This document shows, piece after piece, positions 1 to 64,000 of a stretch of DNA of 64,000 nucleotides. This DNA is from Jiangella muralis (GTDB lineage: Bacteria > Actinomycetota > Actinomycetes > Jiangellales > Jiangellaceae): assembly GCF_001270745.1 (NCBI RefSeq), contig NZ_KQ434757.1, positions 1 through 64,000 of the forward strand, in the 5' to 3' direction. A program made the translations under genes and the position numbers. Below the pieces are notes generated by a model. It was not told where the DNA came from. It searched no databases and worked only from the letters and a program-made list of their open reading frames with translations. The stretch's first letter is position 1, and each line of letters starts with the position of its first letter.

Positions 1-61
1 CCGAGCCACCAACACACCGTGACCGATCCCCGGCCACGCAGGCCAGACGAAACATCGAGGC

Positions 62-67
62 TAAGCT
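62..67 (+). promoter_or_regulatory. -10 box of a leaderless gene
   Basis: TAAGCT fits TANNNT and lies 8 bases before the ATG at 76. This predicts a transcript that starts at or next to the start codon, and it decides against the upstream ATG at 19. No clear -35 is seen. Confidence 0.5.
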
Positions 68-75
68 CGGTCACC

Positions 76-753
76 ATGACGGTGACGGTGCGGTTCCGGT
101 TCCGCGGTCCCACGACGTCGGGCAACGGCGGGTACGTGGCCGGCCTGCTGGCGGGCCGCCTCGGCGACGGTCCGGCGACCGTCACGCTGCGGACGCCGCC
201 ACCGCTGGAGACCCCGCTGACGGTGCGGTCCTCGTCATCGGATGCCCTGGAGCTGGTCGACGGGTCCACCCTGGTCGCCGTCGTCGCCGCGGCCCCTGAC
301 GACCTCGCCGCCGTCCCGCCCGTCCCCGTCGAGGACGTCGCGGAGATCTCGGCGCGGTACCCGGGCTTCACCGCTCACCCGTTCCCCGAGTGCTTCGTCT
401 GCGGCCCGGACCGTTCGCCCGGTGACGGGCTCGGGTTGTTTCCCGGCCGCGTCGGCGACGGACGCACCGCCTGCCTCTGGTCCGTCGGCCCCGACGTCGC
501 CGGTGCCCCCGAGTTCGTCTGGGCCGCTCTCGACTGTCCCGGCGGCTGGTCGGCGCCCATCGAGGGCCGCCCGATGCTGCTCGGCCGCATCACCGCCGCC
601 GTCTCGGCTCTCCCGGAGCCCGGCGAGTCGTGCCTGGTGATGGGTGCGCTCGTCGGCACCGAGGGACGCAAGACCTGGACCGACTCCACCCTCTACGGCG
701 CCGGCGGCCGGGTGCTCGGCCGGGCCCGTTCCACCTGGATCGCGATCACCTGA
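76..753 (+). CDS. Probable hotdog-fold (thioesterase-like) protein
   Basis: The protein has 225 residues when read from the ATG at 76. An in-frame ATG at 19 would add 19 residues, but a -10 box just before 76 and the Met-Thr-Val-Thr-Val beginning favour the shorter form. It has no signal peptide or membrane segment. A CFVCG motif sits at about residues 106-110 and is followed by a Gly/Asp-rich turn. The overall pattern resembles uncharacterised actinobacterial hotdog-fold proteins related to acyl-CoA thioesterases; this is a resemblance judged by eye. No substrate can be inferred. It stands alone, with a non-coding stretch and pdxH on the other strand downstream. Confidence 0.55.
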   Translation: MTVTVRFRFRGPTTSGNGGYVAGLLAGRLGDGPATVTLRTPPPLETPLTVRSSSSDALELVDGSTLVAVVAAAPDDLAAVPPVPVEDVAEISARYPGFTAHPFPECFVCGPDRSPGDGLGLFPGRVGDGRTACLWSVGPDVAGAPEFVWAALDCPGGWSAPIEGRPMLLGRITAAVSALPEPGESCLVMGALVGTEGRKTWTDSTLYGAGGRVLGRARSTWIAIT

Positions 754-795
754 CTCACCCCGTTTTGTTCCCGCGTTCACCCCGCGGAAAAGGCG

Positions 796-823
796 TTGCC
801 GCGGGGCCGGGTGGGCGCATAAC
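796..823 (+). promoter_or_regulatory. Candidate promoter of the small ORF region
   Basis: TTGCCG (796-801) and CATAAC (818-823) are separated by 16 bases. Each is a fair match to the primary-sigma consensus. Transcription would begin near 830 and read through the strong ribosome site at 841. Confidence 0.4.
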
Positions 824-857
824 GTGGTGAGCACACGGAGAGGAGGTGGTCCAGTAG

Positions 858-896
858 ATGAATAGCTATCGGACTTGTGAGGTGGCTGCTCGCTAG
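858..896 (+). CDS. 12-codon small ORF or leader peptide
   Basis: The ATG at 858 is preceded by AGGAGGT (841-847), a near-perfect Shine-Dalgarno sequence 10 bases upstream, and by a plausible promoter. The encoded peptide is MNSYRTCEVAAR, followed by TAG. Such a strong ribosome site in front of a 12-residue frame suggests either a translated leader peptide or a short stable RNA. A 5-bp hairpin (CCTGC and GCAGG, 901-905 and 911-915) and a GGGGG-TGA-CCCCC hairpin (920-932) follow directly, which is the layout of an attenuator. No downstream gene lies on the same strand within 1.1 kb, so a target is not obvious. The function is unknown. Confidence 0.4.
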   Translation: MNSYRTCEVAAR

Positions 897-1210
897 CAGC
901 CCTGCTCGTCGCAGGACTTGGGGGTGACCCCCCGTGTTCGCCGGCTTGGTTGCTGGCAAATACCCGAGCAGTCACCCGACCCGTGGGCTCCCGGCGCTGG
1001 TCCGTCCGGGCCACGTTCCCCGACCGTGTGTCGTGGCGGCGTGGAAGCAGCCCACGGGTCGTCCCATGTCTGGGGACGTTCTCTCGTTGCCCGCGCGGGA
1101 CGCCCGGCCCCACGTGGATGACGCCGGCGATCGCCGGCACGCTCCGTGAGCATCCACGATCCGACCACCTCTAGGGGGTTGGAACGTGGATGATCACGGC
1201 ATACGGCAAA
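897..1210. other. Non-coding stretch with hairpins and repeated CGTGGATG
   Basis: No convincing gene is seen. The stretch holds the two hairpins behind the small ORF, a perfect 16-base palindrome (GCCGGCGATCGCCGGC, 1123-1138) enclosed by CGTGGATG (1113-1120) and CATCCACG (1151-1158), and another ACGTGGATG at 1184. The nested inverted repeats could form a cruciform or a stable RNA stem. The pdxH terminator-like hairpin follows at 1211. Confidence 0.45.
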
Positions 1211-1226
1211 CCCCGCGTTCACGGGG
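1211..1226 (-). terminator. Terminator-like hairpin at the end of pdxH
   Basis: On the minus strand CCCCG-TGAACG-CGGGG is followed by TTT. The hairpin overlaps the pdxH stop codon. The stem is only 5 bp, so it is a weak candidate. Confidence 0.4.
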
Positions 1227-1848
1227 CGAGCCGCTCCACCACCCAGGCGTCGTCCGCACCGCCGCCACCCCGCCGGTACCGCAGCCGATCGTGCAGTCGT
1301 GCGACCCCGCCCTGCCAGAACTCCACGGTGTCCGGCACCACCCGGTAGCCGCTCCAGAAGTCCGGCAGCGGCACCTCGTCGGGGTACCGCTCGCCCACCG
1401 CCGCGGCCGACGCCTCGATGTCGTCGCGCGTGCCGATGACGGTGGACTGGTGGCTGGCCCACGCGCCGATCTGGGATTCCCGCGGCCGGGTCAGCCAGTA
1501 CGCCAGCGTCGCGTCGCGGGACACCGTCGAGGCGACGCCGCAGACGAGGACCTGGCGTTCCATGGCGATCCACGGGAAGCACAGCGACACCTGCGGGTTG
1601 GCCGCGATCTCCGTCGCCTTGCGGGAGCCGGTGTTGGTGAAGAAGACGAACGCGCCGTCGTCGATGCCCTTGAGCAGCACGGTTCGGCTGCTGGGCCGGC
1701 CGTCGGCGCCGGCGGTGCCGAGGACCATGGCGTTGGGCTCGGCCAGGCCCTTGGTGACGGCGTCGTGCAGCCAGGCGCGGAACTCGTCGAACGGGTCGGG
1801 CGCGAGGTCGCGTTCGATCAGCCGCCCGGACGTGTACCGGCGGCGCAT
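1219..1848 (-). CDS. pdxH: Pyridoxamine 5'-phosphate oxidase
   Basis: The enzyme oxidises pyridoxamine or pyridoxine 5'-phosphate to pyridoxal 5'-phosphate with FMN and oxygen, in the cytoplasm. The 209 residues show the family pattern throughout: an MRRRYTSG-like start, PNAMVLGTAG, SSRTVLLKG, FFTNTGSRKA, the RESQIGAWAS segment and the C-terminal FWQGG and RLHDR motifs. I chose the ATG at 1848 because GGAGGAAGGA lies 9 bases upstream; reading further upstream adds unrelated sequence. The gene diverges from citrate synthase, and the inverted repeat at 1961-1988 lies in the shared upstream region. PLP made here is the cofactor of SerC, encoded 1.4 kb away, though no co-regulation is shown. Confidence 0.93.
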   Translation of the reverse strand: MRRRYTSGRLIERDLAPDPFDEFRAWLHDAVTKGLAEPNAMVLGTAGADGRPSSRTVLLKGIDDGAFVFFTNTGSRKATEIAANPQVSLCFPWIAMERQVLVCGVASTVSRDATLAYWLTRPRESQIGAWASHQSTVIGTRDDIEASAAAVGERYPDEVPLPDFWSGYRVVPDTVEFWQGGVARLHDRLRYRRGGGGADDAWVVERLAP

Positions 1849-1960
1849 GCGCGGCAGTCCTTCCTCCACGCCCTCCACTCTGTCACCCCGGCCAGACAGA
1901 ACGCCGCCCACCACAGGGACGTGGCGGATGCCACTGTGGGAAACCGCACATTCACATTGT

Positions 1961-1988
1961 CGCAACTTGTGGAGAGCCACCAGTTGCG
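1961..1988. promoter_or_regulatory. 12-bp inverted repeat between pdxH and citrate synthase
   Basis: CGCAACTTGTGG (1961-1972) and CCACCAGTTGCG (1977-1988) match at 11 of 12 positions around the 4-base centre AGAG. The repeat lies 113 bases from the pdxH start and 51 bases from the citrate synthase start. A dimeric regulator site is the simplest reading; a short RNA hairpin in the citrate synthase leader is the alternative. Confidence 0.55.
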
Positions 1989-2038
1989 GGGCATGATGGT
2001 CGTGGGGGCCCGCGAGCGCACCACGAATGGAGATGTCA

Positions 2039-4418
<2,380 letters not shown>

Positions 4419-4437
4419 GTCACCGGAAGCTGTCAAT

Positions 4438-4482
4438 AACAACGCCCGGCCGCGATTAGTGTCAGCGGCCGGGCGCGTTGTT
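4438..4482 (+). terminator. Hairpin terminator of serC
   Basis: CCCGGCCGC (4445-4453) pairs with GCGGCCGGG (4465-4473) around an 11-base loop. The stem continues with AACAACG and CGTTGTT after a 2-base bulge, giving 16 bp in all. It lies 20 bases after the serC stop codon. Confidence 0.85.
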
Positions 4483-4785
4483 GGTTCCACTTACTGTAGG
4501 AACCCATTCCCCCGTCGTGTTCCTGCCACAACCATAGAGGTCAGCGGCGACTATGGGGATCATCCGTTCGGTCCCTCTGCCGGTCGGCCACGCGGTCAGC
4601 ATTCTACGGCGGTAGAACGTCGATTCGCGCTGGCAGGAGGCTCGTCCGCAACGCTTTTGCAACGTCAGATCAATTAGTCACGGGATTGGTCACGGAATGG
4701 TGAATTCGCCGTGACGACCAGCGGTTCGGAGCCCGGCGAGCGACGCGTAGGCTGAGCGCGACGACCCCGCGAAGGAGGCGAGACG
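4483..4785. other. Intergenic stretch, less GC-rich, with a small inverted repeat
   Basis: No gene is seen before the small ORF at 4786. TTCTAC-GGCG-GTAGAA (4602-4617) is a perfect 6-bp inverted repeat and could be an operator. A possible promoter for the next small gene is TTCGGA (4725-4730) with TAGGCT (4748-4753) at a 17-base spacing. Confidence 0.4.
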
Positions 4786-4869
4786 GTGCGCCCGAAGACC
4801 ACCCGGCAACTGGTGACCGCGGTCCTGGTCCTCATGGTGCTCGTCGTCGCGGTGGCGACCCTGTTCTGA
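4786..4869 (+). CDS. 27-residue single-pass membrane peptide
   Basis: A GTG start at 4786 follows AAGGAGG (4772-4778) at a 7-base spacing, an excellent ribosome site. The product has a short basic N-terminus (VRPKTTRQ) followed by about 19 hydrophobic residues rich in Val, Leu and Ala, and ends at a TGA. This is the shape of a small inner-membrane protein. It lies between the serC terminator and the convergent phosphodiesterase gene, with only 5 bases separating the two stop codons. I do not recognise a family. A possible promoter with TAGGCT at 4748 supports expression. Confidence 0.55.
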   Translation: MRPKTTRQLVTAVLVLMVLVVAVATLF

Positions 4870-4874
4870 CGGCG

Positions 4875-5435
4875 TCAGCGGCGGCCGGTCAGCGCGAGGC
4901 GGGCCAGCGGCTCGTACCGCGGGCCGTGCCCGGGCCCGCCGGGCCGTGACCGGAACAGCGTCACGGCGTCGGCGTCCCACCACGGTCCCGTGTACGACGC
5001 GAGCCGCGCGACGTACGGCAGCAGGTCGGCGTCGTCGCGGGCGCGGGCGCGGGCGCGGGCGAGCGTGACGTGCGGCCGGAACCGCTGCCGGTCGTCCGTC
5101 CCGACGCCGGTCCGGCGGCCGGCCGCGCTCGCCGACCCCGCCAGCGCACGCAGGGCGGCCCCGTCGCCGTCGATACCGGCCCAGAGCACCGACCGGCCGA
5201 ACCGGCCGGCGCCGGCAATGCGCGCCCGCGTCGCCGGGCGCCGTCGTGCCACCCGCGACAGCCGCTCGGTCAGCTCGTCCACCCGGTCCGCGCCGACCTC
5301 GCCGTAGAACGCCAGCGTCAGGTGCCAGCCGGCCGGGTCGGACCAGCGCAGCACGTCGTCGCGCATCCCGTCGACGACGGCGGCCAGCTGCGCCACCGCG
5401 TCCGGCGACGGCTCGACCGCGGCGAACAGCCTCAC
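4875..5435 (-). CDS. thpR: RNA 2',3'-cyclic phosphodiesterase (2H family)
   Basis: The protein has 186 residues and belongs to the 2H phosphoesterase superfamily, whose ThpR members open 2',3'-cyclic phosphates at RNA ends. Both catalytic HxT motifs are clear: HLT at residues 38-40 and HVT at 122-124, each followed by LA. The RLFAAVEP beginning is typical. The GTG at 5435 is the only start that fits the family's N-terminus; its ribosome site is weak. The older annotation for such genes is 2'-5' RNA ligase. The gene diverges from argS with 53 bases between the two starts. Confidence 0.88.
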   Translation of the reverse strand: MRLFAAVEPSPDAVAQLAAVVDGMRDDVLRWSDPAGWHLTLAFYGEVGADRVDELTERLSRVARRRPATRARIAGAGRFGRSVLWAGIDGDGAALRALAGSASAAGRRTGVGTDDRQRFRPHVTLARARARARDDADLLPYVARLASYTGPWWDADAVTLFRSRPGGPGHGPRYEPLARLALTGRR

Positions 5436-5488
5436 CCGCCAACAATTGCATGGCGCCGGGCCGGCGAGCGCTGGAACCATGGCGGAGC

Positions 5489-7234
5489 ATGACGAGTTCG
5501 CTGCTGACGGAGGTGGCCGCGGCGGTGGCCGACGGCATCGCCGTCGCCGACCCCGCGCTGACCGGCACCGACCCGCTGGTCCGGCCGAGCGAGCGCGCCG
5601 ACTTCCAGTCCGGCGCCGCCCTGGCGCTGGCCCGGCGCGCCGGCCGGCCGCCGGCCGAGCTGGCGGACCGGGTGGCCGCGGCGGTGCGCACGGAGCTCCT
5701 CGACGAGGTACGGGTGTCCGGGCCGGGGTTCCTGGAGCTGACGGTGGCGGCGCCGGTGGTGTGGCGGCGGGTCGCGGCCCGGCGGGCGCGGGCCGACCTC
5801 GGCGTGCCACGCGGCGAGACCGGCCAGCGCGTCATCATCGACTACTCCGCGCCCAACATCGCGAAGGAGCTGCACGTCGGGCACCTGCGCTCGACCATCA
5901 TCGGCGACTGCCTCGCCCGGGTGCTCACGCGGCTCGGCGCCCACGTCGTCCGGCAGAACCACCTGGGCGACTGGGGCACGCAGTTCGGCATGCTCATCCA
6001 GTACCTCGACGAGGTGCCCGAGGCGGTCTGGCGGCACGGCGACCTGGCCGGCGAGTCGTCCGTGTCGGCGCTGGACCGGCTCTACCGGGCGGCGCGGGAA
6101 CGGTTCGACGCCGACGCCGGGTTCGCCGAGCGGTCCCGGTCGCGGGTCGTCGCGCTGCAGTCCGGCGACCCCGCGACGATCGCCGTATGGCGGGACATCG
6201 TGGCGGAGTCCGAGGCCGCGTTCCGGGCGCTCTACGACCGGCTCGACGTGCTGCTGACCCGGGCCGACTCCGCCGGCGAGTCGTTCTACAACGACCGGCT
6301 GGCCGGCGTGGTGGAGGAGCTGACGCGGTCCGGCGTCGCTGTCGAGAGCGACGGTGCGGTGGTCGTCCTGTCCGCGGCGGAGACCGGCCCGGACGGCGCG
6401 CCCGTGCCGCTGATCCTGCGCAAGAGCGACGGCGGCTACGGCTACGACACCACCGACCTCGCGACGCTGCGGTACCGGGTGCGCGAGCTGCGCGCCGGCC
6501 GCGTCCTCTACGTCGTCGACGCCCGGCAGGCGCTGCACTTCCGCCTGGTCGTCGAGGCCGCGCGGCGGGCCGGCTGGCTGCCCGGCGACGTCGAGGTCGT
6601 CCACGTCTCGTTCGGCACCGTGCTCGGTCCGGACGGGCGGCCGTTCCGGACCCGGGCCGGCGACACCGTCACGCTCGGCAGCCTGCTGGACGCCGCCGTC
6701 GAGCGCGCCCGGGCCGTCGTCGCCGCGAAGAACCCCTCGCTCGGCCCCGCCGCGGCCGACCGCGTCGCCGAGCTGACCGGCATCGGCGCGGTCAAGTACG
6801 CCGAGCTGTCGACGTCACGGACCAAGGACTACACCTTCGACGTCGACCGCATGGTCTCGTTCGCCGGCAACACCGGCGGGTACCTGCAGTACGCGCATGC
6901 CCGCATCGCCGCGATCCTGCGCCGCGCCGAGGGCGAACCGGACCCCGTCGTCGAACCGGCAGCCGACCTGCACCCGGCCGAGCGGGCGCTCGGGCTGGCG
7001 CTCGACGCGTTCGGCGACACGCTCGCCGACGTCGCCAGGACGCTGGAGCCGCACCGGCTGTGCACGTACCTCTACGACACCGCGCGGGCGTTCACCGACT
7101 TCTACGAGGCCTGCCCGGTGCTGACGGCGCCAGAGCCACGGCGCGGCAACCGGCTCGCGCTGTGCCGGCTGACGGCGGCGACGTTGCGCGAGGGCCTGGC
7201 GCTGCTGGGCATCGCGGCGCCCGAGCGGATGTGA
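5489..7234 (+). CDS. argS: Arginyl-tRNA synthetase
   Basis: This class I enzyme charges tRNA-Arg. The 581 residues carry the HIGH signature as HVGH (129-132) inside APNIAKELHVGHLRSTIIGD. FGTVLGPDGRPFRTRAGDTV lies in the KMSKS region, where ArgS enzymes characteristically lack a canonical KMSK. The anticodon-binding domain occupies the C-terminal fifth and ends in a Leu-Gly-Ile-rich tail ending in PERM. The ATG at 5489 has GGAG only one base away, so an upstream ribosome site is not convincing and the exact start could differ slightly. It converges with the MFS gene, with 3 bases between the two stop codons. Confidence 0.92.
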   Translation: MTSSLLTEVAAAVADGIAVADPALTGTDPLVRPSERADFQSGAALALARRAGRPPAELADRVAAAVRTELLDEVRVSGPGFLELTVAAPVVWRRVAARRARADLGVPRGETGQRVIIDYSAPNIAKELHVGHLRSTIIGDCLARVLTRLGAHVVRQNHLGDWGTQFGMLIQYLDEVPEAVWRHGDLAGESSVSALDRLYRAARERFDADAGFAERSRSRVVALQSGDPATIAVWRDIVAESEAAFRALYDRLDVLLTRADSAGESFYNDRLAGVVEELTRSGVAVESDGAVVVLSAAETGPDGAPVPLILRKSDGGYGYDTTDLATLRYRVRELRAGRVLYVVDARQALHFRLVVEAARRAGWLPGDVEVVHVSFGTVLGPDGRPFRTRAGDTVTLGSLLDAAVERARAVVAAKNPSLGPAAADRVAELTGIGAVKYAELSTSRTKDYTFDVDRMVSFAGNTGGYLQYAHARIAAILRRAEGEPDPVVEPAADLHPAERALGLALDAFGDTLADVARTLEPHRLCTYLYDTARAFTDFYEACPVLTAPEPRRGNRLALCRLTAATLREGLALLGIAAPERM

Positions 7235-7237
7235 GCG

Positions 7238-8563
7238 TCAGGCCACCCGCACCGGGGTCGGCTCATCGGCGGGCGTCAGCGCCGGCGCTGACGTCGGCGT
7301 CGGCGGGGTGGTGACGACGACCAGTCCGGGCCGTGGCCGCAGCCGCGTCCGCACCACGACACCACTCCGCGGGGCCAGCACGACCAGCGCGGCGACGGCG
7401 AACGCCGCCGTCAGGATGCCGCCGCCGAGCAGCGACCAGCGGGCGCCGAACGCGCCGGCCACGAAGCCGATGACCGGGGCGCCGAACGGGGTGCCGCCCA
7501 TGAAGATCATCATGTAGAGCGACATGACCCGGCCGCGGACGTACTGCGGCACCGTCGTCTGCACGTACGCGTTGGCCGCCGTCATCACCGTCATCGCGAT
7601 GATGCCGAGCGGTATCAGCGAGATCGCGAACAGCGCGTAGGTCGGCATCAGCCCGGCGGCCACCTCGAGCACGCCGAACACCACGGCGCCGCCGACGATC
7701 AGCCGCCGTCGCGGCACCTTCCGCCGGGCCGCGACCAGCGCGCCGGACAGCGTGCCGATGGCCATGATCGAGCCGAGCAGGCCGTACTCGCTGGGGCCCT
7801 TGTCGTAGACGTCGGTGGCCATCAGCGCCATGGTCATCTGGAAGTTCATGCCGAAGGTGCCGAGGCCGAACATGATCGCGACGACCATCAGCAGGTCCGG
7901 CCGCGACCCCAGGTACGTCACGCCCTCGCGCAGCTGCGCCATGGTGCCCGCCCGCTCGGGGTCGTGCTTCGGCCGGCCGCCGGCGCCGCGCAGCAGCGCC
8001 AGCGCCAGGATCGGCGAGATGAACGACGCACCGTTCAGCACGAACACCCAGCCGGTGCCGATGAGACCGATGAGGAGGCCGGCGACGCCCGGGCCGATCA
8101 GCCGCGCCGCGTTGAACGACGCGCTGTTCAGCGCGACCGCGTTGGTGAGATCGTCGCGGCCGACCAGCTCGGACACGAACGCCTGACGGGCCGGGTTGTC
8201 CAGCGCGGTGCCGACGCCGAGCAGGAAGGCGAGCACGTACACGTGCCAGATCTGGGCCACCCCGGTGAGCGTCAGCACACCGAGCGTCAGCCCGACCACG
8301 CCCAGGAAGGAGTTCGTGAGCATGAGCAGGCGGCGCTTGTCGAACCGGTCGGCGAGCAGCCCGCCGAACGGCGCCACGAGCAGGAACGGCAGGAACTGCA
8401 GGCCCGTCGTGATGCCGACCGCCTGCGCGCCGCCGCCGAGCACGACCAGCACCAGCCAGTCCTGCGCGATGCGCTGCATCCAGGTGCCGACGTTGGACAG
8501 GAACATCCCCGACCAGTACAGCCGGTAGTTGCGGTGCCGGAGGGAATGGAACGTAGGGCTCAC
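7238..8563 (-). CDS. MFS transporter, probable drug efflux
   Basis: The 441-residue protein has about 12 hydrophobic segments and the motif GGLLADRFDKRR after the second of them, as in the MFS group that includes enterobactin and macrolide exporters. It starts with MSPTFHSLRHRNYRLYW, the typical N-terminus of that group. Its GTG start overlaps the MarR stop codon by 4 bases (GTGA), so the two genes are co-transcribed and probably translationally coupled. An exporter repressed by the adjacent MarR protein is the natural reading. The substrate is unknown. Confidence 0.85.
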   Translation of the reverse strand: MSPTFHSLRHRNYRLYWSGMFLSNVGTWMQRIAQDWLVLVVLGGGAQAVGITTGLQFLPFLLVAPFGGLLADRFDKRRLLMLTNSFLGVVGLTLGVLTLTGVAQIWHVYVLAFLLGVGTALDNPARQAFVSELVGRDDLTNAVALNSASFNAARLIGPGVAGLLIGLIGTGWVFVLNGASFISPILALALLRGAGGRPKHDPERAGTMAQLREGVTYLGSRPDLLMVVAIMFGLGTFGMNFQMTMALMATDVYDKGPSEYGLLGSIMAIGTLSGALVAARRKVPRRRLIVGGAVVFGVLEVAAGLMPTYALFAISLIPLGIIAMTVMTAANAYVQTTVPQYVRGRVMSLYMMIFMGGTPFGAPVIGFVAGAFGARWSLLGGGILTAAFAVAALVVLAPRSGVVVRTRLRPRPGLVVVTTPPTPTSAPALTPADEPTPVRVA

Positions 8564-9051
8564 AGGCCGGCCAGCTTCTCGAGCACGGGTAGCGCCGCGC
8601 GCAGCCGCTCGCGCTCGTCCGGCGAGAGATCACGCAGCTTGTGCGTCAGCCAGGCGTCGCGGCGCTTGCGGTCCGCGGCGGTGCGTGCCTTGCCGGCCTC
8701 GGTGATGCGGACGTTGATGACGCGGCGGTCGTCGAGGTCGGGCTCGCGGACGGCGAGGCCGAGCTCCTCGAGGCCGGACACGATGCGCGTCATGGACGGC
8801 GGGCGGATGCGCTCGCACGCGGCCAGCTCGCCCACCGGCAGCGGACCCTTGCGCTCCAGGATGCCCAGCGCGGACAGCTGGTTCAGCGTCAGGGAGTCGT
8901 CTTCGCGCTGGTTGCGGATGCGGCGGTTCAGCCGTCCGACGGCGATACGGAGGGAGCTGGCCAGGCCGGCCTGGGTACGCGGCTGCGCCGGGCCCGAGCG
9001 CGCCGGCTGGCTCTGGGGCGCGGTGTTCTGGGAAATCTTCGCGGCTGGCAC
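8560..9051 (-). CDS. MarR family transcriptional regulator
   Basis: The 163-residue protein has a winged helix-turn-helix in the middle, with the LTLNQLSALGILERKGPLPV and IRPPSMTRIVSGLEELGL segments and the DDRRVINVRITEAGK wing typical of MarR. The GTG at 9051 lies 7 bases after TAGACT, so the mRNA is probably leaderless. An inverted repeat covers this -10 box, which suggests autoregulation. It forms an operon with the MFS gene. Confidence 0.88.
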   Translation of the reverse strand: MPAAKISQNTAPQSQPARSGPAQPRTQAGLASSLRIAVGRLNRRIRNQREDDSLTLNQLSALGILERKGPLPVGELAACERIRPPSMTRIVSGLEELGLAVREPDLDDRRVINVRITEAGKARTAADRKRRDAWLTHKLRDLSPDERERLRAALPVLEKLAGL

Positions 9052-9055
9052 TTTG

Positions 9056-9083
9056 CTTAGTCTAACTCATTACCTTTGCTAAG
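9056..9083 (-). promoter_or_regulatory. Candidate MarR operator over a leaderless promoter
   Basis: CTTAG (9056-9060) and CTAAG (9079-9083) form an outer inverted repeat, and TTAGTCTAA (9057-9065) is a perfect odd palindrome. The minus-strand -10 box TAGACT (9064-9059) lies inside and is 7 bases from the GTG. A bound MarR dimer would block it. Confidence 0.55.
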
Positions 9084-9190
9084 GGCCAGTCGCGTCCTGG
9101 TGATTTGGTGCTGGCGTGGTTGGTCCCGGTTCCGGTGGGTTTGCGCCGGTCACCGGCCGGACCATGGGGCCGGGTCATGGTGCAGGCGCG

Positions 9191-9227
9191 GGTGACCAGA
9201 GCGCCAACAGTTGGCGGTCTTGTCACC
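9191..9227 (-). terminator. Long hairpin, probable terminator of the DUF2530 gene
   Basis: GGTGACCAGAGCGCCAAC and GTTGGCGGTCTTGTCACC match at 16 of 18 positions around the single base at 9209. The hairpin lies 76 bases after the DUF2530 stop and upstream of marR, where read-through would need to be blocked. Confidence 0.65.
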
Positions 9228-9302
9228 CCACGCCACCGCAACCACCGGCCCCACGCCGCCGCCGGGCGTCGGTGGGTGACGCCTGCGGGTGGTGCCGGCG
9301 CG

Positions 9303-10595
9303 TCAGGCGGTGTCGGAGCGGCGGGCGCGGCGACCGCGGTAGCGGCTGCCGCCCTCGGTGTCGTCGGATTCGGCGGCCGGCTCGTCCTCCACGGCGGGGC
9401 GGCCGCCGAACGTGGTGTCGAGCAGCGGCTCGTCGTCGTCCAGCGGAGACGGGACCGGGCGCGTCGGCGCGTCGCCGAACAGTTCGGACGCCGAGCTGCG
9501 GCGAGGCGGCGGAGCCGGAGGGTGATCGGACGGGGCCTCGGCGGCGCTCGGCCGCGGCGGCGTGGCCGGACGAGCCGGCGGCGGCACCGGACGCTCCCCG
9601 GTCGTCGGCCGGGACGGCGCAACCGGACGCTCCCCGGTGGCCGGGCCGGGGCGCGACGCCGCGGCGGGTCGTTCCGGCGTTGCCGGGCCCGGACGCTGAC
9701 CGGTCGGCGGACCGGAGCGGGACGGCGCGACGGGCTGCTCACCCGTGCCAGGACCCGACCGCTGCCCAGGCGCCGGCCGCTCCCCCGTCGGCGCGACGGG
9801 ACGCTCGCCGGTACCCGGACCAGGACGCTGACCCGTCGGCGGACCAGAACGGGACGGCGCGACGGGCTGCTCACCCGTGCCAGGACCCGACCGCTGCCCA
9901 GGCGCCGGCCGCTCCCCCGTCGGCGCGACGGGACGCTCGCCGGTCCAGCTCGGCCGGCCGTGAGCCGTGGTGTCCTGGCGTCCGCCGCGCGGATCGGGAC
10001 GGGCGCCCGGCCGCGTGGGCGGCAGGTCGACGCGGGTGGCGTCGGGACGGACCGGCGGGAGGTTGCCGCCGGTGTCGATCGGCCGTGTGGCGGAGTCGGG
10101 CGCGCTCTGCGGCCGGCTCGCGAACGGCCCACCGGCCGTCGGGCCACCGCCCATCGGCGCGGCGTCAGAAGGCCGGGCGTCAGGGGCTCGGGGGTCAGGC
10201 GCCAAGGGCTCGTCGCCGTCGCGGGCGATGACCTCGCCGCGCGTCAGCACCTCACCGCCGGCAGCGGCGCCGGCAGCATGGTCACCGTCGGCAGCAGCCT
10301 CGGCCGCCGCCTCCTCACGCTCGAACTCGAGCGCGTCACGCCGCTTGCGGGTGTACTCCAGGCCCAGCAGCCCGAGGCCGACGCCGGCGAGGCAGGTCCA
10401 GACCCACCAGCTGCGGCCCTCCTCCTGGAGGGTGTCCATGCGCAGCGCGAGCAGGACGAACGCGACCGCCCAGAGGACGGTGACGACCGCGACCGTGCGG
10501 ACTCCGTCGAGGTCGAGCGGCTGAACCTGATCGGGCTCGGCCGCCTCGACCTCGACCTCGGGCTCCCCCGGGGATCGCCGCCGACGCTTCGCCAT
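9303..10595 (-). CDS. DUF2530 membrane protein with long Pro/Gly-rich repeat tail
   Basis: Residues 1-110 contain a basic N-terminus (MAKRRRRS), then PLDLDGVRTVAVVTVLWAVA and a second hydrophobic segment (WWVWTCLAGVGLGLLGLEY). This is the DUF2530 arrangement, normally a protein of 80-100 residues beside a purine permease in actinobacteria. Here the protein has 430 residues, because about 320 residues of low-complexity Pro, Gly, Arg and Thr sequence with TGERPVAP-like repeats were added. A 44-residue unit is duplicated almost exactly. The ATG at 10595 is 7 bases after TAGCCT, so it is probably leaderless. It diverges from the NCS2 permease. The function is unknown; the tail may be a cytoplasmic disordered scaffold. 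Confidence 0.75.
   Translation of the reverse strand: MAKRRRRSPGEPEVEVEAAEPDQVQPLDLDGVRTVAVVTVLWAVAFVLLALRMDTLQEEGRSWWVWTCLAGVGLGLLGLEYTRKRRDALEFEREEAAAEAAADGDHAAGAAAGGEVLTRGEVIARDGDEPLAPDPRAPDARPSDAAPMGGGPTAGGPFASRPQSAPDSATRPIDTGGNLPPVRPDATRVDLPPTRPGARPDPRGGRQDTTAHGRPSWTGERPVAPTGERPAPGQRSGPGTGEQPVAPSRSGPPTGQRPGPGTGERPVAPTGERPAPGQRSGPGTGEQPVAPSRSGPPTGQRPGPATPERPAAASRPGPATGERPVAPSRPTTGERPVPPPARPATPPRPSAAEAPSDHPPAPPPRRSSASELFGDAPTRPVPSPLDDDEPLLDTTFGGRPAVEDEPAAESDDTEGGSRYRGRRARRSDTA
9691..9944. repeat. 132-bp tandem duplication inside the DUF2530 gene
   Basis: The units begin at 9691 and 9823, both with GGACGCTGAC. Over about 122 bases they differ at only a few positions. The unit is a whole number of codons (44), so the duplication keeps the frame. 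Near-identity suggests a recent event. Confidence 0.85.
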
Positions 10596-10602
10596 ATGTC
10601 CC

Positions 10603-10608
10603 AGGCTA
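10603..10608 (-). promoter_or_regulatory. -10 box of leaderless DUF2530 gene
   Basis: TAGCCT on the minus strand lies 7 bases before the ATG at 10595. It supports that start over longer forms, which would read a Cys- and Arg-rich non-coding segment. Confidence 0.5.
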
Positions 10609-10689
10609 GCCCGGCCGCATCCGTCGCGGCGAGCCGATCCGCAGCCCGCCGTATTCATCCCGCAACGATCTTCTGGCATCCTCACGCCC

Positions 10690-12147
10690 GTGAGCGACAT
10701 CGAGACGACGACCGAGCCCACCGCGGTGCACCGCTATTTCAAGATCGCGGAGCGTGGATCGACGATCGGCCGCGAGGTTCGCGGCGGCGTGGTCACGTTC
10801 TTCACGATGGCCTACATCATCGTGCTGAATCCGCTGATCATCGGCACAGTGGCCGACGTCGACGGCAACTTCCTCGGCGGCGGCGACGCGCCCGACCTCG
10901 CGGCCGTCGCGGCGACGACGGCGCTGGTGGCGGGCGTCCTGACGATCGCCATGGGTGTGGTCGCGAACTTCCCGCTGGCACTGGCCGCGGGCCTCGGCCT
11001 GAACGCGTTCGTCGCGTTCGGGCTGGCGTCGCAGATGACGTGGGCCGACGCCATGGGCCTGGTGGTGATGGAAGGCCTGGTGATCCTGGTCCTCGTGCTG
11101 ACGGGGTTCCGGCAGGCCGTGTTCAGCGCGGTCCCGCGGCAGTTGAAGACCGCGATCAGCGTCGGCATCGGCCTGTTCATCGCGCTGGTCGGCTTCGTGA
11201 ACGCGGGGTTCGTGCGGTCGACGGGGACTCCGTCGCCGCCGATCGGGATGGGCGACGGCGGTTCGCTGACGACCTGGCCGGTGGCGGTGTTCTGCGCCGG
11301 GCTGATCGCGGTGATCGTGCTGTACTCGCTGAAGCTGCGCGGCGCGATCCTGTGGACGATCATCGGCACGACGGTGCTGGCGGTCATCGTCGAGAGCATC
11401 GCCGACCTCGGCACGTCCGCCGAGAACCCCGGCGGCTGGAACCTCAACGCGCCGCAGTGGCCCGACCAGATCGTCGACCTGCCCGACTTCTCGCTGCTCG
11501 GGAACTTCAGCCTGCTCGGCTCGTGGGAGTCCGTCGGCGTGGTGAGCGTGCTGCTGTTCGTGTTCACGCTGATGCTGGCCGACTTCTTCGACACGATGGG
11601 GACGATGGTCGCGGTCGGCGCCGAGGGCCAGCTGCTGGACGAGAACGGCAACCCGCCGAAGACGACGCAGATCCTGCTGGTCGACTCCGTGGCCGCGGCG
11701 GCCGGCGGCGCGGCGTCGGTGTCGAGCAACACGTCCTACATCGAGTCCGCGTCGGGCGTCGGCGAGGGCGCCCGCACCGGCCTGGCCAGCGTCGTGACGG
11801 GCGTGTGCTTCCTGCTCGCGACGTTCCTGGCGCCGGTCGTGGCGATGGTGCCGAACGAGGCCGCCGCACCGGCGCTGGTGCTGGTCGGGTTCCTGATGAT
11901 GGGCCAGGTCCGCGAGATCGCCTGGGACGACCTCGAGATCGCGATCCCGGCGTTCCTGACGCTGGCGCTGATGCCGTTCACGTACTCGATCAGCACCGGC
12001 ATCGGCGCCGGGTTCCTGTCGTACGTGATCATCAAGCTGGCCAAGGGCAAGGCGCGCGAGCTGCACCCGCTGCTGTGGATCATCGCGGCGCTGTTCGTGG
12101 TCTTCTTCGCGATCACGCCGATCGAGGACCTGCTCGGCGTGCGCTGA
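10690..12147 (+). CDS. AzgA-type NCS2 purine permease
   Basis: The 485-residue protein has about 12 to 14 membrane segments. The AzgA hallmarks are visible: GGVVTFFTMAYIIVLNP near the N-terminus, the AAGLGLNAFVAF segment, DFFDTMGTMVAVG and the SSNTSYIESASGVGEGARTG region. Members of this family import hypoxanthine, guanine or adenine with protons. The GTG at 10690 has CATCCT 7 bases upstream, so a leaderless mRNA is possible. It diverges from the DUF2530 gene, a pairing common in actinobacteria. The exact purine cannot be decided from sequence. Confidence 0.88.
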   Translation: MSDIETTTEPTAVHRYFKIAERGSTIGREVRGGVVTFFTMAYIIVLNPLIIGTVADVDGNFLGGGDAPDLAAVAATTALVAGVLTIAMGVVANFPLALAAGLGLNAFVAFGLASQMTWADAMGLVVMEGLVILVLVLTGFRQAVFSAVPRQLKTAISVGIGLFIALVGFVNAGFVRSTGTPSPPIGMGDGGSLTTWPVAVFCAGLIAVIVLYSLKLRGAILWTIIGTTVLAVIVESIADLGTSAENPGGWNLNAPQWPDQIVDLPDFSLLGNFSLLGSWESVGVVSVLLFVFTLMLADFFDTMGTMVAVGAEGQLLDENGNPPKTTQILLVDSVAAAAGGAASVSSNTSYIESASGVGEGARTGLASVVTGVCFLLATFLAPVVAMVPNEAAAPALVLVGFLMMGQVREIAWDDLEIAIPAFLTLALMPFTYSISTGIGAGFLSYVIIKLAKGKARELHPLLWIIAALFVVFFAITPIEDLLGVR

Positions 12148-12183
12148 CCCGACCCTGTCGGTGCCGGCTGATACAACGCTGGC

Positions 12184-12786
12184 ATGACCGAGATCGTGCT
12201 GTTCCACTCCGTCCTCGGGCTCCGGCCCGGGGTGCTGCAGGCCGCCGAGCGGTGGCGTGCGGCCGGTCACGTCGTCCATGTGCCCGACCTCTACGGCGGC
12301 GCGGTCTTCGACGGCTACGACGAGGCGTTCGAGTTCCTGCAGAAGTACGGCGGCCAGGACGAACTGCTGCGACGCACCGACGCGGCGGTCGACGGCGTCC
12401 GGCCCGACGTCGTCTACGCGGGCTACTCCAACGGCGTCATCTCCGTGGTGCACCTGGTCACGTCCCGGCCGGGGGCGCGCGGCGCGCTGGCGTTCCACGG
12501 CTCGGTGCCGGTCCGGGTGGTCGGCGCCGAGCTGTGGCCGTCCGCCGTGCCGGTCCAGGTGCACGAGGCCGAGCTCGACCCGTTCCGCGAAGACGACGCC
12601 AACCGCGAGTTCGCCGAGACCGCCGCCGCGTCCGGCGCCGAGTACCACTACTTCGGCTATCCGGGGGTCGCGGCGCACCTGTTCGCCGATCCGTCGCTGA
12701 CCGGCGAGTACGACGCCGACGCGGCCGGCCTGATGCACGGCCGTGCGCTGGAGTTCATCGCGGCATGTGAAGATCGGGGGCGCTGA
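12184..12786 (+). CDS. Dienelactone hydrolase family protein
   Basis: This alpha/beta hydrolase of 200 residues resembles dienelactone hydrolase. The likely triad is Ser82 in GYSNG, Asp132 in AELDPF and His165 in AAHLF. Classical dienelactone hydrolases use Cys as nucleophile, so this is the serine-type subgroup and the true substrate is unknown. There is no signal peptide. TACAAC lies 6 bases before the ATG, so the transcript may be leaderless. The next gene starts 28 bases downstream with its own ribosome site. Confidence 0.8.
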   Translation: MTEIVLFHSVLGLRPGVLQAAERWRAAGHVVHVPDLYGGAVFDGYDEAFEFLQKYGGQDELLRRTDAAVDGVRPDVVYAGYSNGVISVVHLVTSRPGARGALAFHGSVPVRVVGAELWPSAVPVQVHEAELDPFREDDANREFAETAAASGAEYHYFGYPGVAAHLFADPSLTGEYDADAAGLMHGRALEFIAACEDRGR

Positions 12787-12814
12787 CCCACCCCCGAACC
12801 GGCGAGGAGCACGC

Positions 12815-14014
12815 ATGCGGCTGACTCTCCCGGCGGCCGCACTGCTGATGGTCGCCGCGACGACGCTCGGCCCGGCGGCCGCTGGCGCTACCGCCGACAC
12901 CGCGACGGCGACGGCCGCCCGCGCCGGCGCAACGGCACCCGGCTCGACGACGCTCGGCCCGGCGGTTACTGGGGCTGCGGCCCAAGCCGCGACGACGCGC
13001 GCTGCGGTGGCGCCGCGGGCCGAGGAGCCGGCGCCCAGCGACGTCCCGGGCGAGGTCGCCATGGCGTGGGCGTCCGCGCCGGTGTACGTCGACGAGACGC
13101 AGTCGGGCATCGTGCCGGCGACCGAGGCTGAGCGGCTGACCGACCGCGTCGACGGCCGCTCGCCGGCCGTGTACATCGCCGTCCTCCCGGCCACGGCGCT
13201 GTCCGATATGCCCGGCGACGACGACGCCGCGCGGGCCGCGGCGTTCATCGACGCCGTCGCCGCCGAGGGCGGGCCCGACGGCATCTACCTCGTGGTGTTC
13301 GGCGGGGCGGGCACGTACGGGGCCGCCATCTCGGTCGACGCGCCGGTGGGAGAGGCGGTCGAGACCGCGATCGGGCGGCATACCCGGTCGCAGCAGGTCG
13401 CGATCCTCGACGACGCGTTGACGGAGTTGGGCGTGTCCGGCGCGCCCGAGGACTCCGGCGGCGCCGGCTGGGTGCTGCCGCTGGTCATCGCGCTGGTCGT
13501 GCTGGCGGCGGCGGCCGGCGCGGCGTTCTGGTGGCACCGCCGCCGCGCCGGCGACGGCACCGAGGGCCAGGCGCTCTACCGGCCGTCGTTCGACGTGCTC
13601 GACGACGAGGCCGACTCCCTCGACGACCGGCAGGAGCTGGCCCGCGAGGACGTCACCCGGTTCGGCGAAGAGCTCGACGCCGCCGACATCCACGTCGCCG
13701 ACCCCACAGTCGCCGCCGACGTGCAGGCCGCCATGGACGCCTACGCCGCGGCGGGCGCCGCCGTCGACGGCGCGCCTGACGACCACGTGCTGCGCGCGGT
13801 CCGGGCGACGGTCGAGTACGGTCGGTGGCGCCTGGCGTGCGCGCAGGCGCGGCTGGCTGGCCGTCCGCTGCCCGCGCGACGGGCCGACTGCTTCTTCGAC
13901 CAGCGCCATGGAGTGTCCGTGACGGACTGGATGTACGCGCCGCCCGGCGGGCGTTCTCGCGAGGTCCCGGTCTGCGCCGGCTGCCGCGACCGCCTGACCG
14001 GGTCGGCCCGATGA
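12815..14014 (+). CDS. Secreted-domain membrane protein with CFFDxRHG...CxxC motif
   Basis: The protein has 399 residues. The ATG at 12815 follows GGCGAGGAG. An N-terminal signal peptide (LPAAALLMVAATTLGPAAAG) leads into an Ala/Thr-rich stretch. A predicted extracellular alpha/beta domain follows, with VYIAVLPA and GIYLVVFGG strands, somewhat like a TPM domain. A membrane helix at about 219-241 is followed by a basic stop-transfer sequence. The cytoplasmic part ends with CFFDQRHG (Cys359) and VCAGC (Cys387 and Cys390), which looks like a metal-binding knuckle. Its stop overlaps the start of the next gene, a clear paralogue. The function is unknown; a two-subunit membrane complex is my inference. 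Confidence 0.65.
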   Translation: MRLTLPAAALLMVAATTLGPAAAGATADTATATAARAGATAPGSTTLGPAVTGAAAQAATTRAAVAPRAEEPAPSDVPGEVAMAWASAPVYVDETQSGIVPATEAERLTDRVDGRSPAVYIAVLPATALSDMPGDDDAARAAAFIDAVAAEGGPDGIYLVVFGGAGTYGAAISVDAPVGEAVETAIGRHTRSQQVAILDDALTELGVSGAPEDSGGAGWVLPLVIALVVLAAAAGAAFWWHRRRAGDGTEGQALYRPSFDVLDDEADSLDDRQELAREDVTRFGEELDAADIHVADPTVAADVQAAMDAYAAAGAAVDGAPDDHVLRAVRATVEYGRWRLACAQARLAGRPLPARRADCFFDQRHGVSVTDWMYAPPGGRSREVPVCAGCRDRLTGSAR

Positions 14015-15420
14015 AGCCCGCGCTGCGCGGCGCGGCCGCGCTCGCGTTGACCACCGCCGGCCTGTGGGTGGCGACACTGCCCGCGACGGCCGACGAGGCC
14101 GACGTCGATCGCTACCTCGACGAGGTCGCCGTCGAGCTGGCCGAGCCGGGCGTGTGGGTCGACCCCGACGCCGCCGACGCCATCGGCACGGCCGAAGCGG
14201 CGGACCTCGACGAGGCGGCCGCGGCGGCCCCGGCCGGCCTGCGCATCGCCGTCGTCCCGGCGTGGCGGCTCGACCCCGAGGGCCAGGACCGCCTCGTCGG
14301 CCGCGAGTTGCTCTACGAGGGCGAGGAGCTGGCGTCACAGCTGTACGACCGGGTCGGCGTCGACGGCGTCTACCTCGTCATGTCGGTGGCCGACAGCTCC
14401 TACGACGGCCGCGGCCTCTGGGGCGTGCAGCACAGCGAGGAGGGCCCCACGTACCACGTCGAGGACGCCATCGACCAGGCGGTCGACTGCTGCGCCCCCG
14501 AGTACGGCCCGATGATCGACCGCTTCATCGACCGCGCCTCCGACGTCGACCACCCGCTCTACGTCGATCTCGCGCCGTGGGCCGGCGGCGCGGCCGGCAT
14601 CGCCGGCGTCTGGTGGGGCGGGACGACGCTCAGCGCCCGGCGCCGCCGCCAGGCCGACGAGCGGGGCCACCTCGACGTCGTCCGGCCGCTGCTGACCGAA
14701 GAGGTCATCGAGCTGTCCGACCGCGTGTCCGACCTGCCGACGACGTCCGACATCGAACAGGCGAAGCTGACGAAGGAGATCCTCGACACCGTCGAGAAGG
14801 CCCGGCACCGGCTCGACCAGGCGGCCACCGACGACGACGTCCAGGCGGTGACGTCGCTGCTGGGCACCGCGCGCTACCGCATCGCCTGCCTCACGGCGCT
14901 GCAGCAGGGCCGGCCGGCCCCGGAACCGACGCCGCCGTGCTTCTTCGACCCGCGGCACGGCCCCAGCACCCAGAACCGGGAGTGGACGCCCGAGCACGGC
15001 GTGAGCCGCGACGTGCCGCTCTGCGACCAGTGCGTCGTCCGGTTCGATGCCGGCGAGGCGCCGCAGGCCCGGCAGGCCGGCCGCGACAGCTACTGGGAGG
15101 GCGGCGAGGACCTCGTCGCCTACATCGAGGGCTACTGGAACGGCACCGCCGGCAGCTGGCGCTTCCCGCACAACGACCACTCGGTGGCGCGCGGCAGGCT
15201 GTGGAGCCGCTGGGAGTCACGGCGGCCCCGCGCCCGGCTGGCGAGCTACGGCCGGTCACTGGGCAAGGCCGCCAACAGCGCCATGAGCTCGTCCGGCGAC
15301 GGCTCCTCGGGCTCGGGCGGCTGGGGCGGCGGGTCCGGCGGACGCAGCCGGCGGCGCAGCTTCGGCGGCGGCTCGAGCCGGCGCTCGTCCCGCCGATCCG
15401 GCGGCGGCCGCCGCTTCTGA
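14011..15420 (+). CDS. Paralogue of the preceding membrane protein, with Gly/Ser/Arg tail
   Basis: The 469-residue product starts at an ATG inside ATGA, overlapping the preceding gene by 4 bases. It has the same plan: a signal peptide ending near TLPATADEA, an extracellular domain with LRIAVVPAW and GVYLVMSV strands, a membrane segment near residues 187-207, a coiled-coil-like cytoplasmic stretch, then CFFDPRHG (Cys310) and LCDQC (Cys338 and Cys341). It differs in having about 120 extra residues. These end in a tail of Ser, Gly and Arg repeats that resembles RGG-type nucleic-acid or surface-binding tails. The function is unknown. The shared Cys motif in both partners suggests a common cytoplasmic contact. 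Confidence 0.65.
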   Translation: MKPALRGAAALALTTAGLWVATLPATADEADVDRYLDEVAVELAEPGVWVDPDAADAIGTAEAADLDEAAAAAPAGLRIAVVPAWRLDPEGQDRLVGRELLYEGEELASQLYDRVGVDGVYLVMSVADSSYDGRGLWGVQHSEEGPTYHVEDAIDQAVDCCAPEYGPMIDRFIDRASDVDHPLYVDLAPWAGGAAGIAGVWWGGTTLSARRRRQADERGHLDVVRPLLTEEVIELSDRVSDLPTTSDIEQAKLTKEILDTVEKARHRLDQAATDDDVQAVTSLLGTARYRIACLTALQQGRPAPEPTPPCFFDPRHGPSTQNREWTPEHGVSRDVPLCDQCVVRFDAGEAPQARQAGRDSYWEGGEDLVAYIEGYWNGTAGSWRFPHNDHSVARGRLWSRWESRRPRARLASYGRSLGKAANSAMSSSGDGSSGSGGWGGGSGGRSRRRSFGGGSSRRSSRRSGGGRRF

Positions 15421-15454
15421 CCCGCGCGGGCGACCGGCAGAGCGACCTCCGAGC

Positions 15455-18415
15455 TCAGGAGAACGCGTCGTCGGCGAGCAGGGCGGGCACCGCCTCCGGG
15501 TCGGCCAGCGCCTCGGCCAGCAGCCAGCGTTTCGCCCACTGCCCGGTCGTCCAGGCCAGCCCACGGGCCAGGCCGTCGAGCGTCGCGGCGTGGACGGTGT
15601 CGCCGACGGGCCACCAGTCGACCGAGGCCCCACCGACCCGCAGGTCGTCGTGCTCCACATAGCTCGACGGCGCCGAGCCGAGCACCGCGGCGGCCACGTC
15701 CGGGACCGGCTGGCGGCGGCCGCCGCCGCCCACCGACGCGGGGTGCGCCTCGGCCGCGAGGTCGACGTCGAGGAGGTCGGCCAGGGCGGCCGGCCCGGAC
15801 ACCAGGCCGGGCAGGCCGAGCTGCAGCCAGTGCGGGCCGTCGCCGACGACGACCGACGCGGCGGGCACGACGCGGGTGCCGACGCCGTCCGGGACGCGGA
15901 TCCGGTCCGGCGGTTCCACCCCGGCCGGGTCGTGCGCCGCCAGCGCCGCGTACACCCGCGCCAGCGTCGCCGCCGGCAGCTCCAGGCCGTCCTCGGCCAG
16001 CCGGTCGAGGACGGCGTCCGGGTCGAGGTCGGCGGGCGAGCGCGCCAGCCCGACGGCGGCCGCGAACGCGTCGTCCACCGGCACGTCGGCCACCGGCAGC
16101 AGGGCCCGCACCACGGCGTCGGCGCCGGGCACCGCCAGCCCGCCCAGCGGCCGGCCGCCGATGCGGGCATGCCGCCGCAGCCACCACGCGCTGTACGACG
16201 GCGCCTCCCGCTGCGCGCCGTCGGCCAGCGTCAGCCGCACCGGCGACACGACGGCGGCGCGGGCGTCGTCATCGGCGGCCAGCCACTCCAGCACCCGCGG
16301 CCAGGCGTCGTCGCGGACGAGGTCGAGGTCGGTGACGGCGGCGAACTCGCCGGTCAGCGGCGGCACCGGCTGGAGCGGCAGGCCGGCGAGAACGTCGTCG
16401 ACCCAGCCGTCCTCGTCGTCGAGGTCGTGCCAGGTGTCCGGCTCCAGCGTGACGTCGGCGTCGCGGACGACGGCGAACCCGTCGCGCACGCCGGCCGCCC
16501 GCAGCACCGCCGGGCCGAACCGGCGCACCAGGTCCGGTGCGACGGTGAACTCGGCCGGATCCGCGTCCAGCACCGCCAGCAGCGGCGACCCGGGCAGCAG
16601 CAGCTCGCGCGCCGGCACCGCGGCGCCGGTGGCGTCGGCCAGCGGCAGGCCGGCCAGCCACGGCTCGTCGGCGACGTCGAGGCCGGACTCCGCGAGCAGC
16701 CCGAGCACCGCCGTGGTGATCGGCGCGGGATCGTCGTCGCTCTCGGCGAGGTCGGCGACGGCGCCTTGGACCAGGGCGTCGCGCAGCACCGCGGCGGCCG
16801 TGGCGTCGACGGCGCCGAGCCGGTAGAGCAGCGGGTGGACGGCGTCGGGCGCGACCACGCGCAGGTCGAACGGCGCCAGCAGCTCCGGGCGCACCTCGCC
16901 GGGCACCAGCAGCCCCCGTGGCCCGCGGACCAGCCGTCCGTCGGCCAGCGGCACCGGCAGCGCGCCCAGCGACTCGTGGTCGGACCCGTCCAGCGCGTCG
17001 TACACCGCCCGCCATGCGGCCGGCGCCAGCCGCTCTCCGGCCAGCTCGTCGACGACGTCGGCCAGCGGCGTCACGGTCGCGCCGAGCCCGGCCAGCGGCT
17101 CCGGACGCCACCAGTCGCGCGCGGGCAGCCCGCGGACGACGCCGCCCAGCGCCGCCGGGTCGCCGGTGCGGCTCAGTCCGTCGACCAGCGTCACCTCGAC
17201 CGGACGCAGCAGCTCACCGCCCGCGCCGGGCACGAACGACGTCGACGCCAGCGCCGTCCGGACCGCCCGGTGCAGCACGGCGTCGACCGCCTCCAGGCCC
17301 AGCGGCCCCGGCACCAGCGCCAGCACGGCCGCTCCCGGCGCCGCGGGCCCGAACGAGGCGACCAGCCGCGCATACACCTCGCCCGTCTGCTCCGCGAGGT
17401 GGTCCAGCAGCGGACCCGGGACCACGCGGCGCCGGGACGAGTCCAGCGGCAGCCCGGCGATCACCAGCGCCGGCAGGTCCGTGCGGTCGTCGGTCGGGGT
17501 CGGCGCGTGCACCACACCCGGCAGCGACGACGGCAGCGCAGCCGGCGCGCGCACGCCGGCGTCGTCGGACGACACCGGCACGGCGACCGTCACCGTCCAC
17601 CCCGGCCGCGTGCGCTCCTCGAACGGCCGGTCCGCCACCAGGTCGTCCGGCGCGACGCCGGAGCGGGTCGCCAGCCGCCACGTGCGTTCGCCGATGCGCC
17701 GCTCGGCCAGCCCGTCCGCCAGCGTCGACAGCGCGCCCGCGGTCAGCGCGCGCACGTCGCCGTCGACGTCCACGACCAGGTCGCCCAGCCACGGCAGCGC
17801 CAGCAGCAGCGCGTCGTCGATCTCGCCGAGCTGCCGGCGCACCAGCCGGACCGCGTCGTCGTCGCGCAGCGGCAGCTCGACCGCCGTGTCGTAGCCGTCC
17901 GGCACGGCGCCGTCCGCCGGGAACGGCAGCCGCAGCACCGGCACCGACTCGCCGCGCCGGGCCAGCTCGGCGGCCAGCCCCGGCACCGACCCGGCCGCTT
18001 CCAGCGCCGAGGCCCGCGACCACCGCACGCCGCCGGACGCCGTCAGCACCCGCGGCTCGTCGGTGACCGCCAGCACGGCGGCGAACCCGACCCCGAACCG
18101 GCCGACGGTGTCGCCGTCGCGCTTGGAGGACGCGCGCAGCGTCGACAGCCCCTCGACCCCCGCGGCGTCCAGCGCCGCGCCGGTGTTGGCGGCCACCAGC
18201 GTGGACCCGGTCAGCCGCAGCAGCAGCCGTCCGGGAACGCCCGCCCGAGCGGCGGCGTCGGCGGCGTTCTGCGCCAGCTCGACGACCACGCGGTCGCGGT
18301 AGGAGCCGCGGGCCAGCTCGTCCTCGGCGTTGGCGTCCTCGCGGAACCGGGCCGGCGACGCGGACCAGGCGGAGAGCACCCGCGAGCGCAGCGCCGCGGT
18401 GTCGAAGACATCCAC
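15455..18415 (-). CDS. Large sacsin-like GHKL ATPase
   Basis: The protein has 986 residues. The N-terminal 200 residues form a Bergerat-fold ATP-binding domain of the sacsin/Hsp90 type: ELAQNAADA gives Glu46, Asn50 and Asp53, and GRFGVGFAAVL is the glycine-rich lid motif. The remaining 780 residues are Ala-, Asp- and Leu-rich, with no recognisable domain. Sacsin-N proteins of this size occur in many actinobacteria and are thought to be chaperone-like, but no substrate is known. The GTG at 18415 lies 7 bases after TAAGGT, so the transcript is probably leaderless. This -10 box overlaps the stop codon of the upstream DUF3027 gene. It converges with the membrane-protein pair. Confidence 0.8.
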   Translation of the reverse strand: MDVFDTAALRSRVLSAWSASPARFREDANAEDELARGSYRDRVVVELAQNAADAAARAGVPGRLLLRLTGSTLVAANTGAALDAAGVEGLSTLRASSKRDGDTVGRFGVGFAAVLAVTDEPRVLTASGGVRWSRASALEAAGSVPGLAAELARRGESVPVLRLPFPADGAVPDGYDTAVELPLRDDDAVRLVRRQLGEIDDALLLALPWLGDLVVDVDGDVRALTAGALSTLADGLAERRIGERTWRLATRSGVAPDDLVADRPFEERTRPGWTVTVAVPVSSDDAGVRAPAALPSSLPGVVHAPTPTDDRTDLPALVIAGLPLDSSRRRVVPGPLLDHLAEQTGEVYARLVASFGPAAPGAAVLALVPGPLGLEAVDAVLHRAVRTALASTSFVPGAGGELLRPVEVTLVDGLSRTGDPAALGGVVRGLPARDWWRPEPLAGLGATVTPLADVVDELAGERLAPAAWRAVYDALDGSDHESLGALPVPLADGRLVRGPRGLLVPGEVRPELLAPFDLRVVAPDAVHPLLYRLGAVDATAAAVLRDALVQGAVADLAESDDDPAPITTAVLGLLAESGLDVADEPWLAGLPLADATGAAVPARELLLPGSPLLAVLDADPAEFTVAPDLVRRFGPAVLRAAGVRDGFAVVRDADVTLEPDTWHDLDDEDGWVDDVLAGLPLQPVPPLTGEFAAVTDLDLVRDDAWPRVLEWLAADDDARAAVVSPVRLTLADGAQREAPSYSAWWLRRHARIGGRPLGGLAVPGADAVVRALLPVADVPVDDAFAAAVGLARSPADLDPDAVLDRLAEDGLELPAATLARVYAALAAHDPAGVEPPDRIRVPDGVGTRVVPAASVVVGDGPHWLQLGLPGLVSGPAALADLLDVDLAAEAHPASVGGGGRRQPVPDVAAAVLGSAPSSYVEHDDLRVGGASVDWWPVGDTVHAATLDGLARGLAWTTGQWAKRWLLAEALADPEAVPALLADDAFS

Positions 18416-18422
18416 GGGCTGG

Positions 18423-18428
18423 ACCTTA
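18423..18428 (-). promoter_or_regulatory. -10 box of the sacsin-like gene
   Basis: TAAGGT on the minus strand, 7 bases before the GTG at 18415. Its first three bases are also the TAA stop of the DUF3027 gene. Confidence 0.55.
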
Positions 18429-19199
18429 TGGCGCGTCGAGCTCCAGGGGAACCAGCTCGTAGCTCAGGGTGTCGACGACCGGCTCGGCGGCGTCCTCGGA
18501 CGGAGCCGGCAGCCGGACGTCGGAGTGCCCGCCGCAGCCGTGCGCGTGCGAGACGACCTTGCCGTCGAAGGGGGTGCGTTCGTTGGTGCACACGCCGTAC
18601 GCGTGGCCCAGGGTGCCGGTCAGCAGCACCGAGAAGCCGCAGCTGCCGCAGCGTCCGGGCGCCGCCTTCGCGATGTCGGTGTGCGGGCCGGTGTCGCCCT
18701 CGAACCAGCGCTGCGCGGAGTCGTCGCGGCCCTCGCGCGAGAGCACCCACTCGTGGCCGAGGCCCAGCTCCTGGACCACCTCGAGGACGTCCTGCTCCTC
18801 GGCGATGGCGTAGCCGGGCTCGAGGCGGTAGTCGTCGTCGGTGACCGGCAGGAGGTCGCCGGGGCCGAGGTCGTCGGGCTTGACCCGCTCGTCCCACGGC
18901 ACCCACGCCGGGGCCAGGACGGCGTCGGCGCCGGGCAGCAGCACGCATTCACTGACCGTGACCAGCTTGGACCGCGACGCGCGGGTGACGGTGACGGCCC
19001 ACCGCCAGCCGACGTATCCGGCCAGCTCACAGGCGAAGTAGTGGGTGACGACCCGTTCGCCTTCGGCGTCGTGGCCGAGGTGTGCGCCGACGGCGTCATC
19101 GCTGCCGACGGCGACGGCGGCGGCCCGTGCGTCCTCGACGGCCTTGACGAGGACGGAGTCGGCCTTGACGGAGCGGGTGCGCGGCGCGGCGGGGGTCAC
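18426..19199 (-). CDS. DUF3027 family protein
   Basis: The 257-residue cytoplasmic protein is conserved in actinobacteria as DUF3027. Features that can be seen are the GYVGWRWAVTV strand region, APAWVPWDERVKPDDLGPGD in the middle and a CGSCGF pair that may bind a metal, with further Cys and His residues (HAHGCGGHSD) near the end. I chose the GTG at 19199 because GACAAT, a good -10, lies 7 bases upstream and the longer form would add Arg- and Trp-rich residues of no family resemblance. It lies 10 bases upstream of the sacsin-like gene and diverges from the MFS gene. The function is unknown. Confidence 0.78.
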   Translation of the reverse strand: MTPAAPRTRSVKADSVLVKAVEDARAAAVAVGSDDAVGAHLGHDAEGERVVTHYFACELAGYVGWRWAVTVTRASRSKLVTVSECVLLPGADAVLAPAWVPWDERVKPDDLGPGDLLPVTDDDYRLEPGYAIAEEQDVLEVVQELGLGHEWVLSREGRDDSAQRWFEGDTGPHTDIAKAAPGRCGSCGFSVLLTGTLGHAYGVCTNERTPFDGKVVSHAHGCGGHSDVRLPAPSEDAAEPVVDTLSYELVPLELDAP

Positions 19200-19296
19200 G
19201 AGACTGATTGTCGCAAACTCGCGCCATGATCGACACATCGCGCCCGATCCGGGGACATCGTCCGGCCCTGTCGGTCCGATGCGGTTGGATGGGTGT

Positions 19297-20916
19297 GTGG
19301 CTGAAACGGATCCGCTGGCCGGCCCGCCCGGGGAGGGCGGGGGCCGCGGCGCGCGCGGCGACGGAGGCTCCTACGAGTCGCCGTTCGCCCGCGGCGGGCA
19401 GCCCCGATCCGGGCCGTCGGACAACGGGTCGTCCGGCACCGGGTCGCCCGACGACGGCCACGCCGCCGGCAACGGCCGCCCGGGGCCCGGCCACGACGAC
19501 CGCACCCGGTCACTGCCGCCGCCCCCGCCGGAACCGCCCAGCGCGAGCGAGCGCATGCGCCGCGCCGCCGGCGCCACCGGCCGGGCGGCGAAGTCCGCCG
19601 CCACCGGCACCTCCCGCGCGGCCCGGTTCAGCGCCAACCGGCTGCACCGCGCCGCCGAGGCGAAGGGCGCCGGGCAGACCGGCCTGTCCCGGCTGATCGA
19701 GCTCAACGCCGCCAGCGCCTTCGCCGACGCGCTGGTCACGGTCGCGCTGGCCGGCACGCTGTTCTTCTCCGTCTCCACCACCGAGGCGCGCGGCAACGTC
19801 GCCCTGTACCTGCTGCTCACCATGGCGCCGTTCGCGGTCGTCGCGCCGGTGCTCGGCCCGTTCCTCGACCGCTTCAGCCACGGCCGCCGCTGGGCCATCG
19901 GGTTCACCGCGGCCGGCCGCGGCTTCCTCGCCTGGGTGGCGGCCGACGCCGTCATCGGCGGCGGGGTGTGGCTCTATCCGGCGGCGCTGGGCGTGCTGGT
20001 CGGGCAGAAGGCGTACGCCGTCGCTCGGGCGGCCGCGGTACCTCGGGTGTTGCCGGAGGGCTGGACGCTGGTGGCGGCGAACTCACGGCTGCAACTGGCC
20101 GCGACGTTCGGCACGCTGCTCGGCGCACCGATAGGCATCGGGCTGGCGCAGATCGGCGACGACTGGCCGCTCCGGGCGGCGTTCTTCGCCTACGTCGGCA
20201 CCACGGTGCTGGCGATCCTGCTGCCGAAGAAGGTCGACCTCTCGATCGGCGAGGAACCGGCGTCGCTCACCGAGGGCGACGGCCACGAGTCCACCGCCGC
20301 CGGCAAGCCGCGCAAGTTCCGGGTCGGGCCGGCGGTCGTGCGCGCGCTGCGGGCCAACGCGACACTGCGCTGGCTGTCCGGCTTCATGACCATGTTCATG
20401 GCGTTCGTCCTGCGCGAGGCGCCGGTGGCCGGGCTCGACGACCTCGTCCTGCTCGGCATCGTCGCGTCTGCCGCCTGGGTGGGCAGCACCCTCGGCTCGT
20501 CCGTCGGCGCGCTCGTGCAGGCCCGAAGTCCCGACCGCACCGTCATGGCGCTGGTCGCGTTCGGCGCGGCGAGCACGCTGGTCACGGCCCTGTTCTGGAA
20601 CCTGCTGACGGTCATCCTGGTCGGGCTCGCGGCCGGGTTCGCCCAGCAGCTGGGCCGGCTGTCGCTGGACGCCATCGTGCAGCGCGACGTGCCGGAGAAG
20701 AACCGGTCCAACGCGTTCGCGCGGTCCGAGACGCTGCTGCAGCTGGGCTGGGTGGTCGGCGGCGGCGTGGGCATCGTGCTGCCGCTGATCCCGTGGCTGG
20801 GCATGACGGTCGCGACCATCGTGCTGGCTGGCGGGCTGGTGTTCGCGCTGCGGGTCCGCGCGCCCGCGCGCACACCGTCACCGCCGGCCCCGCCGCCGCA
20901 GCGGCCCGAGGAGTGA
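19297..20916 (+). CDS. MFS-fold membrane protein with long disordered N-terminus
   Basis: The product has 539 residues. The first 110 or so are rich in Gly, Pro, Ser and Asp, followed by a basic Ala-rich segment. About 12 membrane helices then follow, with LDRFSHGRRWAIGFTAAGR in the position of the MFS loop 2-3 motif. It resembles the uncharacterised actinobacterial MFS group found near DUF3027 and cold-shock genes. The GTG at 19297 is chosen because it lies just after TTGGAT and leaves the whole disordered segment intact; the ribosome site is absent, so the start is uncertain. The substrate is unknown. Confidence 0.75.
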   Translation: MAETDPLAGPPGEGGGRGARGDGGSYESPFARGGQPRSGPSDNGSSGTGSPDDGHAAGNGRPGPGHDDRTRSLPPPPPEPPSASERMRRAAGATGRAAKSAATGTSRAARFSANRLHRAAEAKGAGQTGLSRLIELNAASAFADALVTVALAGTLFFSVSTTEARGNVALYLLLTMAPFAVVAPVLGPFLDRFSHGRRWAIGFTAAGRGFLAWVAADAVIGGGVWLYPAALGVLVGQKAYAVARAAAVPRVLPEGWTLVAANSRLQLAATFGTLLGAPIGIGLAQIGDDWPLRAAFFAYVGTTVLAILLPKKVDLSIGEEPASLTEGDGHESTAAGKPRKFRVGPAVVRALRANATLRWLSGFMTMFMAFVLREAPVAGLDDLVLLGIVASAAWVGSTLGSSVGALVQARSPDRTVMALVAFGAASTLVTALFWNLLTVILVGLAAGFAQQLGRLSLDAIVQRDVPEKNRSNAFARSETLLQLGWVVGGGVGIVLPLIPWLGMTVATIVLAGGLVFALRVRAPARTPSPPAPPPQRPEE

Positions 20917-21001
20917 CCGGCGCCTCGGGGTGTGTCGCCCGTAGCGAGCGCCGCCCAGGTGGATGCCGCGCAAGGTGCGAGGAAGGACCACTGCCGAGAA
21001 C

Positions 21002-21122
21002 GATCAGGTGACGGAACCGCCCGGCGTTCGCGCGTTTGTGTCACCTGATCATCTCCACGATGCGGACACAAAACGATCAGGTGACGAACGCGCGGCGAAC
21101 CTGAGCGATACGTCACCTGATC
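21002..21122. repeat. Four copies of GATCAGGTGAC arranged as two inverted pairs
   Basis: The 11-base word occurs at 21002-21012 (forward), 21040-21050 (reverse), 21075-21085 (forward) and 21112-21122 (reverse). Spacers inside the pairs are 27 and 26 bases. The reverse arm of pair 1 and the forward arm of pair 2 share further bases (TTTGTGTC and GACACAAA), so several alternative stems are possible. The 287-base gap 20917-21203 otherwise shows no gene. It looks like a palindromic intergenic element, or a tandem terminator between the MFS and cold-shock genes. Confidence 0.8.
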
Positions 21123-21203
21123 GTCGGCAGCTGGCGCGGACACACACGCAGCGAGGCGCCGCCCGGACACCGCGCAGTAGGCCACGGACCCGAGGAGTAG
21201 CCC

Positions 21204-21587
21204 CTAAAGCTCGAGGTCGTCGGCCACGGCGCGCAGCACGGTGGCGACTTGGCGCGCCGTGCGCTGGTCGGGGTGCCGGCTGCGCCGGTAGGTGTTGGAC
21301 AAGCCGTCGAGCAGCTTGATGAGGTCCTCGACGATGGTGACCATGTCGTCGGGCTTCTTGCGGGTCGCCGCCGACACCGACGGCAGCGGGTCGAGGACGC
21401 GCACCGACAGTGCCTGCTCACCCCGGCGGCCCTCGGCCACACCGAACTCCACCCGCTGCCCCGGCTTCAAGGCGGTCACGCCGGCGGGCAGGGCGGACGA
21501 GTGCACGAAGACGTCGCCGCCGTCGTCCTTGGAGAGGAAGCCGAAGCCCTTCTCGGTGTCGAAAAACTTGACCTTGCCCGTTGGCAC
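21204..21587 (-). CDS. Cold-shock domain protein with C-terminal extension
   Basis: Residues 1-67 are a cold-shock domain: TGKVKFFDTEKGFGFLSKDD holds RNP1 and VFVH is RNP2, which bind single-stranded RNA or DNA. The other 60 residues, rich in basic and Leu residues, form an extension seen in the 127-residue actinobacterial proteins and absent from the 67-residue CspA type. The GTG at 21587 has AAGAGGT upstream. It is probably a single-gene unit, diverging from the HipA-like gene. Confidence 0.9.
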   Translation of the reverse strand: MPTGKVKFFDTEKGFGFLSKDDGGDVFVHSSALPAGVTALKPGQRVEFGVAEGRRGEQALSVRVLDPLPSVSAATRKKPDDMVTIVEDLIKLLDGLSNTYRRSRHPDQRTARQVATVLRAVADDLEL

Positions 21588-21712
21588 GGCTGACCTCTTC
21601 GTGTCGGGGGACCGGACCTCTCAAGACTAAGGCCGACGGAGGCCCGCGGGCCTCTCCAGGGGTCGATCAAATCCGATCGCGTACCGTCATCGCCCATGGA
21701 TGGTTTGCCGCG

Positions 21713-22492
21713 GTGACGGTGCACACGGGACTGCCCGTCGTGCGCGCGGTCCGCTACGTCGAGCCGCTGCGCGAGGGCGGGTCGCTGCCCGGGCTGGTCG
21801 AGGGTGACGACCTCGGCACCTACGTGGTCAAGTTCCGCGGCGCCGGGCAGGGCCCGAAGACGCTGGTCGCGGAGATCGTGGTGGGCGAGCTGGCGCGGCG
21901 GCTGGGCATCCGGGTGCCCGACCTCGTGCTCGTCGACCTCGACGAGGCGATCGCGCGGCGCGAACCCGACCCGGAGATCCAGGCGCTGCTGCTGGCCAGC
22001 GTCGGTGTGAACCTCGGCATGGACTTCCTGCCCCGCTCGCTCGGCTACGACGGGCACGGGAAGCAGGCGAGCGCCGACGACGCGGCGAAGGTGCTGTGGC
22101 TCGACGCGCTCACCGTCAACGTCGACCGGAGCTGGCGCAACCCGAACCTGCTGACGTGGCACGGGCAGTTGTGGGCGATCGACCACGGCGCGGCGCTGCT
22201 GTTCCAGCACACCTGGCCCGGGGCGCCGGCGTTCGCGGTGCGGCCATACCCGATCGACGACCACGTGCTGGCGTTCGCGGCCGACCGGCTGCCGTCCGTC
22301 GACGCCGAGCTGGCGCCGCGGGTGACGCCGTCGCTGCTGGCGGAGATCCTGGCGCTGGTCCCGGACGACTGGCTGCCCGAGGTCCCCGGGCTGGACGGCG
22401 CCGAGCCGGACGCCGTCCGCGCGGTCTACGCCGAGCACCTCGCGGCCCGCGCCGCGGCGTCGCCGGACTGGCTGCCGGTGGGTGGCGCATGA
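21713..22492 (+). CDS. HipA-like kinase-fold protein
   Basis: The 259-residue protein matches the HipA-like kinase family that is encoded beside DUF3037 genes. It has the TYVVKFRGAGQG nucleotide-loop and lysine region, an LDALTVNVDRSWRNPNLL segment where catalytic-loop Asn and Asp would sit, and WAIDHGAALLFQ, in the place of the metal-binding Asp. The GTG at 21713 is preceded by GATGGT 8 bases upstream; the next GTG at 21719 is an alternative. Its stop overlaps the start of the DUF3037 gene by 4 bases. It differs from classical HipB-HipA pairs in lacking an HTH partner. The role is unknown; a kinase is inferred from the fold only. Confidence 0.72.
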   Translation: MTVHTGLPVVRAVRYVEPLREGGSLPGLVEGDDLGTYVVKFRGAGQGPKTLVAEIVVGELARRLGIRVPDLVLVDLDEAIARREPDPEIQALLLASVGVNLGMDFLPRSLGYDGHGKQASADDAAKVLWLDALTVNVDRSWRNPNLLTWHGQLWAIDHGAALLFQHTWPGAPAFAVRPYPIDDHVLAFAADRLPSVDAELAPRVTPSLLAEILALVPDDWLPEVPGLDGAEPDAVRAVYAEHLAARAAASPDWLPVGGA

Positions 22493-22863
22493 TCGCGTTC
22501 GAGTACGCCGTCCTGCGGGTGGTCCCCCGCGTCGAGCGAGCCGAGTTCGTCAACGCCGGCGTCATCGTCTACAGCCAGAAGGCCGGCTACCTGGCCGCCG
22601 CGGCGCACGTCGACGCGGACCGGCTGCGGGCGCTGGACCCGGAGGCCGACGTCGAGGCGATCGTGGCGGCGGTCGAGGCGTATGCGGCCACCTGCACCGA
22701 TCCCGCGGCGGCGGGCCCGGTCGGCGCCACGGCGATCGGCGAGCGGTTCCGCTGGCTGACGGCGCCGCGCAGCACGATCGTCCAGCCGGGGCCGGTGCAC
22801 GCCGGGCTCACCGACGACCCGGCGGCTGAGCTGGACCGGCTGCTGGCCCGCCTCGTGCTCTGA
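22489..22863 (+). CDS. DUF3037 family protein, partner of the HipA-like protein
   Basis: The 124-residue protein begins with IAFEYAVLRVVPRVERAEFVN and contains NAGVIVYS, both characteristic of DUF3037. It is translationally coupled to the HipA-like gene through an ATGA overlap, and this two-gene unit is widespread in bacteria. No membrane segment or DNA-binding motif is seen. It probably forms a complex with the HipA-like protein, perhaps supplying the small N-terminal lobe that classical HipA carries in one chain; that is inference. Confidence 0.78.
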   Translation: MIAFEYAVLRVVPRVERAEFVNAGVIVYSQKAGYLAAAAHVDADRLRALDPEADVEAIVAAVEAYAATCTDPAAAGPVGATAIGERFRWLTAPRSTIVQPGPVHAGLTDDPAAELDRLLARLVL

Positions 22864-22889
22864 GGCCGGGCGGCACGTCGGGTCCGCCG

Positions 22890-23264
22890 TCAGGCGTTCG
22901 GCTCGGGCTGCAGCTGGGAACGGAGCGCGGCGACATCCGCCTGGTCGGCGCCGAACCCGACTCCCGCGATCTTCTTCCCGCTCGGCACATGCCGCAACAC
23001 CTTGCCGTCGATCGTCAGATCGGCCGGCGACGATACCGTGAAACGCCTGATCGTCATGCCGAGCGGGTTGCACAACCGCACCTCGCCGGAGTCGACCCGC
23101 AGCATCGGATTGACCAGCTGGAGGATGCCCAACAGGGTCAGGACGACTCCGGTGAACATGCCGATCGACTGCGAACCGAGAAGGGAGACGGCCAGCAGCA
23201 GGACGCCCACGATGAGCGCGGCGATTGGCAACGGCCGGGCGTAGCGGACAGTCATCGATCTCAT
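22890..23264 (-). CDS. Small membrane protein with two helices and a soluble tail
   Basis: The protein has 124 residues. Two hydrophobic segments at about residues 12-30 and 34-52 are followed by a soluble beta-rich tail (EVRLCNPLGMTIRRFTV, ADLTIDGKVL) that resembles small PH-like (bPH) membrane proteins. The ATG at 23264 lies 8 bases after TACACT and is preferred; an internal ATG at 23255 is the alternative. It lies just downstream of the HAD gene on the same strand but has its own promoter. I do not recognise a named family. Confidence 0.65.
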   Translation of the reverse strand: MRSMTVRYARPLPIAALIVGVLLLAVSLLGSQSIGMFTGVVLTLLGILQLVNPMLRVDSGEVRLCNPLGMTIRRFTVSSPADLTIDGKVLRHVPSGKKIAGVGFGADQADVAALRSQLQPEPNA

Positions 23265-23272
23265 GCGCCCGC

Positions 23273-23301
23273 AGTGTACGGCTGGAGAGTTCGTCGTTCA
23301 G
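23273..23301 (-). promoter_or_regulatory. Promoter of the small membrane protein gene
   Basis: On the minus strand CTGAAC (23301-23296) and TACACT (23278-23273) are separated by 17 bases, and the ATG lies 8 bases further on. The promoter overlaps the end of the HAD gene. Confidence 0.55.
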
Positions 23302-23912
23302 GCCGGGGCGCCGACGTAGTCGTCGAGCCAGTACGGGAAATCGAGCAGGTCGGAGAAGACGGCGTCGGCGCCCGCCTCACGCAGCGCGAGCGCGTCGTGC
23401 CCGCCGGTCGTCACGCCGATGGCGTAGGCGCCGGCCGTCCGCGCCCCGACCATGTCGCCGGGATGGTCGCCCACGTACACGTCCGCGCCGCGTTCGCGCA
23501 GCGCGACGCCCTTGGACTCGGCGTACCGCTCGCCGACGACGTCGTCGACCGGCAGGCCGACGTGCGCGAGGACCGCGCGGACGGCAGACTCGATCTTGGC
23601 GCTGACGACCAGCACGGTGCCGTGGTGCCCGTGGATGGCGTCGACGGCCTCGGCGGCGCCGGGCAGCGGCTTGGTGCCGGGGATGCCCAGCGTCGGGTAC
23701 AGCTCGCGATAGATGACGCGCGCCTCGTCGACGCGGTCGGCGGGGACGAACGCGCGCAGCGTGGTGTCGAGCGGCAGGCCGATCATCGGCAACAGCTCGC
23801 GCGGCTCGATGACGACGCCGACCCGGCGGAACGCCTCGGTCATCGAGACGGTGATGCCCTCCGCGGAATCGACGAGAGTGAGATCGAGGTCGAAACCGAT
23901 GGTGAGAGGCAC
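23298..23912 (-). CDS. HAD family phosphatase
   Basis: The 204-residue protein has the HAD motifs: FDLDLTLVDS (Asp8 nucleophile, Asp10 acid), VVSAK for motif II and YVGDHPGDM for motif IV, with a helical cap between motifs I and II, as in the phosphoglycolate and beta-phosphoglucomutase subgroup. The GTG at 23912 lies 7 bases after TAGGGT, so I prefer it over the GTG at 23921, which lies inside this promoter spacer. The substrate is not known. It lies between the CHAT gene and the small membrane gene. Confidence 0.85.
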   Translation of the reverse strand: MPLTIGFDLDLTLVDSAEGITVSMTEAFRRVGVVIEPRELLPMIGLPLDTTLRAFVPADRVDEARVIYRELYPTLGIPGTKPLPGAAEAVDAIHGHHGTVLVVSAKIESAVRAVLAHVGLPVDDVVGERYAESKGVALRERGADVYVGDHPGDMVGARTAGAYAIGVTTGGHDALALREAGADAVFSDLLDFPYWLDDYVGAPA

Positions 23913-23919
23913 GGTGATC

Positions 23920-23925
23920 ACCCTA
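23920..23925 (-). promoter_or_regulatory. -10 box of the HAD gene
   Basis: TAGGGT on the minus strand, 7 bases before the GTG at 23912; it fixes the start codon. Confidence 0.5.
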
Positions 23926-23957
23926 CGCGGTCGTCGACCGTCGATGTGTGACGCCAG

Positions 23958-26582
23958 TCACGCACCGCCGAGGGCGAGGAACGACCACGCCGTGGCCCGG
24001 TCCCGGGCGCCCGCCGCCGCCCGGCGCGCCGCCAGCAGCGCCGCGCCGAGATCGTCGCCGGTGCGCAGCCGCTCGTGCACCACCAGGCTGAGGTCGACGC
24101 TGGCGGCATCGCTCACCGGAACGACGGTGGCCAGCAGCCCGGCCGTGCCCAGCGCCGACAACGACGTCGTCAACCCCAGCAGCTCGTCGGCGCCGGTGGG
24201 CGAGCCGACGCCGGACTCGCACGCCGTCAGCAGCAGGCGGTACGGCGGCGACTGCAGCCGCTCGAGGTCGAACACCGTCAGCGGGCCGTCGGCCAGCTCC
24301 AGCGACGAGAACATCGGGTTGTCGCCGCGGTAGCGGCCGTGCGCGCCGATGTGCGCCAGCCACGACCCGTCCAACGCGGCCAGCGCGGCATCGGCGGTGG
24401 CGTCGCCGCCGGTCAGCACGGTCGCGTCAGCATAGACGCCGGCCAGCACGCCGACCTCCGCGCCCGACGAGGCGAGGTCGGCGCCGGCGATCAGCGCGAC
24501 TCGTCTCTGCTCGGGTGGCGCGCTGGTCCGGGCTCGCAGCCAGGCCGTCGCCGACGGCGCCACCGTCACGTCCCGGTCCCGCAGCGCCGGCAGGGCGCCC
24601 CACGGCACCGACTGCATCATCGACGGCGGCACCAGCACCACCGGCCCGTCCCCCAGCTCGCGGACCGCCGGGCCGAGCATCGTCTCCTGCAGCCGGGCCA
24701 GGCCGGGCTCGGCGGCCGCCAGCAGGACGCCCGCGACGGCGTCGGCGGCCACCGCGGCGCCACGCAGCGCGAACTTGGCGTACTCGACCTCGTCCAGCGC
24801 GGCGCCGGAATCGCCCGCGACCACGTGCTTCAGCCGGCCCTCGCGCGCGACGACGGCGTGGAACCGGCCGCCGCGCAGCCCGACGATGCTGACCAGCGTG
24901 CGGTCCCCGAGCGCGTCGAGCAGCTCGCCGACGTCGAGCCGGCGGCGGGCGGTCGGCGGCCCGGCCGGCGGCCCGGTGGTCGCGGCGTCCCGGCCGTGCA
25001 CGTGCCGTCGGATGCGCTCCTCGATGCGCCGCCGCTCCGCCTCGTCGGCGTGGCTGCCGATGAGGCTGCCGACGGCGCGCAGCCGGCCCAGCTCGGCGGC
25101 CAGCTCGGCGTCGTGGCGGGCCTCCGGCCAGGGCAGCGAGTGCAGCGTGCCGCGCCAGCGCTCCGTCCACCGCAGCAGCTCCCGCGCCGTCCCGTCGACC
25201 GCCACCCGCCGCGTCGCGAGCGCCGCGAGGTCGCTGCCGTGCACCGTCGCGCGGGCCCGCAGCTCCGTCGCGCCGAGGGACAGCGCGTGTGTGTCGAGGA
25301 CGTCCAGGCCGCGGCCGCAGGCGCGCAGCATCGCCCGGCGGTCGCCGGCGGACTCGGCCAGCAACGCCTGCGCGTACCAGCCGGTGGCCCGGCGCAGCGC
25401 CGACCCCCGCCCGCGGCGTCCGGCCGCCGCCGTCCGCAGCGCCTCCTCCGCCAGCTCCGGCAGCCCCGTCGCCGACGCCAGCCGGCCCGCCAGCACCAGC
25501 GCGTCGAGACGTTCGGAGGCGTAGCGGTCGGTCAGCTCGGCCGCCAGCGCGGCCGCCGCCCGGGCGTGCCGCTTCGTGACGGCGCCGGCCTCGGCCTGCG
25601 CCCGCAGCAGCACCACCCGCGCATGCCGCTCCGCGTCGTCGTGCCCCTGCCGGCGGCTCGACCTTGCGGCCTTTCGCGCCAGGTCGGCCGCGCGACCGGG
25701 GTTGCCCGCCGCGAGATGCACGATGGCGGCCGCGATGAACCCGTCGGACCTGCGCAGCGCGGAGTCACGGGCGCCGTCCAGCACCGCCACCAGCTCGTCC
25801 GCCGTCGTGGCCGCGTCCTCGGTCAGCCCGGCCGCCAACTGCACGACGGCGAGGTCGCGCACCACCTCCGGCGGCACGACGCCCAGTTCCTCGTACCTGC
25901 GACGCGCGTCGTAGAGCAGGCGCAGCGCCCGCGGCAGGTCGCCCATCCGGTGCGCGCAGTCGCCCCGGTTCTGCACGATGATCGTGGCCTGGTACCGCTC
26001 GCCGGTGGACTCGATCAACTCCTGCGCACGGGCGAACTCACGGTCGGCCTCGGCGAACCGGCCGAGTCCCAGGAGCGCACCGGCAAGATTGCTGCGTGCT
26101 CGCGCTTCCCACGCCGGGTCGTCATGACGTTCCAGAACCCCGGCCGCCTCATGGCTGTCGCGGTGCGCGCCGTCGAGGTCCTGGAAGAAGAAGCAGACCG
26201 CCGCCCGGCGCACCAGGACCCGGGCCCGCTCGGCCGGCTCGGCACCGTCGAGGGCGCTATCGAAGGCCGCGAACGCCGGCCGCCGCCGTCCGGCCAGTGC
26301 GAGGACCGTGCCGAGGCTGGCCTCCAGGTCGGTGACCCGGGCGCCGAGCCCGTGCTCGCGCCCCACGCGGATGCCACGGCGTACCGAGCGGAGGGCACGA
26401 CCCACCTCGCCACGCTCCCGCTGGACGATGCCGAGCGCCTGCAACGCGTAGGTCTGGTCCAGCGGCGTCGCCGCGCCGGACAGCACGGCGCGAGCCATCC
26501 GGACGGCCTCGTCGGGACTCGACATCGCCAGCCCGGGCAACTGATCCGCAGCTACCGGCGCCGACGTGCTTCCCGAGGTCAC
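23958..26582 (-). CDS. TPR-CHAT caspase-like protease
   Basis: The protein has 874 residues. Residues of about 20-440 form a helical repeat array of TPR type, with recurring patterns such as ARSNLAGALLGLGRFAEADREF. The C-terminal 350 residues are a CHAT domain: the catalytic dyad is His748 in HIGAHGRY and Cys788 in LTACESGVG, both intact, followed by GTAGLLATVVPVSD. CHAT proteins are caspase-like peptidases often found in bacterial defence or regulated cell-death loci, where the TPR part acts as a sensor. The GTG at 26582 lies 6 bases after TAGCAT, so the mRNA is probably leaderless. It diverges from a cytoplasmic subtilase, with 53 bases between the two starts. The biological role is inferred, not shown. 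Confidence 0.85.
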   Translation of the reverse strand: MTSGSTSAPVAADQLPGLAMSSPDEAVRMARAVLSGAATPLDQTYALQALGIVQRERGEVGRALRSVRRGIRVGREHGLGARVTDLEASLGTVLALAGRRRPAFAAFDSALDGAEPAERARVLVRRAAVCFFFQDLDGAHRDSHEAAGVLERHDDPAWEARARSNLAGALLGLGRFAEADREFARAQELIESTGERYQATIIVQNRGDCAHRMGDLPRALRLLYDARRRYEELGVVPPEVVRDLAVVQLAAGLTEDAATTADELVAVLDGARDSALRRSDGFIAAAIVHLAAGNPGRAADLARKAARSSRRQGHDDAERHARVVLLRAQAEAGAVTKRHARAAAALAAELTDRYASERLDALVLAGRLASATGLPELAEEALRTAAAGRRGRGSALRRATGWYAQALLAESAGDRRAMLRACGRGLDVLDTHALSLGATELRARATVHGSDLAALATRRVAVDGTARELLRWTERWRGTLHSLPWPEARHDAELAAELGRLRAVGSLIGSHADEAERRRIEERIRRHVHGRDAATTGPPAGPPTARRRLDVGELLDALGDRTLVSIVGLRGGRFHAVVAREGRLKHVVAGDSGAALDEVEYAKFALRGAAVAADAVAGVLLAAAEPGLARLQETMLGPAVRELGDGPVVLVPPSMMQSVPWGALPALRDRDVTVAPSATAWLRARTSAPPEQRRVALIAGADLASSGAEVGVLAGVYADATVLTGGDATADAALAALDGSWLAHIGAHGRYRGDNPMFSSLELADGPLTVFDLERLQSPPYRLLLTACESGVGSPTGADELLGLTTSLSALGTAGLLATVVPVSDAASVDLSLVVHERLRTGDDLGAALLAARRAAAGARDRATAWSFLALGGA

Positions 26583-26588
26583 GCCCTG

Positions 26589-26594
26589 ATGCTA
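26589..26594 (-). promoter_or_regulatory. -10 box of the TPR-CHAT gene
   Basis: TAGCAT on the minus strand, 6 bases before the GTG at 26582. It lies in the 53-base gap shared with the divergent subtilase gene. Confidence 0.5.
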
Positions 26595-26635
26595 GACATG
26601 TAGTCGTTTGCCCGAATCACGGCTGGGGGAATCCG

Positions 26636-27859
26636 ATGCAACCAGATCGCGAACGGCTACACCAGGAGTTCGAGCGACTGCGTGAGAACAGCGCTCGGCG
26701 CACCAAGGAACGGGGGTTCGAACTCGCCGCTCGCTGGAACCGGGACGAGACGGCCATCGAGTATCTGTATCGCCAGGGCCAGCTGATCTGCGACGAACGC
26801 GACCTCGACACCGTGCTCGAGGCGTTCGACCAGCTGCGGATCGACCGCCCCGAGGTGACGGAGGGCCCGGTCGGGCTGGCCGTCCTGCACGTCCCGGACG
26901 CCGACGCGGCCGAGATCGCCGCCAAGCTGGCCGACATCCTCGGCGACGAGCGCATCGTCGCACCCAACCACGTGCTCGACGCTCAGGTGCACATGTCGAT
27001 GTGCCCGGCCACCGAGCCGGTGCCGTCCTACGGCCCGATCCCGGTGCTGGGCGAGCCGGTCGGCCCCGGCCGCCCGAAGGTCGCCGTCGTCGACACCGGG
27101 TACCTGCCCGTCGTCGCCAAGGACTCGGGCTTCGGCCGGTTCTCGGCGGTGAAGAAGTACGAGATCGACGACGACGTCTACGTGCCGGGCACGGACGAGA
27201 TCCGGCCGTACGGGGGTCACGGCACGGCGACGACGGCCCGGCTGCTGGCGGTGTCCGGCGCCGACGCGGTCGAGGTCGAGGTCCGCGACTGCCTGATCGG
27301 CGGCGCGGTCGACGAACTGGCGATCGTCGAGGACCTGGAGAAGGTCATCAAGGGCGGCGCCGACATCGTCAGCGTCCAGGCCGGCCTCTATGCCCGGCAG
27401 GGCAACACGCCCAAGTCGTTCGACCTGCTCTACCGGCGCGTCGTGAGCAAGCACCCGGACACCGTCATCGTCGCCCCGGCGGGCAACCACGGCACCGACG
27501 TCCCGTTCTGGCCGGCGGCGTACAGCTGGGTGACGGCGGTCGGCGCGCTGACCACCGGCGGCGACTACCGGGCGCCGTGGAGCAACTTCGGCTACTGGGT
27601 CGACGCCTACACGCCGGGCGAAAGCACCGTCGTCCCCTACCCGAACGGCCGGTACGGCTACATCGACGAGACCTCAGCCCGGTTCAGCAACGGGCACTCG
27701 GTCTGGTCCGGTACGTCGTTCGCGGCGCCGGTCGTGGCCGGGCTGATCGCCCGCCGGATGATCGAGCGCGAGGTGTCCGCGCCGGTCGCACGGCATATCG
27801 TCCTGCAGGAGGCGGCCATCGGCGCGCTGCCGCACACGGGCCCGCGTCTCATCGTCTGA
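26636..27859 (+). CDS. Cytoplasmic subtilisin-like serine protease (S8)
   Basis: The protein has 407 residues. The triad is complete: Asp153 in VAVVDTGY, His195 in GGHGTATT and Ser361 in WSGTSFAAP, with Asn284 (PAGNHG) as oxyanion residue. It has no signal peptide or membrane segment. Residues 1-130 form a charged N-terminal domain (EFERLRENSARRTKERGFEL at the start), which does not look like an I9 propeptide. It would therefore act inside the cell unless released by lysis. GGGGGA precedes the ATG by 5 bases. The divergent pairing with a TPR-CHAT protease suggests a two-protease switch, in which one enzyme activates the other or both share a substrate; this is inference. Confidence 0.85.
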   Translation: MQPDRERLHQEFERLRENSARRTKERGFELAARWNRDETAIEYLYRQGQLICDERDLDTVLEAFDQLRIDRPEVTEGPVGLAVLHVPDADAAEIAAKLADILGDERIVAPNHVLDAQVHMSMCPATEPVPSYGPIPVLGEPVGPGRPKVAVVDTGYLPVVAKDSGFGRFSAVKKYEIDDDVYVPGTDEIRPYGGHGTATTARLLAVSGADAVEVEVRDCLIGGAVDELAIVEDLEKVIKGGADIVSVQAGLYARQGNTPKSFDLLYRRVVSKHPDTVIVAPAGNHGTDVPFWPAAYSWVTAVGALTTGGDYRAPWSNFGYWVDAYTPGESTVVPYPNGRYGYIDETSARFSNGHSVWSGTSFAAPVVAGLIARRMIEREVSAPVARHIVLQEAAIGALPHTGPRLIV

Positions 27860-27874
27860 GTCGCCCGCGGTCGT

Positions 27875-27909
27875 GGTGGCGGGGTGCCCGGACCCCGTTC
27901 CCCGCCACC
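27875..27909 (+). terminator. Hairpin terminator of the subtilase gene
   Basis: GGTGGCGGGG (27875-27884) and CCCCGCCACC (27900-27909) form a perfect 10-bp stem 15 bases after the stop codon. Nearly the same stem recurs at 40821. Confidence 0.75.
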
Positions 27910-28055
27910 CTGACCGCAGGCCAGCTCCGGTCTCCGAAAACTCCGACACTCGAACCGAGTTTTGAAGCCGGTGGCGGCGCCTCGCCGGCCCCGGCGCGAC
28001 GGTGCGGGATCACGGCCGCGACGACTGTGCGACCACCCCGGCGCGCCACTGGGTG

Positions 28056-28107
28056 GGATCACTGTGCTTGCTGGGTGGCGTAGCTGTTGCCAGGGGAACA
28101 GTGATCC
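28056..28107. repeat. Inverted repeat GGATCACTGT
   Basis: GGATCACTGT (28056-28065) and ACAGTGATCC (28098-28107) are perfect 10-bp arms around 32 bases. It is the first of several inverted repeats in the gene-free block 27910-28680. Confidence 0.6.
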
Positions 28108-28197
28108 ACCCCACTCGACGCAGCGATCTCACACAGTGGCGTGGGGGATCGCGTAACGGTTCGCCGTCGTGCGGCGGTTGGCCGTTTTGCGGTAGTG

Positions 28198-28609
28198 GGC
28201 CGTCCCCCTGCTGCCCATTGTCTTGGCCGCAGTTATCAGGGGGACGGGGGAAGTGCGGGCAGAGCCCGCCCCGGGCGTGCGGTGCGCCGTTCGTCTGGCT
28301 GGCTGGCTGGCGTTCGCTGTTCCTGCCGGTGCACCGTTTGGTCGTCCTCGACTCCCGGAGCCGTCTTCGATGGCGGGAGCCGTCTTCGATGGCGGGAGTC
28401 GTGTTCGAGGGGCCTTTCGGACGTTTCTCGCCATCGAGGACGGCTCCGGTCATCGAGGTGTGCCCAGACTGCCCCCGTCCCCCTGATAGGTGCCCGTTCT
28501 TGGCCGCGGGACCGCGGGTCAAGCGGACGCCCAACGCGCGAAGCGCCCCATCTGGGTCCGCTTGAGGCGCGGTCACGCGGCTGAGAAAATGGGCGCCAGG
28601 GGGACGGCC
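28198..28609. repeat. 412-bp non-coding block of inverted repeats
   Basis: Three inverted pairs lie inside one another. The outer arms (28198-28218 and 28589-28609) match at 19 of 21 positions. The middle arms (28234-28250 and 28472-28488) are a perfect 17-mer. The inner arms (28355-28373 and 28431-28449) match at 18 of 19. TCTTGGCCGC is also repeated directly at 28221 and 28498. Frames through this block have erratic Cys-, Trp- and Ser-rich composition and no start signals, so I see no gene in 27910-28680. It may be a decayed or active small palindromic element, or a long structured RNA. Confidence 0.65.
28358..28414. repeat. Three tandem 19-bp units
   Basis: GAGCCGTCTTCGATGGCGG repeats at 28358 and 28377, with a diverged third unit at 28396. 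The first unit also has an inverted partner at 28431-28449. Confidence 0.7.
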
Positions 28610-28680
28610 AACGCGGCAGACCCCCCGGCGAACGGCCGGCCACCCAGGCTGCGTAGCCACGATCAATCGGACTCGCTCTT

Positions 28681-29925
28681 CTAGACGGCCTGCCGCCGCT
28701 CGGCGCGGTACGCCGGAAGGTAGAACACCGTCGCCGCGGCGAGGATCACGCCACCCAGGACCATGGCCGTCGCCAGCGACGTCGACTCGCCGACCACGGT
28801 CAGCGCGATCAGGCCGAGTGCGGCCGCGGGCTGGAACACCATCGAGCTGATCGACACGATCGTGACCCGGTGCTCCTCGGTGACTTCGCGGTGCACCAGC
28901 GTCATGTGCATCGGGCTCGAGGCGCCCTGGATGACGTAGCAGGCGATGAACGCCACCACCACGCCGGCCGCGCCGAGCGACAACCCCATCGCCGCGACGA
29001 AGACGCCCTGGGCGACCCGCGTGACGGCGGCCGTTGCGGTGACGCCGATCCGCTGCGCCAGGTGGGGCGCCAACGCCGCACCGGCAGCCGAGGCGAACCA
29101 GGCGGCGGCCGCCGCGGGACCCATGATCGCGCCGGCCCGTTCGGCGTCGTCGACCACCTCGGCCAGCCGGACCGGCGTTAGCGACTCGTACGCCGTCGCC
29201 CCGAATCCCCAGGCCACTTCGATCAGGATCAGCCCCTGCAGGACGACCGAGCCGCGCACCACCCGCAGGCTCCCGCTGATGACGCCTGGCGCCTCGCGCA
29301 CCGCCGCTGTCACGGCCGGCCAGCCCGATCGCGGCCGCACCTCGACCAGCAGACTCATGGTGGCGACGACCGCGACGGCCCGCAGCACCGCCGCGAACAG
29401 CACCGGCACCGCCAGCGCCTCGACCGACGACAGCGGGTCGAGCGCGACCAGGCCACCGGCCAGCAACGCGCCCGCGCCGACGGCGATGCCGGTGACGGTG
29501 CCGCCGCGGGACAGGCCGATCGAGATGTCGGTGTCAGGATCGCGGGCCTGGACCGTGTCGACGTACCAGGCCTCCAGTGGGCCACTGTCCAGCGCCCGGT
29601 ACAGGCCCTGCACACCGAACGCCAGCGCGAACACCGCGAACGAGTCGGCGACGAAGATCAGCCCGCAGCCGGCCAGGCTGACCAGCCCGGATGCCACCAT
29701 CACCGGGCGGCGTCCGAGTGCGTCCGAGACACCGCCGGTGGGCAACTCCAGCAGGAACACCACGAGGCCCTGGGCCGCGGCGGCGAGCCCGAGCTCGGAG
29801 AGAGTGAGCCCACGCTCCAGCGGCAGCAGCGTCAGGACCGGGAGCAGCATGCCGGACGGCAGCCAGCGCAGGGCGAGCAGGATGAGGTACCGCGTCCGGG
29901 CCTGGCGGGCGTCGAGCTGCGTCAT
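28681..29925 (-). CDS. MFS transporter
   Basis: The protein has 414 residues with about 12 hydrophobic segments. ELPTGGVSDALGRRPVMV is the loop 2-3 MFS motif, with an acidic residue in the preceding helix. SGPLEAWYVDTVQARDPD in the fourth-to-fifth helix region is typical of a small MFS subgroup with a tetracycline-resistance-like fold. The ATG at 29925 lies 8 bases after CATGAT, so it may be leaderless; the in-frame ATG at 29931 is the alternative. It diverges from the small coiled-coil gene at 30003. The substrate is unknown. Confidence 0.75.
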   Translation of the reverse strand: MTQLDARQARTRYLILLALRWLPSGMLLPVLTLLPLERGLTLSELGLAAAAQGLVVFLLELPTGGVSDALGRRPVMVASGLVSLAGCGLIFVADSFAVFALAFGVQGLYRALDSGPLEAWYVDTVQARDPDTDISIGLSRGGTVTGIAVGAGALLAGGLVALDPLSSVEALAVPVLFAAVLRAVAVVATMSLLVEVRPRSGWPAVTAAVREAPGVISGSLRVVRGSVVLQGLILIEVAWGFGATAYESLTPVRLAEVVDDAERAGAIMGPAAAAAWFASAAGAALAPHLAQRIGVTATAAVTRVAQGVFVAAMGLSLGAAGVVVAFIACYVIQGASSPMHMTLVHREVTEEHRVTIVSISSMVFQPAAALGLIALTVVGESTSLATAMVLGGVILAAATVFYLPAYRAERRQAV

Positions 29926-29965
29926 GGCCATGCATCATGGCGCACCCGAACGGTGGGACGGGGGG

Positions 29966-29995
29966 TTGGGCGCCGGTCGGCCCGGCCGGTAATGT
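29966..29995 (+). promoter_or_regulatory. Promoter of the small coiled-coil gene
   Basis: TTGGGC (29966-29971) and TAATGT (29990-29995) are separated by 18 bases, and the GTG at 30003 follows 7 bases later. This indicates a leaderless transcript and decides the start. Confidence 0.55.
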
Positions 29996-30002
29996 CGCGC
30001 AT

Positions 30003-30143
30003 GTGACGGTCGAACGACGCAAGCCCCTCGAGGTTCCCGTAGATCCCGACATCACCGCGGAGCTGAAGGCGGCCGACATCGAGGCGCGGGTCGAAGCCGC
30101 CGAGAGAAGCGCCGAGCTCCTGGAGCGTCTGCGCAAGCTCTGA
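30003..30143 (+). CDS. 46-residue coiled-coil protein
   Basis: The GTG at 30003 follows a -10 box by 7 bases. The product starts with VTVERRKPLEVPVDPDITAE and continues as a highly charged helix of Glu, Arg, Ala and Leu with heptad-like spacing, ending in LLERLRKL. It is probably an alpha-helical coiled coil and is not membrane-associated. Reading from an upstream ATG at 29937 would add a Gly-rich segment that overlaps the promoter. I do not recognise the family. It lies just before the helicase-associated gene, which has its own promoter. Confidence 0.6.
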   Translation: MTVERRKPLEVPVDPDITAELKAADIEARVEAAERSAELLERLRKL

Positions 30144-30168
30144 TTCGCAGCTAGCCAGATGCACGCCG

Positions 30169-30174
30169 TACCGT
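30169..30174 (+). promoter_or_regulatory. -10 box of the helicase-associated gene
   Basis: TACCGT, 7 bases before the ATG at 30182. It points to a leaderless mRNA. Confidence 0.5.
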
Positions 30175-30181
30175 AGAGCGG

Positions 30182-32560
30182 ATGACCGGGAACGACTCGG
30201 CTCCGCGCAGTCTTGCCGACGACCTGCGCGCCCGCGCCGACGACGAGCTGGCGGCGCTGCTGCGTGCCCGGCCGGACCTGCTGGTGCCGGTTCCCGCCGA
30301 CGTCTCGCAGCTGGCCTCGCGGGCGACCACCCGGGCGTCGGCCGTGCGGGCGCTGGACCGGCTGGACCGGTTCACCCTCCAGGTCGTCGACGCACTGATG
30401 ATCTTACCCGCACCGGCGAGCGTCGGCGGCCTGCGCGCCGCCCTGGGCGCCGACGTCGACGAGGCGTTGACGGCCTTGCGGACGCAGGCGCTGGTGTGGG
30501 GCCCCGACGACGACCTGCGGCTGCCGCGCATCGTGTACGAGATCGTCGGGCCGCATCCGGCCGGGCTCGGGCCGCCCGCCCGGCAGGCGCTGCTCGCGCT
30601 GTCGCCGTCGCGGCTGGCGGCGATCATGGACGGCCTCGGGCTCAGCCCGGCCGGCACGCACGCGGCCGACGTCGACGCCGTCGCGGCGGCGCTCACCGAC
30701 CCAGCTGCGTTGACGGCACTGCTGGACGACCTCACCGACGACGCGCGCTCGGCACTCGCGGCGCTCACTCCGGGCCCGCCGACCGGCCGCATCGACGACG
30801 CGCTGCGCGAGGTGCACCGGGCGACGGCACGGACGCCGATCGACCTGCTGCTCGCGGCCGGGCTGCTGGTGCCGGTCGACGGCACGACGGTGGTGCTGCC
30901 GCGGGAGGTGGCGCTGCATCTGCGCGGCGGCCGCGTCCACACCGACCTCCAGCTCGCGCCGCCGACGCCGACGGTCACCGAGCGCACCCCTGACATCGTC
31001 GACCGGACGGCGGGCGCGGGTGCGTTCGACCTCACCCGGAAGGTCGAGCTGCTGCTCGACACCTGGGCGGCCGATCCGCCGCCGGTCCTGCGCACCGGCG
31101 GACTGGGCGTGCGCGACCTGCGCCGGCTGCCGGACCTGCTCGACACCGACGAGGCCGGCGCCGCGCTGATCGCGGAGGTCGCGTACGCCGCCGGGCTGGT
31201 CTCCGTCGGCGACGACCACGACGAGGTGTGGCTGCCCACACCGGAGTTCGACGCGTGGCGCCGCGACGAGCCGCCCCGCCGCTGGGCCGTGCTCGTCCAG
31301 GGCTGGCTCACCACCAGCCGGGTCGCCGGGCTGGCCGGCAGCCGCGACGAGAAGGACCGCCCGATCCCGCCGCTCGGCCGCGACCTCGAACGGCCCGCCG
31401 CGCCCGAGGTGCGCCGGCTCGCGCTGGCGGAGCTGGCCGCGCTGCCGGCCGGCTGGGCGCCCGACCTCGTCGGCGTGCTCGCGGCGCTGCAGTGGCGGCG
31501 CCCGCGCCGGGCCGGCCGCTTCCGCGACGACCTCGTCCGCTGGACGTTGCGCGAGGCCGAGCAGCTCGGGCTCACCGGCATGGGTGCGTTCGCGTCGTTC
31601 GCCCGGCCGTTCCTGGAGGGACGCGCCGCCGAGCGGGTCGTCGCGGCCGCGGCCGACGCCGTGCGGCCCAGCCTGCCGCAGCCGCTGGACCACGTGCTGC
31701 TGCAGGCCGACCTGACGGCCATCGCGCCGGGCCCGCTGCGGGCCGACCTCGAGCGCGAGCTGAACCTGCTGTCCGACGTCGAGAGCCGCGGCGGCGCGTC
31801 GGTGCACCGGTTCACGGCCGGCTCGCTGCGCCGGGCGCTCGACGCCGGCCGCACCGCCGCCGACGTGCACGCGTTCCTGGCGACCATCTCGCGCACCCCG
31901 GTGCCGCAGCCGCTCACGTACCTCGTCGACGACGTCGCGCGGACGCACGGGCAGCTGCGGGTCGGCGCGGCGTCGGCGTTCGTGCGCTGCGACGACGAAG
32001 CCACGCTGGCCGCCATCGTGGCCGACCCACGCTCGTCCAGCCTGGGGCTGCGCCGGCTCGCGCCGACCGTCCTGGCCTCCTCGATCGCGGCGAACACGCT
32101 GGTCGAGCGGTTGCGGCAGCTCGGGTTCAGCCCGGTGCCGGAGGCCGCCGACGGGTCCATCGTCATCGGCCGCACGGAGCCACGACGGGCGTCGGCCCGG
32201 TTCGCGTCGCGTTCGGCGCTCACCGAGATCGCCGCGCCCGAGGAGACGCTGCTCGGCGCCGCCGTCCGGGCGCTGCGGGCCGGTGACCGGTCCCGCGCGG
32301 AGCGTCCGGCCAACGGCACGCCCGGGCGGCTCGGCCGCACGACGGCCGCCACGACCTTGGCCGACCTGCGCGAGGCGCTGGGGACCGGCACGACGGTCTG
32401 GATCGGCTACGTCGACCAGCACGGCGCCACCACCGAGCGCCTGGTCGACCCCGCCCGCATCGACGGCGGCTGGCTGTCGGCGTTCGACCACCGCAGCGGC
32501 GAGGTCCGCTCGTTCGCCGTCCACCGCATCAGCGGCGTCGCACCTGTCGACGCCGCCTGA
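30182..32560 (+). CDS. Helicase-associated protein (Helicase_C_3/XPB-linked family) with WYL-like end
   Basis: The protein has 792 residues. Its middle and C-terminal parts match the actinobacterial family annotated as helicase conserved C-terminal or XPB/Ssl2 helicase N-terminal-like: LDHVLLQADLTAIAPGPLRADLERELNLLSDVESRGGASVHRFT is diagnostic in outline, although no Walker A or DExx motif is present. The last 90 residues (TVWIGYVDQHGATTERLVDPARI) have the shape of a WYL domain. It is therefore not a helicase itself, and may partner with the XPB helicase encoded at 55385, which also appears to be leaderless. In several actinobacteria the two genes lie side by side. The function is unproven. 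Confidence 0.78.
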   Translation: MTGNDSAPRSLADDLRARADDELAALLRARPDLLVPVPADVSQLASRATTRASAVRALDRLDRFTLQVVDALMILPAPASVGGLRAALGADVDEALTALRTQALVWGPDDDLRLPRIVYEIVGPHPAGLGPPARQALLALSPSRLAAIMDGLGLSPAGTHAADVDAVAAALTDPAALTALLDDLTDDARSALAALTPGPPTGRIDDALREVHRATARTPIDLLLAAGLLVPVDGTTVVLPREVALHLRGGRVHTDLQLAPPTPTVTERTPDIVDRTAGAGAFDLTRKVELLLDTWAADPPPVLRTGGLGVRDLRRLPDLLDTDEAGAALIAEVAYAAGLVSVGDDHDEVWLPTPEFDAWRRDEPPRRWAVLVQGWLTTSRVAGLAGSRDEKDRPIPPLGRDLERPAAPEVRRLALAELAALPAGWAPDLVGVLAALQWRRPRRAGRFRDDLVRWTLREAEQLGLTGMGAFASFARPFLEGRAAERVVAAAADAVRPSLPQPLDHVLLQADLTAIAPGPLRADLERELNLLSDVESRGGASVHRFTAGSLRRALDAGRTAADVHAFLATISRTPVPQPLTYLVDDVARTHGQLRVGAASAFVRCDDEATLAAIVADPRSSSLGLRRLAPTVLASSIAANTLVERLRQLGFSPVPEAADGSIVIGRTEPRRASARFASRSALTEIAAPEETLLGAAVRALRAGDRSRAERPANGTPGRLGRTTAATTLADLREALGTGTTVWIGYVDQHGATTERLVDPARIDGGWLSAFDHRSGEVRSFAVHRISGVAPVDAA

Positions 32561-32581
32561 CGCGGCCGGCTGTTCCGGGGG

Positions 32582-33577
32582 TCAGATCCAGCCTCGGTGC
32601 GCGGCCTCGACGACGAGCCCGATGCGCGTCGTCGTGCCCAGCCGCTCCTGCAGCTCGGTGATGCGCCGCTGGACCGTGCGGCGCCCGACGCCGAGCTGAC
32701 GGCCGATCGCGTCGTCCTTGATGCCCGACGCCACCAGGCCCACCAGCAGGTGCTCGTCTGGCCCGAGGATGTCGTCGACCCCGTCGGGACGGTCCAGGTT
32801 CACCGTCGCCGCCGAGTTCCACAGCGTCTCGAACAGCGCGCACAGCGCATCCAGCAGGGACGACGCGTGCACGACCAGCGCGCCGGTGCTCTCGCGGACC
32901 CGCAGCGGCATCATCGCCACCTCGCGGTCGGCGATGGCGAGTTTCATCGGCAGCTCGGCCATGCACCGGGCGTCCTCGCCGGCGGTCAGCAGCTCCGTCA
33001 GCGCCCGCATCTTCGCCGGCTGCTCCAGCGCCTGCCGATCGTAGAGCCCGCGGTAACGCACGCCCTGCGCCAGCATGCGCAGCTCGACGTCGATGTTGCC
33101 CTCGATGGACCCGACGTACGGCGGCTTGTCGAAGACGAGGACCTCTGAGCGCGCCGACAACTGCAGCTGCTCGAACCGCTGCACTATGGCCGCCGGCTCG
33201 GTGACCAGCTGCAACGCGTCGGCCGCGGACGAGACCAGCATGCTCTCGCGGTAGCGGTGCTGCAACTCGTGCACCTCGGCGCGGACGGACTGCAGCTCCT
33301 GCTGACGGTGCAGGAGCAGCGGCTCGAACGCCACCTCGGGCGGCACCGCGGTGAACCGGGCCGGCCGAGTGGTGGTGCGCCCGGCGAGCCCGGCGGCCTC
33401 CAGCGACTGGACGGCGAGCAGCACGTCGCGCTCGTCCGCGCCGAGCCGGCCGGCGAGGTCGGCGCCGCTGGCCGGGCCGAGGTCGAGCAGGGCGCGATAG
33501 ACCGACTCCTCGGCCTCGCTCAGGCCGATGGCCGACAGCCGCCGGCGGCCCGCGGCACCGTCGCTCTGCATTGTCAT
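32582..33577 (-). CDS. TrmB-like N-terminus with C-terminal LuxR-type HTH regulator
   Basis: The 331-residue protein begins with a TrmB-like winged helix (LSEAEESVYRALLDLGPASG), continues with a coiled segment and a PLD-like or effector domain, and ends with a LuxR-type HTH (LVASGIKDDAIGRQLGVGRRTVQRRITELQERLG). Streptomyces and relatives hold many such proteins. The ATG at 33577 is close to the -10 box TAGAGT, which is flanked by an inverted repeat, suggesting autoregulation. It diverges from the secreted subtilisin gene and may control it. The ligand is unknown. Confidence 0.8.
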   Translation of the reverse strand: MTMQSDGAAGRRRLSAIGLSEAEESVYRALLDLGPASGADLAGRLGADERDVLLAVQSLEAAGLAGRTTTRPARFTAVPPEVAFEPLLLHRQQELQSVRAEVHELQHRYRESMLVSSAADALQLVTEPAAIVQRFEQLQLSARSEVLVFDKPPYVGSIEGNIDVELRMLAQGVRYRGLYDRQALEQPAKMRALTELLTAGEDARCMAELPMKLAIADREVAMMPLRVRESTGALVVHASSLLDALCALFETLWNSAATVNLDRPDGVDDILGPDEHLLVGLVASGIKDDAIGRQLGVGRRTVQRRITELQERLGTTTRIGLVVEAAHRGWI

Positions 33578-33580
33578 AGC

Positions 33581-33605
33581 TGTGACGTGACTCTAATACG
33601 TCACA
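33581..33605. promoter_or_regulatory. Perfect inverted repeat around the -10 of the TrmB/LuxR-like gene
   Basis: TGTGACGT (33581-33588) and ACGTCACA (33598-33605) are perfect 8-bp arms around 9 bases. The spacer holds the minus-strand -10 box TAGAGT (33595-33590). A repressor site in the shared region of this regulator and the divergent secreted protease is likely. Confidence 0.6.
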
Positions 33606-33732
33606 CGTGAAGTGGCGCCCTCGGCGATGACTCCCAGTACGTTCACCCGAAATACGTCGGTAAAGCCCCCTTGTGTCGCTCATGCCAACACCGCCGTGGC
33701 GTGCGCAAGCGGCTCGTGACCGAGGAGACCAC

Positions 33733-36700
33733 GTGAGGCACGACTCCCCCCATCGCCGGTCGCTTGCGACCGCCCTGGCGCTCCTGTCCCTGACAGCGCT
33801 GACGGCGGCCCCGTCGGCCGCAGCACCCACGCGGACCGCCGCGCCACCGTCCCCCGAACAGTCCGAGGCGAAGGTCGACAGCACGCTGTCCCGGCAGCTC
33901 GACGACGGCGCCACGGCCGACTTCCTGGTGTCGTTCGAGCAGCGCGCCGACCTGGCCGCAGCAGCCGGCGCCGACGACTGGGCCGATCGCGGCGCCGCCG
34001 TCGTCGAGGCCCTTCAGCAGACCGCCGACCGTAGCCAGCGCGCCGTCCGCCGCCAACTCGACGCCGCCGGCGTCGAGTACCGGGCGTTCCACGCGTCGAA
34101 CGCGATCTACGTGTTCGACGGGACAGCGGAGCTGGCCACCCGGCTGGCGGGCCGCACGGAGATCGCCGAGATCGAGCCGGCCCGAACCTACGCACTGCCG
34201 GAGCCGCGCCGCGACGTCGCCCCGCTGACCGCCACCGCGGTCGAATGGGGTGTCGCCGACATCCGTGCCGACGCCGTGTGGTCCGACTTCGGCACGAAGG
34301 GCGAGAACATCGTCGTCGCCAGCATCGACACCGGGGTCGAGTTCGACCACCCGGCACTGGTCGGCCAGTATCGCGGCAACAACGGCGACGGCACGTTCGA
34401 CCACGACTACAACTGGTACGACCCCGCGCGAATCTGTACGGGCAGCACGCGGCAGCCGTGCGACAACAACGGCCACGGCACCCATGTCACCGGCACCATG
34501 ACCGGCACCGGCGAGGGCGCGCAGATCGGCGTCGCGCCGGGCGCGCGCTGGATCGCGGCGAAGGGCTGCGAGAGCGACGGCTGCACGGACTTCGCGCTCC
34601 TGGCCAGCGGCGAGTGGATGCTGGCCCCCACCGACGCCGACGGCGAGAACCCGCGCCCGGACCTGCGCCCGCACATCGTCAACAACTCCTGGGGCGGCAG
34701 CACGGCTGCCCGCTGGTACGACGACCTGGTCGACGCGTGGGTCGCGGCTGGCATCTTTCCCGCGTTCGCCAACGGCAACTCGGGCCCGGCCTGCGGATCG
34801 GCGGGGAACCCGGGCAACGGCGCAGGCACGTACAGCGCCGGCATGTACGACGCGAATCACGTGATCGATCCGCAGTCCAGCCGTGGCCCGGGCTACGAGG
34901 GTGAGACCAAGCCCGACATAGCCGCCCCCGGAGTCCTCATCCGTTCCTCGCTGCCCGGCGGCACGTACGCGAGCTGGAGCGGCACGTCGATGGCGACGCC
35001 ACACGTGTCCGGCGCGGTGGCGCTGCTGTGGTCAGCGTCGCCGGCGGTGGCCGGCGACATCGACGCCACCCGCGCGCTGCTGGACGAGAAGGCGGTCGAC
35101 ACCGCCGACACCAGCTGCGGCGGCACCGCCGAGAACAACAACGTGTTCGGCGAAGGCCGGCTGGACGTCTACGCGGCGGTCGAGGCGGCGCCGCGCGGTG
35201 ACACCGGCGTGTTGCGCGGCACGGTCTCCGACGCCACCGGAGCACCGCTCGGCGGAGCCACCGTCGTCGTGACCGGACCGTCGAACCGGCGACTCAGCAC
35301 GACACCGGACGGCACGTGGTCGATACAGCTTCCGGTCGGGGACTACGAGGTCACCGCGCAGCTGTTCGGATACGACGACGCCACCGATGCCGCGACCGTG
35401 CGCGTCGCCGAGACGACGACCCTGGACCTGGGCCTGGCCAAGCGGCCGACGACCACCCTCAGCGGCACCGTCACCGAGGGCTCGGACCACGGCTGGCCGC
35501 TCTACGCCACGATCAGCGTCGACGGCGTGCCCGACGGCGTCTACTACACGAACCCCGTCGACGGCAGCTACGCCATCGAGTTGCCCGTCGGCGACGCCTA
35601 CGAGGTCATCGTCGAGGGCCTCCAGCCGGGGCTGACCCCGTCCACGGCCGACGTCGAACTGACCGGCGCCACCCGCCACGACGTCGCGCTGACCGCCGAC
35701 GTGTACGCCTGCGAAGCACCCGGCTACGAGGAGCGCGATCGCGTCGGCGCGTACACCGAGACCTTCGATCCCAGTACAGCGCCGCCGGGCTGGAGTGTCG
35801 TCGACCACGTCGGCAACGGCCAGGTCTGGCAGTTCCCGCACGACGACCGCAACCGCACCGGTGGCGACGGCAACTTCGCCTCCGTCTTCAGCGCGCGCTA
35901 CGGACCCGACGGCCGCCAGGACACCGACCTCGTCTCGCCGGTCATCGATCTGACCGGTGTGGACGTCCCGGCGCTGTGGTTCAGGACGGACTACTCGTCC
36001 GACGCGAACATCGGTGTCGACCTGTCCATCGACGGCGGCGAGACGTGGACGAACGCCTGGGAGCACAGCGGCGCCGCTGGGATCGACGCCGAGGAGCTGC
36101 AGGTACCGATCCCGGCGGCGGCCGGGGAACCGGACGTCCGGGTCCGGTTCACCTTCGCCTCGGCCTTCAGCGGCTGGTGGCAGGTCGACGACGTCATGCT
36201 CGGCCAGCACATCTGTGCCACCGTCGACGGCGGGCTGCTGACCGGACACGTGGTCGACGCCAACACCGAGACGCCGATCGTCGGAGCGACGGTGACCAGC
36301 GACGCCGACCCCACGCTCACCGTCACCACCGTCGCCACACCGGAGGACCCGAGCCTGCGCGACGGCTTCTTCTGGACGTTCGTCCCCGACCCGGGCGTGC
36401 AGGCGTTCTCCGGCACCCGGACCCGCTACACCGACGCGACCGTCACGGTCGACGTCGCCGCGGACGCCACCACCCCGGCCGAGTTCGCGTTGCCGGCCGG
36501 CCGGCTGGACATCCGCGAGGAGCGCGTCGACGGCGCCGTCGTACTCGGCGGCACGGCGACCACGACGGTCACCGTCGCCAACGACGGCAGCGCCCCGGCC
36601 ACGCTCGACCTCACCGAGCGGCCTGGCGTCAGCACCCCGGCGTCGGCGGGCGCGGGAGCGCCGGTCCACCGTGTGCCCGGCACGTTCAGTGCCGGTCCCG

Positions 36701-38091
36701 ACGCCACCGGCGATGAAGCTGCCGGCACCGCGGCGGCCGGCGAGCCGATCGCACCGTGGGCCCTGTCGAAGGACTACCCCCTCGGGGTGTACGACAACGC
36801 GGTCGACGTCCGCGGCGGACGGGTCTACTCGTTCGGCGGATCCACCGGAGCCGGCGCCACGGACGACGCCTATGTGCTCGGCGCTGACCACGTGTGGGAG
36901 CCCATCGCGCCGCTCCCGCGGGCCCGGCAGCGGCCGATGGGCGGGTTCCTCGACGGCCGGTTCTACGCCGCCGGCGGCTGGGGCGGCACCGGCTCCCCAC
37001 GCGCCGACGTCGACGTGTACGACCCGCGCTCGAACACCTGGTCGCCGGGTCCGGCGATGCCCCATGCGATCCCCAGCGCCGGGGCGGCCGTCCTCGACGA
37101 CATGCTCTACGTCGTCGGCGGCTGCATCGGTGACTGCGGTGAGACCGAGGTACTGCGGCTGAACGCCGCCGCCGGCCGATGGGAGACGGTGGCCGACTAC
37201 CCCGAGCCGACGGCCATGGTGGCCTGCGGCGCCATCGAGCACAAGCTCTACTGTGCCGGCGGAGCGGCCGGCGAGTCCCCGGACGACATCGCGTCGACCT
37301 ACGTCTACGACCCGGTCGCCGACACCTGGACGCGGTTGGCCGACATGCCGATGGGCCTGTGGGGAGCCGCCTACACCGCCGCCGACGGCAAGCTCCTCGT
37401 CTCCGGCGGGGTCACCGACGGCGACAGCGTGATCACCAACGAGGGATTCGCCTACGACCCGGGCAGCGACACGTGGTCGTCCATTCCCAATGCGCCCACG
37501 CCGCTCTACCGGGCCGGCAGCGCCTGCGGTTTCCAGACGGTCGGCGGCCACACCGGTCGTGGTGTCACCGCGTCGTCAGCGGTGCTCCCCGGCTACGCCA
37601 ACTGCGGTTCCCGCGACGCGGTCGGCTGGCTGTCCGCCGACCCGCCTGCTCTGACGCTCGACCCGGGCGAATCCGCCGACGTGACGCTGACGTTCGACGC
37701 GTCGGCACTGGACCAGCCGGGCGTGGTCTCGGCGGCACTGATCCTGCGCGACGACACCCCGTACGATGCCGCCGCGATCGCCGTCGGGCTGACGGTATCG
37801 GCGCCGGACGGCTGGGGCCGGCTGGCTGGGACCGTCACCGGCCAGGCCTGCGACGGGACCACCGCGCCGCTGCCGGGCGCCGTGGTCCAGCTCGACGGCA
37901 CGACCCAGTCACGAACCCTGGTGACCGGGCCGGACGGCGGGTACGCGACCTGGTTCGACCGGTCCGTCAACCCGCTCTCCGTCATCGTCGTCCGCAGTGG
38001 CTGGCAACCGCAGAGTGCTGAGGTCCGGATCCGCGCGGGCCGGGACACCGTCCGTGACTTCACCCTCCGCCAGACCGGATGCGGCCGATGA
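33733..38091 (+). CDS. Secreted multidomain subtilisin-like protease with Kelch repeats
   Basis: The protein has 1452 residues. The GTG at 33733 follows GAGGAG by 5 bases and leads into a signal peptide (RRSLATALALLSLTALTAAP). An I9-like propeptide precedes the S8 domain, whose triad is Asp199 (ASIDTGVEF), His248 (NNGHGTHV) and Ser419 (SGTSMATPH). Then come two carboxypeptidase-regulatory-like domains (about 492-655), a jelly-roll-like domain (672-830), a third regulatory-like domain (831-925), Kelch repeats (1007-1270), a beta-sandwich and a last regulatory-like domain. It probably degrades an extracellular protein or matrix; the Kelch and sandwich parts would bind the substrate. It is co-oriented with a paralogue that lacks the protease. 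Confidence 0.88.
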   Translation: MRHDSPHRRSLATALALLSLTALTAAPSAAAPTRTAAPPSPEQSEAKVDSTLSRQLDDGATADFLVSFEQRADLAAAAGADDWADRGAAVVEALQQTADRSQRAVRRQLDAAGVEYRAFHASNAIYVFDGTAELATRLAGRTEIAEIEPARTYALPEPRRDVAPLTATAVEWGVADIRADAVWSDFGTKGENIVVASIDTGVEFDHPALVGQYRGNNGDGTFDHDYNWYDPARICTGSTRQPCDNNGHGTHVTGTMTGTGEGAQIGVAPGARWIAAKGCESDGCTDFALLASGEWMLAPTDADGENPRPDLRPHIVNNSWGGSTAARWYDDLVDAWVAAGIFPAFANGNSGPACGSAGNPGNGAGTYSAGMYDANHVIDPQSSRGPGYEGETKPDIAAPGVLIRSSLPGGTYASWSGTSMATPHVSGAVALLWSASPAVAGDIDATRALLDEKAVDTADTSCGGTAENNNVFGEGRLDVYAAVEAAPRGDTGVLRGTVSDATGAPLGGATVVVTGPSNRRLSTTPDGTWSIQLPVGDYEVTAQLFGYDDATDAATVRVAETTTLDLGLAKRPTTTLSGTVTEGSDHGWPLYATISVDGVPDGVYYTNPVDGSYAIELPVGDAYEVIVEGLQPGLTPSTADVELTGATRHDVALTADVYACEAPGYEERDRVGAYTETFDPSTAPPGWSVVDHVGNGQVWQFPHDDRNRTGGDGNFASVFSARYGPDGRQDTDLVSPVIDLTGVDVPALWFRTDYSSDANIGVDLSIDGGETWTNAWEHSGAAGIDAEELQVPIPAAAGEPDVRVRFTFASAFSGWWQVDDVMLGQHICATVDGGLLTGHVVDANTETPIVGATVTSDADPTLTVTTVATPEDPSLRDGFFWTFVPDPGVQAFSGTRTRYTDATVTVDVAADATTPAEFALPAGRLDIREERVDGAVVLGGTATTTVTVANDGSAPATLDLTERPGVSTPASAGAGAPVHRVPGTFSAGPDATGDEAAGTAAAGEPIAPWALSKDYPLGVYDNAVDVRGGRVYSFGGSTGAGATDDAYVLGADHVWEPIAPLPRARQRPMGGFLDGRFYAAGGWGGTGSPRADVDVYDPRSNTWSPGPAMPHAIPSAGAAVLDDMLYVVGGCIGDCGETEVLRLNAAAGRWETVADYPEPTAMVACGAIEHKLYCAGGAAGESPDDIASTYVYDPVADTWTRLADMPMGLWGAAYTAADGKLLVSGGVTDGDSVITNEGFAYDPGSDTWSSIPNAPTPLYRAGSACGFQTVGGHTGRGVTASSAVLPGYANCGSRDAVGWLSADPPALTLDPGESADVTLTFDASALDQPGVVSAALILRDDTPYDAAAIAVGLTVSAPDGWGRLAGTVTGQACDGTTAPLPGAVVQLDGTTQSRTLVTGPDGGYATWFDRSVNPLSVIVVRSGWQPQSAEVRIRAGRDTVRDFTLRQTGCGR

Positions 38092-38120
38092 CCGCCCGGC
38101 GTGACCGACAGGGAGCACCG

Positions 38121-40805
38121 ATGAACCGACGTCGAGTCAGCACGGCGGCGCTCGCCGTCCTGACCGCGGGTGGACTGCTGACGACCGGTCTGGGCGCGGC
38201 GGCGCCGGCGGCCGGCGCGGACACCGTCAGGGTGAGCGGAACGATCCGCGACGGGTCCGGGCAGGGCTGGCCGCTGTGGGCCGACGTGACGGTGGACGGC
38301 GTGAGCGCGGCGACCGACCCGGTGACGGGTGCGTTCTCGCTCACGCTTCCGCCGGGCTCGCACACGGCGGCCGTAACCAGCAGGTACCCGGGGTATCCCG
38401 CGACGACGGTGGAGCTGTCGGGCGAGAGCCAGGAGATCGCGCTGGAGATCCAGCCAGTGCACTGCTTCGCACCGGGCTACGAACTGCGCTCCGGCGGCGT
38501 CGCCGCGAACTTCGACGCCGGGCTGCCGGCCGGCTGGACGGTCACCGACGAGATCGGTGACGGCGAGACCTGGAGGTTCGACAACCCCGGCAAGAAGGAG
38601 AACCTCACCGGCGGCCACGGGACCTTCGCGATGGTGGACGGTGACTTCTACGGCAACGTCTCCGTCCAGGACACGTCCCTGATGACACCGGTGATGGAGC
38701 TCACGGACGTGGCCGAGCCGGCCATCGGCTTCGGCCACCACTTCGAGTCGCCGGCCGCCATCGCCGACGTCGACCTGTCGCTCGACGCCGGCTCGACCTG
38801 GGAGACCGTCTGGCATCGCACCGAGCCGGTGGACGGGCCGGCGACCGAACTCATCCCGATCCCGCAGGCTGCCGGGCAGCCCGAGGTGCAGGTGCGCTTC
38901 CGCTACTCAGAGGACTACACCGCCGCCAACGGCTGGCAGCTCGACGACGTCTTCGTCGGTGACCGCGGCTGTGAGCCGGTCGGCGGCGGCCTGCTCACCG
39001 GTCACGTGACCGACGACAACACCGGCGAGGCGGTGCCGCTGGCCGGGGTGGTGACCGCGGGCGGCGCGGCCACGGCCAGTACCGACGGCGACGGCTTCTA
39101 TTGGATGTTCGTGCCCGGCCCGGGCGAGCACGAGGTGACGGCGAGCCGGCTGCAGTATCAGGACGGCACGGCGACGTCGCGGGTATCCGCCGGGACGACG
39201 GCGACGGCCGACCTCGTCCTGGGCGCCGGCGCTCTGACGACCAGCGTGTCGGCCATCGACAGGGCGACGGACCTGGGCACGGCCGCGAGCGCCACCGTCA
39301 CCGTCACCAATAACGGCACGGCGCCGACGGCGGTGTCGTTCGCCGAACGTCCGGTGTCGTTCGAGCCGCGCACGGAGGGCTACCCGCGCACGACGGGGTC
39401 GAGCTCGGCCGCGGTGGCGGCGGTACCCGGCGCACCGGTCTGGCAGGCCCTGCCCGACTACCCGATCGACATCGTCGAGAACGTCGCCGGCCGGCACGAC
39501 GGCAGGCTCTATTCCGTCGGCGGCACGTCCGGCTTCGATCGCGCGACCACGCGGGGGTTCGTGTACGACCCGGCGGCCGGCGCGTGGTCGCCGCTGCCGG
39601 CCATGCCGAACGGCCGGGCCATGCCGGCGGGTGAGTTCGTCGACGGCCGGTTCTACGTCACCGGCGGCCTCGTCCCCGGCATGTACGAGAGCGGCATCGC
39701 GGCGGGCACGGATGTCTACGATCCGGCCACCGAGACGTGGACCACCGAGCCGGGCGCGCCGATTCCGGTCGCCGGAGCCGGCAGCTTCGTCCTGGACGGC
39801 AAGCTCTACGTGGTGGGCGGCTGCCTCAGCGGCGAGGACGAGGACTGCGGCACCGACGCCGTCTTCCGCTACGACCCCGCCACTCAGGTGTGGGACCAGG
39901 TCGCCGACTATCCGGAGCCGATCGCCGAGCCGATGTGCGGGGCGATCGAGGCGAAAGGGTACTGCGCGGGCGGGTTCCTGATCCGCATCCCGACCAAGAC
40001 GTCGGCGTACTCGTACGACCCGAAGATGGACACCTGGACCACGATCGCGCCGCTGCCGCTCGATCTCGCCGCCGCGGGGCACACCGTTGCCGACGGCAGG
40101 CTCCTGATCTCCGGCGGCGTCAACGGCGGCCGCTACCACGACTCCGTCACCGCGGGCTTCGCCTACGATCCAGTGACCGGCGCGTGGAGCGATCTGCCGG
40201 CCACCACGAACAGCCTGGCCCGCGGCGGCAGCACCTGCGGTTTCACGAGGATCGGTGGCGGCGACGGCGGATTCGCCGAACGGCCCTTCGTCGAGACGCT
40301 GCCCGGCTACACCGACTGTGGCAGCGACCGCGACGCCTCCTGGCTGTCGGTCCAGGCGCCGACGACGACACTGGCGCCGGGCGAGAGCATGGAGGTGTCG
40401 GTATCCCTTGAGGGAGGCGACGGCGACGGTCCGGGCTCGTACGCCGGCGACGTGCTGATCCGCGGCGACGACACGCCGTACGACCAGCGCGAGGTCCGGC
40501 TGGCGTTCGACACCGTGGCGCCGCGGTCGTGGGGCGCGGTGGCGGGGACGCTGTCCGGCCGTGCCTGCGACGGTTCGGTGCGGCCGCTCGCACGGACGGA
40601 GGTCTGGATCGAGGGCCGCGACGAGTCACACACCCTGCGCACCGACGCCGCCGGCCGGTACGTGCTGTGGCTGCCCGTGCGGCAGAACCCGCTGCGTGTC
40701 ATCGCCGGCGACGACACCTGGATCCCACGGTCGGTGCCGGCCCGGGTGGCACCCGGCAAGGTGACCGAGCTCGATCTCACGCTGGGCCACATCGCCTGTC
40801 CCTGA
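38121..40805 (+). CDS. Secreted Kelch/regulatory-domain protein, non-protease paralogue
   Basis: The 894-residue product begins with an Ala-rich signal peptide. The ATG at 38121 has GGGAG upstream. Domain order repeats that of the preceding protein without its S8 part: a carboxypeptidase-regulatory-like domain (about 33-110), a jelly-roll-like domain (118-275), a second regulatory-like domain, Kelch repeats with FVDGRFYVTGG and LDGKLYVVGGC patterns, a beta-sandwich (ASWLSVQAPTTTLAPGESME) and a final regulatory-like domain. Shared phrases such as RAGS or RGGSTCGF and GDDTPYD show common ancestry. It starts 29 bases after the protease gene and so is in the same transcript. A role as carbohydrate- or substrate-binding partner is inferred. 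Confidence 0.8.
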   Translation: MNRRRVSTAALAVLTAGGLLTTGLGAAAPAAGADTVRVSGTIRDGSGQGWPLWADVTVDGVSAATDPVTGAFSLTLPPGSHTAAVTSRYPGYPATTVELSGESQEIALEIQPVHCFAPGYELRSGGVAANFDAGLPAGWTVTDEIGDGETWRFDNPGKKENLTGGHGTFAMVDGDFYGNVSVQDTSLMTPVMELTDVAEPAIGFGHHFESPAAIADVDLSLDAGSTWETVWHRTEPVDGPATELIPIPQAAGQPEVQVRFRYSEDYTAANGWQLDDVFVGDRGCEPVGGGLLTGHVTDDNTGEAVPLAGVVTAGGAATASTDGDGFYWMFVPGPGEHEVTASRLQYQDGTATSRVSAGTTATADLVLGAGALTTSVSAIDRATDLGTAASATVTVTNNGTAPTAVSFAERPVSFEPRTEGYPRTTGSSSAAVAAVPGAPVWQALPDYPIDIVENVAGRHDGRLYSVGGTSGFDRATTRGFVYDPAAGAWSPLPAMPNGRAMPAGEFVDGRFYVTGGLVPGMYESGIAAGTDVYDPATETWTTEPGAPIPVAGAGSFVLDGKLYVVGGCLSGEDEDCGTDAVFRYDPATQVWDQVADYPEPIAEPMCGAIEAKGYCAGGFLIRIPTKTSAYSYDPKMDTWTTIAPLPLDLAAAGHTVADGRLLISGGVNGGRYHDSVTAGFAYDPVTGAWSDLPATTNSLARGGSTCGFTRIGGGDGGFAERPFVETLPGYTDCGSDRDASWLSVQAPTTTLAPGESMEVSVSLEGGDGDGPGSYAGDVLIRGDDTPYDQREVRLAFDTVAPRSWGAVAGTLSGRACDGSVRPLARTEVWIEGRDESHTLRTDAAGRYVLWLPVRQNPLRVIAGDDTWIPRSVPARVAPGKVTELDLTLGHIACP

Positions 40806-40820
40806 GCGACGTCCCCGCGA

Positions 40821-40866
40821 CGGTGGCGGGGTGGGCGGGACCGGCATCCCGCACACCCCGCCACCG
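40821..40866 (+). terminator. Hairpin terminator between convergent units
   Basis: CGGTGGCGGGGTG (40821-40833) pairs perfectly with CACCCCGCCACCG (40854-40866), and an inner GCGGGA/TCCCGC stem extends it. It lies between the convergent Kelch-protein and GH109 genes and could work in both directions. Confidence 0.8.
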
Positions 40867-40880
40867 ATCCGAGGGGACGG

Positions 40881-42347
40881 TCAGCCGTCCAGCCAGGGGT
40901 CCTCGGGCCGTTCCCGGTCGAAGGTGGGCCGCGGGTCCTCCCAGTAGCCGCGGGTGAAGTCGGGGACCTTGACCGACTGGATGCGCCCCCGCTTCATGGA
41001 CTCGTGGCTGAGCGGGATCACCGAGCACCAGGCGGCCGAGTCGTAGACGTCGATGTCGGGGGTCATGCCGAGGCGCATGAGCTGCACGAGGCGGAAGATC
41101 GCGATGAAGTCGCCGCCGCCGTGGCCGCCGTACTGGTCGGCGAGGTCCTCGAGGGCCGGCCAGAGCCAGTGGTCGTGCTCGGCCATGATCGCGTTGTAGG
41201 CGCTGCCGGTGCGCCACGAGTGGTTGTTGTGGCCGAGCGACTCGAGGTAGATGCGCCCGTTGTCCAGCTCGACGACGCCGCCGCTGCCGGTGAGGGTGGT
41301 CTCGCGGCTGTACGGGTGCGGTGAGTTGACGTCGTGCTCGACCCGGATCATCAGGCCGTTCGCCGTCTTGATCAGCGCGGTGTGGCGGTCGCCGGAGATG
41401 TACTCGTCGTCCTCCCACGAGGAGTGGTCGGGGCCGACGCGGGGGTCGTTCTCGCGGAACAGGGCGAGGTTCATCGGCGGGGACGCGACCGCGACCAGTT
41501 CGGCGAAGCGGTCGCCGCGGTTGATGCCCATGGCGGCCGAGACCGGGCCGAGGCCGTGCATCGGGTAGTGCAGCGCGTTCATCCGGGTCTGCCAGTGCCG
41601 CCGCCAGTACTCCGGGTAGTACGCGCCGCCGAAGAAGTACGGCCAGCGAAGGTCGTGCACGTACCCGCCGGACGCGTGCTGCAGCTGGCCGAACAGGCCG
41701 GCCTGCGCCATGTTGAACATCCGCAGCTCGGGCCGGAAGTAGTTGACGTTCTCCAGCAGCATGCAGTGCTTGCCGGTGCGCTCCGACGTGCGCACGAGGT
41801 CCCAGATCTCGTCCAGGTGCGGCGAGATCGGCAGCTCGACGGCGACGTGCTTGCCGTGCTCCATGGCCGCCTTGGCCTGCGGGTAGTGCCACTCCCACGG
41901 GGTCGCGATGTAGACGAGGTCGATGTCGTCGCGCTTGACGAGGTTGAGGAAGTCCTCCTCGCCGTTGGAGTAGCCGACCGGCTCGACGTCCTGGAAGCCC
42001 TGGCCCATGATGCGCCCGACGGTGCGGGCGACGCGTTCGGGCCGGATGTCGCAGACGGCGCTGACGGTCGAGACGGCGCCCCAGCGGACGTCCTGGCCGC
42101 CGCCGCGTTCGCCGAGCCCGATCAGGCCCACGCGGACCTGCTCGAAGCCCTCGAACGGCACGTCGGCCATGGACCGCTCGCGCCCCTTGACGCGCGGCGG
42201 CTCGCGGCGGGTGTCCTCGGCTGCGTCGTCGGAGGCGGCTGCGGTCCCGGCGGCGGCGGCTCCACTGAGCCCGGCGGCCGCGCCCAGGGCGGCACCGGTC
42301 CTGATGACGTCGCGGCGGGAGGGTCGGTACCTGTGCGGAAGGGCCAC
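40881..42347 (-). CDS. GH109-like Gfo/Idh/MocA protein with Tat signal
   Basis: The protein has 488 residues. The N-terminus (PSRRDVIRTGAALGAAAGLSG) is a twin-arginine signal, so it folds with its cofactor before export. RVGLIGLGERGGG is the NAD-binding turn and HGLGP (in PMHGLGPVSAAMGIN) is the conserved motif of GH109, a family of NAD-dependent alpha-N-acetylgalactosaminidases. The GTG at 42347 has AGAGGAG upstream. It is the last gene after GH89 in the amino-sugar locus. GH109 members release terminal alpha-GalNAc, but specificity in this family varies, so alpha-GalNAc is an expectation. Confidence 0.82.
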   Translation of the reverse strand: MALPHRYRPSRRDVIRTGAALGAAAGLSGAAAAGTAAASDDAAEDTRREPPRVKGRERSMADVPFEGFEQVRVGLIGLGERGGGQDVRWGAVSTVSAVCDIRPERVARTVGRIMGQGFQDVEPVGYSNGEEDFLNLVKRDDIDLVYIATPWEWHYPQAKAAMEHGKHVAVELPISPHLDEIWDLVRTSERTGKHCMLLENVNYFRPELRMFNMAQAGLFGQLQHASGGYVHDLRWPYFFGGAYYPEYWRRHWQTRMNALHYPMHGLGPVSAAMGINRGDRFAELVAVASPPMNLALFRENDPRVGPDHSSWEDDEYISGDRHTALIKTANGLMIRVEHDVNSPHPYSRETTLTGSGGVVELDNGRIYLESLGHNNHSWRTGSAYNAIMAEHDHWLWPALEDLADQYGGHGGGDFIAIFRLVQLMRLGMTPDIDVYDSAAWCSVIPLSHESMKRGRIQSVKVPDFTRGYWEDPRPTFDRERPEDPWLDG

Positions 42348-42362
42348 GCGAATCACTCCTCT

Positions 42363-42409
42363 GATCGAAACTGCACTTTTCAATCGAGTAACGAGCATTA
42401 TCGAGCAGA
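42363..42409. promoter_or_regulatory. Cluster of GATCGAA/TCGAG motifs between GH89 and GH109
   Basis: GATCGAAA (42363-42370), AATCGAG (42382-42388) and ATCGAGCAGA (42400-42409) lie in and just beside the 50-base gap. GATCGAAW also occurs at the GH89 and SIS-gene promoters, and ATCGAGCAGA recurs exactly at 49220-49229. They may bind the DeoR regulator of the locus. Confidence 0.4.
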
Positions 42410-45400
42410 GCCGGAACCGCCCGCAAGGGGTGAAACCGGCTCGATCCGGAACCCGTCGAACTCGGCGAGTCCGGTGGCGCCGCTGACCACGTTCACGGCG
42501 CTCATGAACACCCCCGCGTCGACGGCGGCAGCGGCGGGCAGCGCCGCGGAGCCGACCTCCGTCCACGTGACGCCGTCGGCGCTGCACTCACCGGCGAACG
42601 TCGAGCCGCGTCGGGTCAGGCGCAGGTGCACGGGCGCGGTGAACGACGGCGCCTGGCGCGTCGAGTCCAGCCGGCCGTCCCCGTTCGCGTCCCACGAGAA
42701 GACGCAGCCGTTGCCGGGCGTGACGGCGATGTTGGCGTACCCGGCCGACCCCTGGACGGCGAGGTCGTCGCGGACGATCAGGCCGGCCCGGGCCCACGGC
42801 CAGGTCGGGTCCTGCGCGACGACGGTGGTGCTGATGGAGCCGCCGTCGGCCAGCGCGCCGTCCCGGTAGACGGCGCCGAACTCGTTCGTGCCGCCCCACA
42901 GGTCACCGCCTCCGCCGACGATCGCGAACCGGTCGTCGCGCTGCCCGAAGATCGCGTCGTTGAACGACACCGACGCGTACGGCGGCTCGACCGTGTCGTC
43001 CGTCAGCAGCCGCACCGACGACCCGCCGGCCGGCATCCCGGCGGCCGTCACGCGCACCGGCAGCCGGACCACCAGCTCGTCCGGCGGCGCCGTCAGCGCG
43101 ACGTCGACCTGCAGCGTCGCCGACCCGCCGGGCGGCAGCGACGGGACGGGCCCGGCCGGGGTCGCGGTCAGCCCGTCCGGCGTCTCGACCTCGACGGCGA
43201 CGCCGGTCGCGGTGGCGAACTCGTTCGGGTTGGTGACGGTGACGCTCACCCGCACGGGCTCCTCCACCGTCACCACCGGCTGGGACGCCGACGACGACGC
43301 GGTCAGCGCGAGCGGATGCGACGTCAGGTGCTCCAGCACCCGGCCGGTCACCTCGTGCACGTCTCCCGACGGCGTCACCGGCAGCGGGTCGGTGCGCGCG
43401 GCCCACTCGGCGCCGATCTCGTACCAGTCGATCGGCTCCGGCGCGGTCCCCGAGACCAGCGCCGCCTCCAGCGAGGAGAAGTACGCCCGCCACCGAGGCG
43501 CGTAGTACGTCGACACCAGCCCGGACCACTCGCGATTGGCGTAGTCGGTCAACCCGGCCAACGCACCGTTCCGCGTCCCCCAGACCGTCAGCAGCGTCCG
43601 CGCGTCGTGCTCCAGCCGGTCCGCCTCGGCCGCGTCGGCGCCCCACGACCGCGCGTCGGCCAGCCAGCGGCCGAGCAGCCAGTCGGGGTTGGTGGCGGCG
43701 ACCTCGTCGACCAGCTCCAGCAGCGTCATCCACTCGTCGGCCAGCACCCGGAAACCGGCGAGGTCGCCGGCCTCGTAGGCGGAGCGCAGCAGTGGCAGCA
43801 GCAGCCGGCTCCGGTTCGCCAGCGCCTGCCGCGCGACGTCGGCGAGGTCGTACGTGTACGCCGACGACGACCGCAGCTCAGGCGGCACGTCCAGCAGCGC
43901 CGGCAGCGCGGCCGCGAACGCCGCCGCGTCGTAGCGCAGGGTGCTGGGCGACCACTCGGCGGCGCGGTCGGCGGTGAGGCTGGGCTCGGCGCCGAACAGC
44001 CCGTCCTGCGCCTCGGACCAGGTGCCCGACGGCATCGCGTACGCCGTGCGGCCGAGCGCCTGCCACGCCGCCCGCGCCGCCGGCGACGCCCCGCCGTAGC
44101 GCCGGTCGGCCCAGTCCGCGAACCACGCGTCGAGGTCCACCGGCTCATCGCGCCAGGCCAGCGACGTCAGCAGGTCGAGGGCGGCGGGGTTGTTCGCGCC
44201 CGCCTCGGGCAGCACGGCGATGCCGTCGAGCGCGCTCCCGGCACGGTCGCGCCAGGCGAAGAACCGCTCGTTCCAGACACCGGCGTTGGCGCCCATCGTG
44301 GTGTGCCCGCCGAAGTTCCAGATCGACCCGAACGCGTACGGCGTGCCCTGCCACGACGCGTCGCGGTCCAGCCCGTCGTAGCGGTCGGCCAGCCCGTCGA
44401 CGATCAGCATCTTCGACCGGTCGACGGCGGCCAGCGTCTCGGGCCGCGGGTTGTTCTGCCAGCCGAGGATCGCCCAGATCGCGCCCGGCTGCGCCGCCTG
44501 CAACGCGTCCTCGACCGCGACGCTGGCGGCGGCCACGTCGACGTCGCCGGCGATCCCGCCCTCGTGCAGCAGGTCCATCTTGTACATCGCGGAGTCGCCG
44601 AACCGGGCCCGTGAGCTGCGGTAGAACTCCGCCGCGACGCGCGGGAAATGCGCGCCGGTGGGGTCCAGCCAGCCGGGCCGCTCGAACCCGACCCAGTCGC
44701 CCTGCGGCACCACGTTCGCGCCGGGATTGCGCGCGGCGAAACCGGCCGGCACCGTCCCGAAGTAGCCCGGCAGCACCGGCGTCATGCCCAGCTCGCGCAG
44801 CCGGTCGGCGATCCGCCGGCCCAGCTCGGCCCGCTCCTCGATCAGCGTCGCCGACACCGGGCCCGGGAAGCAGCACATGTTCTGCAGCAGCCACCACGGC
44901 TGGTGCGCCGGCGGCGGGATCCAGCCGCGCACCTCGTCGGCGGTGTAGCCGAAGCGCTGGAACGTGTCGTAGTAGACCGCCTCCGCGCCGACCGGCACGA
45001 ACACCTCGTTGACGCCGTGCAGCGCGAGCACGTCGATCAGCCGTTCCCAGTCGGCCCAGTCGCGGTACGACCCGGTGTAGCCGTCGTCGGTGTCGTTGAG
45101 CGCGAACCGGTGCGTGACGGTCGCCGGGCGGACGATCTCGGCGTCGGGCAGCGGCAGCCGGGCGGGCAGGTCCAGCTGCTCGCCGGTCCACGAGACGTTC
45201 GCGTCGGCGATCTCGCCGAGGTAGGCGTTCAGGCCGGTCAGCAGCACGGCCGGGCTGGTGCCGCCGATCTCGACGCGGCCGTTCCGGGCGCTGACGCGGT
45301 AGTGGTCGGCGCCGTCCGGGCCGGGTTGCTCGGCGACGAACCGGATCCGGCGGGCGTGGTCGGGCAGCAGTCGCCGGGCCGCCTCGACGGCCGGGCGCAC

Positions 45401-45520
45401 GCTCCAGTCGGCGGCCTCGTACGTGGCGGGCTCCGCGCCCGACGATGGCGCGGCCGCGGCCGGGAACGCCGCGACGATCACGGCGAGGACGATCAGGATG
45501 CGCGCTGGTCGGGGGGCCAT
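42398..45520 (-). CDS. Secreted GH89 alpha-N-acetylglucosaminidase
   Basis: The product has 1040 residues with a signal peptide (ARILIVLAVIVAAFPAAAAP). The N-terminal domain and the TIM-barrel domain match the NAGLU family: RFALNDTDDGYTGSYRDWADWE, LQNMCCFPGP, AYFGSIW-like WNFGGHTTMGAN and the all-alpha C-terminal domain up to about residue 690. After this come a NEW3-like beta domain (EPVRVSVTVTNPNEFATATG) and a DUF1349-like jelly roll at the end. GH89 enzymes remove terminal alpha-GlcNAc from heparan sulfate or mucin glycans. AGGAGAG lies close to the ATG. It has its own strong promoter with an operator, and GH109 follows. Confidence 0.85.
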   Translation of the reverse strand: MAPRPARILIVLAVIVAAFPAAAAPSSGAEPATYEAADWSVRPAVEAARRLLPDHARRIRFVAEQPGPDGADHYRVSARNGRVEIGGTSPAVLLTGLNAYLGEIADANVSWTGEQLDLPARLPLPDAEIVRPATVTHRFALNDTDDGYTGSYRDWADWERLIDVLALHGVNEVFVPVGAEAVYYDTFQRFGYTADEVRGWIPPPAHQPWWLLQNMCCFPGPVSATLIEERAELGRRIADRLRELGMTPVLPGYFGTVPAGFAARNPGANVVPQGDWVGFERPGWLDPTGAHFPRVAAEFYRSSRARFGDSAMYKMDLLHEGGIAGDVDVAAASVAVEDALQAAQPGAIWAILGWQNNPRPETLAAVDRSKMLIVDGLADRYDGLDRDASWQGTPYAFGSIWNFGGHTTMGANAGVWNERFFAWRDRAGSALDGIAVLPEAGANNPAALDLLTSLAWRDEPVDLDAWFADWADRRYGGASPAARAAWQALGRTAYAMPSGTWSEAQDGLFGAEPSLTADRAAEWSPSTLRYDAAAFAAALPALLDVPPELRSSSAYTYDLADVARQALANRSRLLLPLLRSAYEAGDLAGFRVLADEWMTLLELVDEVAATNPDWLLGRWLADARSWGADAAEADRLEHDARTLLTVWGTRNGALAGLTDYANREWSGLVSTYYAPRWRAYFSSLEAALVSGTAPEPIDWYEIGAEWAARTDPLPVTPSGDVHEVTGRVLEHLTSHPLALTASSSASQPVVTVEEPVRVSVTVTNPNEFATATGVAVEVETPDGLTATPAGPVPSLPPGGSATLQVDVALTAPPDELVVRLPVRVTAAGMPAGGSSVRLLTDDTVEPPYASVSFNDAIFGQRDDRFAIVGGGGDLWGGTNEFGAVYRDGALADGGSISTTVVAQDPTWPWARAGLIVRDDLAVQGSAGYANIAVTPGNGCVFSWDANGDGRLDSTRQAPSFTAPVHLRLTRRGSTFAGECSADGVTWTEVGSAALPAAAAVDAGVFMSAVNVVSGATGLAEFDGFRIEPVSPLAGGSGSAR

Positions 45521-45532
45521 AGCTCTCCTGGC

Positions 45533-45551
45533 GATCGATTATGATCGAATT
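45533..45551. promoter_or_regulatory. Candidate operator at the GH89 transcription start
   Basis: GATCGA occurs at 45533 and 45544, 11 bases apart, within GATCGATTATGATCGAATT. The site lies on the expected transcription start of the promoter at 45558-45586, where a repressor would act. Confidence 0.55.
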
Positions 45552-45557
45552 GACCGG

Positions 45558-45586
45558 AGAATAGCCAGATTCACGCACTATGCCAA
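45558..45586 (-). promoter_or_regulatory. Promoter of the GH89-GH109 unit
   Basis: On the minus strand TTGGCA (45586-45581) and TATTCT (45563-45558) are separated by 17 bases, one of the best consensus matches in the window. The start of transcription would be near 45551. Confidence 0.7.
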
Positions 45587-45600
45587 GAGTCGTCCGGTCA

Positions 45601-46437
45601 TCACCCGGCCCGCAGCACCCCCAGCAGCCGAGCCGTCTCGGCGGCCAGCGCGGCCCGTCCGGCGGCGACGTAGCGGCGCGGGTCGACCAGCTCCGGGTCG
45701 TCGGACAGCCGGTCCCGGACCGCCCCGGTGAACACCGCGTTGAGGTGGGTGGAGATGTTCACCTTCGTCATCCCCGCCTCGACCGCCCTGGTCAGCTCGG
45801 CGTCGGGCACGCCGGACGAGCCGTGCAGCACCAGCGGGACGGGGACCGCGGCGCGCAACTTCGCGATCAGCTCGTGGTCGACGACGGCGTCGCGGGTGCG
45901 CATGGCGTGCGAGGTGCCGACGGCGACGGCGAGGGCGTCGACGCCGGTCGCGGCGGCGAACGCGGCCGCCTCGGCGGGGTCGGTGCGCGCGCCGGGCGCG
46001 TGCACGCCGTCCTTGCCGCCCACCTCGCCCAGCTCGGCCTCGACGGCGACGCCGCGGGCGTGACAGTGCTCGACGACGGCGCGCGTGGCGGCGACGTTGT
46101 CGTCGTACGGCAGCTTCGACGCGTCGAACATGACGCTGCCGACGCCGAGCCGGACCGCCTCGTACACCAGCTCGGGGTCCTCGGCGTGGTCCAGGTGCAC
46201 GACGACGGGGACCGCGGCCGCCTCGGCGACGGCCAGCGTCGCGGCGGCGATCGGGGCGAGTGCCCCGTGGTAGCGCACGCAGTTCTCGCTGATCTGCAGC
46301 ACGACGGGCGCGCCGGCCCGCTCGGCGCCGGCGACCAGCCCTTCGGCGTGCTCGAGCAGGATCACGTTGAAGGCGCCGACGCCACCGGCACGGGCGGCGG
46401 ACTCGGCGAGCAGGGTGGTCATCGGGGTCTGCGTCAT
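45601..46437 (-). CDS. Class II ketose-bisphosphate aldolase (tagatose/fructose type)
   Basis: The 278-residue enzyme is a zinc aldolase: HLDHAEDP holds the catalytic Asp and a zinc His, EAELGEVGGKD follows, and VLHGSSG and KVNISTHLN bind substrate phosphates. It is of the GatY/KbaY/FbaA type and would split tagatose-1,6- or fructose-1,6-bisphosphate into DHAP and glyceraldehyde 3-phosphate. Its ATG overlaps the stop of the PfkB kinase gene by 4 bases. With the kinase and the SIS protein upstream, tagatose-bisphosphate from galactosamine is the expected substrate. Confidence 0.88.
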   Translation of the reverse strand: MTQTPMTTLLAESAARAGGVGAFNVILLEHAEGLVAGAERAGAPVVLQISENCVRYHGALAPIAAATLAVAEAAAVPVVVHLDHAEDPELVYEAVRLGVGSVMFDASKLPYDDNVAATRAVVEHCHARGVAVEAELGEVGGKDGVHAPGARTDPAEAAAFAAATGVDALAVAVGTSHAMRTRDAVVDHELIAKLRAAVPVPLVLHGSSGVPDAELTRAVEAGMTKVNISTHLNAVFTGAVRDRLSDDPELVDPRRYVAAGRAALAAETARLLGVLRAG

Positions 46438-47357
46438 GCGACTCGCTCCGCGTCCAGGGTGGGCAGGAATCGTGCGTAGGCGGCGAGGTCGACCTCACCG
46501 GCGGCCGCTTCGAGCACCGCCGCCGCTCCCAGCGCCGCGGCGTCGACGAGGACGTCCGGCCAGGGCGAGCCCGTGACCAGGCCACGGACCAGCGCGGCGA
46601 CGGTGGCGTCGCCGGCGCCGGTCGGGTTGCCCGCGACGCCGGGGACGGCCGCGACCCGCCAGGCCGCGCCGTCGCCCGTCAGGCCGAGCAGGCCGTCGGC
46701 GCCCTGCGAGACGACCACGTGACCGGCGCCGAGCGCGAGCAGCCGCCGGGCGGCGTCGGCCGGATCGAGCCCGGGGACGGCGGCGGCCAGTTCCTCGGCG
46801 TTCGGTTTGAGCAGCGCCGGGCCGGCCCCGGCCGCGGACAGCAGGGCCGGCCCGGAAGTGTCGGCGACGGCGGGGACGCCGGCGGCGCGGGCGGCCGCGA
46901 TCAGCCGCGGCAGCAGGTCGTCCGGCGCACCGGCGGGCAGGCTGCCGGACACCACCAGCGCGTCCGCCCCGCGCACCTCCTCGGTCACGGCCGCGACGAC
47001 GGACGCCCACTCCGGGACGGACACCGGGCGGCCGGGCTCGTTGAACGCGGTGGCCGCGCCGGAGTCGTCGACGACGGTGACGGTGCGGCGGGTCGCGGCG
47101 GCGACGGGAACCGCCCGCGCCGCGAGACCGCCCTCGGCCAGCGCGTCGGCCAGCCAGCGTCCGCCCGGCCCGCCCAGCGGCGCGACCACGACCGTGTCGA
47201 CGCCGAGTGCCCGCAGCACGCGGGCGACGTTGACGCCCTTGCCACCGGGCCGTTCCAGCACGTCGGCGACCCGGTGACTGGCGCCGGTCTCGACCACCGG
47301 CACCCGGTACGTCACGTCGACCGCCGGGTTCGGCGTGACACAGACGACCCGGGTCAC
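46434..47357 (-). CDS. PfkB family sugar-phosphate kinase (1-phosphofructokinase/LacC type)
   Basis: The 307-residue protein has VVCVTPNPAVDVTY at the start, RPGGKGVNVARVL as the substrate loop and NPTGAGDATVA with the catalytic Asp near the end. This places it with 1-phosphofructokinase and tagatose-6-phosphate kinase. The GTG at 47357 overlaps the stop codon of the ROK gene by 4 bases. In this operon it should phosphorylate tagatose-6-phosphate for the aldolase encoded next; fructose-1-phosphate is an alternative. Confidence 0.87.
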   Translation of the reverse strand: MTRVVCVTPNPAVDVTYRVPVVETGASHRVADVLERPGGKGVNVARVLRALGVDTVVVAPLGGPGGRWLADALAEGGLAARAVPVAAATRRTVTVVDDSGAATAFNEPGRPVSVPEWASVVAAVTEEVRGADALVVSGSLPAGAPDDLLPRLIAAARAAGVPAVADTSGPALLSAAGAGPALLKPNAEELAAAVPGLDPADAARRLLALGAGHVVVSQGADGLLGLTGDGAAWRVAAVPGVAGNPTGAGDATVAALVRGLVTGSPWPDVLVDAAALGAAAVLEAAAGEVDLAAYARFLPTLDAERVA

Positions 47358-48262
47358 GCGACCAGCTCCCGCGCCAGCAGCCCCGCCCCGACGCAGCCGG
47401 CCCGATCGCCCAGTTCGGCGGCGACGATGCGGGGCGGACGCTGGAAGGTCAGCCGCGCGGCCAGCCGGCCGGCCAGCGGCCGGAGGACGAGGTCGGCCGA
47501 CTCTCCCAGCCCGCCGCCGATCGCCACCACCGACGGCGCCAGCAGGCCGGTGAGCATCGACAACCCGTACGCCAGCGCGTCCAACGCGTCGTCCCAGACG
47601 GCGACCGCGGCCGGATCGCCGCGGCGGACCAGGTCGGCGACGTCGCGGCTGCCGGCGACCGCGGTGCCGGTGACGGCGGCGTAGCGGCGGGCGACGGCGG
47701 CGGCGGACGCGACGGCCTCGAGGCAACCACGCCCGCCGCACGCGCACGGCAGGTCGTGTCCCACGGACACGTGGCCGATCTCGCCCGCGTAGCCGTCGGC
47801 GGCGAAGACCCGGCCGTCGAGGATCAGCGCCGCCGCGATGCCCGTCCCGACCGGCAGGAACACGCCGTTGTCCGCCCCGCGCAGCGCGCCGGCCCGGTGC
47901 TCGGCCAACCCGCCCGCCCGCACGTCGTGTCCGACCGCGACCGGACAGCCCAGCCGCTTCGCCAGCACGTCGCGCAGCGGCACGTCCGCCCAGCCGAGGT
48001 TCTCGGAGTGCACCGCGACCCCCGCGGCGTCGTCGACGATGCCCGGCACGACCACCCCGACGGCAGCCGGCCGCGCGCCGTCGCCGAGCCGCCGCACGAT
48101 CGCCTCGACGGCGTCCAGCACCGGCGCGCCGTCGGACCCGGCCGCCGGAGTGGCGGTGCGGTCCACGTCGCTCAGCCGGCCGGAGGCGCCGAGCAGGCCG
48201 GCCTTGATGGAGGTGCCGCCGACGTCGACGGCCACCACCGGCCCGGCCCCGGAACCCGTCAC
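47354..48262 (-). CDS. ROK family sugar kinase
   Basis: The 302-residue protein has the ATP motif VAVDVGGTSIKAGLL, the catalytic GHDVRAGG region and the zinc motif CACGGRGCLE. ROK kinases phosphorylate glucose, N-acetylglucosamine, N-acetylmannosamine or GalNAc. In this locus it would convert imported GalNAc or GlcNAc to the 6-phosphate. There is no N-terminal HTH, so it is a kinase and not a ROK repressor. The start lies 1 base after the end of the SIS gene. Confidence 0.88.
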   Translation of the reverse strand: MTGSGAGPVVAVDVGGTSIKAGLLGASGRLSDVDRTATPAAGSDGAPVLDAVEAIVRRLGDGARPAAVGVVVPGIVDDAAGVAVHSENLGWADVPLRDVLAKRLGCPVAVGHDVRAGGLAEHRAGALRGADNGVFLPVGTGIAAALILDGRVFAADGYAGEIGHVSVGHDLPCACGGRGCLEAVASAAAVARRYAAVTGTAVAGSRDVADLVRRGDPAAVAVWDDALDALAYGLSMLTGLLAPSVVAIGGGLGESADLVLRPLAGRLAARLTFQRPPRIVAAELGDRAGCVGAGLLARELVA

Positions 48263-48263
48263 C

Positions 48264-49157
48264 TCAGCCGCCGGGCAGGACGACGGAGCGGGTGAGGTGC
48301 CGCGGCCGGTCGGCGTCGAGACCGCGCGCCTCGGCCAGCGCGACCGCCAGCCGCTGCGCCACCACCAGCTGCGCCAGCGGATCCAGCTCGCTGGTGACGA
48401 ACGTCGCGCCGGTCGCCGCGACGTCGTCGGCCAGCCCGTCCGGCGGCGGCCCGAACGACCACACCAGCCGCCCCGGCTGGGCGATCGCGATGGGGCCGTG
48501 GCGGTAGTCCATGGCGGGGTACGCCTCGGCCCAGAACTGCGCCGACTCGCGCAGCTTCAGCGCCGCCTCGTGCGCCAGCCCGACCGTCCAGCCGCGCCCG
48601 ACGAACGTCGCCTGTTCGGCGCCGACGAGGTGGTCGAGCGGCTCGGCCAGCGCCTTCTCGGCGTCGGCGGCCACCGGCCCGAGGTCGTCGCCGAGGTGCG
48701 CGCGCAGCAGCGCCAGCGTGCTGGTGGCGAACCGGGTCTGCACGACCGCACGCTCGTCGGCGAAGTCGAGCACGATGCTGTGGCCGGCCACCTCGACCAC
48801 CGGCGAACCGGCGGTGGCGGTCAGCGCGACGGTGCGCGGCGCGCCCGGCCGGGCGGCGACCGTCGCCAGCAGGTCGAGCACCTCGGTCGTCGTGCCGGAC
48901 CGGGTGATGGCGACGACGGTGTCGTAGCCGCGGCCGGTCGGCGCCTCGGACGCGGCGAACGCGTCGGTCTCACCCAGCCCGGCCCGCTCGCGCAGCGCCG
49001 CGTAGGCCATGGCCACGAACCACGACGTGCCGCAGCCCACGACGGCGACCCGCTCGCCCGGCGCCGGGAGCGCTCGCCCGGCGTCTTCGAGCAGGCCCGC
49101 GGCGCGGATCCAGCACGCCGGTTGACTGGCGATCTCCGCCCTGACGTGTTCGCTCAT
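48264..49157 (-). CDS. SIS-domain aminosugar isomerase/deaminase, AgaS-like
   Basis: The protein has 297 residues with two SIS domains: VAVVGCGTSWFVAMAYA and ITRSGTTTEVLDLL in the first, TFVGRGWTVGLAHEAALKLRE and MDYRHGPIA in the second. This is the form of GlmS without its glutaminase part, and of AgaS, which converts galactosamine-6-phosphate to tagatose-6-phosphate. I chose the ATG at 49157 over the upstream in-frame start, which would take in unrelated residues. It is the first gene of the minus-strand operon SIS-ROK-PfkB-aldolase. A deacetylase (NagA/AgaA) is not found in this window. Confidence 0.85.
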   Translation of the reverse strand: MSEHVRAEIASQPACWIRAAGLLEDAGRALPAPGERVAVVGCGTSWFVAMAYAALRERAGLGETDAFAASEAPTGRGYDTVVAITRSGTTTEVLDLLATVAARPGAPRTVALTATAGSPVVEVAGHSIVLDFADERAVVQTRFATSTLALLRAHLGDDLGPVAADAEKALAEPLDHLVGAEQATFVGRGWTVGLAHEAALKLRESAQFWAEAYPAMDYRHGPIAIAQPGRLVWSFGPPPDGLADDVAATGATFVTSELDPLAQLVVAQRLAVALAEARGLDADRPRHLTRSVVLPGG

Positions 49158-49199
49158 CGATGTGTGTCCCCTCTCGTACGGCCCGAACCGCTGCATCAT

Positions 49200-49229
49200 A
49201 TCGATCGAATCGCCCACTAATCGAGCAGA
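49200..49229. promoter_or_regulatory. GATCGAAT and ATCGAGCAGA motifs upstream of the SIS operon
   Basis: ATCGATCGAAT (49200-49210) and ATCGAGCAGA (49220-49229) lie in the 239-base gap between the SIS operon and the ABC transporter operon. They match motifs at 45533 and 42363-42409 and probably belong to the same regulon. Confidence 0.45.
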
Positions 49230-49281
49230 CTCAGTCGCGCCCCGTCACATACGATCAAGGTTGCGGTCCAGTCACGACCTG

Positions 49282-49310
49282 TTGACACCGTTTGTCGTGC
49301 CCGCCACGAT
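49282..49310 (+). promoter_or_regulatory. Promoter of the ABC transporter operon
   Basis: A perfect TTGACA (49282-49287) and CACGAT (49305-49310) are separated by 17 bases. The leader to the ATG at 49397 would be about 80 bases. Confidence 0.6.
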
Positions 49311-49396
49311 GGGTACCCGCATCGACAGATTGTGCGCGAAACGTGCATGAAACGCATACAAACAATCATCGCAGCGAGCGGACCCGGAGGGCGGAC

Positions 49397-50647
49397 ATGA
49401 GACGACTGGTGTCCTTGACGGCAGCGACGGTGGCGGCGGGCCTCGTGCTCACGGCATGCGGGTTCGGTGGTGACGACGACGACGGCGGCGGCGGGTCCGC
49501 GAGCGGCGGCTCGACCACGCTCGACCTGCTGGTCCCGCAGTACAGCGACGGCACCACGGCGCTGTGGGACGAGATCATCGCCTCGTTCGAGGAGGCGAAC
49601 CCCGACATCACCGTGAACCTCGAGGTGCAGTCGTGGGACAACATCAACGACGTCATCCGCACCAAGGTGCAGGCCGGCGAGGCGCCCGACATCCTGAACA
49701 TCGACGCGTTCAGCGGCTTCGCGAAGGACGACCTGCTGTACCCGGCCGACGACGTCGTCTCCGAGGACACCTTCGGTGACTTCCAGGAGTCGTTCGTCGA
49801 GAACGCCACGCTCGACGGCACCGTCTACGGCCTGCCGATGATCGCGTCGGCGCGGGCGCTGTTCTACAACGAGGACGTGCTCGCCCAGGCCGGCATCACC
49901 GAGCCGCCGGCCACCTGGGACGACCTCCTGGCCGCCGGCACCGCCATCGCCGGGCTGGGCACCGGTGTGTTCGGCTACGGCATGCCGCTGGGCAGCGAGG
50001 AGGCGCAGGCCGAGACGTCGATCTGGACCTTCGGCGGCGGCGGCACGTGGACCGACGGCGACGCCATCACCGTCGACACCCCGGAGAACCTCGCGGCCGT
50101 CGAGTTCATGAAGCAGCTGATCGACGCCGGCGCCACCCAGCCCGACCCGGGCGCCACCGACCGCACCCCGATGCTGGACGTGTTCATTCAGGGCAGCATC
50201 GCGATGGCCGTCGGCCTGCCGCCGACCATCGGGCAGATCGAGGAGCGCAACCCGGCGCTCAACTACGGCATCGCGCCGGTGCCCACGCAGGACGGCTCGC
50301 CGGTGACGCTCGGCGTCGCGGACCACCTGATGGCGTTCCGCAACGACGATGACAAGCAGGAGGCCATCACGGCCTTCCTCGATCACTTCTTCAGCACCGA
50401 TGTGTACCTGAGCTTCGTCGACACCGAGGGCTTCCTGCCCACCACGAAGTCCGGCGCCGAGGGCACCGCCAACGCGGAGCGGTTCGCCGACTTCCTCGCG
50501 CTGCTGCCCGACGCGCAGTTCTACCCGAGCACCAACGAGGCGTGGGCGGCCACGCAGGGCGCGCTGCAGAGCCTGGTCGGCCAGATCCAGACCCAGGACG
50601 CCGCCTCCGTGCTGCAGCAGATCCAGGCCAGCGCCGACAACGCATGA
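49397..50647 (+). CDS. Sugar ABC transporter substrate-binding lipoprotein
   Basis: The product has 416 residues. The lipobox LTAC puts the lipidated Cys at 21, followed by a Gly/Asp/Ser linker and a type I extracellular solute-binding fold (TTLDLLVPQYSDGTTALWDE, APDILNIDAF, YGLPMIASARALFYNEDVL). GGAGG lies 6 bases before the ATG. It is the first gene of the operon with both permeases and the DeoR regulator. Context points to N-acetylgalactosamine, GlcNAc or an oligosaccharide containing them as ligand. Confidence 0.9.
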   Translation: MRRLVSLTAATVAAGLVLTACGFGGDDDDGGGGSASGGSTTLDLLVPQYSDGTTALWDEIIASFEEANPDITVNLEVQSWDNINDVIRTKVQAGEAPDILNIDAFSGFAKDDLLYPADDVVSEDTFGDFQESFVENATLDGTVYGLPMIASARALFYNEDVLAQAGITEPPATWDDLLAAGTAIAGLGTGVFGYGMPLGSEEAQAETSIWTFGGGGTWTDGDAITVDTPENLAAVEFMKQLIDAGATQPDPGATDRTPMLDVFIQGSIAMAVGLPPTIGQIEERNPALNYGIAPVPTQDGSPVTLGVADHLMAFRNDDDKQEAITAFLDHFFSTDVYLSFVDTEGFLPTTKSGAEGTANAERFADFLALLPDAQFYPSTNEAWAATQGALQSLVGQIQTQDAASVLQQIQASADNA

Positions 50648-51579
50648 CGACCACCGCGACCCGTCCCGCGAGCCGGTCCTCCGACCGGCCGCGGGGCGGC
50701 CGCTCCCGCTGGGCCGCGACGGCCCGCGCCCTTCCGTGGCTCGGGCCGACGCTGCTGCTCGTCGCCGGCGTGGTGTTCTTCCCGGCCGGCTACATGGCGT
50801 GGACGTCGTTTCGCGACCTGAGCCAGTTCGGCATCGACAACGGACCGGCCGGGCTGGACAACTACGCCCGGCTGCTGGAGTTCACCGCGCTGCCGCGGGT
50901 GCTGCTGAACACCGTCGTCTGGGTGGTCGGCGTGGTCGTGGTGACGGTGCTGCTGTCGCTGGCGCTGGCGCAGTTCCTGGACAAGGCGTTCCCGGGACGG
51001 CGGTTCGTCCGGCTCACCATCATCGTGCCGTGGGCGGCCAGCGTCGTCATGACGACGACCGTCGTCTACTACGGGCTGGACCCGTTCTACGGCATCATCA
51101 ACGCGTTCCTGGTCGACGTCGGGCTGCTGGACCAGCCGTACGGGTTCACCCGCAATGCGGTGCCGGCGTTCCTGACGGCGATGGGCATCGCGGTGTTCGT
51201 GTCGCTGCCGTTCACCACCTACACGCTGCTGGCCGGGTTGCAGACGATCCCGACGGACGTGCGCGAGGCCGCGCAGATGGACGGCGCCGGGCCGTGGGCG
51301 ACCTACCGGCGGATCATCCTGCCGCTGCTGCGTCCCGCGCTCGCCGTCGCCACCATCATCAACATCATCAACGTGTTCAACTCGCTGCCGATCCTGGCGG
51401 TGATCACCGGCTCGATCCCCGGCTACAACGCCGACACCACGACCACGCTGATCTTCAAGTTCATCCGGGCGGACCGGCAGATCGACACCGCCAGCGCGCT
51501 GAGCATCGTCAACTTCCTCATCGTGCTCGCGGTCATCCTCGTGTACCTGAAGGTCGTCAAGCCGATGCGGGAGGACTGA
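50644..51579 (+). CDS. Sugar ABC transporter permease 1
   Basis: The 311-residue membrane protein has six hydrophobic segments and the EAA loop (EAAQMDGAGPWATYRRIILP) that contacts the ATPase. It belongs to the MalF/UgpA type. The ATG overlaps the stop of the lipoprotein gene by 4 bases. No ATPase gene lies in the operon; actinobacterial sugar importers commonly share an MsiK ATPase encoded elsewhere. Confidence 0.9.
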   Translation: MTTTATRPASRSSDRPRGGRSRWAATARALPWLGPTLLLVAGVVFFPAGYMAWTSFRDLSQFGIDNGPAGLDNYARLLEFTALPRVLLNTVVWVVGVVVVTVLLSLALAQFLDKAFPGRRFVRLTIIVPWAASVVMTTTVVYYGLDPFYGIINAFLVDVGLLDQPYGFTRNAVPAFLTAMGIAVFVSLPFTTYTLLAGLQTIPTDVREAAQMDGAGPWATYRRIILPLLRPALAVATIINIINVFNSLPILAVITGSIPGYNADTTTTLIFKFIRADRQIDTASALSIVNFLIVLAVILVYLKVVKPMRED

Positions 51580-51582
51580 CCC

Positions 51583-52455
51583 GTGGCCGCCGCCGTCCGC
51601 ACCCGAGCCGCCCGAGGCGCGCGAGGCGCCCGGAGCCCGCGCCGGCCGCTCATGGCCGTCGCCGGCGCCCTCATCGCGCTGGTCTTCGTCCTGCCGTACC
51701 TGATCATGCTGATCGGGTCGTTCAAGTCACGGTCGGAGATCCTGCGGGTCCCGCCGACCTATCTGCCCGAGGAATGGCTGCCGTCGAACTACGTCGACAT
51801 GTGGTCGACGCCCGAGACGCCGCTGCCGTACAACCTCGTCTCGACCATCGTCATCTCGGTCTGCGCGACGCTGGTGGTGCTGGTCGTGGCCGCGCCGGCC
51901 GCGTACTACACGGCGCGGCACCGGTTCCCCGGCCGGCTGGTGTTCCTGCTGCTCGTGCTGGTGACGCAGATGCTGCAGCCGACGGTGCTGGCCACCGGGC
52001 TGTTCCGGCAGTTCGTCACGCTCGGCATCAACGACACGTGGCTGGCGATGATCCTGGTCAACAGCGCGTTCAACCTGTCGTTCGCGGTCTGGATCATGCA
52101 CAGCTTCTTCGCCGCCATCCCGCGCGAGCTGGACGAGGCGGCCGCGCTCGACGGTGCGTCGCGGCTGCAGATCCTGCGCCGGGTGACGATGCCGCTGGTC
52201 TGGCCCGGCGTGGTCACCGCGATCATCTTCACGTTCGTCGCCTGCTGGAACGAGTTCGCCGCCAGCCTCGTCATCCTGACGACCGCGGAGAACCAGCCGC
52301 TGTCCGTCGCGTTGACCAAGTTCGTCGGGCAGTACGAGTCGGCCTGGCAGTATGTGTTCGGGGTATCGATCGTCGGTATCGTGCCAGTGGTCGTGCTGTT
52401 CGCGCTGATCGAGAAGAGACTGGTGGCGGGGTTGACCGCCGGGGCGGTCAAGTGA
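51583..52455 (+). CDS. Sugar ABC transporter permease 2
   Basis: The 290-residue protein is of the MalG/UgpE type, with six membrane segments and the EAA loop (DEAAALDGASRLQILRRVTM). The GTG start lies 3 bases after the stop of permease 1. Its short basic N-terminus (RTRAARGARGARSPRRPL) is typical. Together with permease 1 it forms the channel of the importer. Confidence 0.9.
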   Translation: MAAAVRTRAARGARGARSPRRPLMAVAGALIALVFVLPYLIMLIGSFKSRSEILRVPPTYLPEEWLPSNYVDMWSTPETPLPYNLVSTIVISVCATLVVLVVAAPAAYYTARHRFPGRLVFLLLVLVTQMLQPTVLATGLFRQFVTLGINDTWLAMILVNSAFNLSFAVWIMHSFFAAIPRELDEAAALDGASRLQILRRVTMPLVWPGVVTAIIFTFVACWNEFAASLVILTTAENQPLSVALTKFVGQYESAWQYVFGVSIVGIVPVVVLFALIEKRLVAGLTAGAVK

Positions 52456-52468
52456 GGGGGACACCGTC

Positions 52469-53305
52469 GTGACCGACCAGCCGGCCGGGGAAGCCGGCAC
52501 CGACCTGGACGGGCAGGCGCCCGACCGCGCCCGGCGCTGGCGGCAGATGCTCGACCTGCTGGCCGAGCGCGGCCGGCTCAGCGTCACCGAGACCGCGGCA
52601 GCGTTGTCGGTGTCCGAGGCGACCGTCCGCCGCGACTTCACCGAGCTGGCCCGCCAGCAGCTGGTCACCCGCACCCACGGCGGCGTGCTGGCCACGGCGG
52701 TCGCCTACGACCTCCCGGCCCGCTACCGCGCGTCGTCCGGCAGCGACCCGAAGGAGCGCATCGCCGCGCTCGCCGCCGACCTCGTCGAACCCGGCATGGT
52801 GGTCGGGTTCAACGGCGGCACCACGACGTCCGCGACGGCGCGCCGGCTGGCCGCCCGCATCGAGCACGGCCCGCACTCCGGCGAGCACGCGCTGACCGTC
52901 GTCACCAACGCGCTGAACATCGCCACCGAGATGGTGCTGCGACCGCACATCCGCACCGTCTCGCTCGGCGGGGTGGCCCGGCCGCAGTCCTACGAGATGA
53001 CCGGCCCGCTGGCCACGCTGGTCCTCAACGAGTTGTGGCTGGACGTGCTCATCCTCGGCATCGACGGGCTGACGGCGGCCGGCGGGGCGTCCTGCCGGCA
53101 CGTCGGCGAGGCCGGCATCAACGCGCTCATGGTGCAGCGGGCCAGCCGGGTGGTCGTCGCCGGCACCGGCGAGAAGGTCGGCCACCGCGCGTTCGCCCGC
53201 ATCTGCGACGTCGACCAGGTCGACGTGCTGGTCACCGACCCCAGCGCACCCGAGGACGAACTCGCCGCCCTGCGTAGCGCGGGCGTCGAGGTGCACCTCG
53301 TCTGA
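52469..53305 (+). CDS. DeoR/GlpR family transcriptional regulator
   Basis: The 278-residue protein has an N-terminal HTH (LSVTETAAALSVSEATVRRDFTEL) and a C-terminal DeoR sensor domain with VGFNGGTTTSATARRL and GIDGLTAAGGASC, which binds a phosphorylated sugar. The GTG at 52469 follows AGGGGG. It is the last gene of the transporter operon and so probably controls the whole amino-sugar locus, releasing operators when a sugar phosphate accumulates. The recurring GATCGAAW motif is the candidate site. Confidence 0.88.
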   Translation: MTDQPAGEAGTDLDGQAPDRARRWRQMLDLLAERGRLSVTETAAALSVSEATVRRDFTELARQQLVTRTHGGVLATAVAYDLPARYRASSGSDPKERIAALAADLVEPGMVVGFNGGTTTSATARRLAARIEHGPHSGEHALTVVTNALNIATEMVLRPHIRTVSLGGVARPQSYEMTGPLATLVLNELWLDVLILGIDGLTAAGGASCRHVGEAGINALMVQRASRVVVAGTGEKVGHRAFARICDVDQVDVLVTDPSAPEDELAALRSAGVEVHLV

Positions 53306-53320
53306 CGGCCCGCTCGCGCG

Positions 53321-54928
53321 TCAGCAGACGTCGTCGACGTCCACGGCGCCGTCGGCGTCGCTCGGGGTCTCGGTCGCGCCCGGCGTCTCGCCCTCGGCCG
53401 GCGGCTCCTCCTCGGCCGGCGGCTCCTCCTCGCCGGTGGGCGCGTCCGTCGGTTGCTCGGTGGGCGGCGGCTCCTCCTCGCCGGTCGGCGGCGCCGTCGG
53501 CTGCTCCTCGGCGGGCGGCGGTGTCGCGGCCGGGTCGAGCGACGCCTGGACGTACTCGCGGATGACGTCGTAGTCGGGGTCGTGGTACTCGATGATGTCG
53601 TTGGTGAACGGCAGGCTGCGCAGGCCGCCGGAGTCCTGCACCTTCAGCGCCAGCTGGGCGAAATCGGACAGCCGCCCTTCGGTGATGTCGGTGGACATGG
53701 TGTTCTCGGCCGCCGACGCGAGCTGCTGGTAGCGGCGCAGCAGCGTCGTCGGGTTGGCCTGCTCGGTGATGGCGCCGATGACGCAGCGCTGCCGGCGCAT
53801 GCGCTCGTAGTCGTCGGAGACCGGTCCGGGGCCGCAGCGGGCCCGCGCGAACCACAGCGCCTGGTAGCCGTCGAGGTGCTGGTCCTTGCCCGGCTCGATC
53901 CAGCCGGACGGCTCGGTGCAGCGGCCGAACTGCTCCTTGGTCCCGATCGGGATGCGGTACGGGACGTCGATGTCGATGCCGCCGAACGCGTCGACCAGGT
54001 ATTGGAAGCCGCGCAGGTTGACCATGACGTAGTAGTGGATGTCCAGCCCGAGCGCCTCGCCGACGATGAGCTTGGCCGCCTCGGCGCCTGGGTCGGCGAC
54101 GCCCTCGAAGAACTCCGGGAACTCGTACGGCACGAACCGGTACACCGCGGAGAGCCAGTAGTAGGCGTCCTCCTCGGGCCCCATGTAGCCGTCGGGGTAG
54201 GCCTCGGCCAGCGGGGTGTCCGGCGGCATCGGCAGGTTGAGCAGGTTGCGCGGCAACGAGAACAGTGCGGTGTCGCCGGTCTCGGTGTTGATGCTGGCGA
54301 CCATGACGGTGTCGGTGCGGGTGTCGTCGCGGCCCGGTCCGCTGTCGGAGCCGAGGATGAGCACGTTGACCCGCTGCTGGCCGGCCCACGGGTCCTCGTC
54401 CGAGCTGTCCGGGCGGGTGAGGCTGTGGGAGTCGTCGTCGGCGAAGACGTTGCCGATGAGTCCGCGCTGGGTGTAGGCGTACCGGCTGCCGAGGCTGAGC
54501 GGTGCGACGACCAGCGACGCGACCACCACGACGACCAGTGCCGACAGCAGCCGCTGCGGCGCCTTCAGCCCGCGCGGCTGCAGCAGGTACAGGCTGACCA
54601 GGGCGGTGAGCAGCCAGACGACGGCGACGGCGGCGAGCGCGCCGGTGATGAGGTTCAGCCTGTCGGTGTCGGTGCCGTCGTCGACCAGGCCGCTGATGCC
54701 GCTGCGGACGACGTAGACCGCCGCGCCCGCGGCCAGCAGGAGGAACAGCGTCAGGACCGTCCAGCCCAGCTTCTTCCGCCCGGCCGCGATGAGCCCGGCG
54801 CCCGGAACGAGCGTGCCGACGCCGACCTGGCGCAGGAAACGGCGGAACTCGGCCGGGCTGACGTTGGTACGTCGCCCCCGAGCCCGCCGGCCGACCGTCT
54901 CGTCGCTGCTCATCGATGCCGCCGCCAC
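53321..54928 (-). CDS. LytR-CpsA-Psr (LCP) family protein
   Basis: The protein has 535 residues. Three hydrophobic segments near the N-terminus anchor it, a topology seen in some actinobacterial LCP proteins. The LCP catalytic domain starts near NVLILGSDSGPGRDDTRTDT with the conserved Arg and Asp residues, and contains DAFGGIDIDV and the RARCGPGPVSDDYERMRRQ helix. The C-terminal tail has Glu/Pro/Thr repeats with PTGEEEPP. LCP enzymes attach wall polymers such as teichoic acid or arabinogalactan-like glycans to peptidoglycan. The GTG at 54928 has AGGGG 7 bases upstream; an ATG five codons later is an alternative. It converges with the DeoR gene. Confidence 0.87.
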   Translation of the reverse strand: MAAASMSSDETVGRRARGRRTNVSPAEFRRFLRQVGVGTLVPGAGLIAAGRKKLGWTVLTLFLLLAAGAAVYVVRSGISGLVDDGTDTDRLNLITGALAAVAVVWLLTALVSLYLLQPRGLKAPQRLLSALVVVVVASLVVAPLSLGSRYAYTQRGLIGNVFADDDSHSLTRPDSSDEDPWAGQQRVNVLILGSDSGPGRDDTRTDTVMVASINTETGDTALFSLPRNLLNLPMPPDTPLAEAYPDGYMGPEEDAYYWLSAVYRFVPYEFPEFFEGVADPGAEAAKLIVGEALGLDIHYYVMVNLRGFQYLVDAFGGIDIDVPYRIPIGTKEQFGRCTEPSGWIEPGKDQHLDGYQALWFARARCGPGPVSDDYERMRRQRCVIGAITEQANPTTLLRRYQQLASAAENTMSTDITEGRLSDFAQLALKVQDSGGLRSLPFTNDIIEYHDPDYDVIREYVQASLDPAATPPPAEEQPTAPPTGEEEPPPTEQPTDAPTGEEEPPAEEEPPAEGETPGATETPSDADGAVDVDDVC

Positions 54929-55060
54929 ACGCGTGCCCCTGCGCGGGCTGCCTCCTTACCGGATCGGGACGTGCTGCCGATGGGTCGCCGGACATTGTGC
55001 CTCACGTGTCGAACTCCCACCGCGCCACCCGCGTTCCCGGCGTGCCCGGCCTGTCCCGAT

Positions 55061-55357
55061 TCACAGCTTGTGGGTCATGAGGACGGAGTCGCGGTCGTCG
55101 CCCGGCGCGACCCGGATCGCGCCGGGGATCCGGCCCACCTCGGAGAAGCCGCACGACTCGTAGAACCGGCCCAGTCCCATGCCGTCGCGGTAGCTGAGAT
55201 GGAGGAAGTCCAGCCCGTCGGCGCGGGCGAGGTCGGTCAGCCCGTCCAGTAACGCCCGCCCGGCGCCGCCCGGGTTCGAGACGTCGACCCAGCAGGTCAG
55301 TAGCCAGGCGGCCAACTCGTCACCGATCTCGGTGACCCGCTCGACCATTTCACTCAC
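55061..55357 (-). CDS. Short GNAT-like acetyltransferase
   Basis: The 98-residue protein has NPGGAGRALLDGLTDLARADG, the acetyl-CoA loop of GNAT enzymes, and then GLGRFYESCGFSEVGRIPGA, the usual C-terminal strand region. A full GNAT domain has about 140 residues, so the first strands are missing. It may be a real minimal protein or an eroded one. The GTG at 55357 lies 6 bases after TACGGT, which fixes the start and argues that the short form is expressed. It diverges from XPB. Confidence 0.6.
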   Translation of the reverse strand: MSEMVERVTEIGDELAAWLLTCWVDVSNPGGAGRALLDGLTDLARADGLDFLHLSYRDGMGLGRFYESCGFSEVGRIPGAIRVAPGDDRDSVLMTHKL

Positions 55358-55363
55358 GGACCG

Positions 55364-55378
55364 ACCGTACGGGACAAT
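55364..55378. promoter_or_regulatory. Two divergent leaderless -10 boxes in a 27-bp gap
   Basis: The minus-strand box TACGGT (55369-55364) serves the GNAT gene. The plus-strand box GACAAT (55373-55378) lies 6 bases before the XPB GTG at 55385. Only 3 bases separate the two boxes, so RNA polymerase cannot occupy both at once. Confidence 0.55.
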
Positions 55379-55384
55379 GGGGCG

Positions 55385-57031
55385 GTGAACGACGGACCCC
55401 TCATCGTCCAGAGTGACAAGACCCTGCTCCTCGAGGTCGAGCACGACCTCGCCGACGACTGCCGCCGCGCCATCGCGCCGTTCGCCGAACTGGAGCGGGC
55501 ACCCGAACACGTGCACACCTATCGGCTGACCCCGCTCGGCCTGTGGAACGCCCGGGCCGCCGGTCACGACGCCGAGCAGGTCGTCGACACCCTGCTCCAG
55601 TACTCTCGCTACCCCGTCCCGCACGCCCTGCTGGTCGACGTCGCCGAGACGATGGCCCGGTACGGGCGGCTGCGGCTGGAGAGTCACCCCGTCCACGGGC
55701 TGGTGCTGGTCAGCACCGACCGCGCGGTGCTCGAAGAGGTGCTGCGGTCCAAGCGGGTCGCCCCGCTCGTGGCCGCCCGGCTCGACCCCGACACCGTCGC
55801 CGTGCACCCGTCCGAGCGCGGCAACCTCAAGCAGGCGCTGGTCAAGCTGGGCTGGCCGGCCGAAGACACCGCCGGCTACGTCGACGGCGAGGCGCACCCC
55901 ATCGAGCTGGCCGAGGACGGCTGGACGCTGCGGCCTTACCAGCGCGAGGCCGCCGACGGCTTCTGGCACGGCGGCTCCGGCGTCGTCGTGCTGCCCTGCG
56001 GTGCCGGCAAGACGCTGGTCGGCGCGGCCGCCATGGCCCGGGCCGGCGCCACCACGCTGATCCTGGTGACGAACACCGTCGCGGCCCGGCAGTGGCGCGA
56101 CGAGCTGATCAAGCGCACCTCGCTCACCGAGGACGAGATCGGCGAGTACTCCGGCGCCAAGAAGGAGGTCCGCCCGGTCACCATCGCCACCTACCAGGTG
56201 CTGACCACCCGGCGGAAGGGCGTCTACCCGCACATCGAGCTGCTCGACGCCCGCGACTGGGGCCTCATCGTGTACGACGAGGTGCACCTGCTGCCGGCGC
56301 CGATCTTCCGCATGACGGCCAACCTGCAGGCCCGCCGCCGGCTCGGCCTGACGGCCACGCTGGTGCGCGAGGACGGCCGCGAGGACGAGGTGTTCACGCT
56401 GATCGGCCCGAAGCGCTACGACGCGCCGTGGAAGGAGATCGAGAACCAGGGCTGGATCGCCCCCGCCGACTGCATCGAGGTCCGCGTCACCCTGTCCGAC
56501 GGCGAACGGCTCGCCTACGCCACCGCCGAGCCCGACGAGCGCTACCGGCTGGCGTCGTGCACCGACGCCAAGACCCGCGTCGTCGAGGGCCTGGTGAAGC
56601 GGCACGCCGGCGAGCCCACGCTGGTCATCGGCCAGTACCTCGAGCAGCTCGACGAGATCGGCGAACGCCTCGACGCCCCCGTCGTCAAGGGCGAGACCAC
56701 GGTGCGCGAGCGGCAGCGGCTGTTCGACGCGTTCCGCACCGGCGAACTGCGCACGCTGGTGGTCAGCAAGGTGGCGAACTTCTCCATCGACCTGCCCGAG
56801 GCCAGCATCGCCATCCAGGTGTCCGGCACGTTCGGCTCGCGGCAGGAGGAGGCGCAGCGGCTCGGCCGCATCCTGCGCCCCAAGGCCGACGGCCGCACCG
56901 CCCGCTTCTACTCCGTCATCGTCCGCGACACCGTCGACCAGGACTACGCCCAGCACCGCCAGCGCTTCCTCGCCGAGCAGGGCTACGCCTACCAGATCGC
57001 CGACGCCGAGGACCTCCTCCGCGAGGGCTGA
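55385..57031 (+). CDS. XPB-type DNA repair helicase
   Basis: The 548-residue protein is an SF2 helicase of the bacterial XPB group. Walker A is LPCGAGKT (GAGKT at 206-210), the DEVH box is 298-301 and motif VI is QRLGRILRPK (491-500). The N-terminal 180 residues form the damage-recognition-like domain of XPB. Bacterial XPB proteins unwind DNA 3' to 5' in nucleotide excision repair. The GTG at 55385 follows GACAAT by 6 bases and the mRNA is probably leaderless. Confidence 0.92.
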   Translation: MNDGPLIVQSDKTLLLEVEHDLADDCRRAIAPFAELERAPEHVHTYRLTPLGLWNARAAGHDAEQVVDTLLQYSRYPVPHALLVDVAETMARYGRLRLESHPVHGLVLVSTDRAVLEEVLRSKRVAPLVAARLDPDTVAVHPSERGNLKQALVKLGWPAEDTAGYVDGEAHPIELAEDGWTLRPYQREAADGFWHGGSGVVVLPCGAGKTLVGAAAMARAGATTLILVTNTVAARQWRDELIKRTSLTEDEIGEYSGAKKEVRPVTIATYQVLTTRRKGVYPHIELLDARDWGLIVYDEVHLLPAPIFRMTANLQARRRLGLTATLVREDGREDEVFTLIGPKRYDAPWKEIENQGWIAPADCIEVRVTLSDGERLAYATAEPDERYRLASCTDAKTRVVEGLVKRHAGEPTLVIGQYLEQLDEIGERLDAPVVKGETTVRERQRLFDAFRTGELRTLVVSKVANFSIDLPEASIAIQVSGTFGSRQEEAQRLGRILRPKADGRTARFYSVIVRDTVDQDYAQHRQRFLAEQGYAYQIADAEDLLREG

Positions 57032-57056
57032 CGGCGCAGAACCCGGCGAAATCCAC

Positions 57057-57086
57057 TGGACACCGCCGCGGCGAGCCGACTAAGGT
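57057..57086 (+). promoter_or_regulatory. Promoter of the helD-like gene
   Basis: TGGACA (57057-57062) and TAAGGT (57081-57086) are separated by 18 bases. Transcription would start near 57094 and leave a leader of about 70 bases before the GTG at 57164. Confidence 0.6.
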
Positions 57087-57163
57087 CCGATGCCCTTCGC
57101 GACCGGACCGGACCCCCGGGCCGTCGGAAAGCCCCATTTCCGCCGAGCCCTGGGAGGCCACCC

Positions 57164-59158
57164 GTGTCCGTCGACCCCACGCTGCAGTCCGAGCGCGACC
57201 ATCTGCGTCGCTCCCGTGCCGATCTCCAGGCGATGCTCGAGCACACGTTGTCGCTGACGGCGCAGAGCGCGGACCACGTCTCGACCGAGTACCTGAAGGC
57301 CTCGCTGTACCGGCGGGCCAAGGCACTCGAGGACGACCCGTCGCTGCCGCTGTTCTTCGGCCGCATCGACCGGACCGCGGACGACGGCGACGACACCTTC
57401 CACATCGGGCGCCGGCACGTCATGGACGGCAACGGCGACCCGATGGTGGTCGACTGGCGGGCGGACGTGTCGCGGGCGTTCTACCGGGCCACCCGGGCCG
57501 ACCCGCACGGCGTCACGCTGCGCCGCCGCTACGGGTTCGCCGGCGGCGACCTCACGTCGTACGAGGACGAGCACCTGCTCGACCCGGGCGAGGCCGACGT
57601 CACCAGCCGCATCCTCACCGAGGAGATCGAGCGGCCGCGCGTCGGGCCGATGCGCGACATCGTCGCCACCATCCAGCCCGAGCAGGACGAGGTGGTGCGG
57701 GCGAGCCTGGACCGGACGGTGTGCGTGCAGGGCGCGCCGGGCACCGGGAAGACCGCCGTCGGGCTGCACCGCGCGGCGTTCCTGCTGCACACCTACCGCG
57801 AGCGGCTGGCCCGCACCGGCGTGCTGGTGATCGGCCCGAACCAGGCGTTCCTGCACTACATCGCCCAGGTGCTGCCGACGCTCGGTGAGGTCGACGTCCG
57901 CCAGCTCACCGTCGCCGGGCTGGTCGAGACCGTCCCGGTCCGTGGCGCCGACGACCCGGAGACGGCGACGCTCAAGGGCGACGCCCGCATGGCCGAGGTG
58001 CTGCGCAACGCCATCTGGTCGCATCTCGGCGAACCCGGCGAGACGCTCTACGTCAGCCGCGGCACCCGGCGCTGGCGAGTGCCGGTGCACGAGATCGCCG
58101 ACGCGATCCGGACGCTGCGCGAGCGCGGCGACGGCTACACGACGGCCCGCGCGCTGCTCGGCCAGCGGCTGGCGCACCGCGTCCTGCTGCGCATGGAGGC
58201 GGCCGGCGAGATCACCGACGACCGCGTCCAGAACACGGTCGCCCGGTCCCGGCCGGTGAAGGCGTACGTCGACGAGGTGTGGCCGGCGCTGGACCCGGTG
58301 AAGCTGGTCATGCGGCTGCTCAGCGACCCGGGCCTGCTGGCGACGGCGGCCGCGGGCGTCCTGGGCGCCGACGAGCAGCAGCGGCTGCTGTGGCGCAAGC
58401 CGGCCCGCGGACCGAAGACCGCGCCGTGGTCGCACGCCGACGCCGTCCTCGTCGACGAGGCGGCCGCGGCGCTGGAGCGGGTTCCCAGCGTCGGGCACGT
58501 CGTGCTGGACGAGGCGCAGGACCTCTCCCCCATGGAACTGCGCGCCGTCGGCCGCCGCGCCGCCACCGGCTCGCTCACCATCCTCGGCGACATCGCCCAG
58601 GGCACCACCCCGTGGGCGACGCCGTCCTGGCCGGAGGCACTGCGCCACCTGGCCCAGGACGACGCGCACCTGGAGATCCTGCGCAAGGGCTACCGCGTCC
58701 CGGCGTCGGTGGTCGAGTTCGCCGGGCAACTGCTGCCGGTCATCGCGCCGGGCGTCGCGCCGCCGGAACCGGTCCGGTCGAACCCGGGCCGCCTCGACGT
58801 GACCCGCACCGGCGGTGACCTCGATTCGGCCATCGTCGACGCCGCGCGGGACGTCGCCGCCCGCGAGGGGTCGCTCGGCATCATCGTCGCCGACGACACC
58901 GTCGACGCGGCCGCGGCCGCCCTCGACGCCGCCGGCCTGGCCGCCGGCCGGCTGGCCGACGACGCCCGGATCACGCTGGTCCCGGCCACGCTGGCCAAGG
59001 GTCTGGAGTACGACCACGTGATCGTCGCCGAGCCGGCCGCCATCGTCGCCGCTGAGCCGGCCGGGCTGCGCCGTCTCTACGTCGTCCTCACTCGCGCGGT
59101 GTCGTCGCTCACCGTCGTGCACCGCGAGCCGCTACCCGAACCGCTGACTCACCAGTAG
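57164..59158 (+). CDS. helD: HelD-type UvrD/Rep helicase-like protein
   Basis: The protein has 664 residues. A coiled-coil N-terminus (RDHLRRSRADLQAMLEH) is followed by Walker A GAPGTGKT (190-197) and the Walker B DEAQD near residue 449, with a C-terminal helicase motif region. This is the HelD family, whose actinobacterial members bind RNA polymerase and recycle it from stalled or rifamycin-bound complexes. The GTG at 57164 has TGGGAGG six bases upstream. No rifamycin-associated element is recognisable upstream, so a role in rifamycin resistance is not suggested. Confidence 0.85.
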   Translation: MSVDPTLQSERDHLRRSRADLQAMLEHTLSLTAQSADHVSTEYLKASLYRRAKALEDDPSLPLFFGRIDRTADDGDDTFHIGRRHVMDGNGDPMVVDWRADVSRAFYRATRADPHGVTLRRRYGFAGGDLTSYEDEHLLDPGEADVTSRILTEEIERPRVGPMRDIVATIQPEQDEVVRASLDRTVCVQGAPGTGKTAVGLHRAAFLLHTYRERLARTGVLVIGPNQAFLHYIAQVLPTLGEVDVRQLTVAGLVETVPVRGADDPETATLKGDARMAEVLRNAIWSHLGEPGETLYVSRGTRRWRVPVHEIADAIRTLRERGDGYTTARALLGQRLAHRVLLRMEAAGEITDDRVQNTVARSRPVKAYVDEVWPALDPVKLVMRLLSDPGLLATAAAGVLGADEQQRLLWRKPARGPKTAPWSHADAVLVDEAAAALERVPSVGHVVLDEAQDLSPMELRAVGRRAATGSLTILGDIAQGTTPWATPSWPEALRHLAQDDAHLEILRKGYRVPASVVEFAGQLLPVIAPGVAPPEPVRSNPGRLDVTRTGGDLDSAIVDAARDVAAREGSLGIIVADDTVDAAAAALDAAGLAAGRLADDARITLVPATLAKGLEYDHVIVAEPAAIVAAEPAGLRRLYVVLTRAVSSLTVVHREPLPEPLTHQ

Positions 59159-59281
59159 CGATACGATGGCGATGCCCGCCAAGGGCTACATTCTGTGTAT
59201 TGTCTGCACGGCGTATGGGGTTATCAGCACCCCCGGAGAACATCGCTCGACCGAGCGGCGGCACCTGCCTGGGGAGGGCGC

Positions 59282-59341
59282 ATGGCATCTGACTTCGACC
59301 TGGCACAGGCCGGACGCGGTGCCTCGGGAAACCGCCGGTGA
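59282..59341 (+). CDS. 19-residue leader peptide coupled to the acyl-reductase gene
   Basis: The ATG at 59282 has GGGGAGGG (59271-59278) directly upstream, a strong ribosome site. The peptide is MASDFDLAQAGRGASGNRR. Its TGA overlaps the GTG start of the next gene by 4 bases. The acyl-reductase gene itself has only a weak ribosome site, so its translation probably depends on this small frame. The peptide itself may have no function. Confidence 0.5.
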   Translation: MASDFDLAQAGRGASGNRR

Positions 59342-61632
59342 GCGCCGACACGGCCAGCGGAGGAACCTCGATCTTGCACGGCGCACACGTTCTCCTCACC
59401 GGCGCGACCGGGTTCGTCGGACAGGCTCTGCTGGAGAAGCTGCTGTCCAGCTATCCGGACACCAGGGTCAGCCTGATCGTCCGGCCGCGCGGCGCGCTCA
59501 GCGCGCAGGACCGCATCGACCGGCTGTTCCGCAAACCCGTCTTCGGCACCTGGCGCACGGCCGTCGGTGAGGACGAGGCCGAGCGGCAGTACCGCGCGCG
59601 GGTCACCGTCCTCGAAGGCGACCTCGGCGCCCTGCCGCCGCTGCCCGGTGACGTCGACGTCGTCATCCACTCGGCCTCGACGGTCTCGTTCGACCTGCCG
59701 ATCGACGAGGCCTTCACCTCCAACGTCTCCGGGCCCGAGTCGCTGTACCGCGCGCTGCTCGCCGGCGGCACCGACCCGCACGTCGTCCACGTCTCGACCG
59801 GTTACGTCGCCGGGCTACGCAAGGGCATCGCCGAGGAGCGCAGCCTCGAGCACGAGGTCGACCGCGTCGCCGAGCTCGCCTACGCGCAGTCCGCCCGGCC
59901 CGACGTCGAGCGGATGTCCCGCAACCCGCGGCTGCTGCAGCGGCTGCTCACGCAGGCGCAGGCCGAGCACGGCCGGGCCGGCGCGCGGGTCGTCACCGAC
60001 ACCGCCGAGCAGGCCCGCCAGGAGTGGGTCCGGAACGAGCTCGTCGAGGCCGGCCGCACCCGGGCGCAGAGCCTGGGCTGGCCCGACGTCTACACGTTCA
60101 CCAAGGCGCTGGGCGAGCGGGTCGCCGAGGACCTCTGGGCCGGCGCCGGCCACCGGCTCACCGTCGTCCGGCCGACCATCATCGAGTCGTCGCTCAAGCA
60201 CCCGTTCCCGGGCTGGATCGACGGCTTCAAGGTCGCCGACCCGCTGATCGCGGCCTACGGACGCGGCCTGCTGCCGGAGTTCCCGGCGCTGGCCGACACC
60301 GTGCTCGACGTCATCCCGGTCGACTTCGTCGTCAACGCCGCGCTGGCCGCGGCCGCGTCGCCGCCACCGCCGGGCGAGGCGCAGTACTTCCAGGTCAGCT
60401 CCGGCATCACCAACCCGCTGCCGTTCGGGCGGCTGCTGCGGCTGGTGCACGAGTACTTCGAGGCCAACCCGCTCCAGGACGCCAAGGGCCTGGTCGCCGT
60501 CCCGTCGTGGTCGTTCCCGCACCGCGGCGTGGTCGAGCGGGCGCTGCGCCGCCGCGAGCGGGTCGTCGACCTCGCCGACAAGGCCGTCGACCGGCTGCCG
60601 CCGAGCGAGCGGTCGCGCAAGTGGATCTCCACCATCTACCGCGCCCGCCGCGACCTCGACACCCTGCGCAAGTTCACCTCGCTGTACCAGCCGTACACCG
60701 AGACCGAGGTCATCTTCGACGACGCCCGGCTGCGCGAGCTGCACGCGGCGCTGCCCGACGACCGCAAGGCCGAGCACGGCTTCGACGTCACCGAGATCGA
60801 CTGGGCGCACTACCTGCAGAAGATCCACATCCCGGGCGTGCCGGGCCTGACCCGGGGCAGCGGCAGTGACAGCACGGGTTCCGGCACGGCTCCGCTGGAG
60901 CTGCCGCGACGCACCGACGTCGTCGCCGTCTTCGACCTGCAGAAGACGGTCGCCGCGGCCACGCTGGTCGAGCACTACATGTGGATCGAGCTGGCCGCCA
61001 AGCCGCTGTCGCGGTGGCCGGTCGTGCTGAGCAACCTGGTCGCGCTGGGCCCGCGTTATCTCCAGGCCGAGCGGCGCGACCGCGGCGACTTCATCCGCAC
61101 CTTCATGCGCCGCTACGAGGGCGTCAACGAGAACGAGCTGCGCAAGGTCATCGCCGACGAGGTGACGGTGTCGCTGCACCGCGGCCTGTTCGAGCAGGCG
61201 CTCGAGCGCATCAAGGCGCACCGCGCGGCCGGGCACCGCACCATCCTGCTGACCGGCGAGATCGACGTGTTCGTCGAGCCGCTGGCGCCGCTGTTCGACG
61301 TCATGGTGGCCGGCAAGATGGAGTCCGACGAGTCCGGCCGCTGGACCGGGCACCTGGCCACGCCGCCACTGGTCGGCGAGGCCCGGGCGTCCTGGCTGCG
61401 CCGGTACGCGCGGTCCGAAGGGCTCGACCTCGCCGGCTCCTACGCCTACGGCGACAGCTACGCCGACCGCTCCTGGCTGGAGGTCGTCGGCCACCCGAAC
61501 GCCGTCAACCCCGACGCCAGCCTGTACCGGTTCGCCAAGTCCAAGCGCTGGCCGGTACACACCTGGACCACCACCGCCGAGGGCCGACTGTCCCCGGTCG
61601 TGCGCAGCGTGCGGGGAGCTCGACGGGCATGA
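59338..61632 (+). CDS. Fatty acyl-CoA reductase fused to a HAD-like domain
   Basis: The protein has 764 residues. The first 380 or so form an extended SDR domain of the fatty acyl reductase type: TGATGFVG at 21-28, and Tyr252 and Lys256 in VYTFTK. FDVTEIDWAHYLQKIHIPG is a conserved linker of this family. From about residue 525 a SerB-type HAD domain follows, with AVFDLQKTV at 530-538. Its nucleophile Asp533 is present, but the second Asp of DxD is Gln535, so phosphatase activity is doubtful. Acyl reductases make fatty alcohols, the alkyl donors for ether lipids. It is the first main gene of a four-gene operon. Confidence 0.82.
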   Translation: MSADTASGGTSILHGAHVLLTGATGFVGQALLEKLLSSYPDTRVSLIVRPRGALSAQDRIDRLFRKPVFGTWRTAVGEDEAERQYRARVTVLEGDLGALPPLPGDVDVVIHSASTVSFDLPIDEAFTSNVSGPESLYRALLAGGTDPHVVHVSTGYVAGLRKGIAEERSLEHEVDRVAELAYAQSARPDVERMSRNPRLLQRLLTQAQAEHGRAGARVVTDTAEQARQEWVRNELVEAGRTRAQSLGWPDVYTFTKALGERVAEDLWAGAGHRLTVVRPTIIESSLKHPFPGWIDGFKVADPLIAAYGRGLLPEFPALADTVLDVIPVDFVVNAALAAAASPPPPGEAQYFQVSSGITNPLPFGRLLRLVHEYFEANPLQDAKGLVAVPSWSFPHRGVVERALRRRERVVDLADKAVDRLPPSERSRKWISTIYRARRDLDTLRKFTSLYQPYTETEVIFDDARLRELHAALPDDRKAEHGFDVTEIDWAHYLQKIHIPGVPGLTRGSGSDSTGSGTAPLELPRRTDVVAVFDLQKTVAAATLVEHYMWIELAAKPLSRWPVVLSNLVALGPRYLQAERRDRGDFIRTFMRRYEGVNENELRKVIADEVTVSLHRGLFEQALERIKAHRAAGHRTILLTGEIDVFVEPLAPLFDVMVAGKMESDESGRWTGHLATPPLVGEARASWLRRYARSEGLDLAGSYAYGDSYADRSWLEVVGHPNAVNPDASLYRFAKSKRWPVHTWTTTAEGRLSPVVRSVRGARRA

Positions 61633-62414
61633 CCGGGCCGCTGCTCACCGGCCGGGCCCTGATCACCGGCGGGACGTCCGGCATCGGCCTCGCGTTCGCC
61701 CGGGCCCTGGCGGCGCGCGGCTGCGATCTCGTCCTGGTGGCCCGAGACGAGGACCGCCTGAAGAGCACCGCCGACGAGCTGTGCCAGCGGTTCGGCGTCG
61801 ACGTCGAGGTGCTGACGGCCGACCTCGCCGACCGCGCGCAGGTCGACACCGTCGTGGCCCGGCTCACCGACACCGGCGCCCCGGTCGAGGTGTTCGTCAA
61901 CAACGCCGGGAAGGGCGTCCACTCGCGCCTCGCCACCGACGACACCAGCGAGCACGAGCACGCGATCGACCTCATGATCACCGCGGTCGTCGTGCTCGGC
62001 GCGGCGGCCGCCCGCACCATGCGCGACCGCGGCCACGGCGTCATCGTCAACGTGTCGTCGGTCGCCGGTTTCAACCCGCAGGGCGGCTACTCGGCGATCA
62101 AGTCGTTCGTCCGCACCTACTCCGAGAGCCTGTCGCTGGAGCTGGCCGGCACGGGTGTGCAGGTCACGGCGCTGCTGCCGGGCTGGGTGCGCACCGAGTT
62201 CCACGAGCGGGCCGGCATCCGGACCAGCTCGATCCCGTCGTCGCTGTGGCTCGACGCCGACCGCGTGGTGGCCGATTGCCTGGCCGATGTCGAGAAGAGG
62301 CGGGTCCGTTCGGTACCGTCAGCACGGTTCAAGGTCCTGGCCTTGCTGGCCGAGCACGCCCCTCGGGCGGCGGTGCGCAAGGTCACGGCACGACTGCTGA
62401 GCGGACGACGATGA
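61629..62414 (+). CDS. SDR family oxidoreductase, possible alkyl/acyl-DHAP reductase
   Basis: The 261-residue protein is a classical SDR: TGGTSGIG at 13-20, NNAG near 86-89 and Tyr154/Lys158 in YSAIK. Its ATG overlaps the stop of the acyl reductase gene. Within an operon for an alkyl-DHAP synthase-like enzyme, it could reduce the 2-keto group of alkyl-DHAP, as yeast Ayr1 and the peroxisomal PexRAP enzyme do. Reduction of fatty aldehyde is another possibility. The role is inferred from context. Confidence 0.8.
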   Translation: MTGPLLTGRALITGGTSGIGLAFARALAARGCDLVLVARDEDRLKSTADELCQRFGVDVEVLTADLADRAQVDTVVARLTDTGAPVEVFVNNAGKGVHSRLATDDTSEHEHAIDLMITAVVVLGAAAARTMRDRGHGVIVNVSSVAGFNPQGGYSAIKSFVRTYSESLSLELAGTGVQVTALLPGWVRTEFHERAGIRTSSIPSSLWLDADRVVADCLADVEKRRVRSVPSARFKVLALLAEHAPRAAVRKVTARLLSGRR

Positions 62415-63181
62415 GCGAACAGGCGAGCACGAAGAGGTACCACGCGGCCTGGCACCGCTGGGCCCGGTTCGTCGCGCAGCGGATGCTCCTGCGGCCCGTC
62501 CTGCACCTGACGACGAAGGTGTCGGTGCGCGGGGCGGAGCACCTCGACGACCTCGACCCCCCGTTCATCGTCGTGGCCAACCACAGCAGCCACCTCGACG
62601 CGCCACTGCTGGTGACCGAGCTGCCGCGGCGCTACACCCGCACGATGGCCGTCAACGCCGCCGCCGACTACTTCTACCGCTGGTGGTGGATGAAGGCCAC
62701 GACGTCGGTGTTCTTCAACACCTACCCGGTGAGCCGCACCAACGCCGACATGGGCAAGGGCCGTGGCCTGGCCAACCGGCTGCTGAGCGAGGACGTCCCC
62801 GTCGTCGTGTTTCCGGAGGGCACCCGGCGCAACACCGAGAGCGGCGTCAAGAGGTTCAAGCCGGGCGCGGCCGCGCTGAGCATCGCGCAGGGCGTGCCGT
62901 GCGTGCCGGTGGCGATCATCGGCACCTCCGAGGCCATGCCGGTCGGGCACTTCTGGCCGAAGCCGGGCCGGCCGCCGGTGACGGTGGTCATCGGCGCACC
63001 GATCCATCCGGAGCCGGGGGAACGCACCCGCGATCTGACCGAGCGGCTCGAGGCGAAGGTGGCGGCGATGGTCGCGACCGGCGACCCCGACGCCGAAGGA
63101 AAACCGCTGCGCGACGCCGCCTCGCCGGAGCACCCGGCGGAGCAGGCGAGCGACCACGCCCAGAAGGAGGAGGCGTCGTGA
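62411..63181 (+). CDS. PlsC-type lysophospholipid acyltransferase
   Basis: The 256-residue protein has NHSSHLD (catalytic His58 and Asp63) and VVFPEGTRR (134-140), the acceptor-phosphate motif, as in 1-acylglycerol-3-phosphate acyltransferases. No clear signal or long membrane segment is seen; it is probably attached to the membrane. ATGA overlap with the SDR gene shows coupling. In this operon it would acylate the sn-2 position of an alkyl- or acyl-glycerol-3-phosphate. Confidence 0.85.
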   Translation: MSEQASTKRYHAAWHRWARFVAQRMLLRPVLHLTTKVSVRGAEHLDDLDPPFIVVANHSSHLDAPLLVTELPRRYTRTMAVNAAADYFYRWWWMKATTSVFFNTYPVSRTNADMGKGRGLANRLLSEDVPVVVFPEGTRRNTESGVKRFKPGAAALSIAQGVPCVPVAIIGTSEAMPVGHFWPKPGRPPVTVVIGAPIHPEPGERTRDLTERLEAKVAAMVATGDPDAEGKPLRDAASPEHPAEQASDHAQKEEAS

Positions 63182-64000
63182 CCGGTGTCAAGCACCAGAA
63201 GTGGTGGGGCTGGGGAGTCGAGGGCATCAGCTTCACCCATGAGGACAAGCCGAAGATGGCTCCGTTCGTCATGGAGAAGGTCGGCATCGACCTCGACCGG
63301 CCCGGCACGCCGCCGCCGGCGTTCGAGGACCTCGAGGTGCCGGCCTCCCAGCTGAGCGACGACCTCGGCGGGAAGCTGCGCGACGCCCTGGGCGAACAGT
63401 ACGTCGACACCGGCGACCTCAACCGGGTCGTGCACACCTACGGCAAGGGGCTGGTCGACCTCATCCGGGTCCGCGCCGGCGACCTTCCCCGTGTCCCGGA
63501 CGTCGTGGTCTACCCGGCCGACGAGGACCAGGTGCGCCTGGTGGTCGACGCGGTGGTCGCGGCCGACGGCGTCCTCATCCCGTTCGGCGGCGGTTCCAAC
63601 ATCTCCGGCTCGCTGACCCCGCAGGAGGCCGAGCAGCGCGTCGTCGTCTCGCTCGACCTCGGCCGGCTGAGCCGGGTGCTGGAGGTCGACGAGGCAGCGG
63701 GGCTGGCCCGCATCCAGGCAGGCGCGCTCGGCCCGGACCTCGAGGAGCAGCTCAACGCCCGCGGCTGGACGATGGGCCACCAGCCCGACAGCTTCAAGCA
63801 CTCGACGCTCGGCGGCTGGGTCGCGACCCGCAGCTCGGGCATGCAGTCGGACAAGTACGGCGACATCGCCGACCTCACCCGCGGCCTGCGGGTCGTGCTG
63901 CCGGGCAAGGTCATCGTGCTGCGGCCGCTGCCGAGCACGTCGTCCGGCCCGAGCGTGCGCGAGATGATCCTCGGCTCCGAGGGCCGCCTGGGCGTCATCA
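63178..64000 (+). CDS. Alkyl-DHAP synthase-like FAD enzyme (partial, window end)
   Basis: The reading frame runs off the window after 274 codons. It starts with a GTG that overlaps the PlsC stop by 4 bases. The sequence matches alkyldihydroxyacetonephosphate synthase in order: KWWGWG near the N-terminus, IPFGGGSNISG as the FAD diphosphate loop, GHQPDSFKHSTLGGWVATRS and SSGMQSDKYGDI, then MILGSEGRLGVI. That enzyme replaces the acyl chain of acyl-DHAP with a fatty alcohol and so makes the ether bond. A D-lactate dehydrogenase-like enzyme of the same fold is the main alternative, but the WGWG and PDS motifs argue for the synthase. It is probably missing about the last half. Confidence 0.85.
   Translation, partial: MTGVKHQKWWGWGVEGISFTHEDKPKMAPFVMEKVGIDLDRPGTPPPAFEDLEVPASQLSDDLGGKLRDALGEQYVDTGDLNRVVHTYGKGLVDLIRVRAGDLPRVPDVVVYPADEDQVRLVVDAVVAADGVLIPFGGGSNISGSLTPQEAEQRVVVSLDLGRLSRVLEVDEAAGLARIQAGALGPDLEEQLNARGWTMGHQPDSFKHSTLGGWVATRSSGMQSDKYGDIADLTRGLRVVLPGKVIVLRPLPSTSSGPSVREMILGSEGRLGVI

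Follow-up and report, generated by a model that had tools for sequence, protein, structure and literature searches.

Gene content and layout of the locus

The window, meaning the whole stretch of 64,000 nucleotides from the soil actinobacterium Jiangella muralis analysed here, ends within a cluster of putative ether-lipid genes. All four genes, FAR-HAD, SDR, PlsC and AGPS, were confirmed on the + strand of the Jiangella contig (Table 1), and neighbouring genes overlap by 4 bases at each junction (ATGA at 61629-61632, ATGA at 62411-62414 and GTGA at 63178-63181). The sequence-only reading of this DNA had described four such overlapping genes; its three junctions were confirmed, while the start of the first gene had to be moved from ATG 59282 to GTG 59338. 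The ATG belongs to a leader ORF of 19 codons that ends in a TGA overlapping the GTG. This leader was readable in 7/7 Jiangella sequences examined (the window and loci L016-L021); in one of the seven its ATG was displaced by one codon from the fixed offset. The AGPS gene extends beyond the window end, and an MFS transporter gene in the opposite orientation comes after it. The DHAP acyltransferase that the earlier reading had suggested seeking past position 64000 is therefore ruled out directly 3' of AGPS.

Table 1. Features of the candidate ether-lipid operon, in contig positions
Feature	Position	Strand	Basis
Leader ORF, 19 codons (MASDFDLA...)	59282..59341	+	Sequence; stop overlaps the FAR-HAD start codon (GTGA)
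FAR-HAD, 764 aa: fatty acyl-CoA reductase (NAD_binding_4 + Sterile) with C-terminal HAD-IB phosphatase domain	59338..61632	+	Pfam, NCBIfam and PDB matches
Short-chain dehydrogenase/reductase (SDR), 261 aa; putative alkyl-DHAP reductase	61629..62414	+	PF00106
PlsC-type acyltransferase, 256 aa; NHSSHLD and FPEGTR motifs	62411..63181	+	PF01553
Alkyl-DHAP synthase (AGPS), 562 aa, predicted	63178..64000 in the window; ends at 64866	+	Sequence, residues, tree, predicted fold

In the Pfam search, the FAR part of the first protein matched PF07993 (E 2.3e-47) and also PF03015, and the HAD part matched PF12710 (E 4.5e-30). The protein scored above the cut-off of NCBIfam TIGR01490, and its best PDB match was 7eoz, a fatty acyl-CoA reductase (E 2.2e-53, residues 10-516). 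The acyl reductase named earlier is thus a FAR, although the HAD domain fused to it had gone unmentioned. By homology, this FAR places the fatty alcohol supply step of the AGPS ether-lipid pathway within the operon. The HAD domain is a phosphatase by family, with a putative role in the pathway. The SDR and PlsC assignments were borne out by PF00106 (E 3e-42) and PF01553 (E 6e-21), respectively. For the SDR, the best NCBIfam model was mycolate_SDR at 178 bits, under its 380 cut-off; for the PlsC protein, the sole PDB match at E <= 0.01 was 5kym, a 1-acyl-G3P acyltransferase (E 2.6e-12). Because the operon's PlsC resembles AGPAT, no DHAP acyltransferase was identified among the operon genes.

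Identity of the flavoprotein

The fourth gene encodes a flavoprotein in which the motif quoted earlier, GHQPDSFKHSTLGGWVATRS, was found. Using a query that carried 13 extra upstream residues, we obtained E 1.2e-107 against Dictyostelium AGPS, 7.3e-82 against guinea-pig AGPS and 4.1e-18 against the best D-lactate dehydrogenase (D-LDH), and the best full-length match was to a characterised AGPS and not to another VAO flavoprotein. The best NCBIfam model, glcD, would suggest a GlcD or D-LDH-like oxidase instead, but its 115 bits fall far under the 568 cut-off, and the E-values are joined by residues, fold and tree in favouring AGPS.

Residues R352, R447 and Y508 of Dictyostelium AGPS were reported to be important for catalysis (PMC3509576). 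Their counterparts in the Jiangella protein are R319, R413 and Y474. All residues compared are kept in Jiangella AGPS, namely these three together with mammalian H300 and HHH 615-617, which also have catalytic roles. The catalytic residues and HHH motif were also kept in 14/14 more distant actinobacterial homologues and, apart from one GlcD-like paralogue, in all AGPS-clustered proteins of loci L016-L095 (80/81). Among the D-LDH/GlcD-type comparators, 0/6 had the AGPS catalytic residues, which speaks against the oxidase reading.

For the orthologue from J. endophytica, a predicted model gave Z 36.3 to mammalian AGPS (rmsd 2.6, 521 residues), 35.1 to Dictyostelium AGPS and 29.3 to LDHD. The model aligned to AGPS from residue 2-3 and to LDHD only from residue 59, so that the predicted AGPS fold includes the N-terminal region absent from LDHD, with residues 1-18 at low confidence. 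In a tree of 39 sequences, which did not include M. xanthus MXAN_1676, 33 AGPS proteins split with support 100 from six comparators (three named D-LDHs, 3pm9 and two GlcD-like proteins). The grouping with D-lactate dehydrogenases that the sequence-only reading had named as evidence against itself was not observed. A D-LDH identity was rejected on sequence match, catalytic residues, predicted fold and tree, and we consider a GlcD or D-LDH-like oxidase extremely improbable. On the same four lines, the flavoprotein is assigned as a full-length AGPS of predicted enzyme activity, upholding the original call.

Conservation and distribution in Actinomycetota

Gene neighbourhoods were sampled at the best 80 of 316 loci, chosen for encoding a close AGPS relative. 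Among these best 80 of 316, PlsC lay <= 1.7 kb upstream of AGPS at 80/80 loci and SDR lay beside AGPS at 76/80, while FAR and HAD were found at 57/80 and the complete four-gene set at 56/80. With PlsC at every locus and all four genes at 56, the operon arrangement is more than chance.

AGPS homologues (E <= 1e-60) were observed in 98 of the 196 genomes of the window's class, where they are common, not rare. The rarity suggested by the sequence-only reading was not supported, and Agps homologues had already been reported, by BLAST, from actinobacteria among Black Sea MAGs (PMC11868695). Those MAGs share the AGPS homologues with our genomes; the accessible part of the report mentions neither an operon nor a FAR-HAD fusion nor a diiron partner. 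A table in a mycobacterial comparison, in the part available, includes the GO term alkylglycerone-phosphate synthase activity. In the accessible literature on actinobacterial AGPS and aerobic actinobacterial plasmalogens, with most subscription papers outside the search, no report of the operon was found.

Within the class, FAR-HAD was present in 23/25 genomes with close AGPS, 22/73 with distant AGPS only and 4/98 without AGPS (raw counts, kinship ignored). A FAR-HAD not linked to AGPS can lie elsewhere in the genome, as in 17 of the 18 genomes checked. A phylum-wide sample (n=158) gave FAR-HAD in 42 genomes and AGPS in 29, with both in just two (G000 and G152), an overlap below expectation (Fisher p 0.009, kinship ignored). 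G013, being the same genome as G324, was dropped from the co-occurrence count. Since the two seldom occur together across this sample, FAR-HAD has another role outside the class, and its use as an AGPS-only marker is ruled out. Within the family of the window itself, the genomes G239 and G306 carry FAR-HAD without AGPS.

These distributions bear on whether FAR-HAD might instead feed wax esters or free fatty alcohols, with AGPS-SDR-PlsC a separate module that adjoins it by chance. Such an arrangement would fit the wide occurrence of FAR-HAD without AGPS outside the class (40/129 AGPS-negative genomes of the phylum sample) and the unlinked FAR-HAD genes of the Propionibacteriaceae and Kribbella genomes checked. 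We regard it as distinctly unlikely, given the 4-base overlaps in Jiangella, the FAR-HAD genes in the fetched stretch at 57 of the best 80 of 316 loci and in nearly all close-AGPS genomes, and the fatty alcohol that AGPS requires.

Proposed pathway and comparison with known systems

We consider it likely that the operon serves the synthesis of sn-1-O-alkyl glycerophospholipids by the AGPS route. FAR would reduce acyl-CoA to fatty alcohol, and AGPS would swap the acyl group of acyl-DHAP, whose source we infer, for this alcohol to give alkyl-DHAP. The SDR would then convert alkyl-DHAP to 1-alkyl-G3P, and PlsC would acylate the latter at sn-2, both substrates being putative. The reductase, SDR and acyltransferase families fit a set for alkyl-G3P synthesis, as had been proposed, and the earlier interpretation as a whole is partly supported. 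The dimethyl acetals reported for Subtercola vilae DB165 (PMC5945732; see below) count in favour of the AGPS route. Counting against it, loss of the AGPS gene in M. xanthus lowers ether lipids only slightly (PMC9131029), our literature search found no lipid analysis of Jiangella, another Subtercola study gives no dimethyl acetals in the part available (PMC9287328), and FAR-HAD and AGPS overlap less than expected across the phylum sample.

M. xanthus, as described in the accessible text of PMC9131029, is an aerobic maker of alkyl ethers and plasmalogens with two relevant operons, of which the Jiangella operon resembles a variant gene set. MXAN_1676-1674 likewise encodes an AGPS homologue and an NAD-dependent epimerase/dehydratase, along with domains resembling FAR and an acyltransferase; ElbB, a HAD protein, and the FAR domain of ElbD are contributed by the elb operon. 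In Jiangella, by contrast, the fusion partner of FAR is HAD and not an acyltransferase, separate genes encode PlsC and SDR, AGPS lies within the same operon, and the operon is without ElbD-type ACS/ACP domains. The Jiangella genome is also without a CarF-family (PF10520) match.

The proposed order of reactions is that of the eukaryotic peroxisomal pathway (FAR1, GNPAT, AGPS and DHRS7B/PexRAP), and AGPS is matched by sequence, residues and predicted fold. The Jiangella genes differ in forming one four-gene operon with an added HAD domain, and no GNPAT-type acyltransferase was identified in or directly after it. The substrates of the PlsA/PlsR pathway, which operates in anaerobic and facultatively anaerobic organisms, are completed diacyl lipids, and PF09989, presumably part of PlsA, was unmatched in 18/18 AGPS-bearing genomes. 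Genes for PlsA/PlsR were reported from several other actinobacterial orders (PMC9702350).

Dimethyl acetals and a candidate desaturase

Dimethyl acetals (DMA) are a signature of plasmalogens, and those of the genus Granulicoccus include i-15:0 DMA; Frondihabitans is reported to lack DMA. Subtercola vilae DB165, the strain of locus L053, carries the AGPS cluster. Its reported lipids include i-16:0 DMA (17.0%), a-15:0 DMA (3.2%) and a-17:0 DMA (1.9%), 22% in all (PMC5945732 Table 2), and these chains match the strain's own fatty acids as given there. The same type strains of Subtercola were analysed again in a later study, which gives 2-OH-C14:0 and, in the part available, no DMA (PMC9287328). 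An a-15:0 aldehyde/DMA was reported for Frigoribacterium D8 and F. faeni, with the DMA peak absent from two Frigoribacterium species (PMC12823222, accessible text). The chemistry of relatives, inconsistent between these studies, points to vinyl-ether (plasmalogen) chains.

PF10520 (CarF/PEDS1) had no match in the window's own genome and 0/18 in AGPS-bearing relatives, while the same search was positive in 18/396 Actinomycetota. PF09989 was likewise at 0/18, with controls positive in 4/14, and four Subtercola genomes had neither a CarF/PEDS1-family nor a PlsA-family match.

X3a is an acyl-ACP-desaturase-like diiron protein that adjoins FAR-HAD in relatives; in Jiangella it lies elsewhere in the genome than the operon (G000:C3:387129-387935). 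In Subtercola it lies in one gene cluster with X3b, a paralogue with a degenerate metal site. Antisense ORFs over SDR (L017, L024, L025, L032 and L050) that first clustered with X3 were artefacts and were left out of it. E56, E88xxH91, E152 and E182xxH185 were present in 16/16 chosen X3a sequences, a set we take to be the stearoyl-ACP desaturase ligand pattern. The X3a model matched castor desaturase at Z 18.2, with the first non-desaturase row at 14.9, and Pfam FA_desaturase_2 scored 20.2, 19.2 and 21.6 bits, just under its cut-off of 22.7. X3a thus has the ligand set and, in its model, the fold of acyl-ACP-desaturase-like diiron enzymes.

The end product of the operon could accordingly be a plasmalogen, with X3a desaturating the alkyl ether to a vinyl ether, a doubtful but possible outcome. 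It would agree with the DMA of Subtercola (PMC5945732) and of Frigoribacterium D8 and F. faeni (PMC12823222), with the two unmatched families where search controls were positive, with the X3a ligands and castor desaturase match, and with the retention of X3a in Jiangella. Against it, X3a was missing from 13/39 genomes that carry FAR-HAD together with close AGPS, and was found in 7/21 (weakly in 2 more) that carry FAR-HAD without close AGPS; X3a therefore tracks FAR-HAD more than AGPS. Values of Z near 14 are common among helical bundles, Foldseek gave just one X3a match at E <= 0.001, and a divergent CarF could escape PF10520. The Granulicoccus genome (G009) is without X3a despite the i-15:0 DMA of that genus. 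The two Frigoribacterium species without a DMA peak (PMC12823222) and the Subtercola study giving none (PMC9287328) also count against it. A third plasmalogen route in aerobic actinobacteria, Jiangella included, in which an AGPS-made alkyl ether and a vinyl-ether bond from soluble X3a replace CarF/PEDS1 or PlsA/PlsR, is rather unlikely, and X3a as a vinyl-ether desaturase is speculative.

Implications

If the AGPS route is correct, peroxisomal ether-lipid chemistry would be common in aerobic actinobacteria, by way of an operon that is genetically simple, with four genes. The route would also give a gene basis for the DMA that taxonomists recorded in aerobic Microbacteriaceae. Because neither known family was found, this raises the question of which enzyme makes the Microbacteriaceae vinyl ether, and a soluble desaturase acting at this point would be new.

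The operon and its enzymes

The four genes that the sequence-only reading had picked out as a candidate ether-lipid operon are present on the plus strand, with a 4-base overlap at every junction, and the operon is real. They encode a fatty acyl-CoA reductase fused to a HAD phosphatase domain (FAR-HAD), an SDR, a PlsC and an alkyl-DHAP synthase (AGPS), and lie between a UvrD-like helicase gene (5') and an opposite-strand MFS gene (3'). The genome totals 7.27 Mb, and the window is the opening 64 kb of its contig C8. The gene start placed at ATG 59282 had to be moved, as this codon opens a short leader and FAR-HAD starts at 59338. The leader is conserved, being readable in 7/7 Jiangella sequences looked at, and is possibly coupled translationally to FAR-HAD.

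Coordinates of the operon genes and of related proteins at other loci
Feature	Position	Strand	Remark
19-codon leader ORF	window 59282-59341		opens with ATG 59282; stop overlaps FAR-HAD start
FAR-HAD	window 59338-61632	+
SDR	window 61629-62414	+
PlsC	window 62411-63181	+
AGPS	contig 63178-64866	+	final 866 bases outside window
X3a, acyl-ACP-desaturase-like diiron protein	G000:C3:387129-387935 = L174:9127-9921	minus	unlinked to operon in Jiangella
X3b	L053:4429-5316	minus
X3b	L041:4500-5375	minus
X3b	L058:3641-4570	minus
LarA-like	L051:637-2199		adjoins FAR-HAD
LarA-like	L175:11964-13664		adjoins FAR-HAD
LarA-like	L131:4900-6966		adjoins FAR-HAD

The reductase part carries PF07993 and PF03015, and its top PDB match is the fatty acyl-CoA reductase 7eoz (E 2.2e-53, residues 10-516); the HAD part matches PF12710 and TIGR01490 above cut-off. 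PlsC carries PF01553, with PlsC 5kym as sole PDB match at E ≤ 0.01. The SDR is a classical one with no closer assignment, NCBIfam mycolate_SDR ranking top but under cut-off.

The flavoprotein's assignment as alkyl-DHAP synthase held, with PDB matches, catalytic residues and predicted fold in agreement. Its nearest named relatives are from Jiangella (96% to J. endophytica, among the best 80 of 316 loci). A phmmer search of PDB, using a query with 13 surplus upstream residues, returned Dictyostelium AGPS (E 1.2e-107) and guinea-pig AGPS (7.3e-82), with mitochondrial D-lactate dehydrogenase as the top non-AGPS match (4.1e-18, 222 residues). The protein has counterparts of H300 and HHH 615-617, functional residues of mammalian AGPS. 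It also has equivalents of Dictyostelium R352, R447 and Y508, described as important for catalysis in PMC3509576. All these residues are conserved in 80/81 AGPS-clustered proteins of loci L016-L095, the exception being a GlcD-like paralogue in L093, and the T309 position holds T or S. Both arginines, the tyrosine and HHH were also found in 14/14 more distant homologues from actinobacteria, one of which is missing H300. None of the six D-LDH/GlcD-type comparators had H300, either arginine, the tyrosine or the first two histidines of HHH. The predicted J. endophytica model (pLDDT 77) matched mammalian AGPS with Z 36.3 (rmsd 2.6, 521 residues) and Dictyostelium AGPS with Z 35.1, versus Z 29.3 for LDHD, where the alignment began only at residue 59.

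Grouping of the flavoprotein with D-lactate dehydrogenases, set as the refuting result, was ruled out by a 39-sequence tree, in which 33 AGPS split from six comparators (three named D-LDHs, 3pm9 and two GlcD-like proteins) with support 100. The 17-member Jiangella-type clade had support 100; its grouping with two eukaryotic AGPS, apart from the distant actinobacterial ones, had support 81, and 100 in an earlier tree with other comparators. Within its own genome, the second-best match to the window AGPS scored 41 bits.

Conservation and co-occurrence

Across the best 80 of 316 related loci, AGPS was preceded by PlsC within 1.7 kb in all 80 and by SDR within 2.3 kb in 76; FAR and HAD fell inside the fetched stretch in 57 (same strand as AGPS in 25, opposite in 32), and all four genes in 56. 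ATGA or GTGA occurred at the first matched AGPS codon in 58/80, the TGA not necessarily being the PlsC stop in each. Whole-genome searches found a FAR-HAD orthologue in 17/18 of these genomes, unlinked to AGPS in the searched Propionibacteriaceae and Kribbella; in Nonomuraea (L067), neither of two matches looked at was FAR-HAD. Mycobacterium simulans (L036) carries SDR-PlsC-AGPS of the close type at 70% identity, with no FAR match found in the fetched stretch. LarA-like proteins adjoin FAR-HAD at three loci, named by similarity in L175 and L131 and matching NCBIfam LarAH14/15/16 under cut-off in L051; in L131 a possible LarE, with an NAD_synthase domain, stands on the opposite side.

Among 196 genomes of the class (AGPS at E ≤ 1e-60; close type at least 61% identity), 25 had close AGPS, 73 distant AGPS only and 98 none; FAR-HAD occurred in 23, 22 and four of these, respectively, and in 12/14 close-AGPS genomes after leaving out 11 of the window's genus, kinship being ignored in both counts. 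In a phylum sample of 158 genomes, 29 had AGPS and 42 FAR-HAD, with only two having both, which counts against the ether-lipid operon reading. Four genomes (G044, G091, G143, G173) had FAR-HAD and a PF10520 (CarF/PEDS1 family) gene, without AGPS at E ≤ 1e-60. Beside distant AGPS at some loci, a glycerol-3-phosphate dehydrogenase (DAO + DAO_C, Pfam-checked in L118, L121 and L129) fits a DHAP link and suggests that DHAP supply may be tied to AGPS there; some distant loci also have a TetR regulator (checked in L121).

Lipids of relatives and a candidate desaturase

Acid methanolysis of vinyl ethers (or aldehydes) yields dimethyl acetals (DMAs). Locus L053, which carries FAR-HAD, SDR, PlsC and AGPS, is a contig of Subtercola vilae DB165 itself. 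The available part of PMC5945732 gives this strain i-16:0 DMA at 17.0%, a-15:0 DMA at 3.2% and a-17:0 DMA at 1.9%, with DMA also in other Subtercola species, little in Agreia and none in Frondihabitans. Likewise, an extract of PMC12823222 gives a-15:0 aldehyde/DMA in aerobically grown Frigoribacterium D8 and in F. faeni, and none in two other Frigoribacterium species. A later MIDI study of the same Subtercola type strains, in its accessible portion, listed no DMA >1% and gave S. vilae 15.6% 2-OH-C14:0 (PMC9287328); this conflict is possibly a naming difference. PF10520 and PF09989 had no match in 18 AGPS-bearing genomes (four Subtercola and 14 others), while the PF10520 search does detect members in 18/396 Actinomycetota.

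Clustering of neighbouring proteins revealed a family recurring near FAR-HAD. One form, X3a (~264 aa), had E56, E88xxH91, E152 and E182xxH185 in 16/16 chosen sequences; its paralogue X3b lacked E88, H91 and E182 in 15/15 chosen sequences, which makes a diiron site unlikely. X3b is perhaps a non-catalytic partner. The predicted X3a model (pLDDT 82) scored Z 16.3-18.2 to stearoyl- and other plant acyl-ACP desaturases, followed by DesA2 (15.1) and R2lox (14.9), on a scale where helical bundles commonly reach Z near 14; Foldseek gave a single match at E ≤ 0.001, again a desaturase. In S. vilae, AGPS-PlsC-SDR and X3b-FAR-HAD-LarA-like are arranged divergently; X3a and a YegS-like lipid kinase follow farther along. 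X3b overlaps FAR-HAD by 4 bases in L041 and L053 (Subtercola), and also in L058. The Jiangella X3a neighbourhood is common to G239, a genome of genus g126, which has FAR-HAD, LarA-like, PlsC and X3a together there, without AGPS. X3a was found in 26/39 genomes with FAR-HAD and close AGPS, 7/21 (plus two weak) with FAR-HAD without close AGPS, 0/3 with close AGPS only and 1/16 with neither, and thus tracks FAR-HAD, not AGPS. That X3a might be a plasmanyl desaturase is a guess; Granulicoccus (G009), known as a DMA producer, had no X3a match in its genome, which counts against X3a as sole enzyme of that role.

The operon is best read, from sequence and predicted structure, as a putative AGPS-type ether-lipid operon. 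Myxobacteria and eukaryotes have provided earlier examples of this kind, and actinobacteria had already been noted to have AGPS homologues, so it is no new kind; what makes it worth following up is its tie to DMA-containing aerobes without a match to either known vinyl-ether enzyme.
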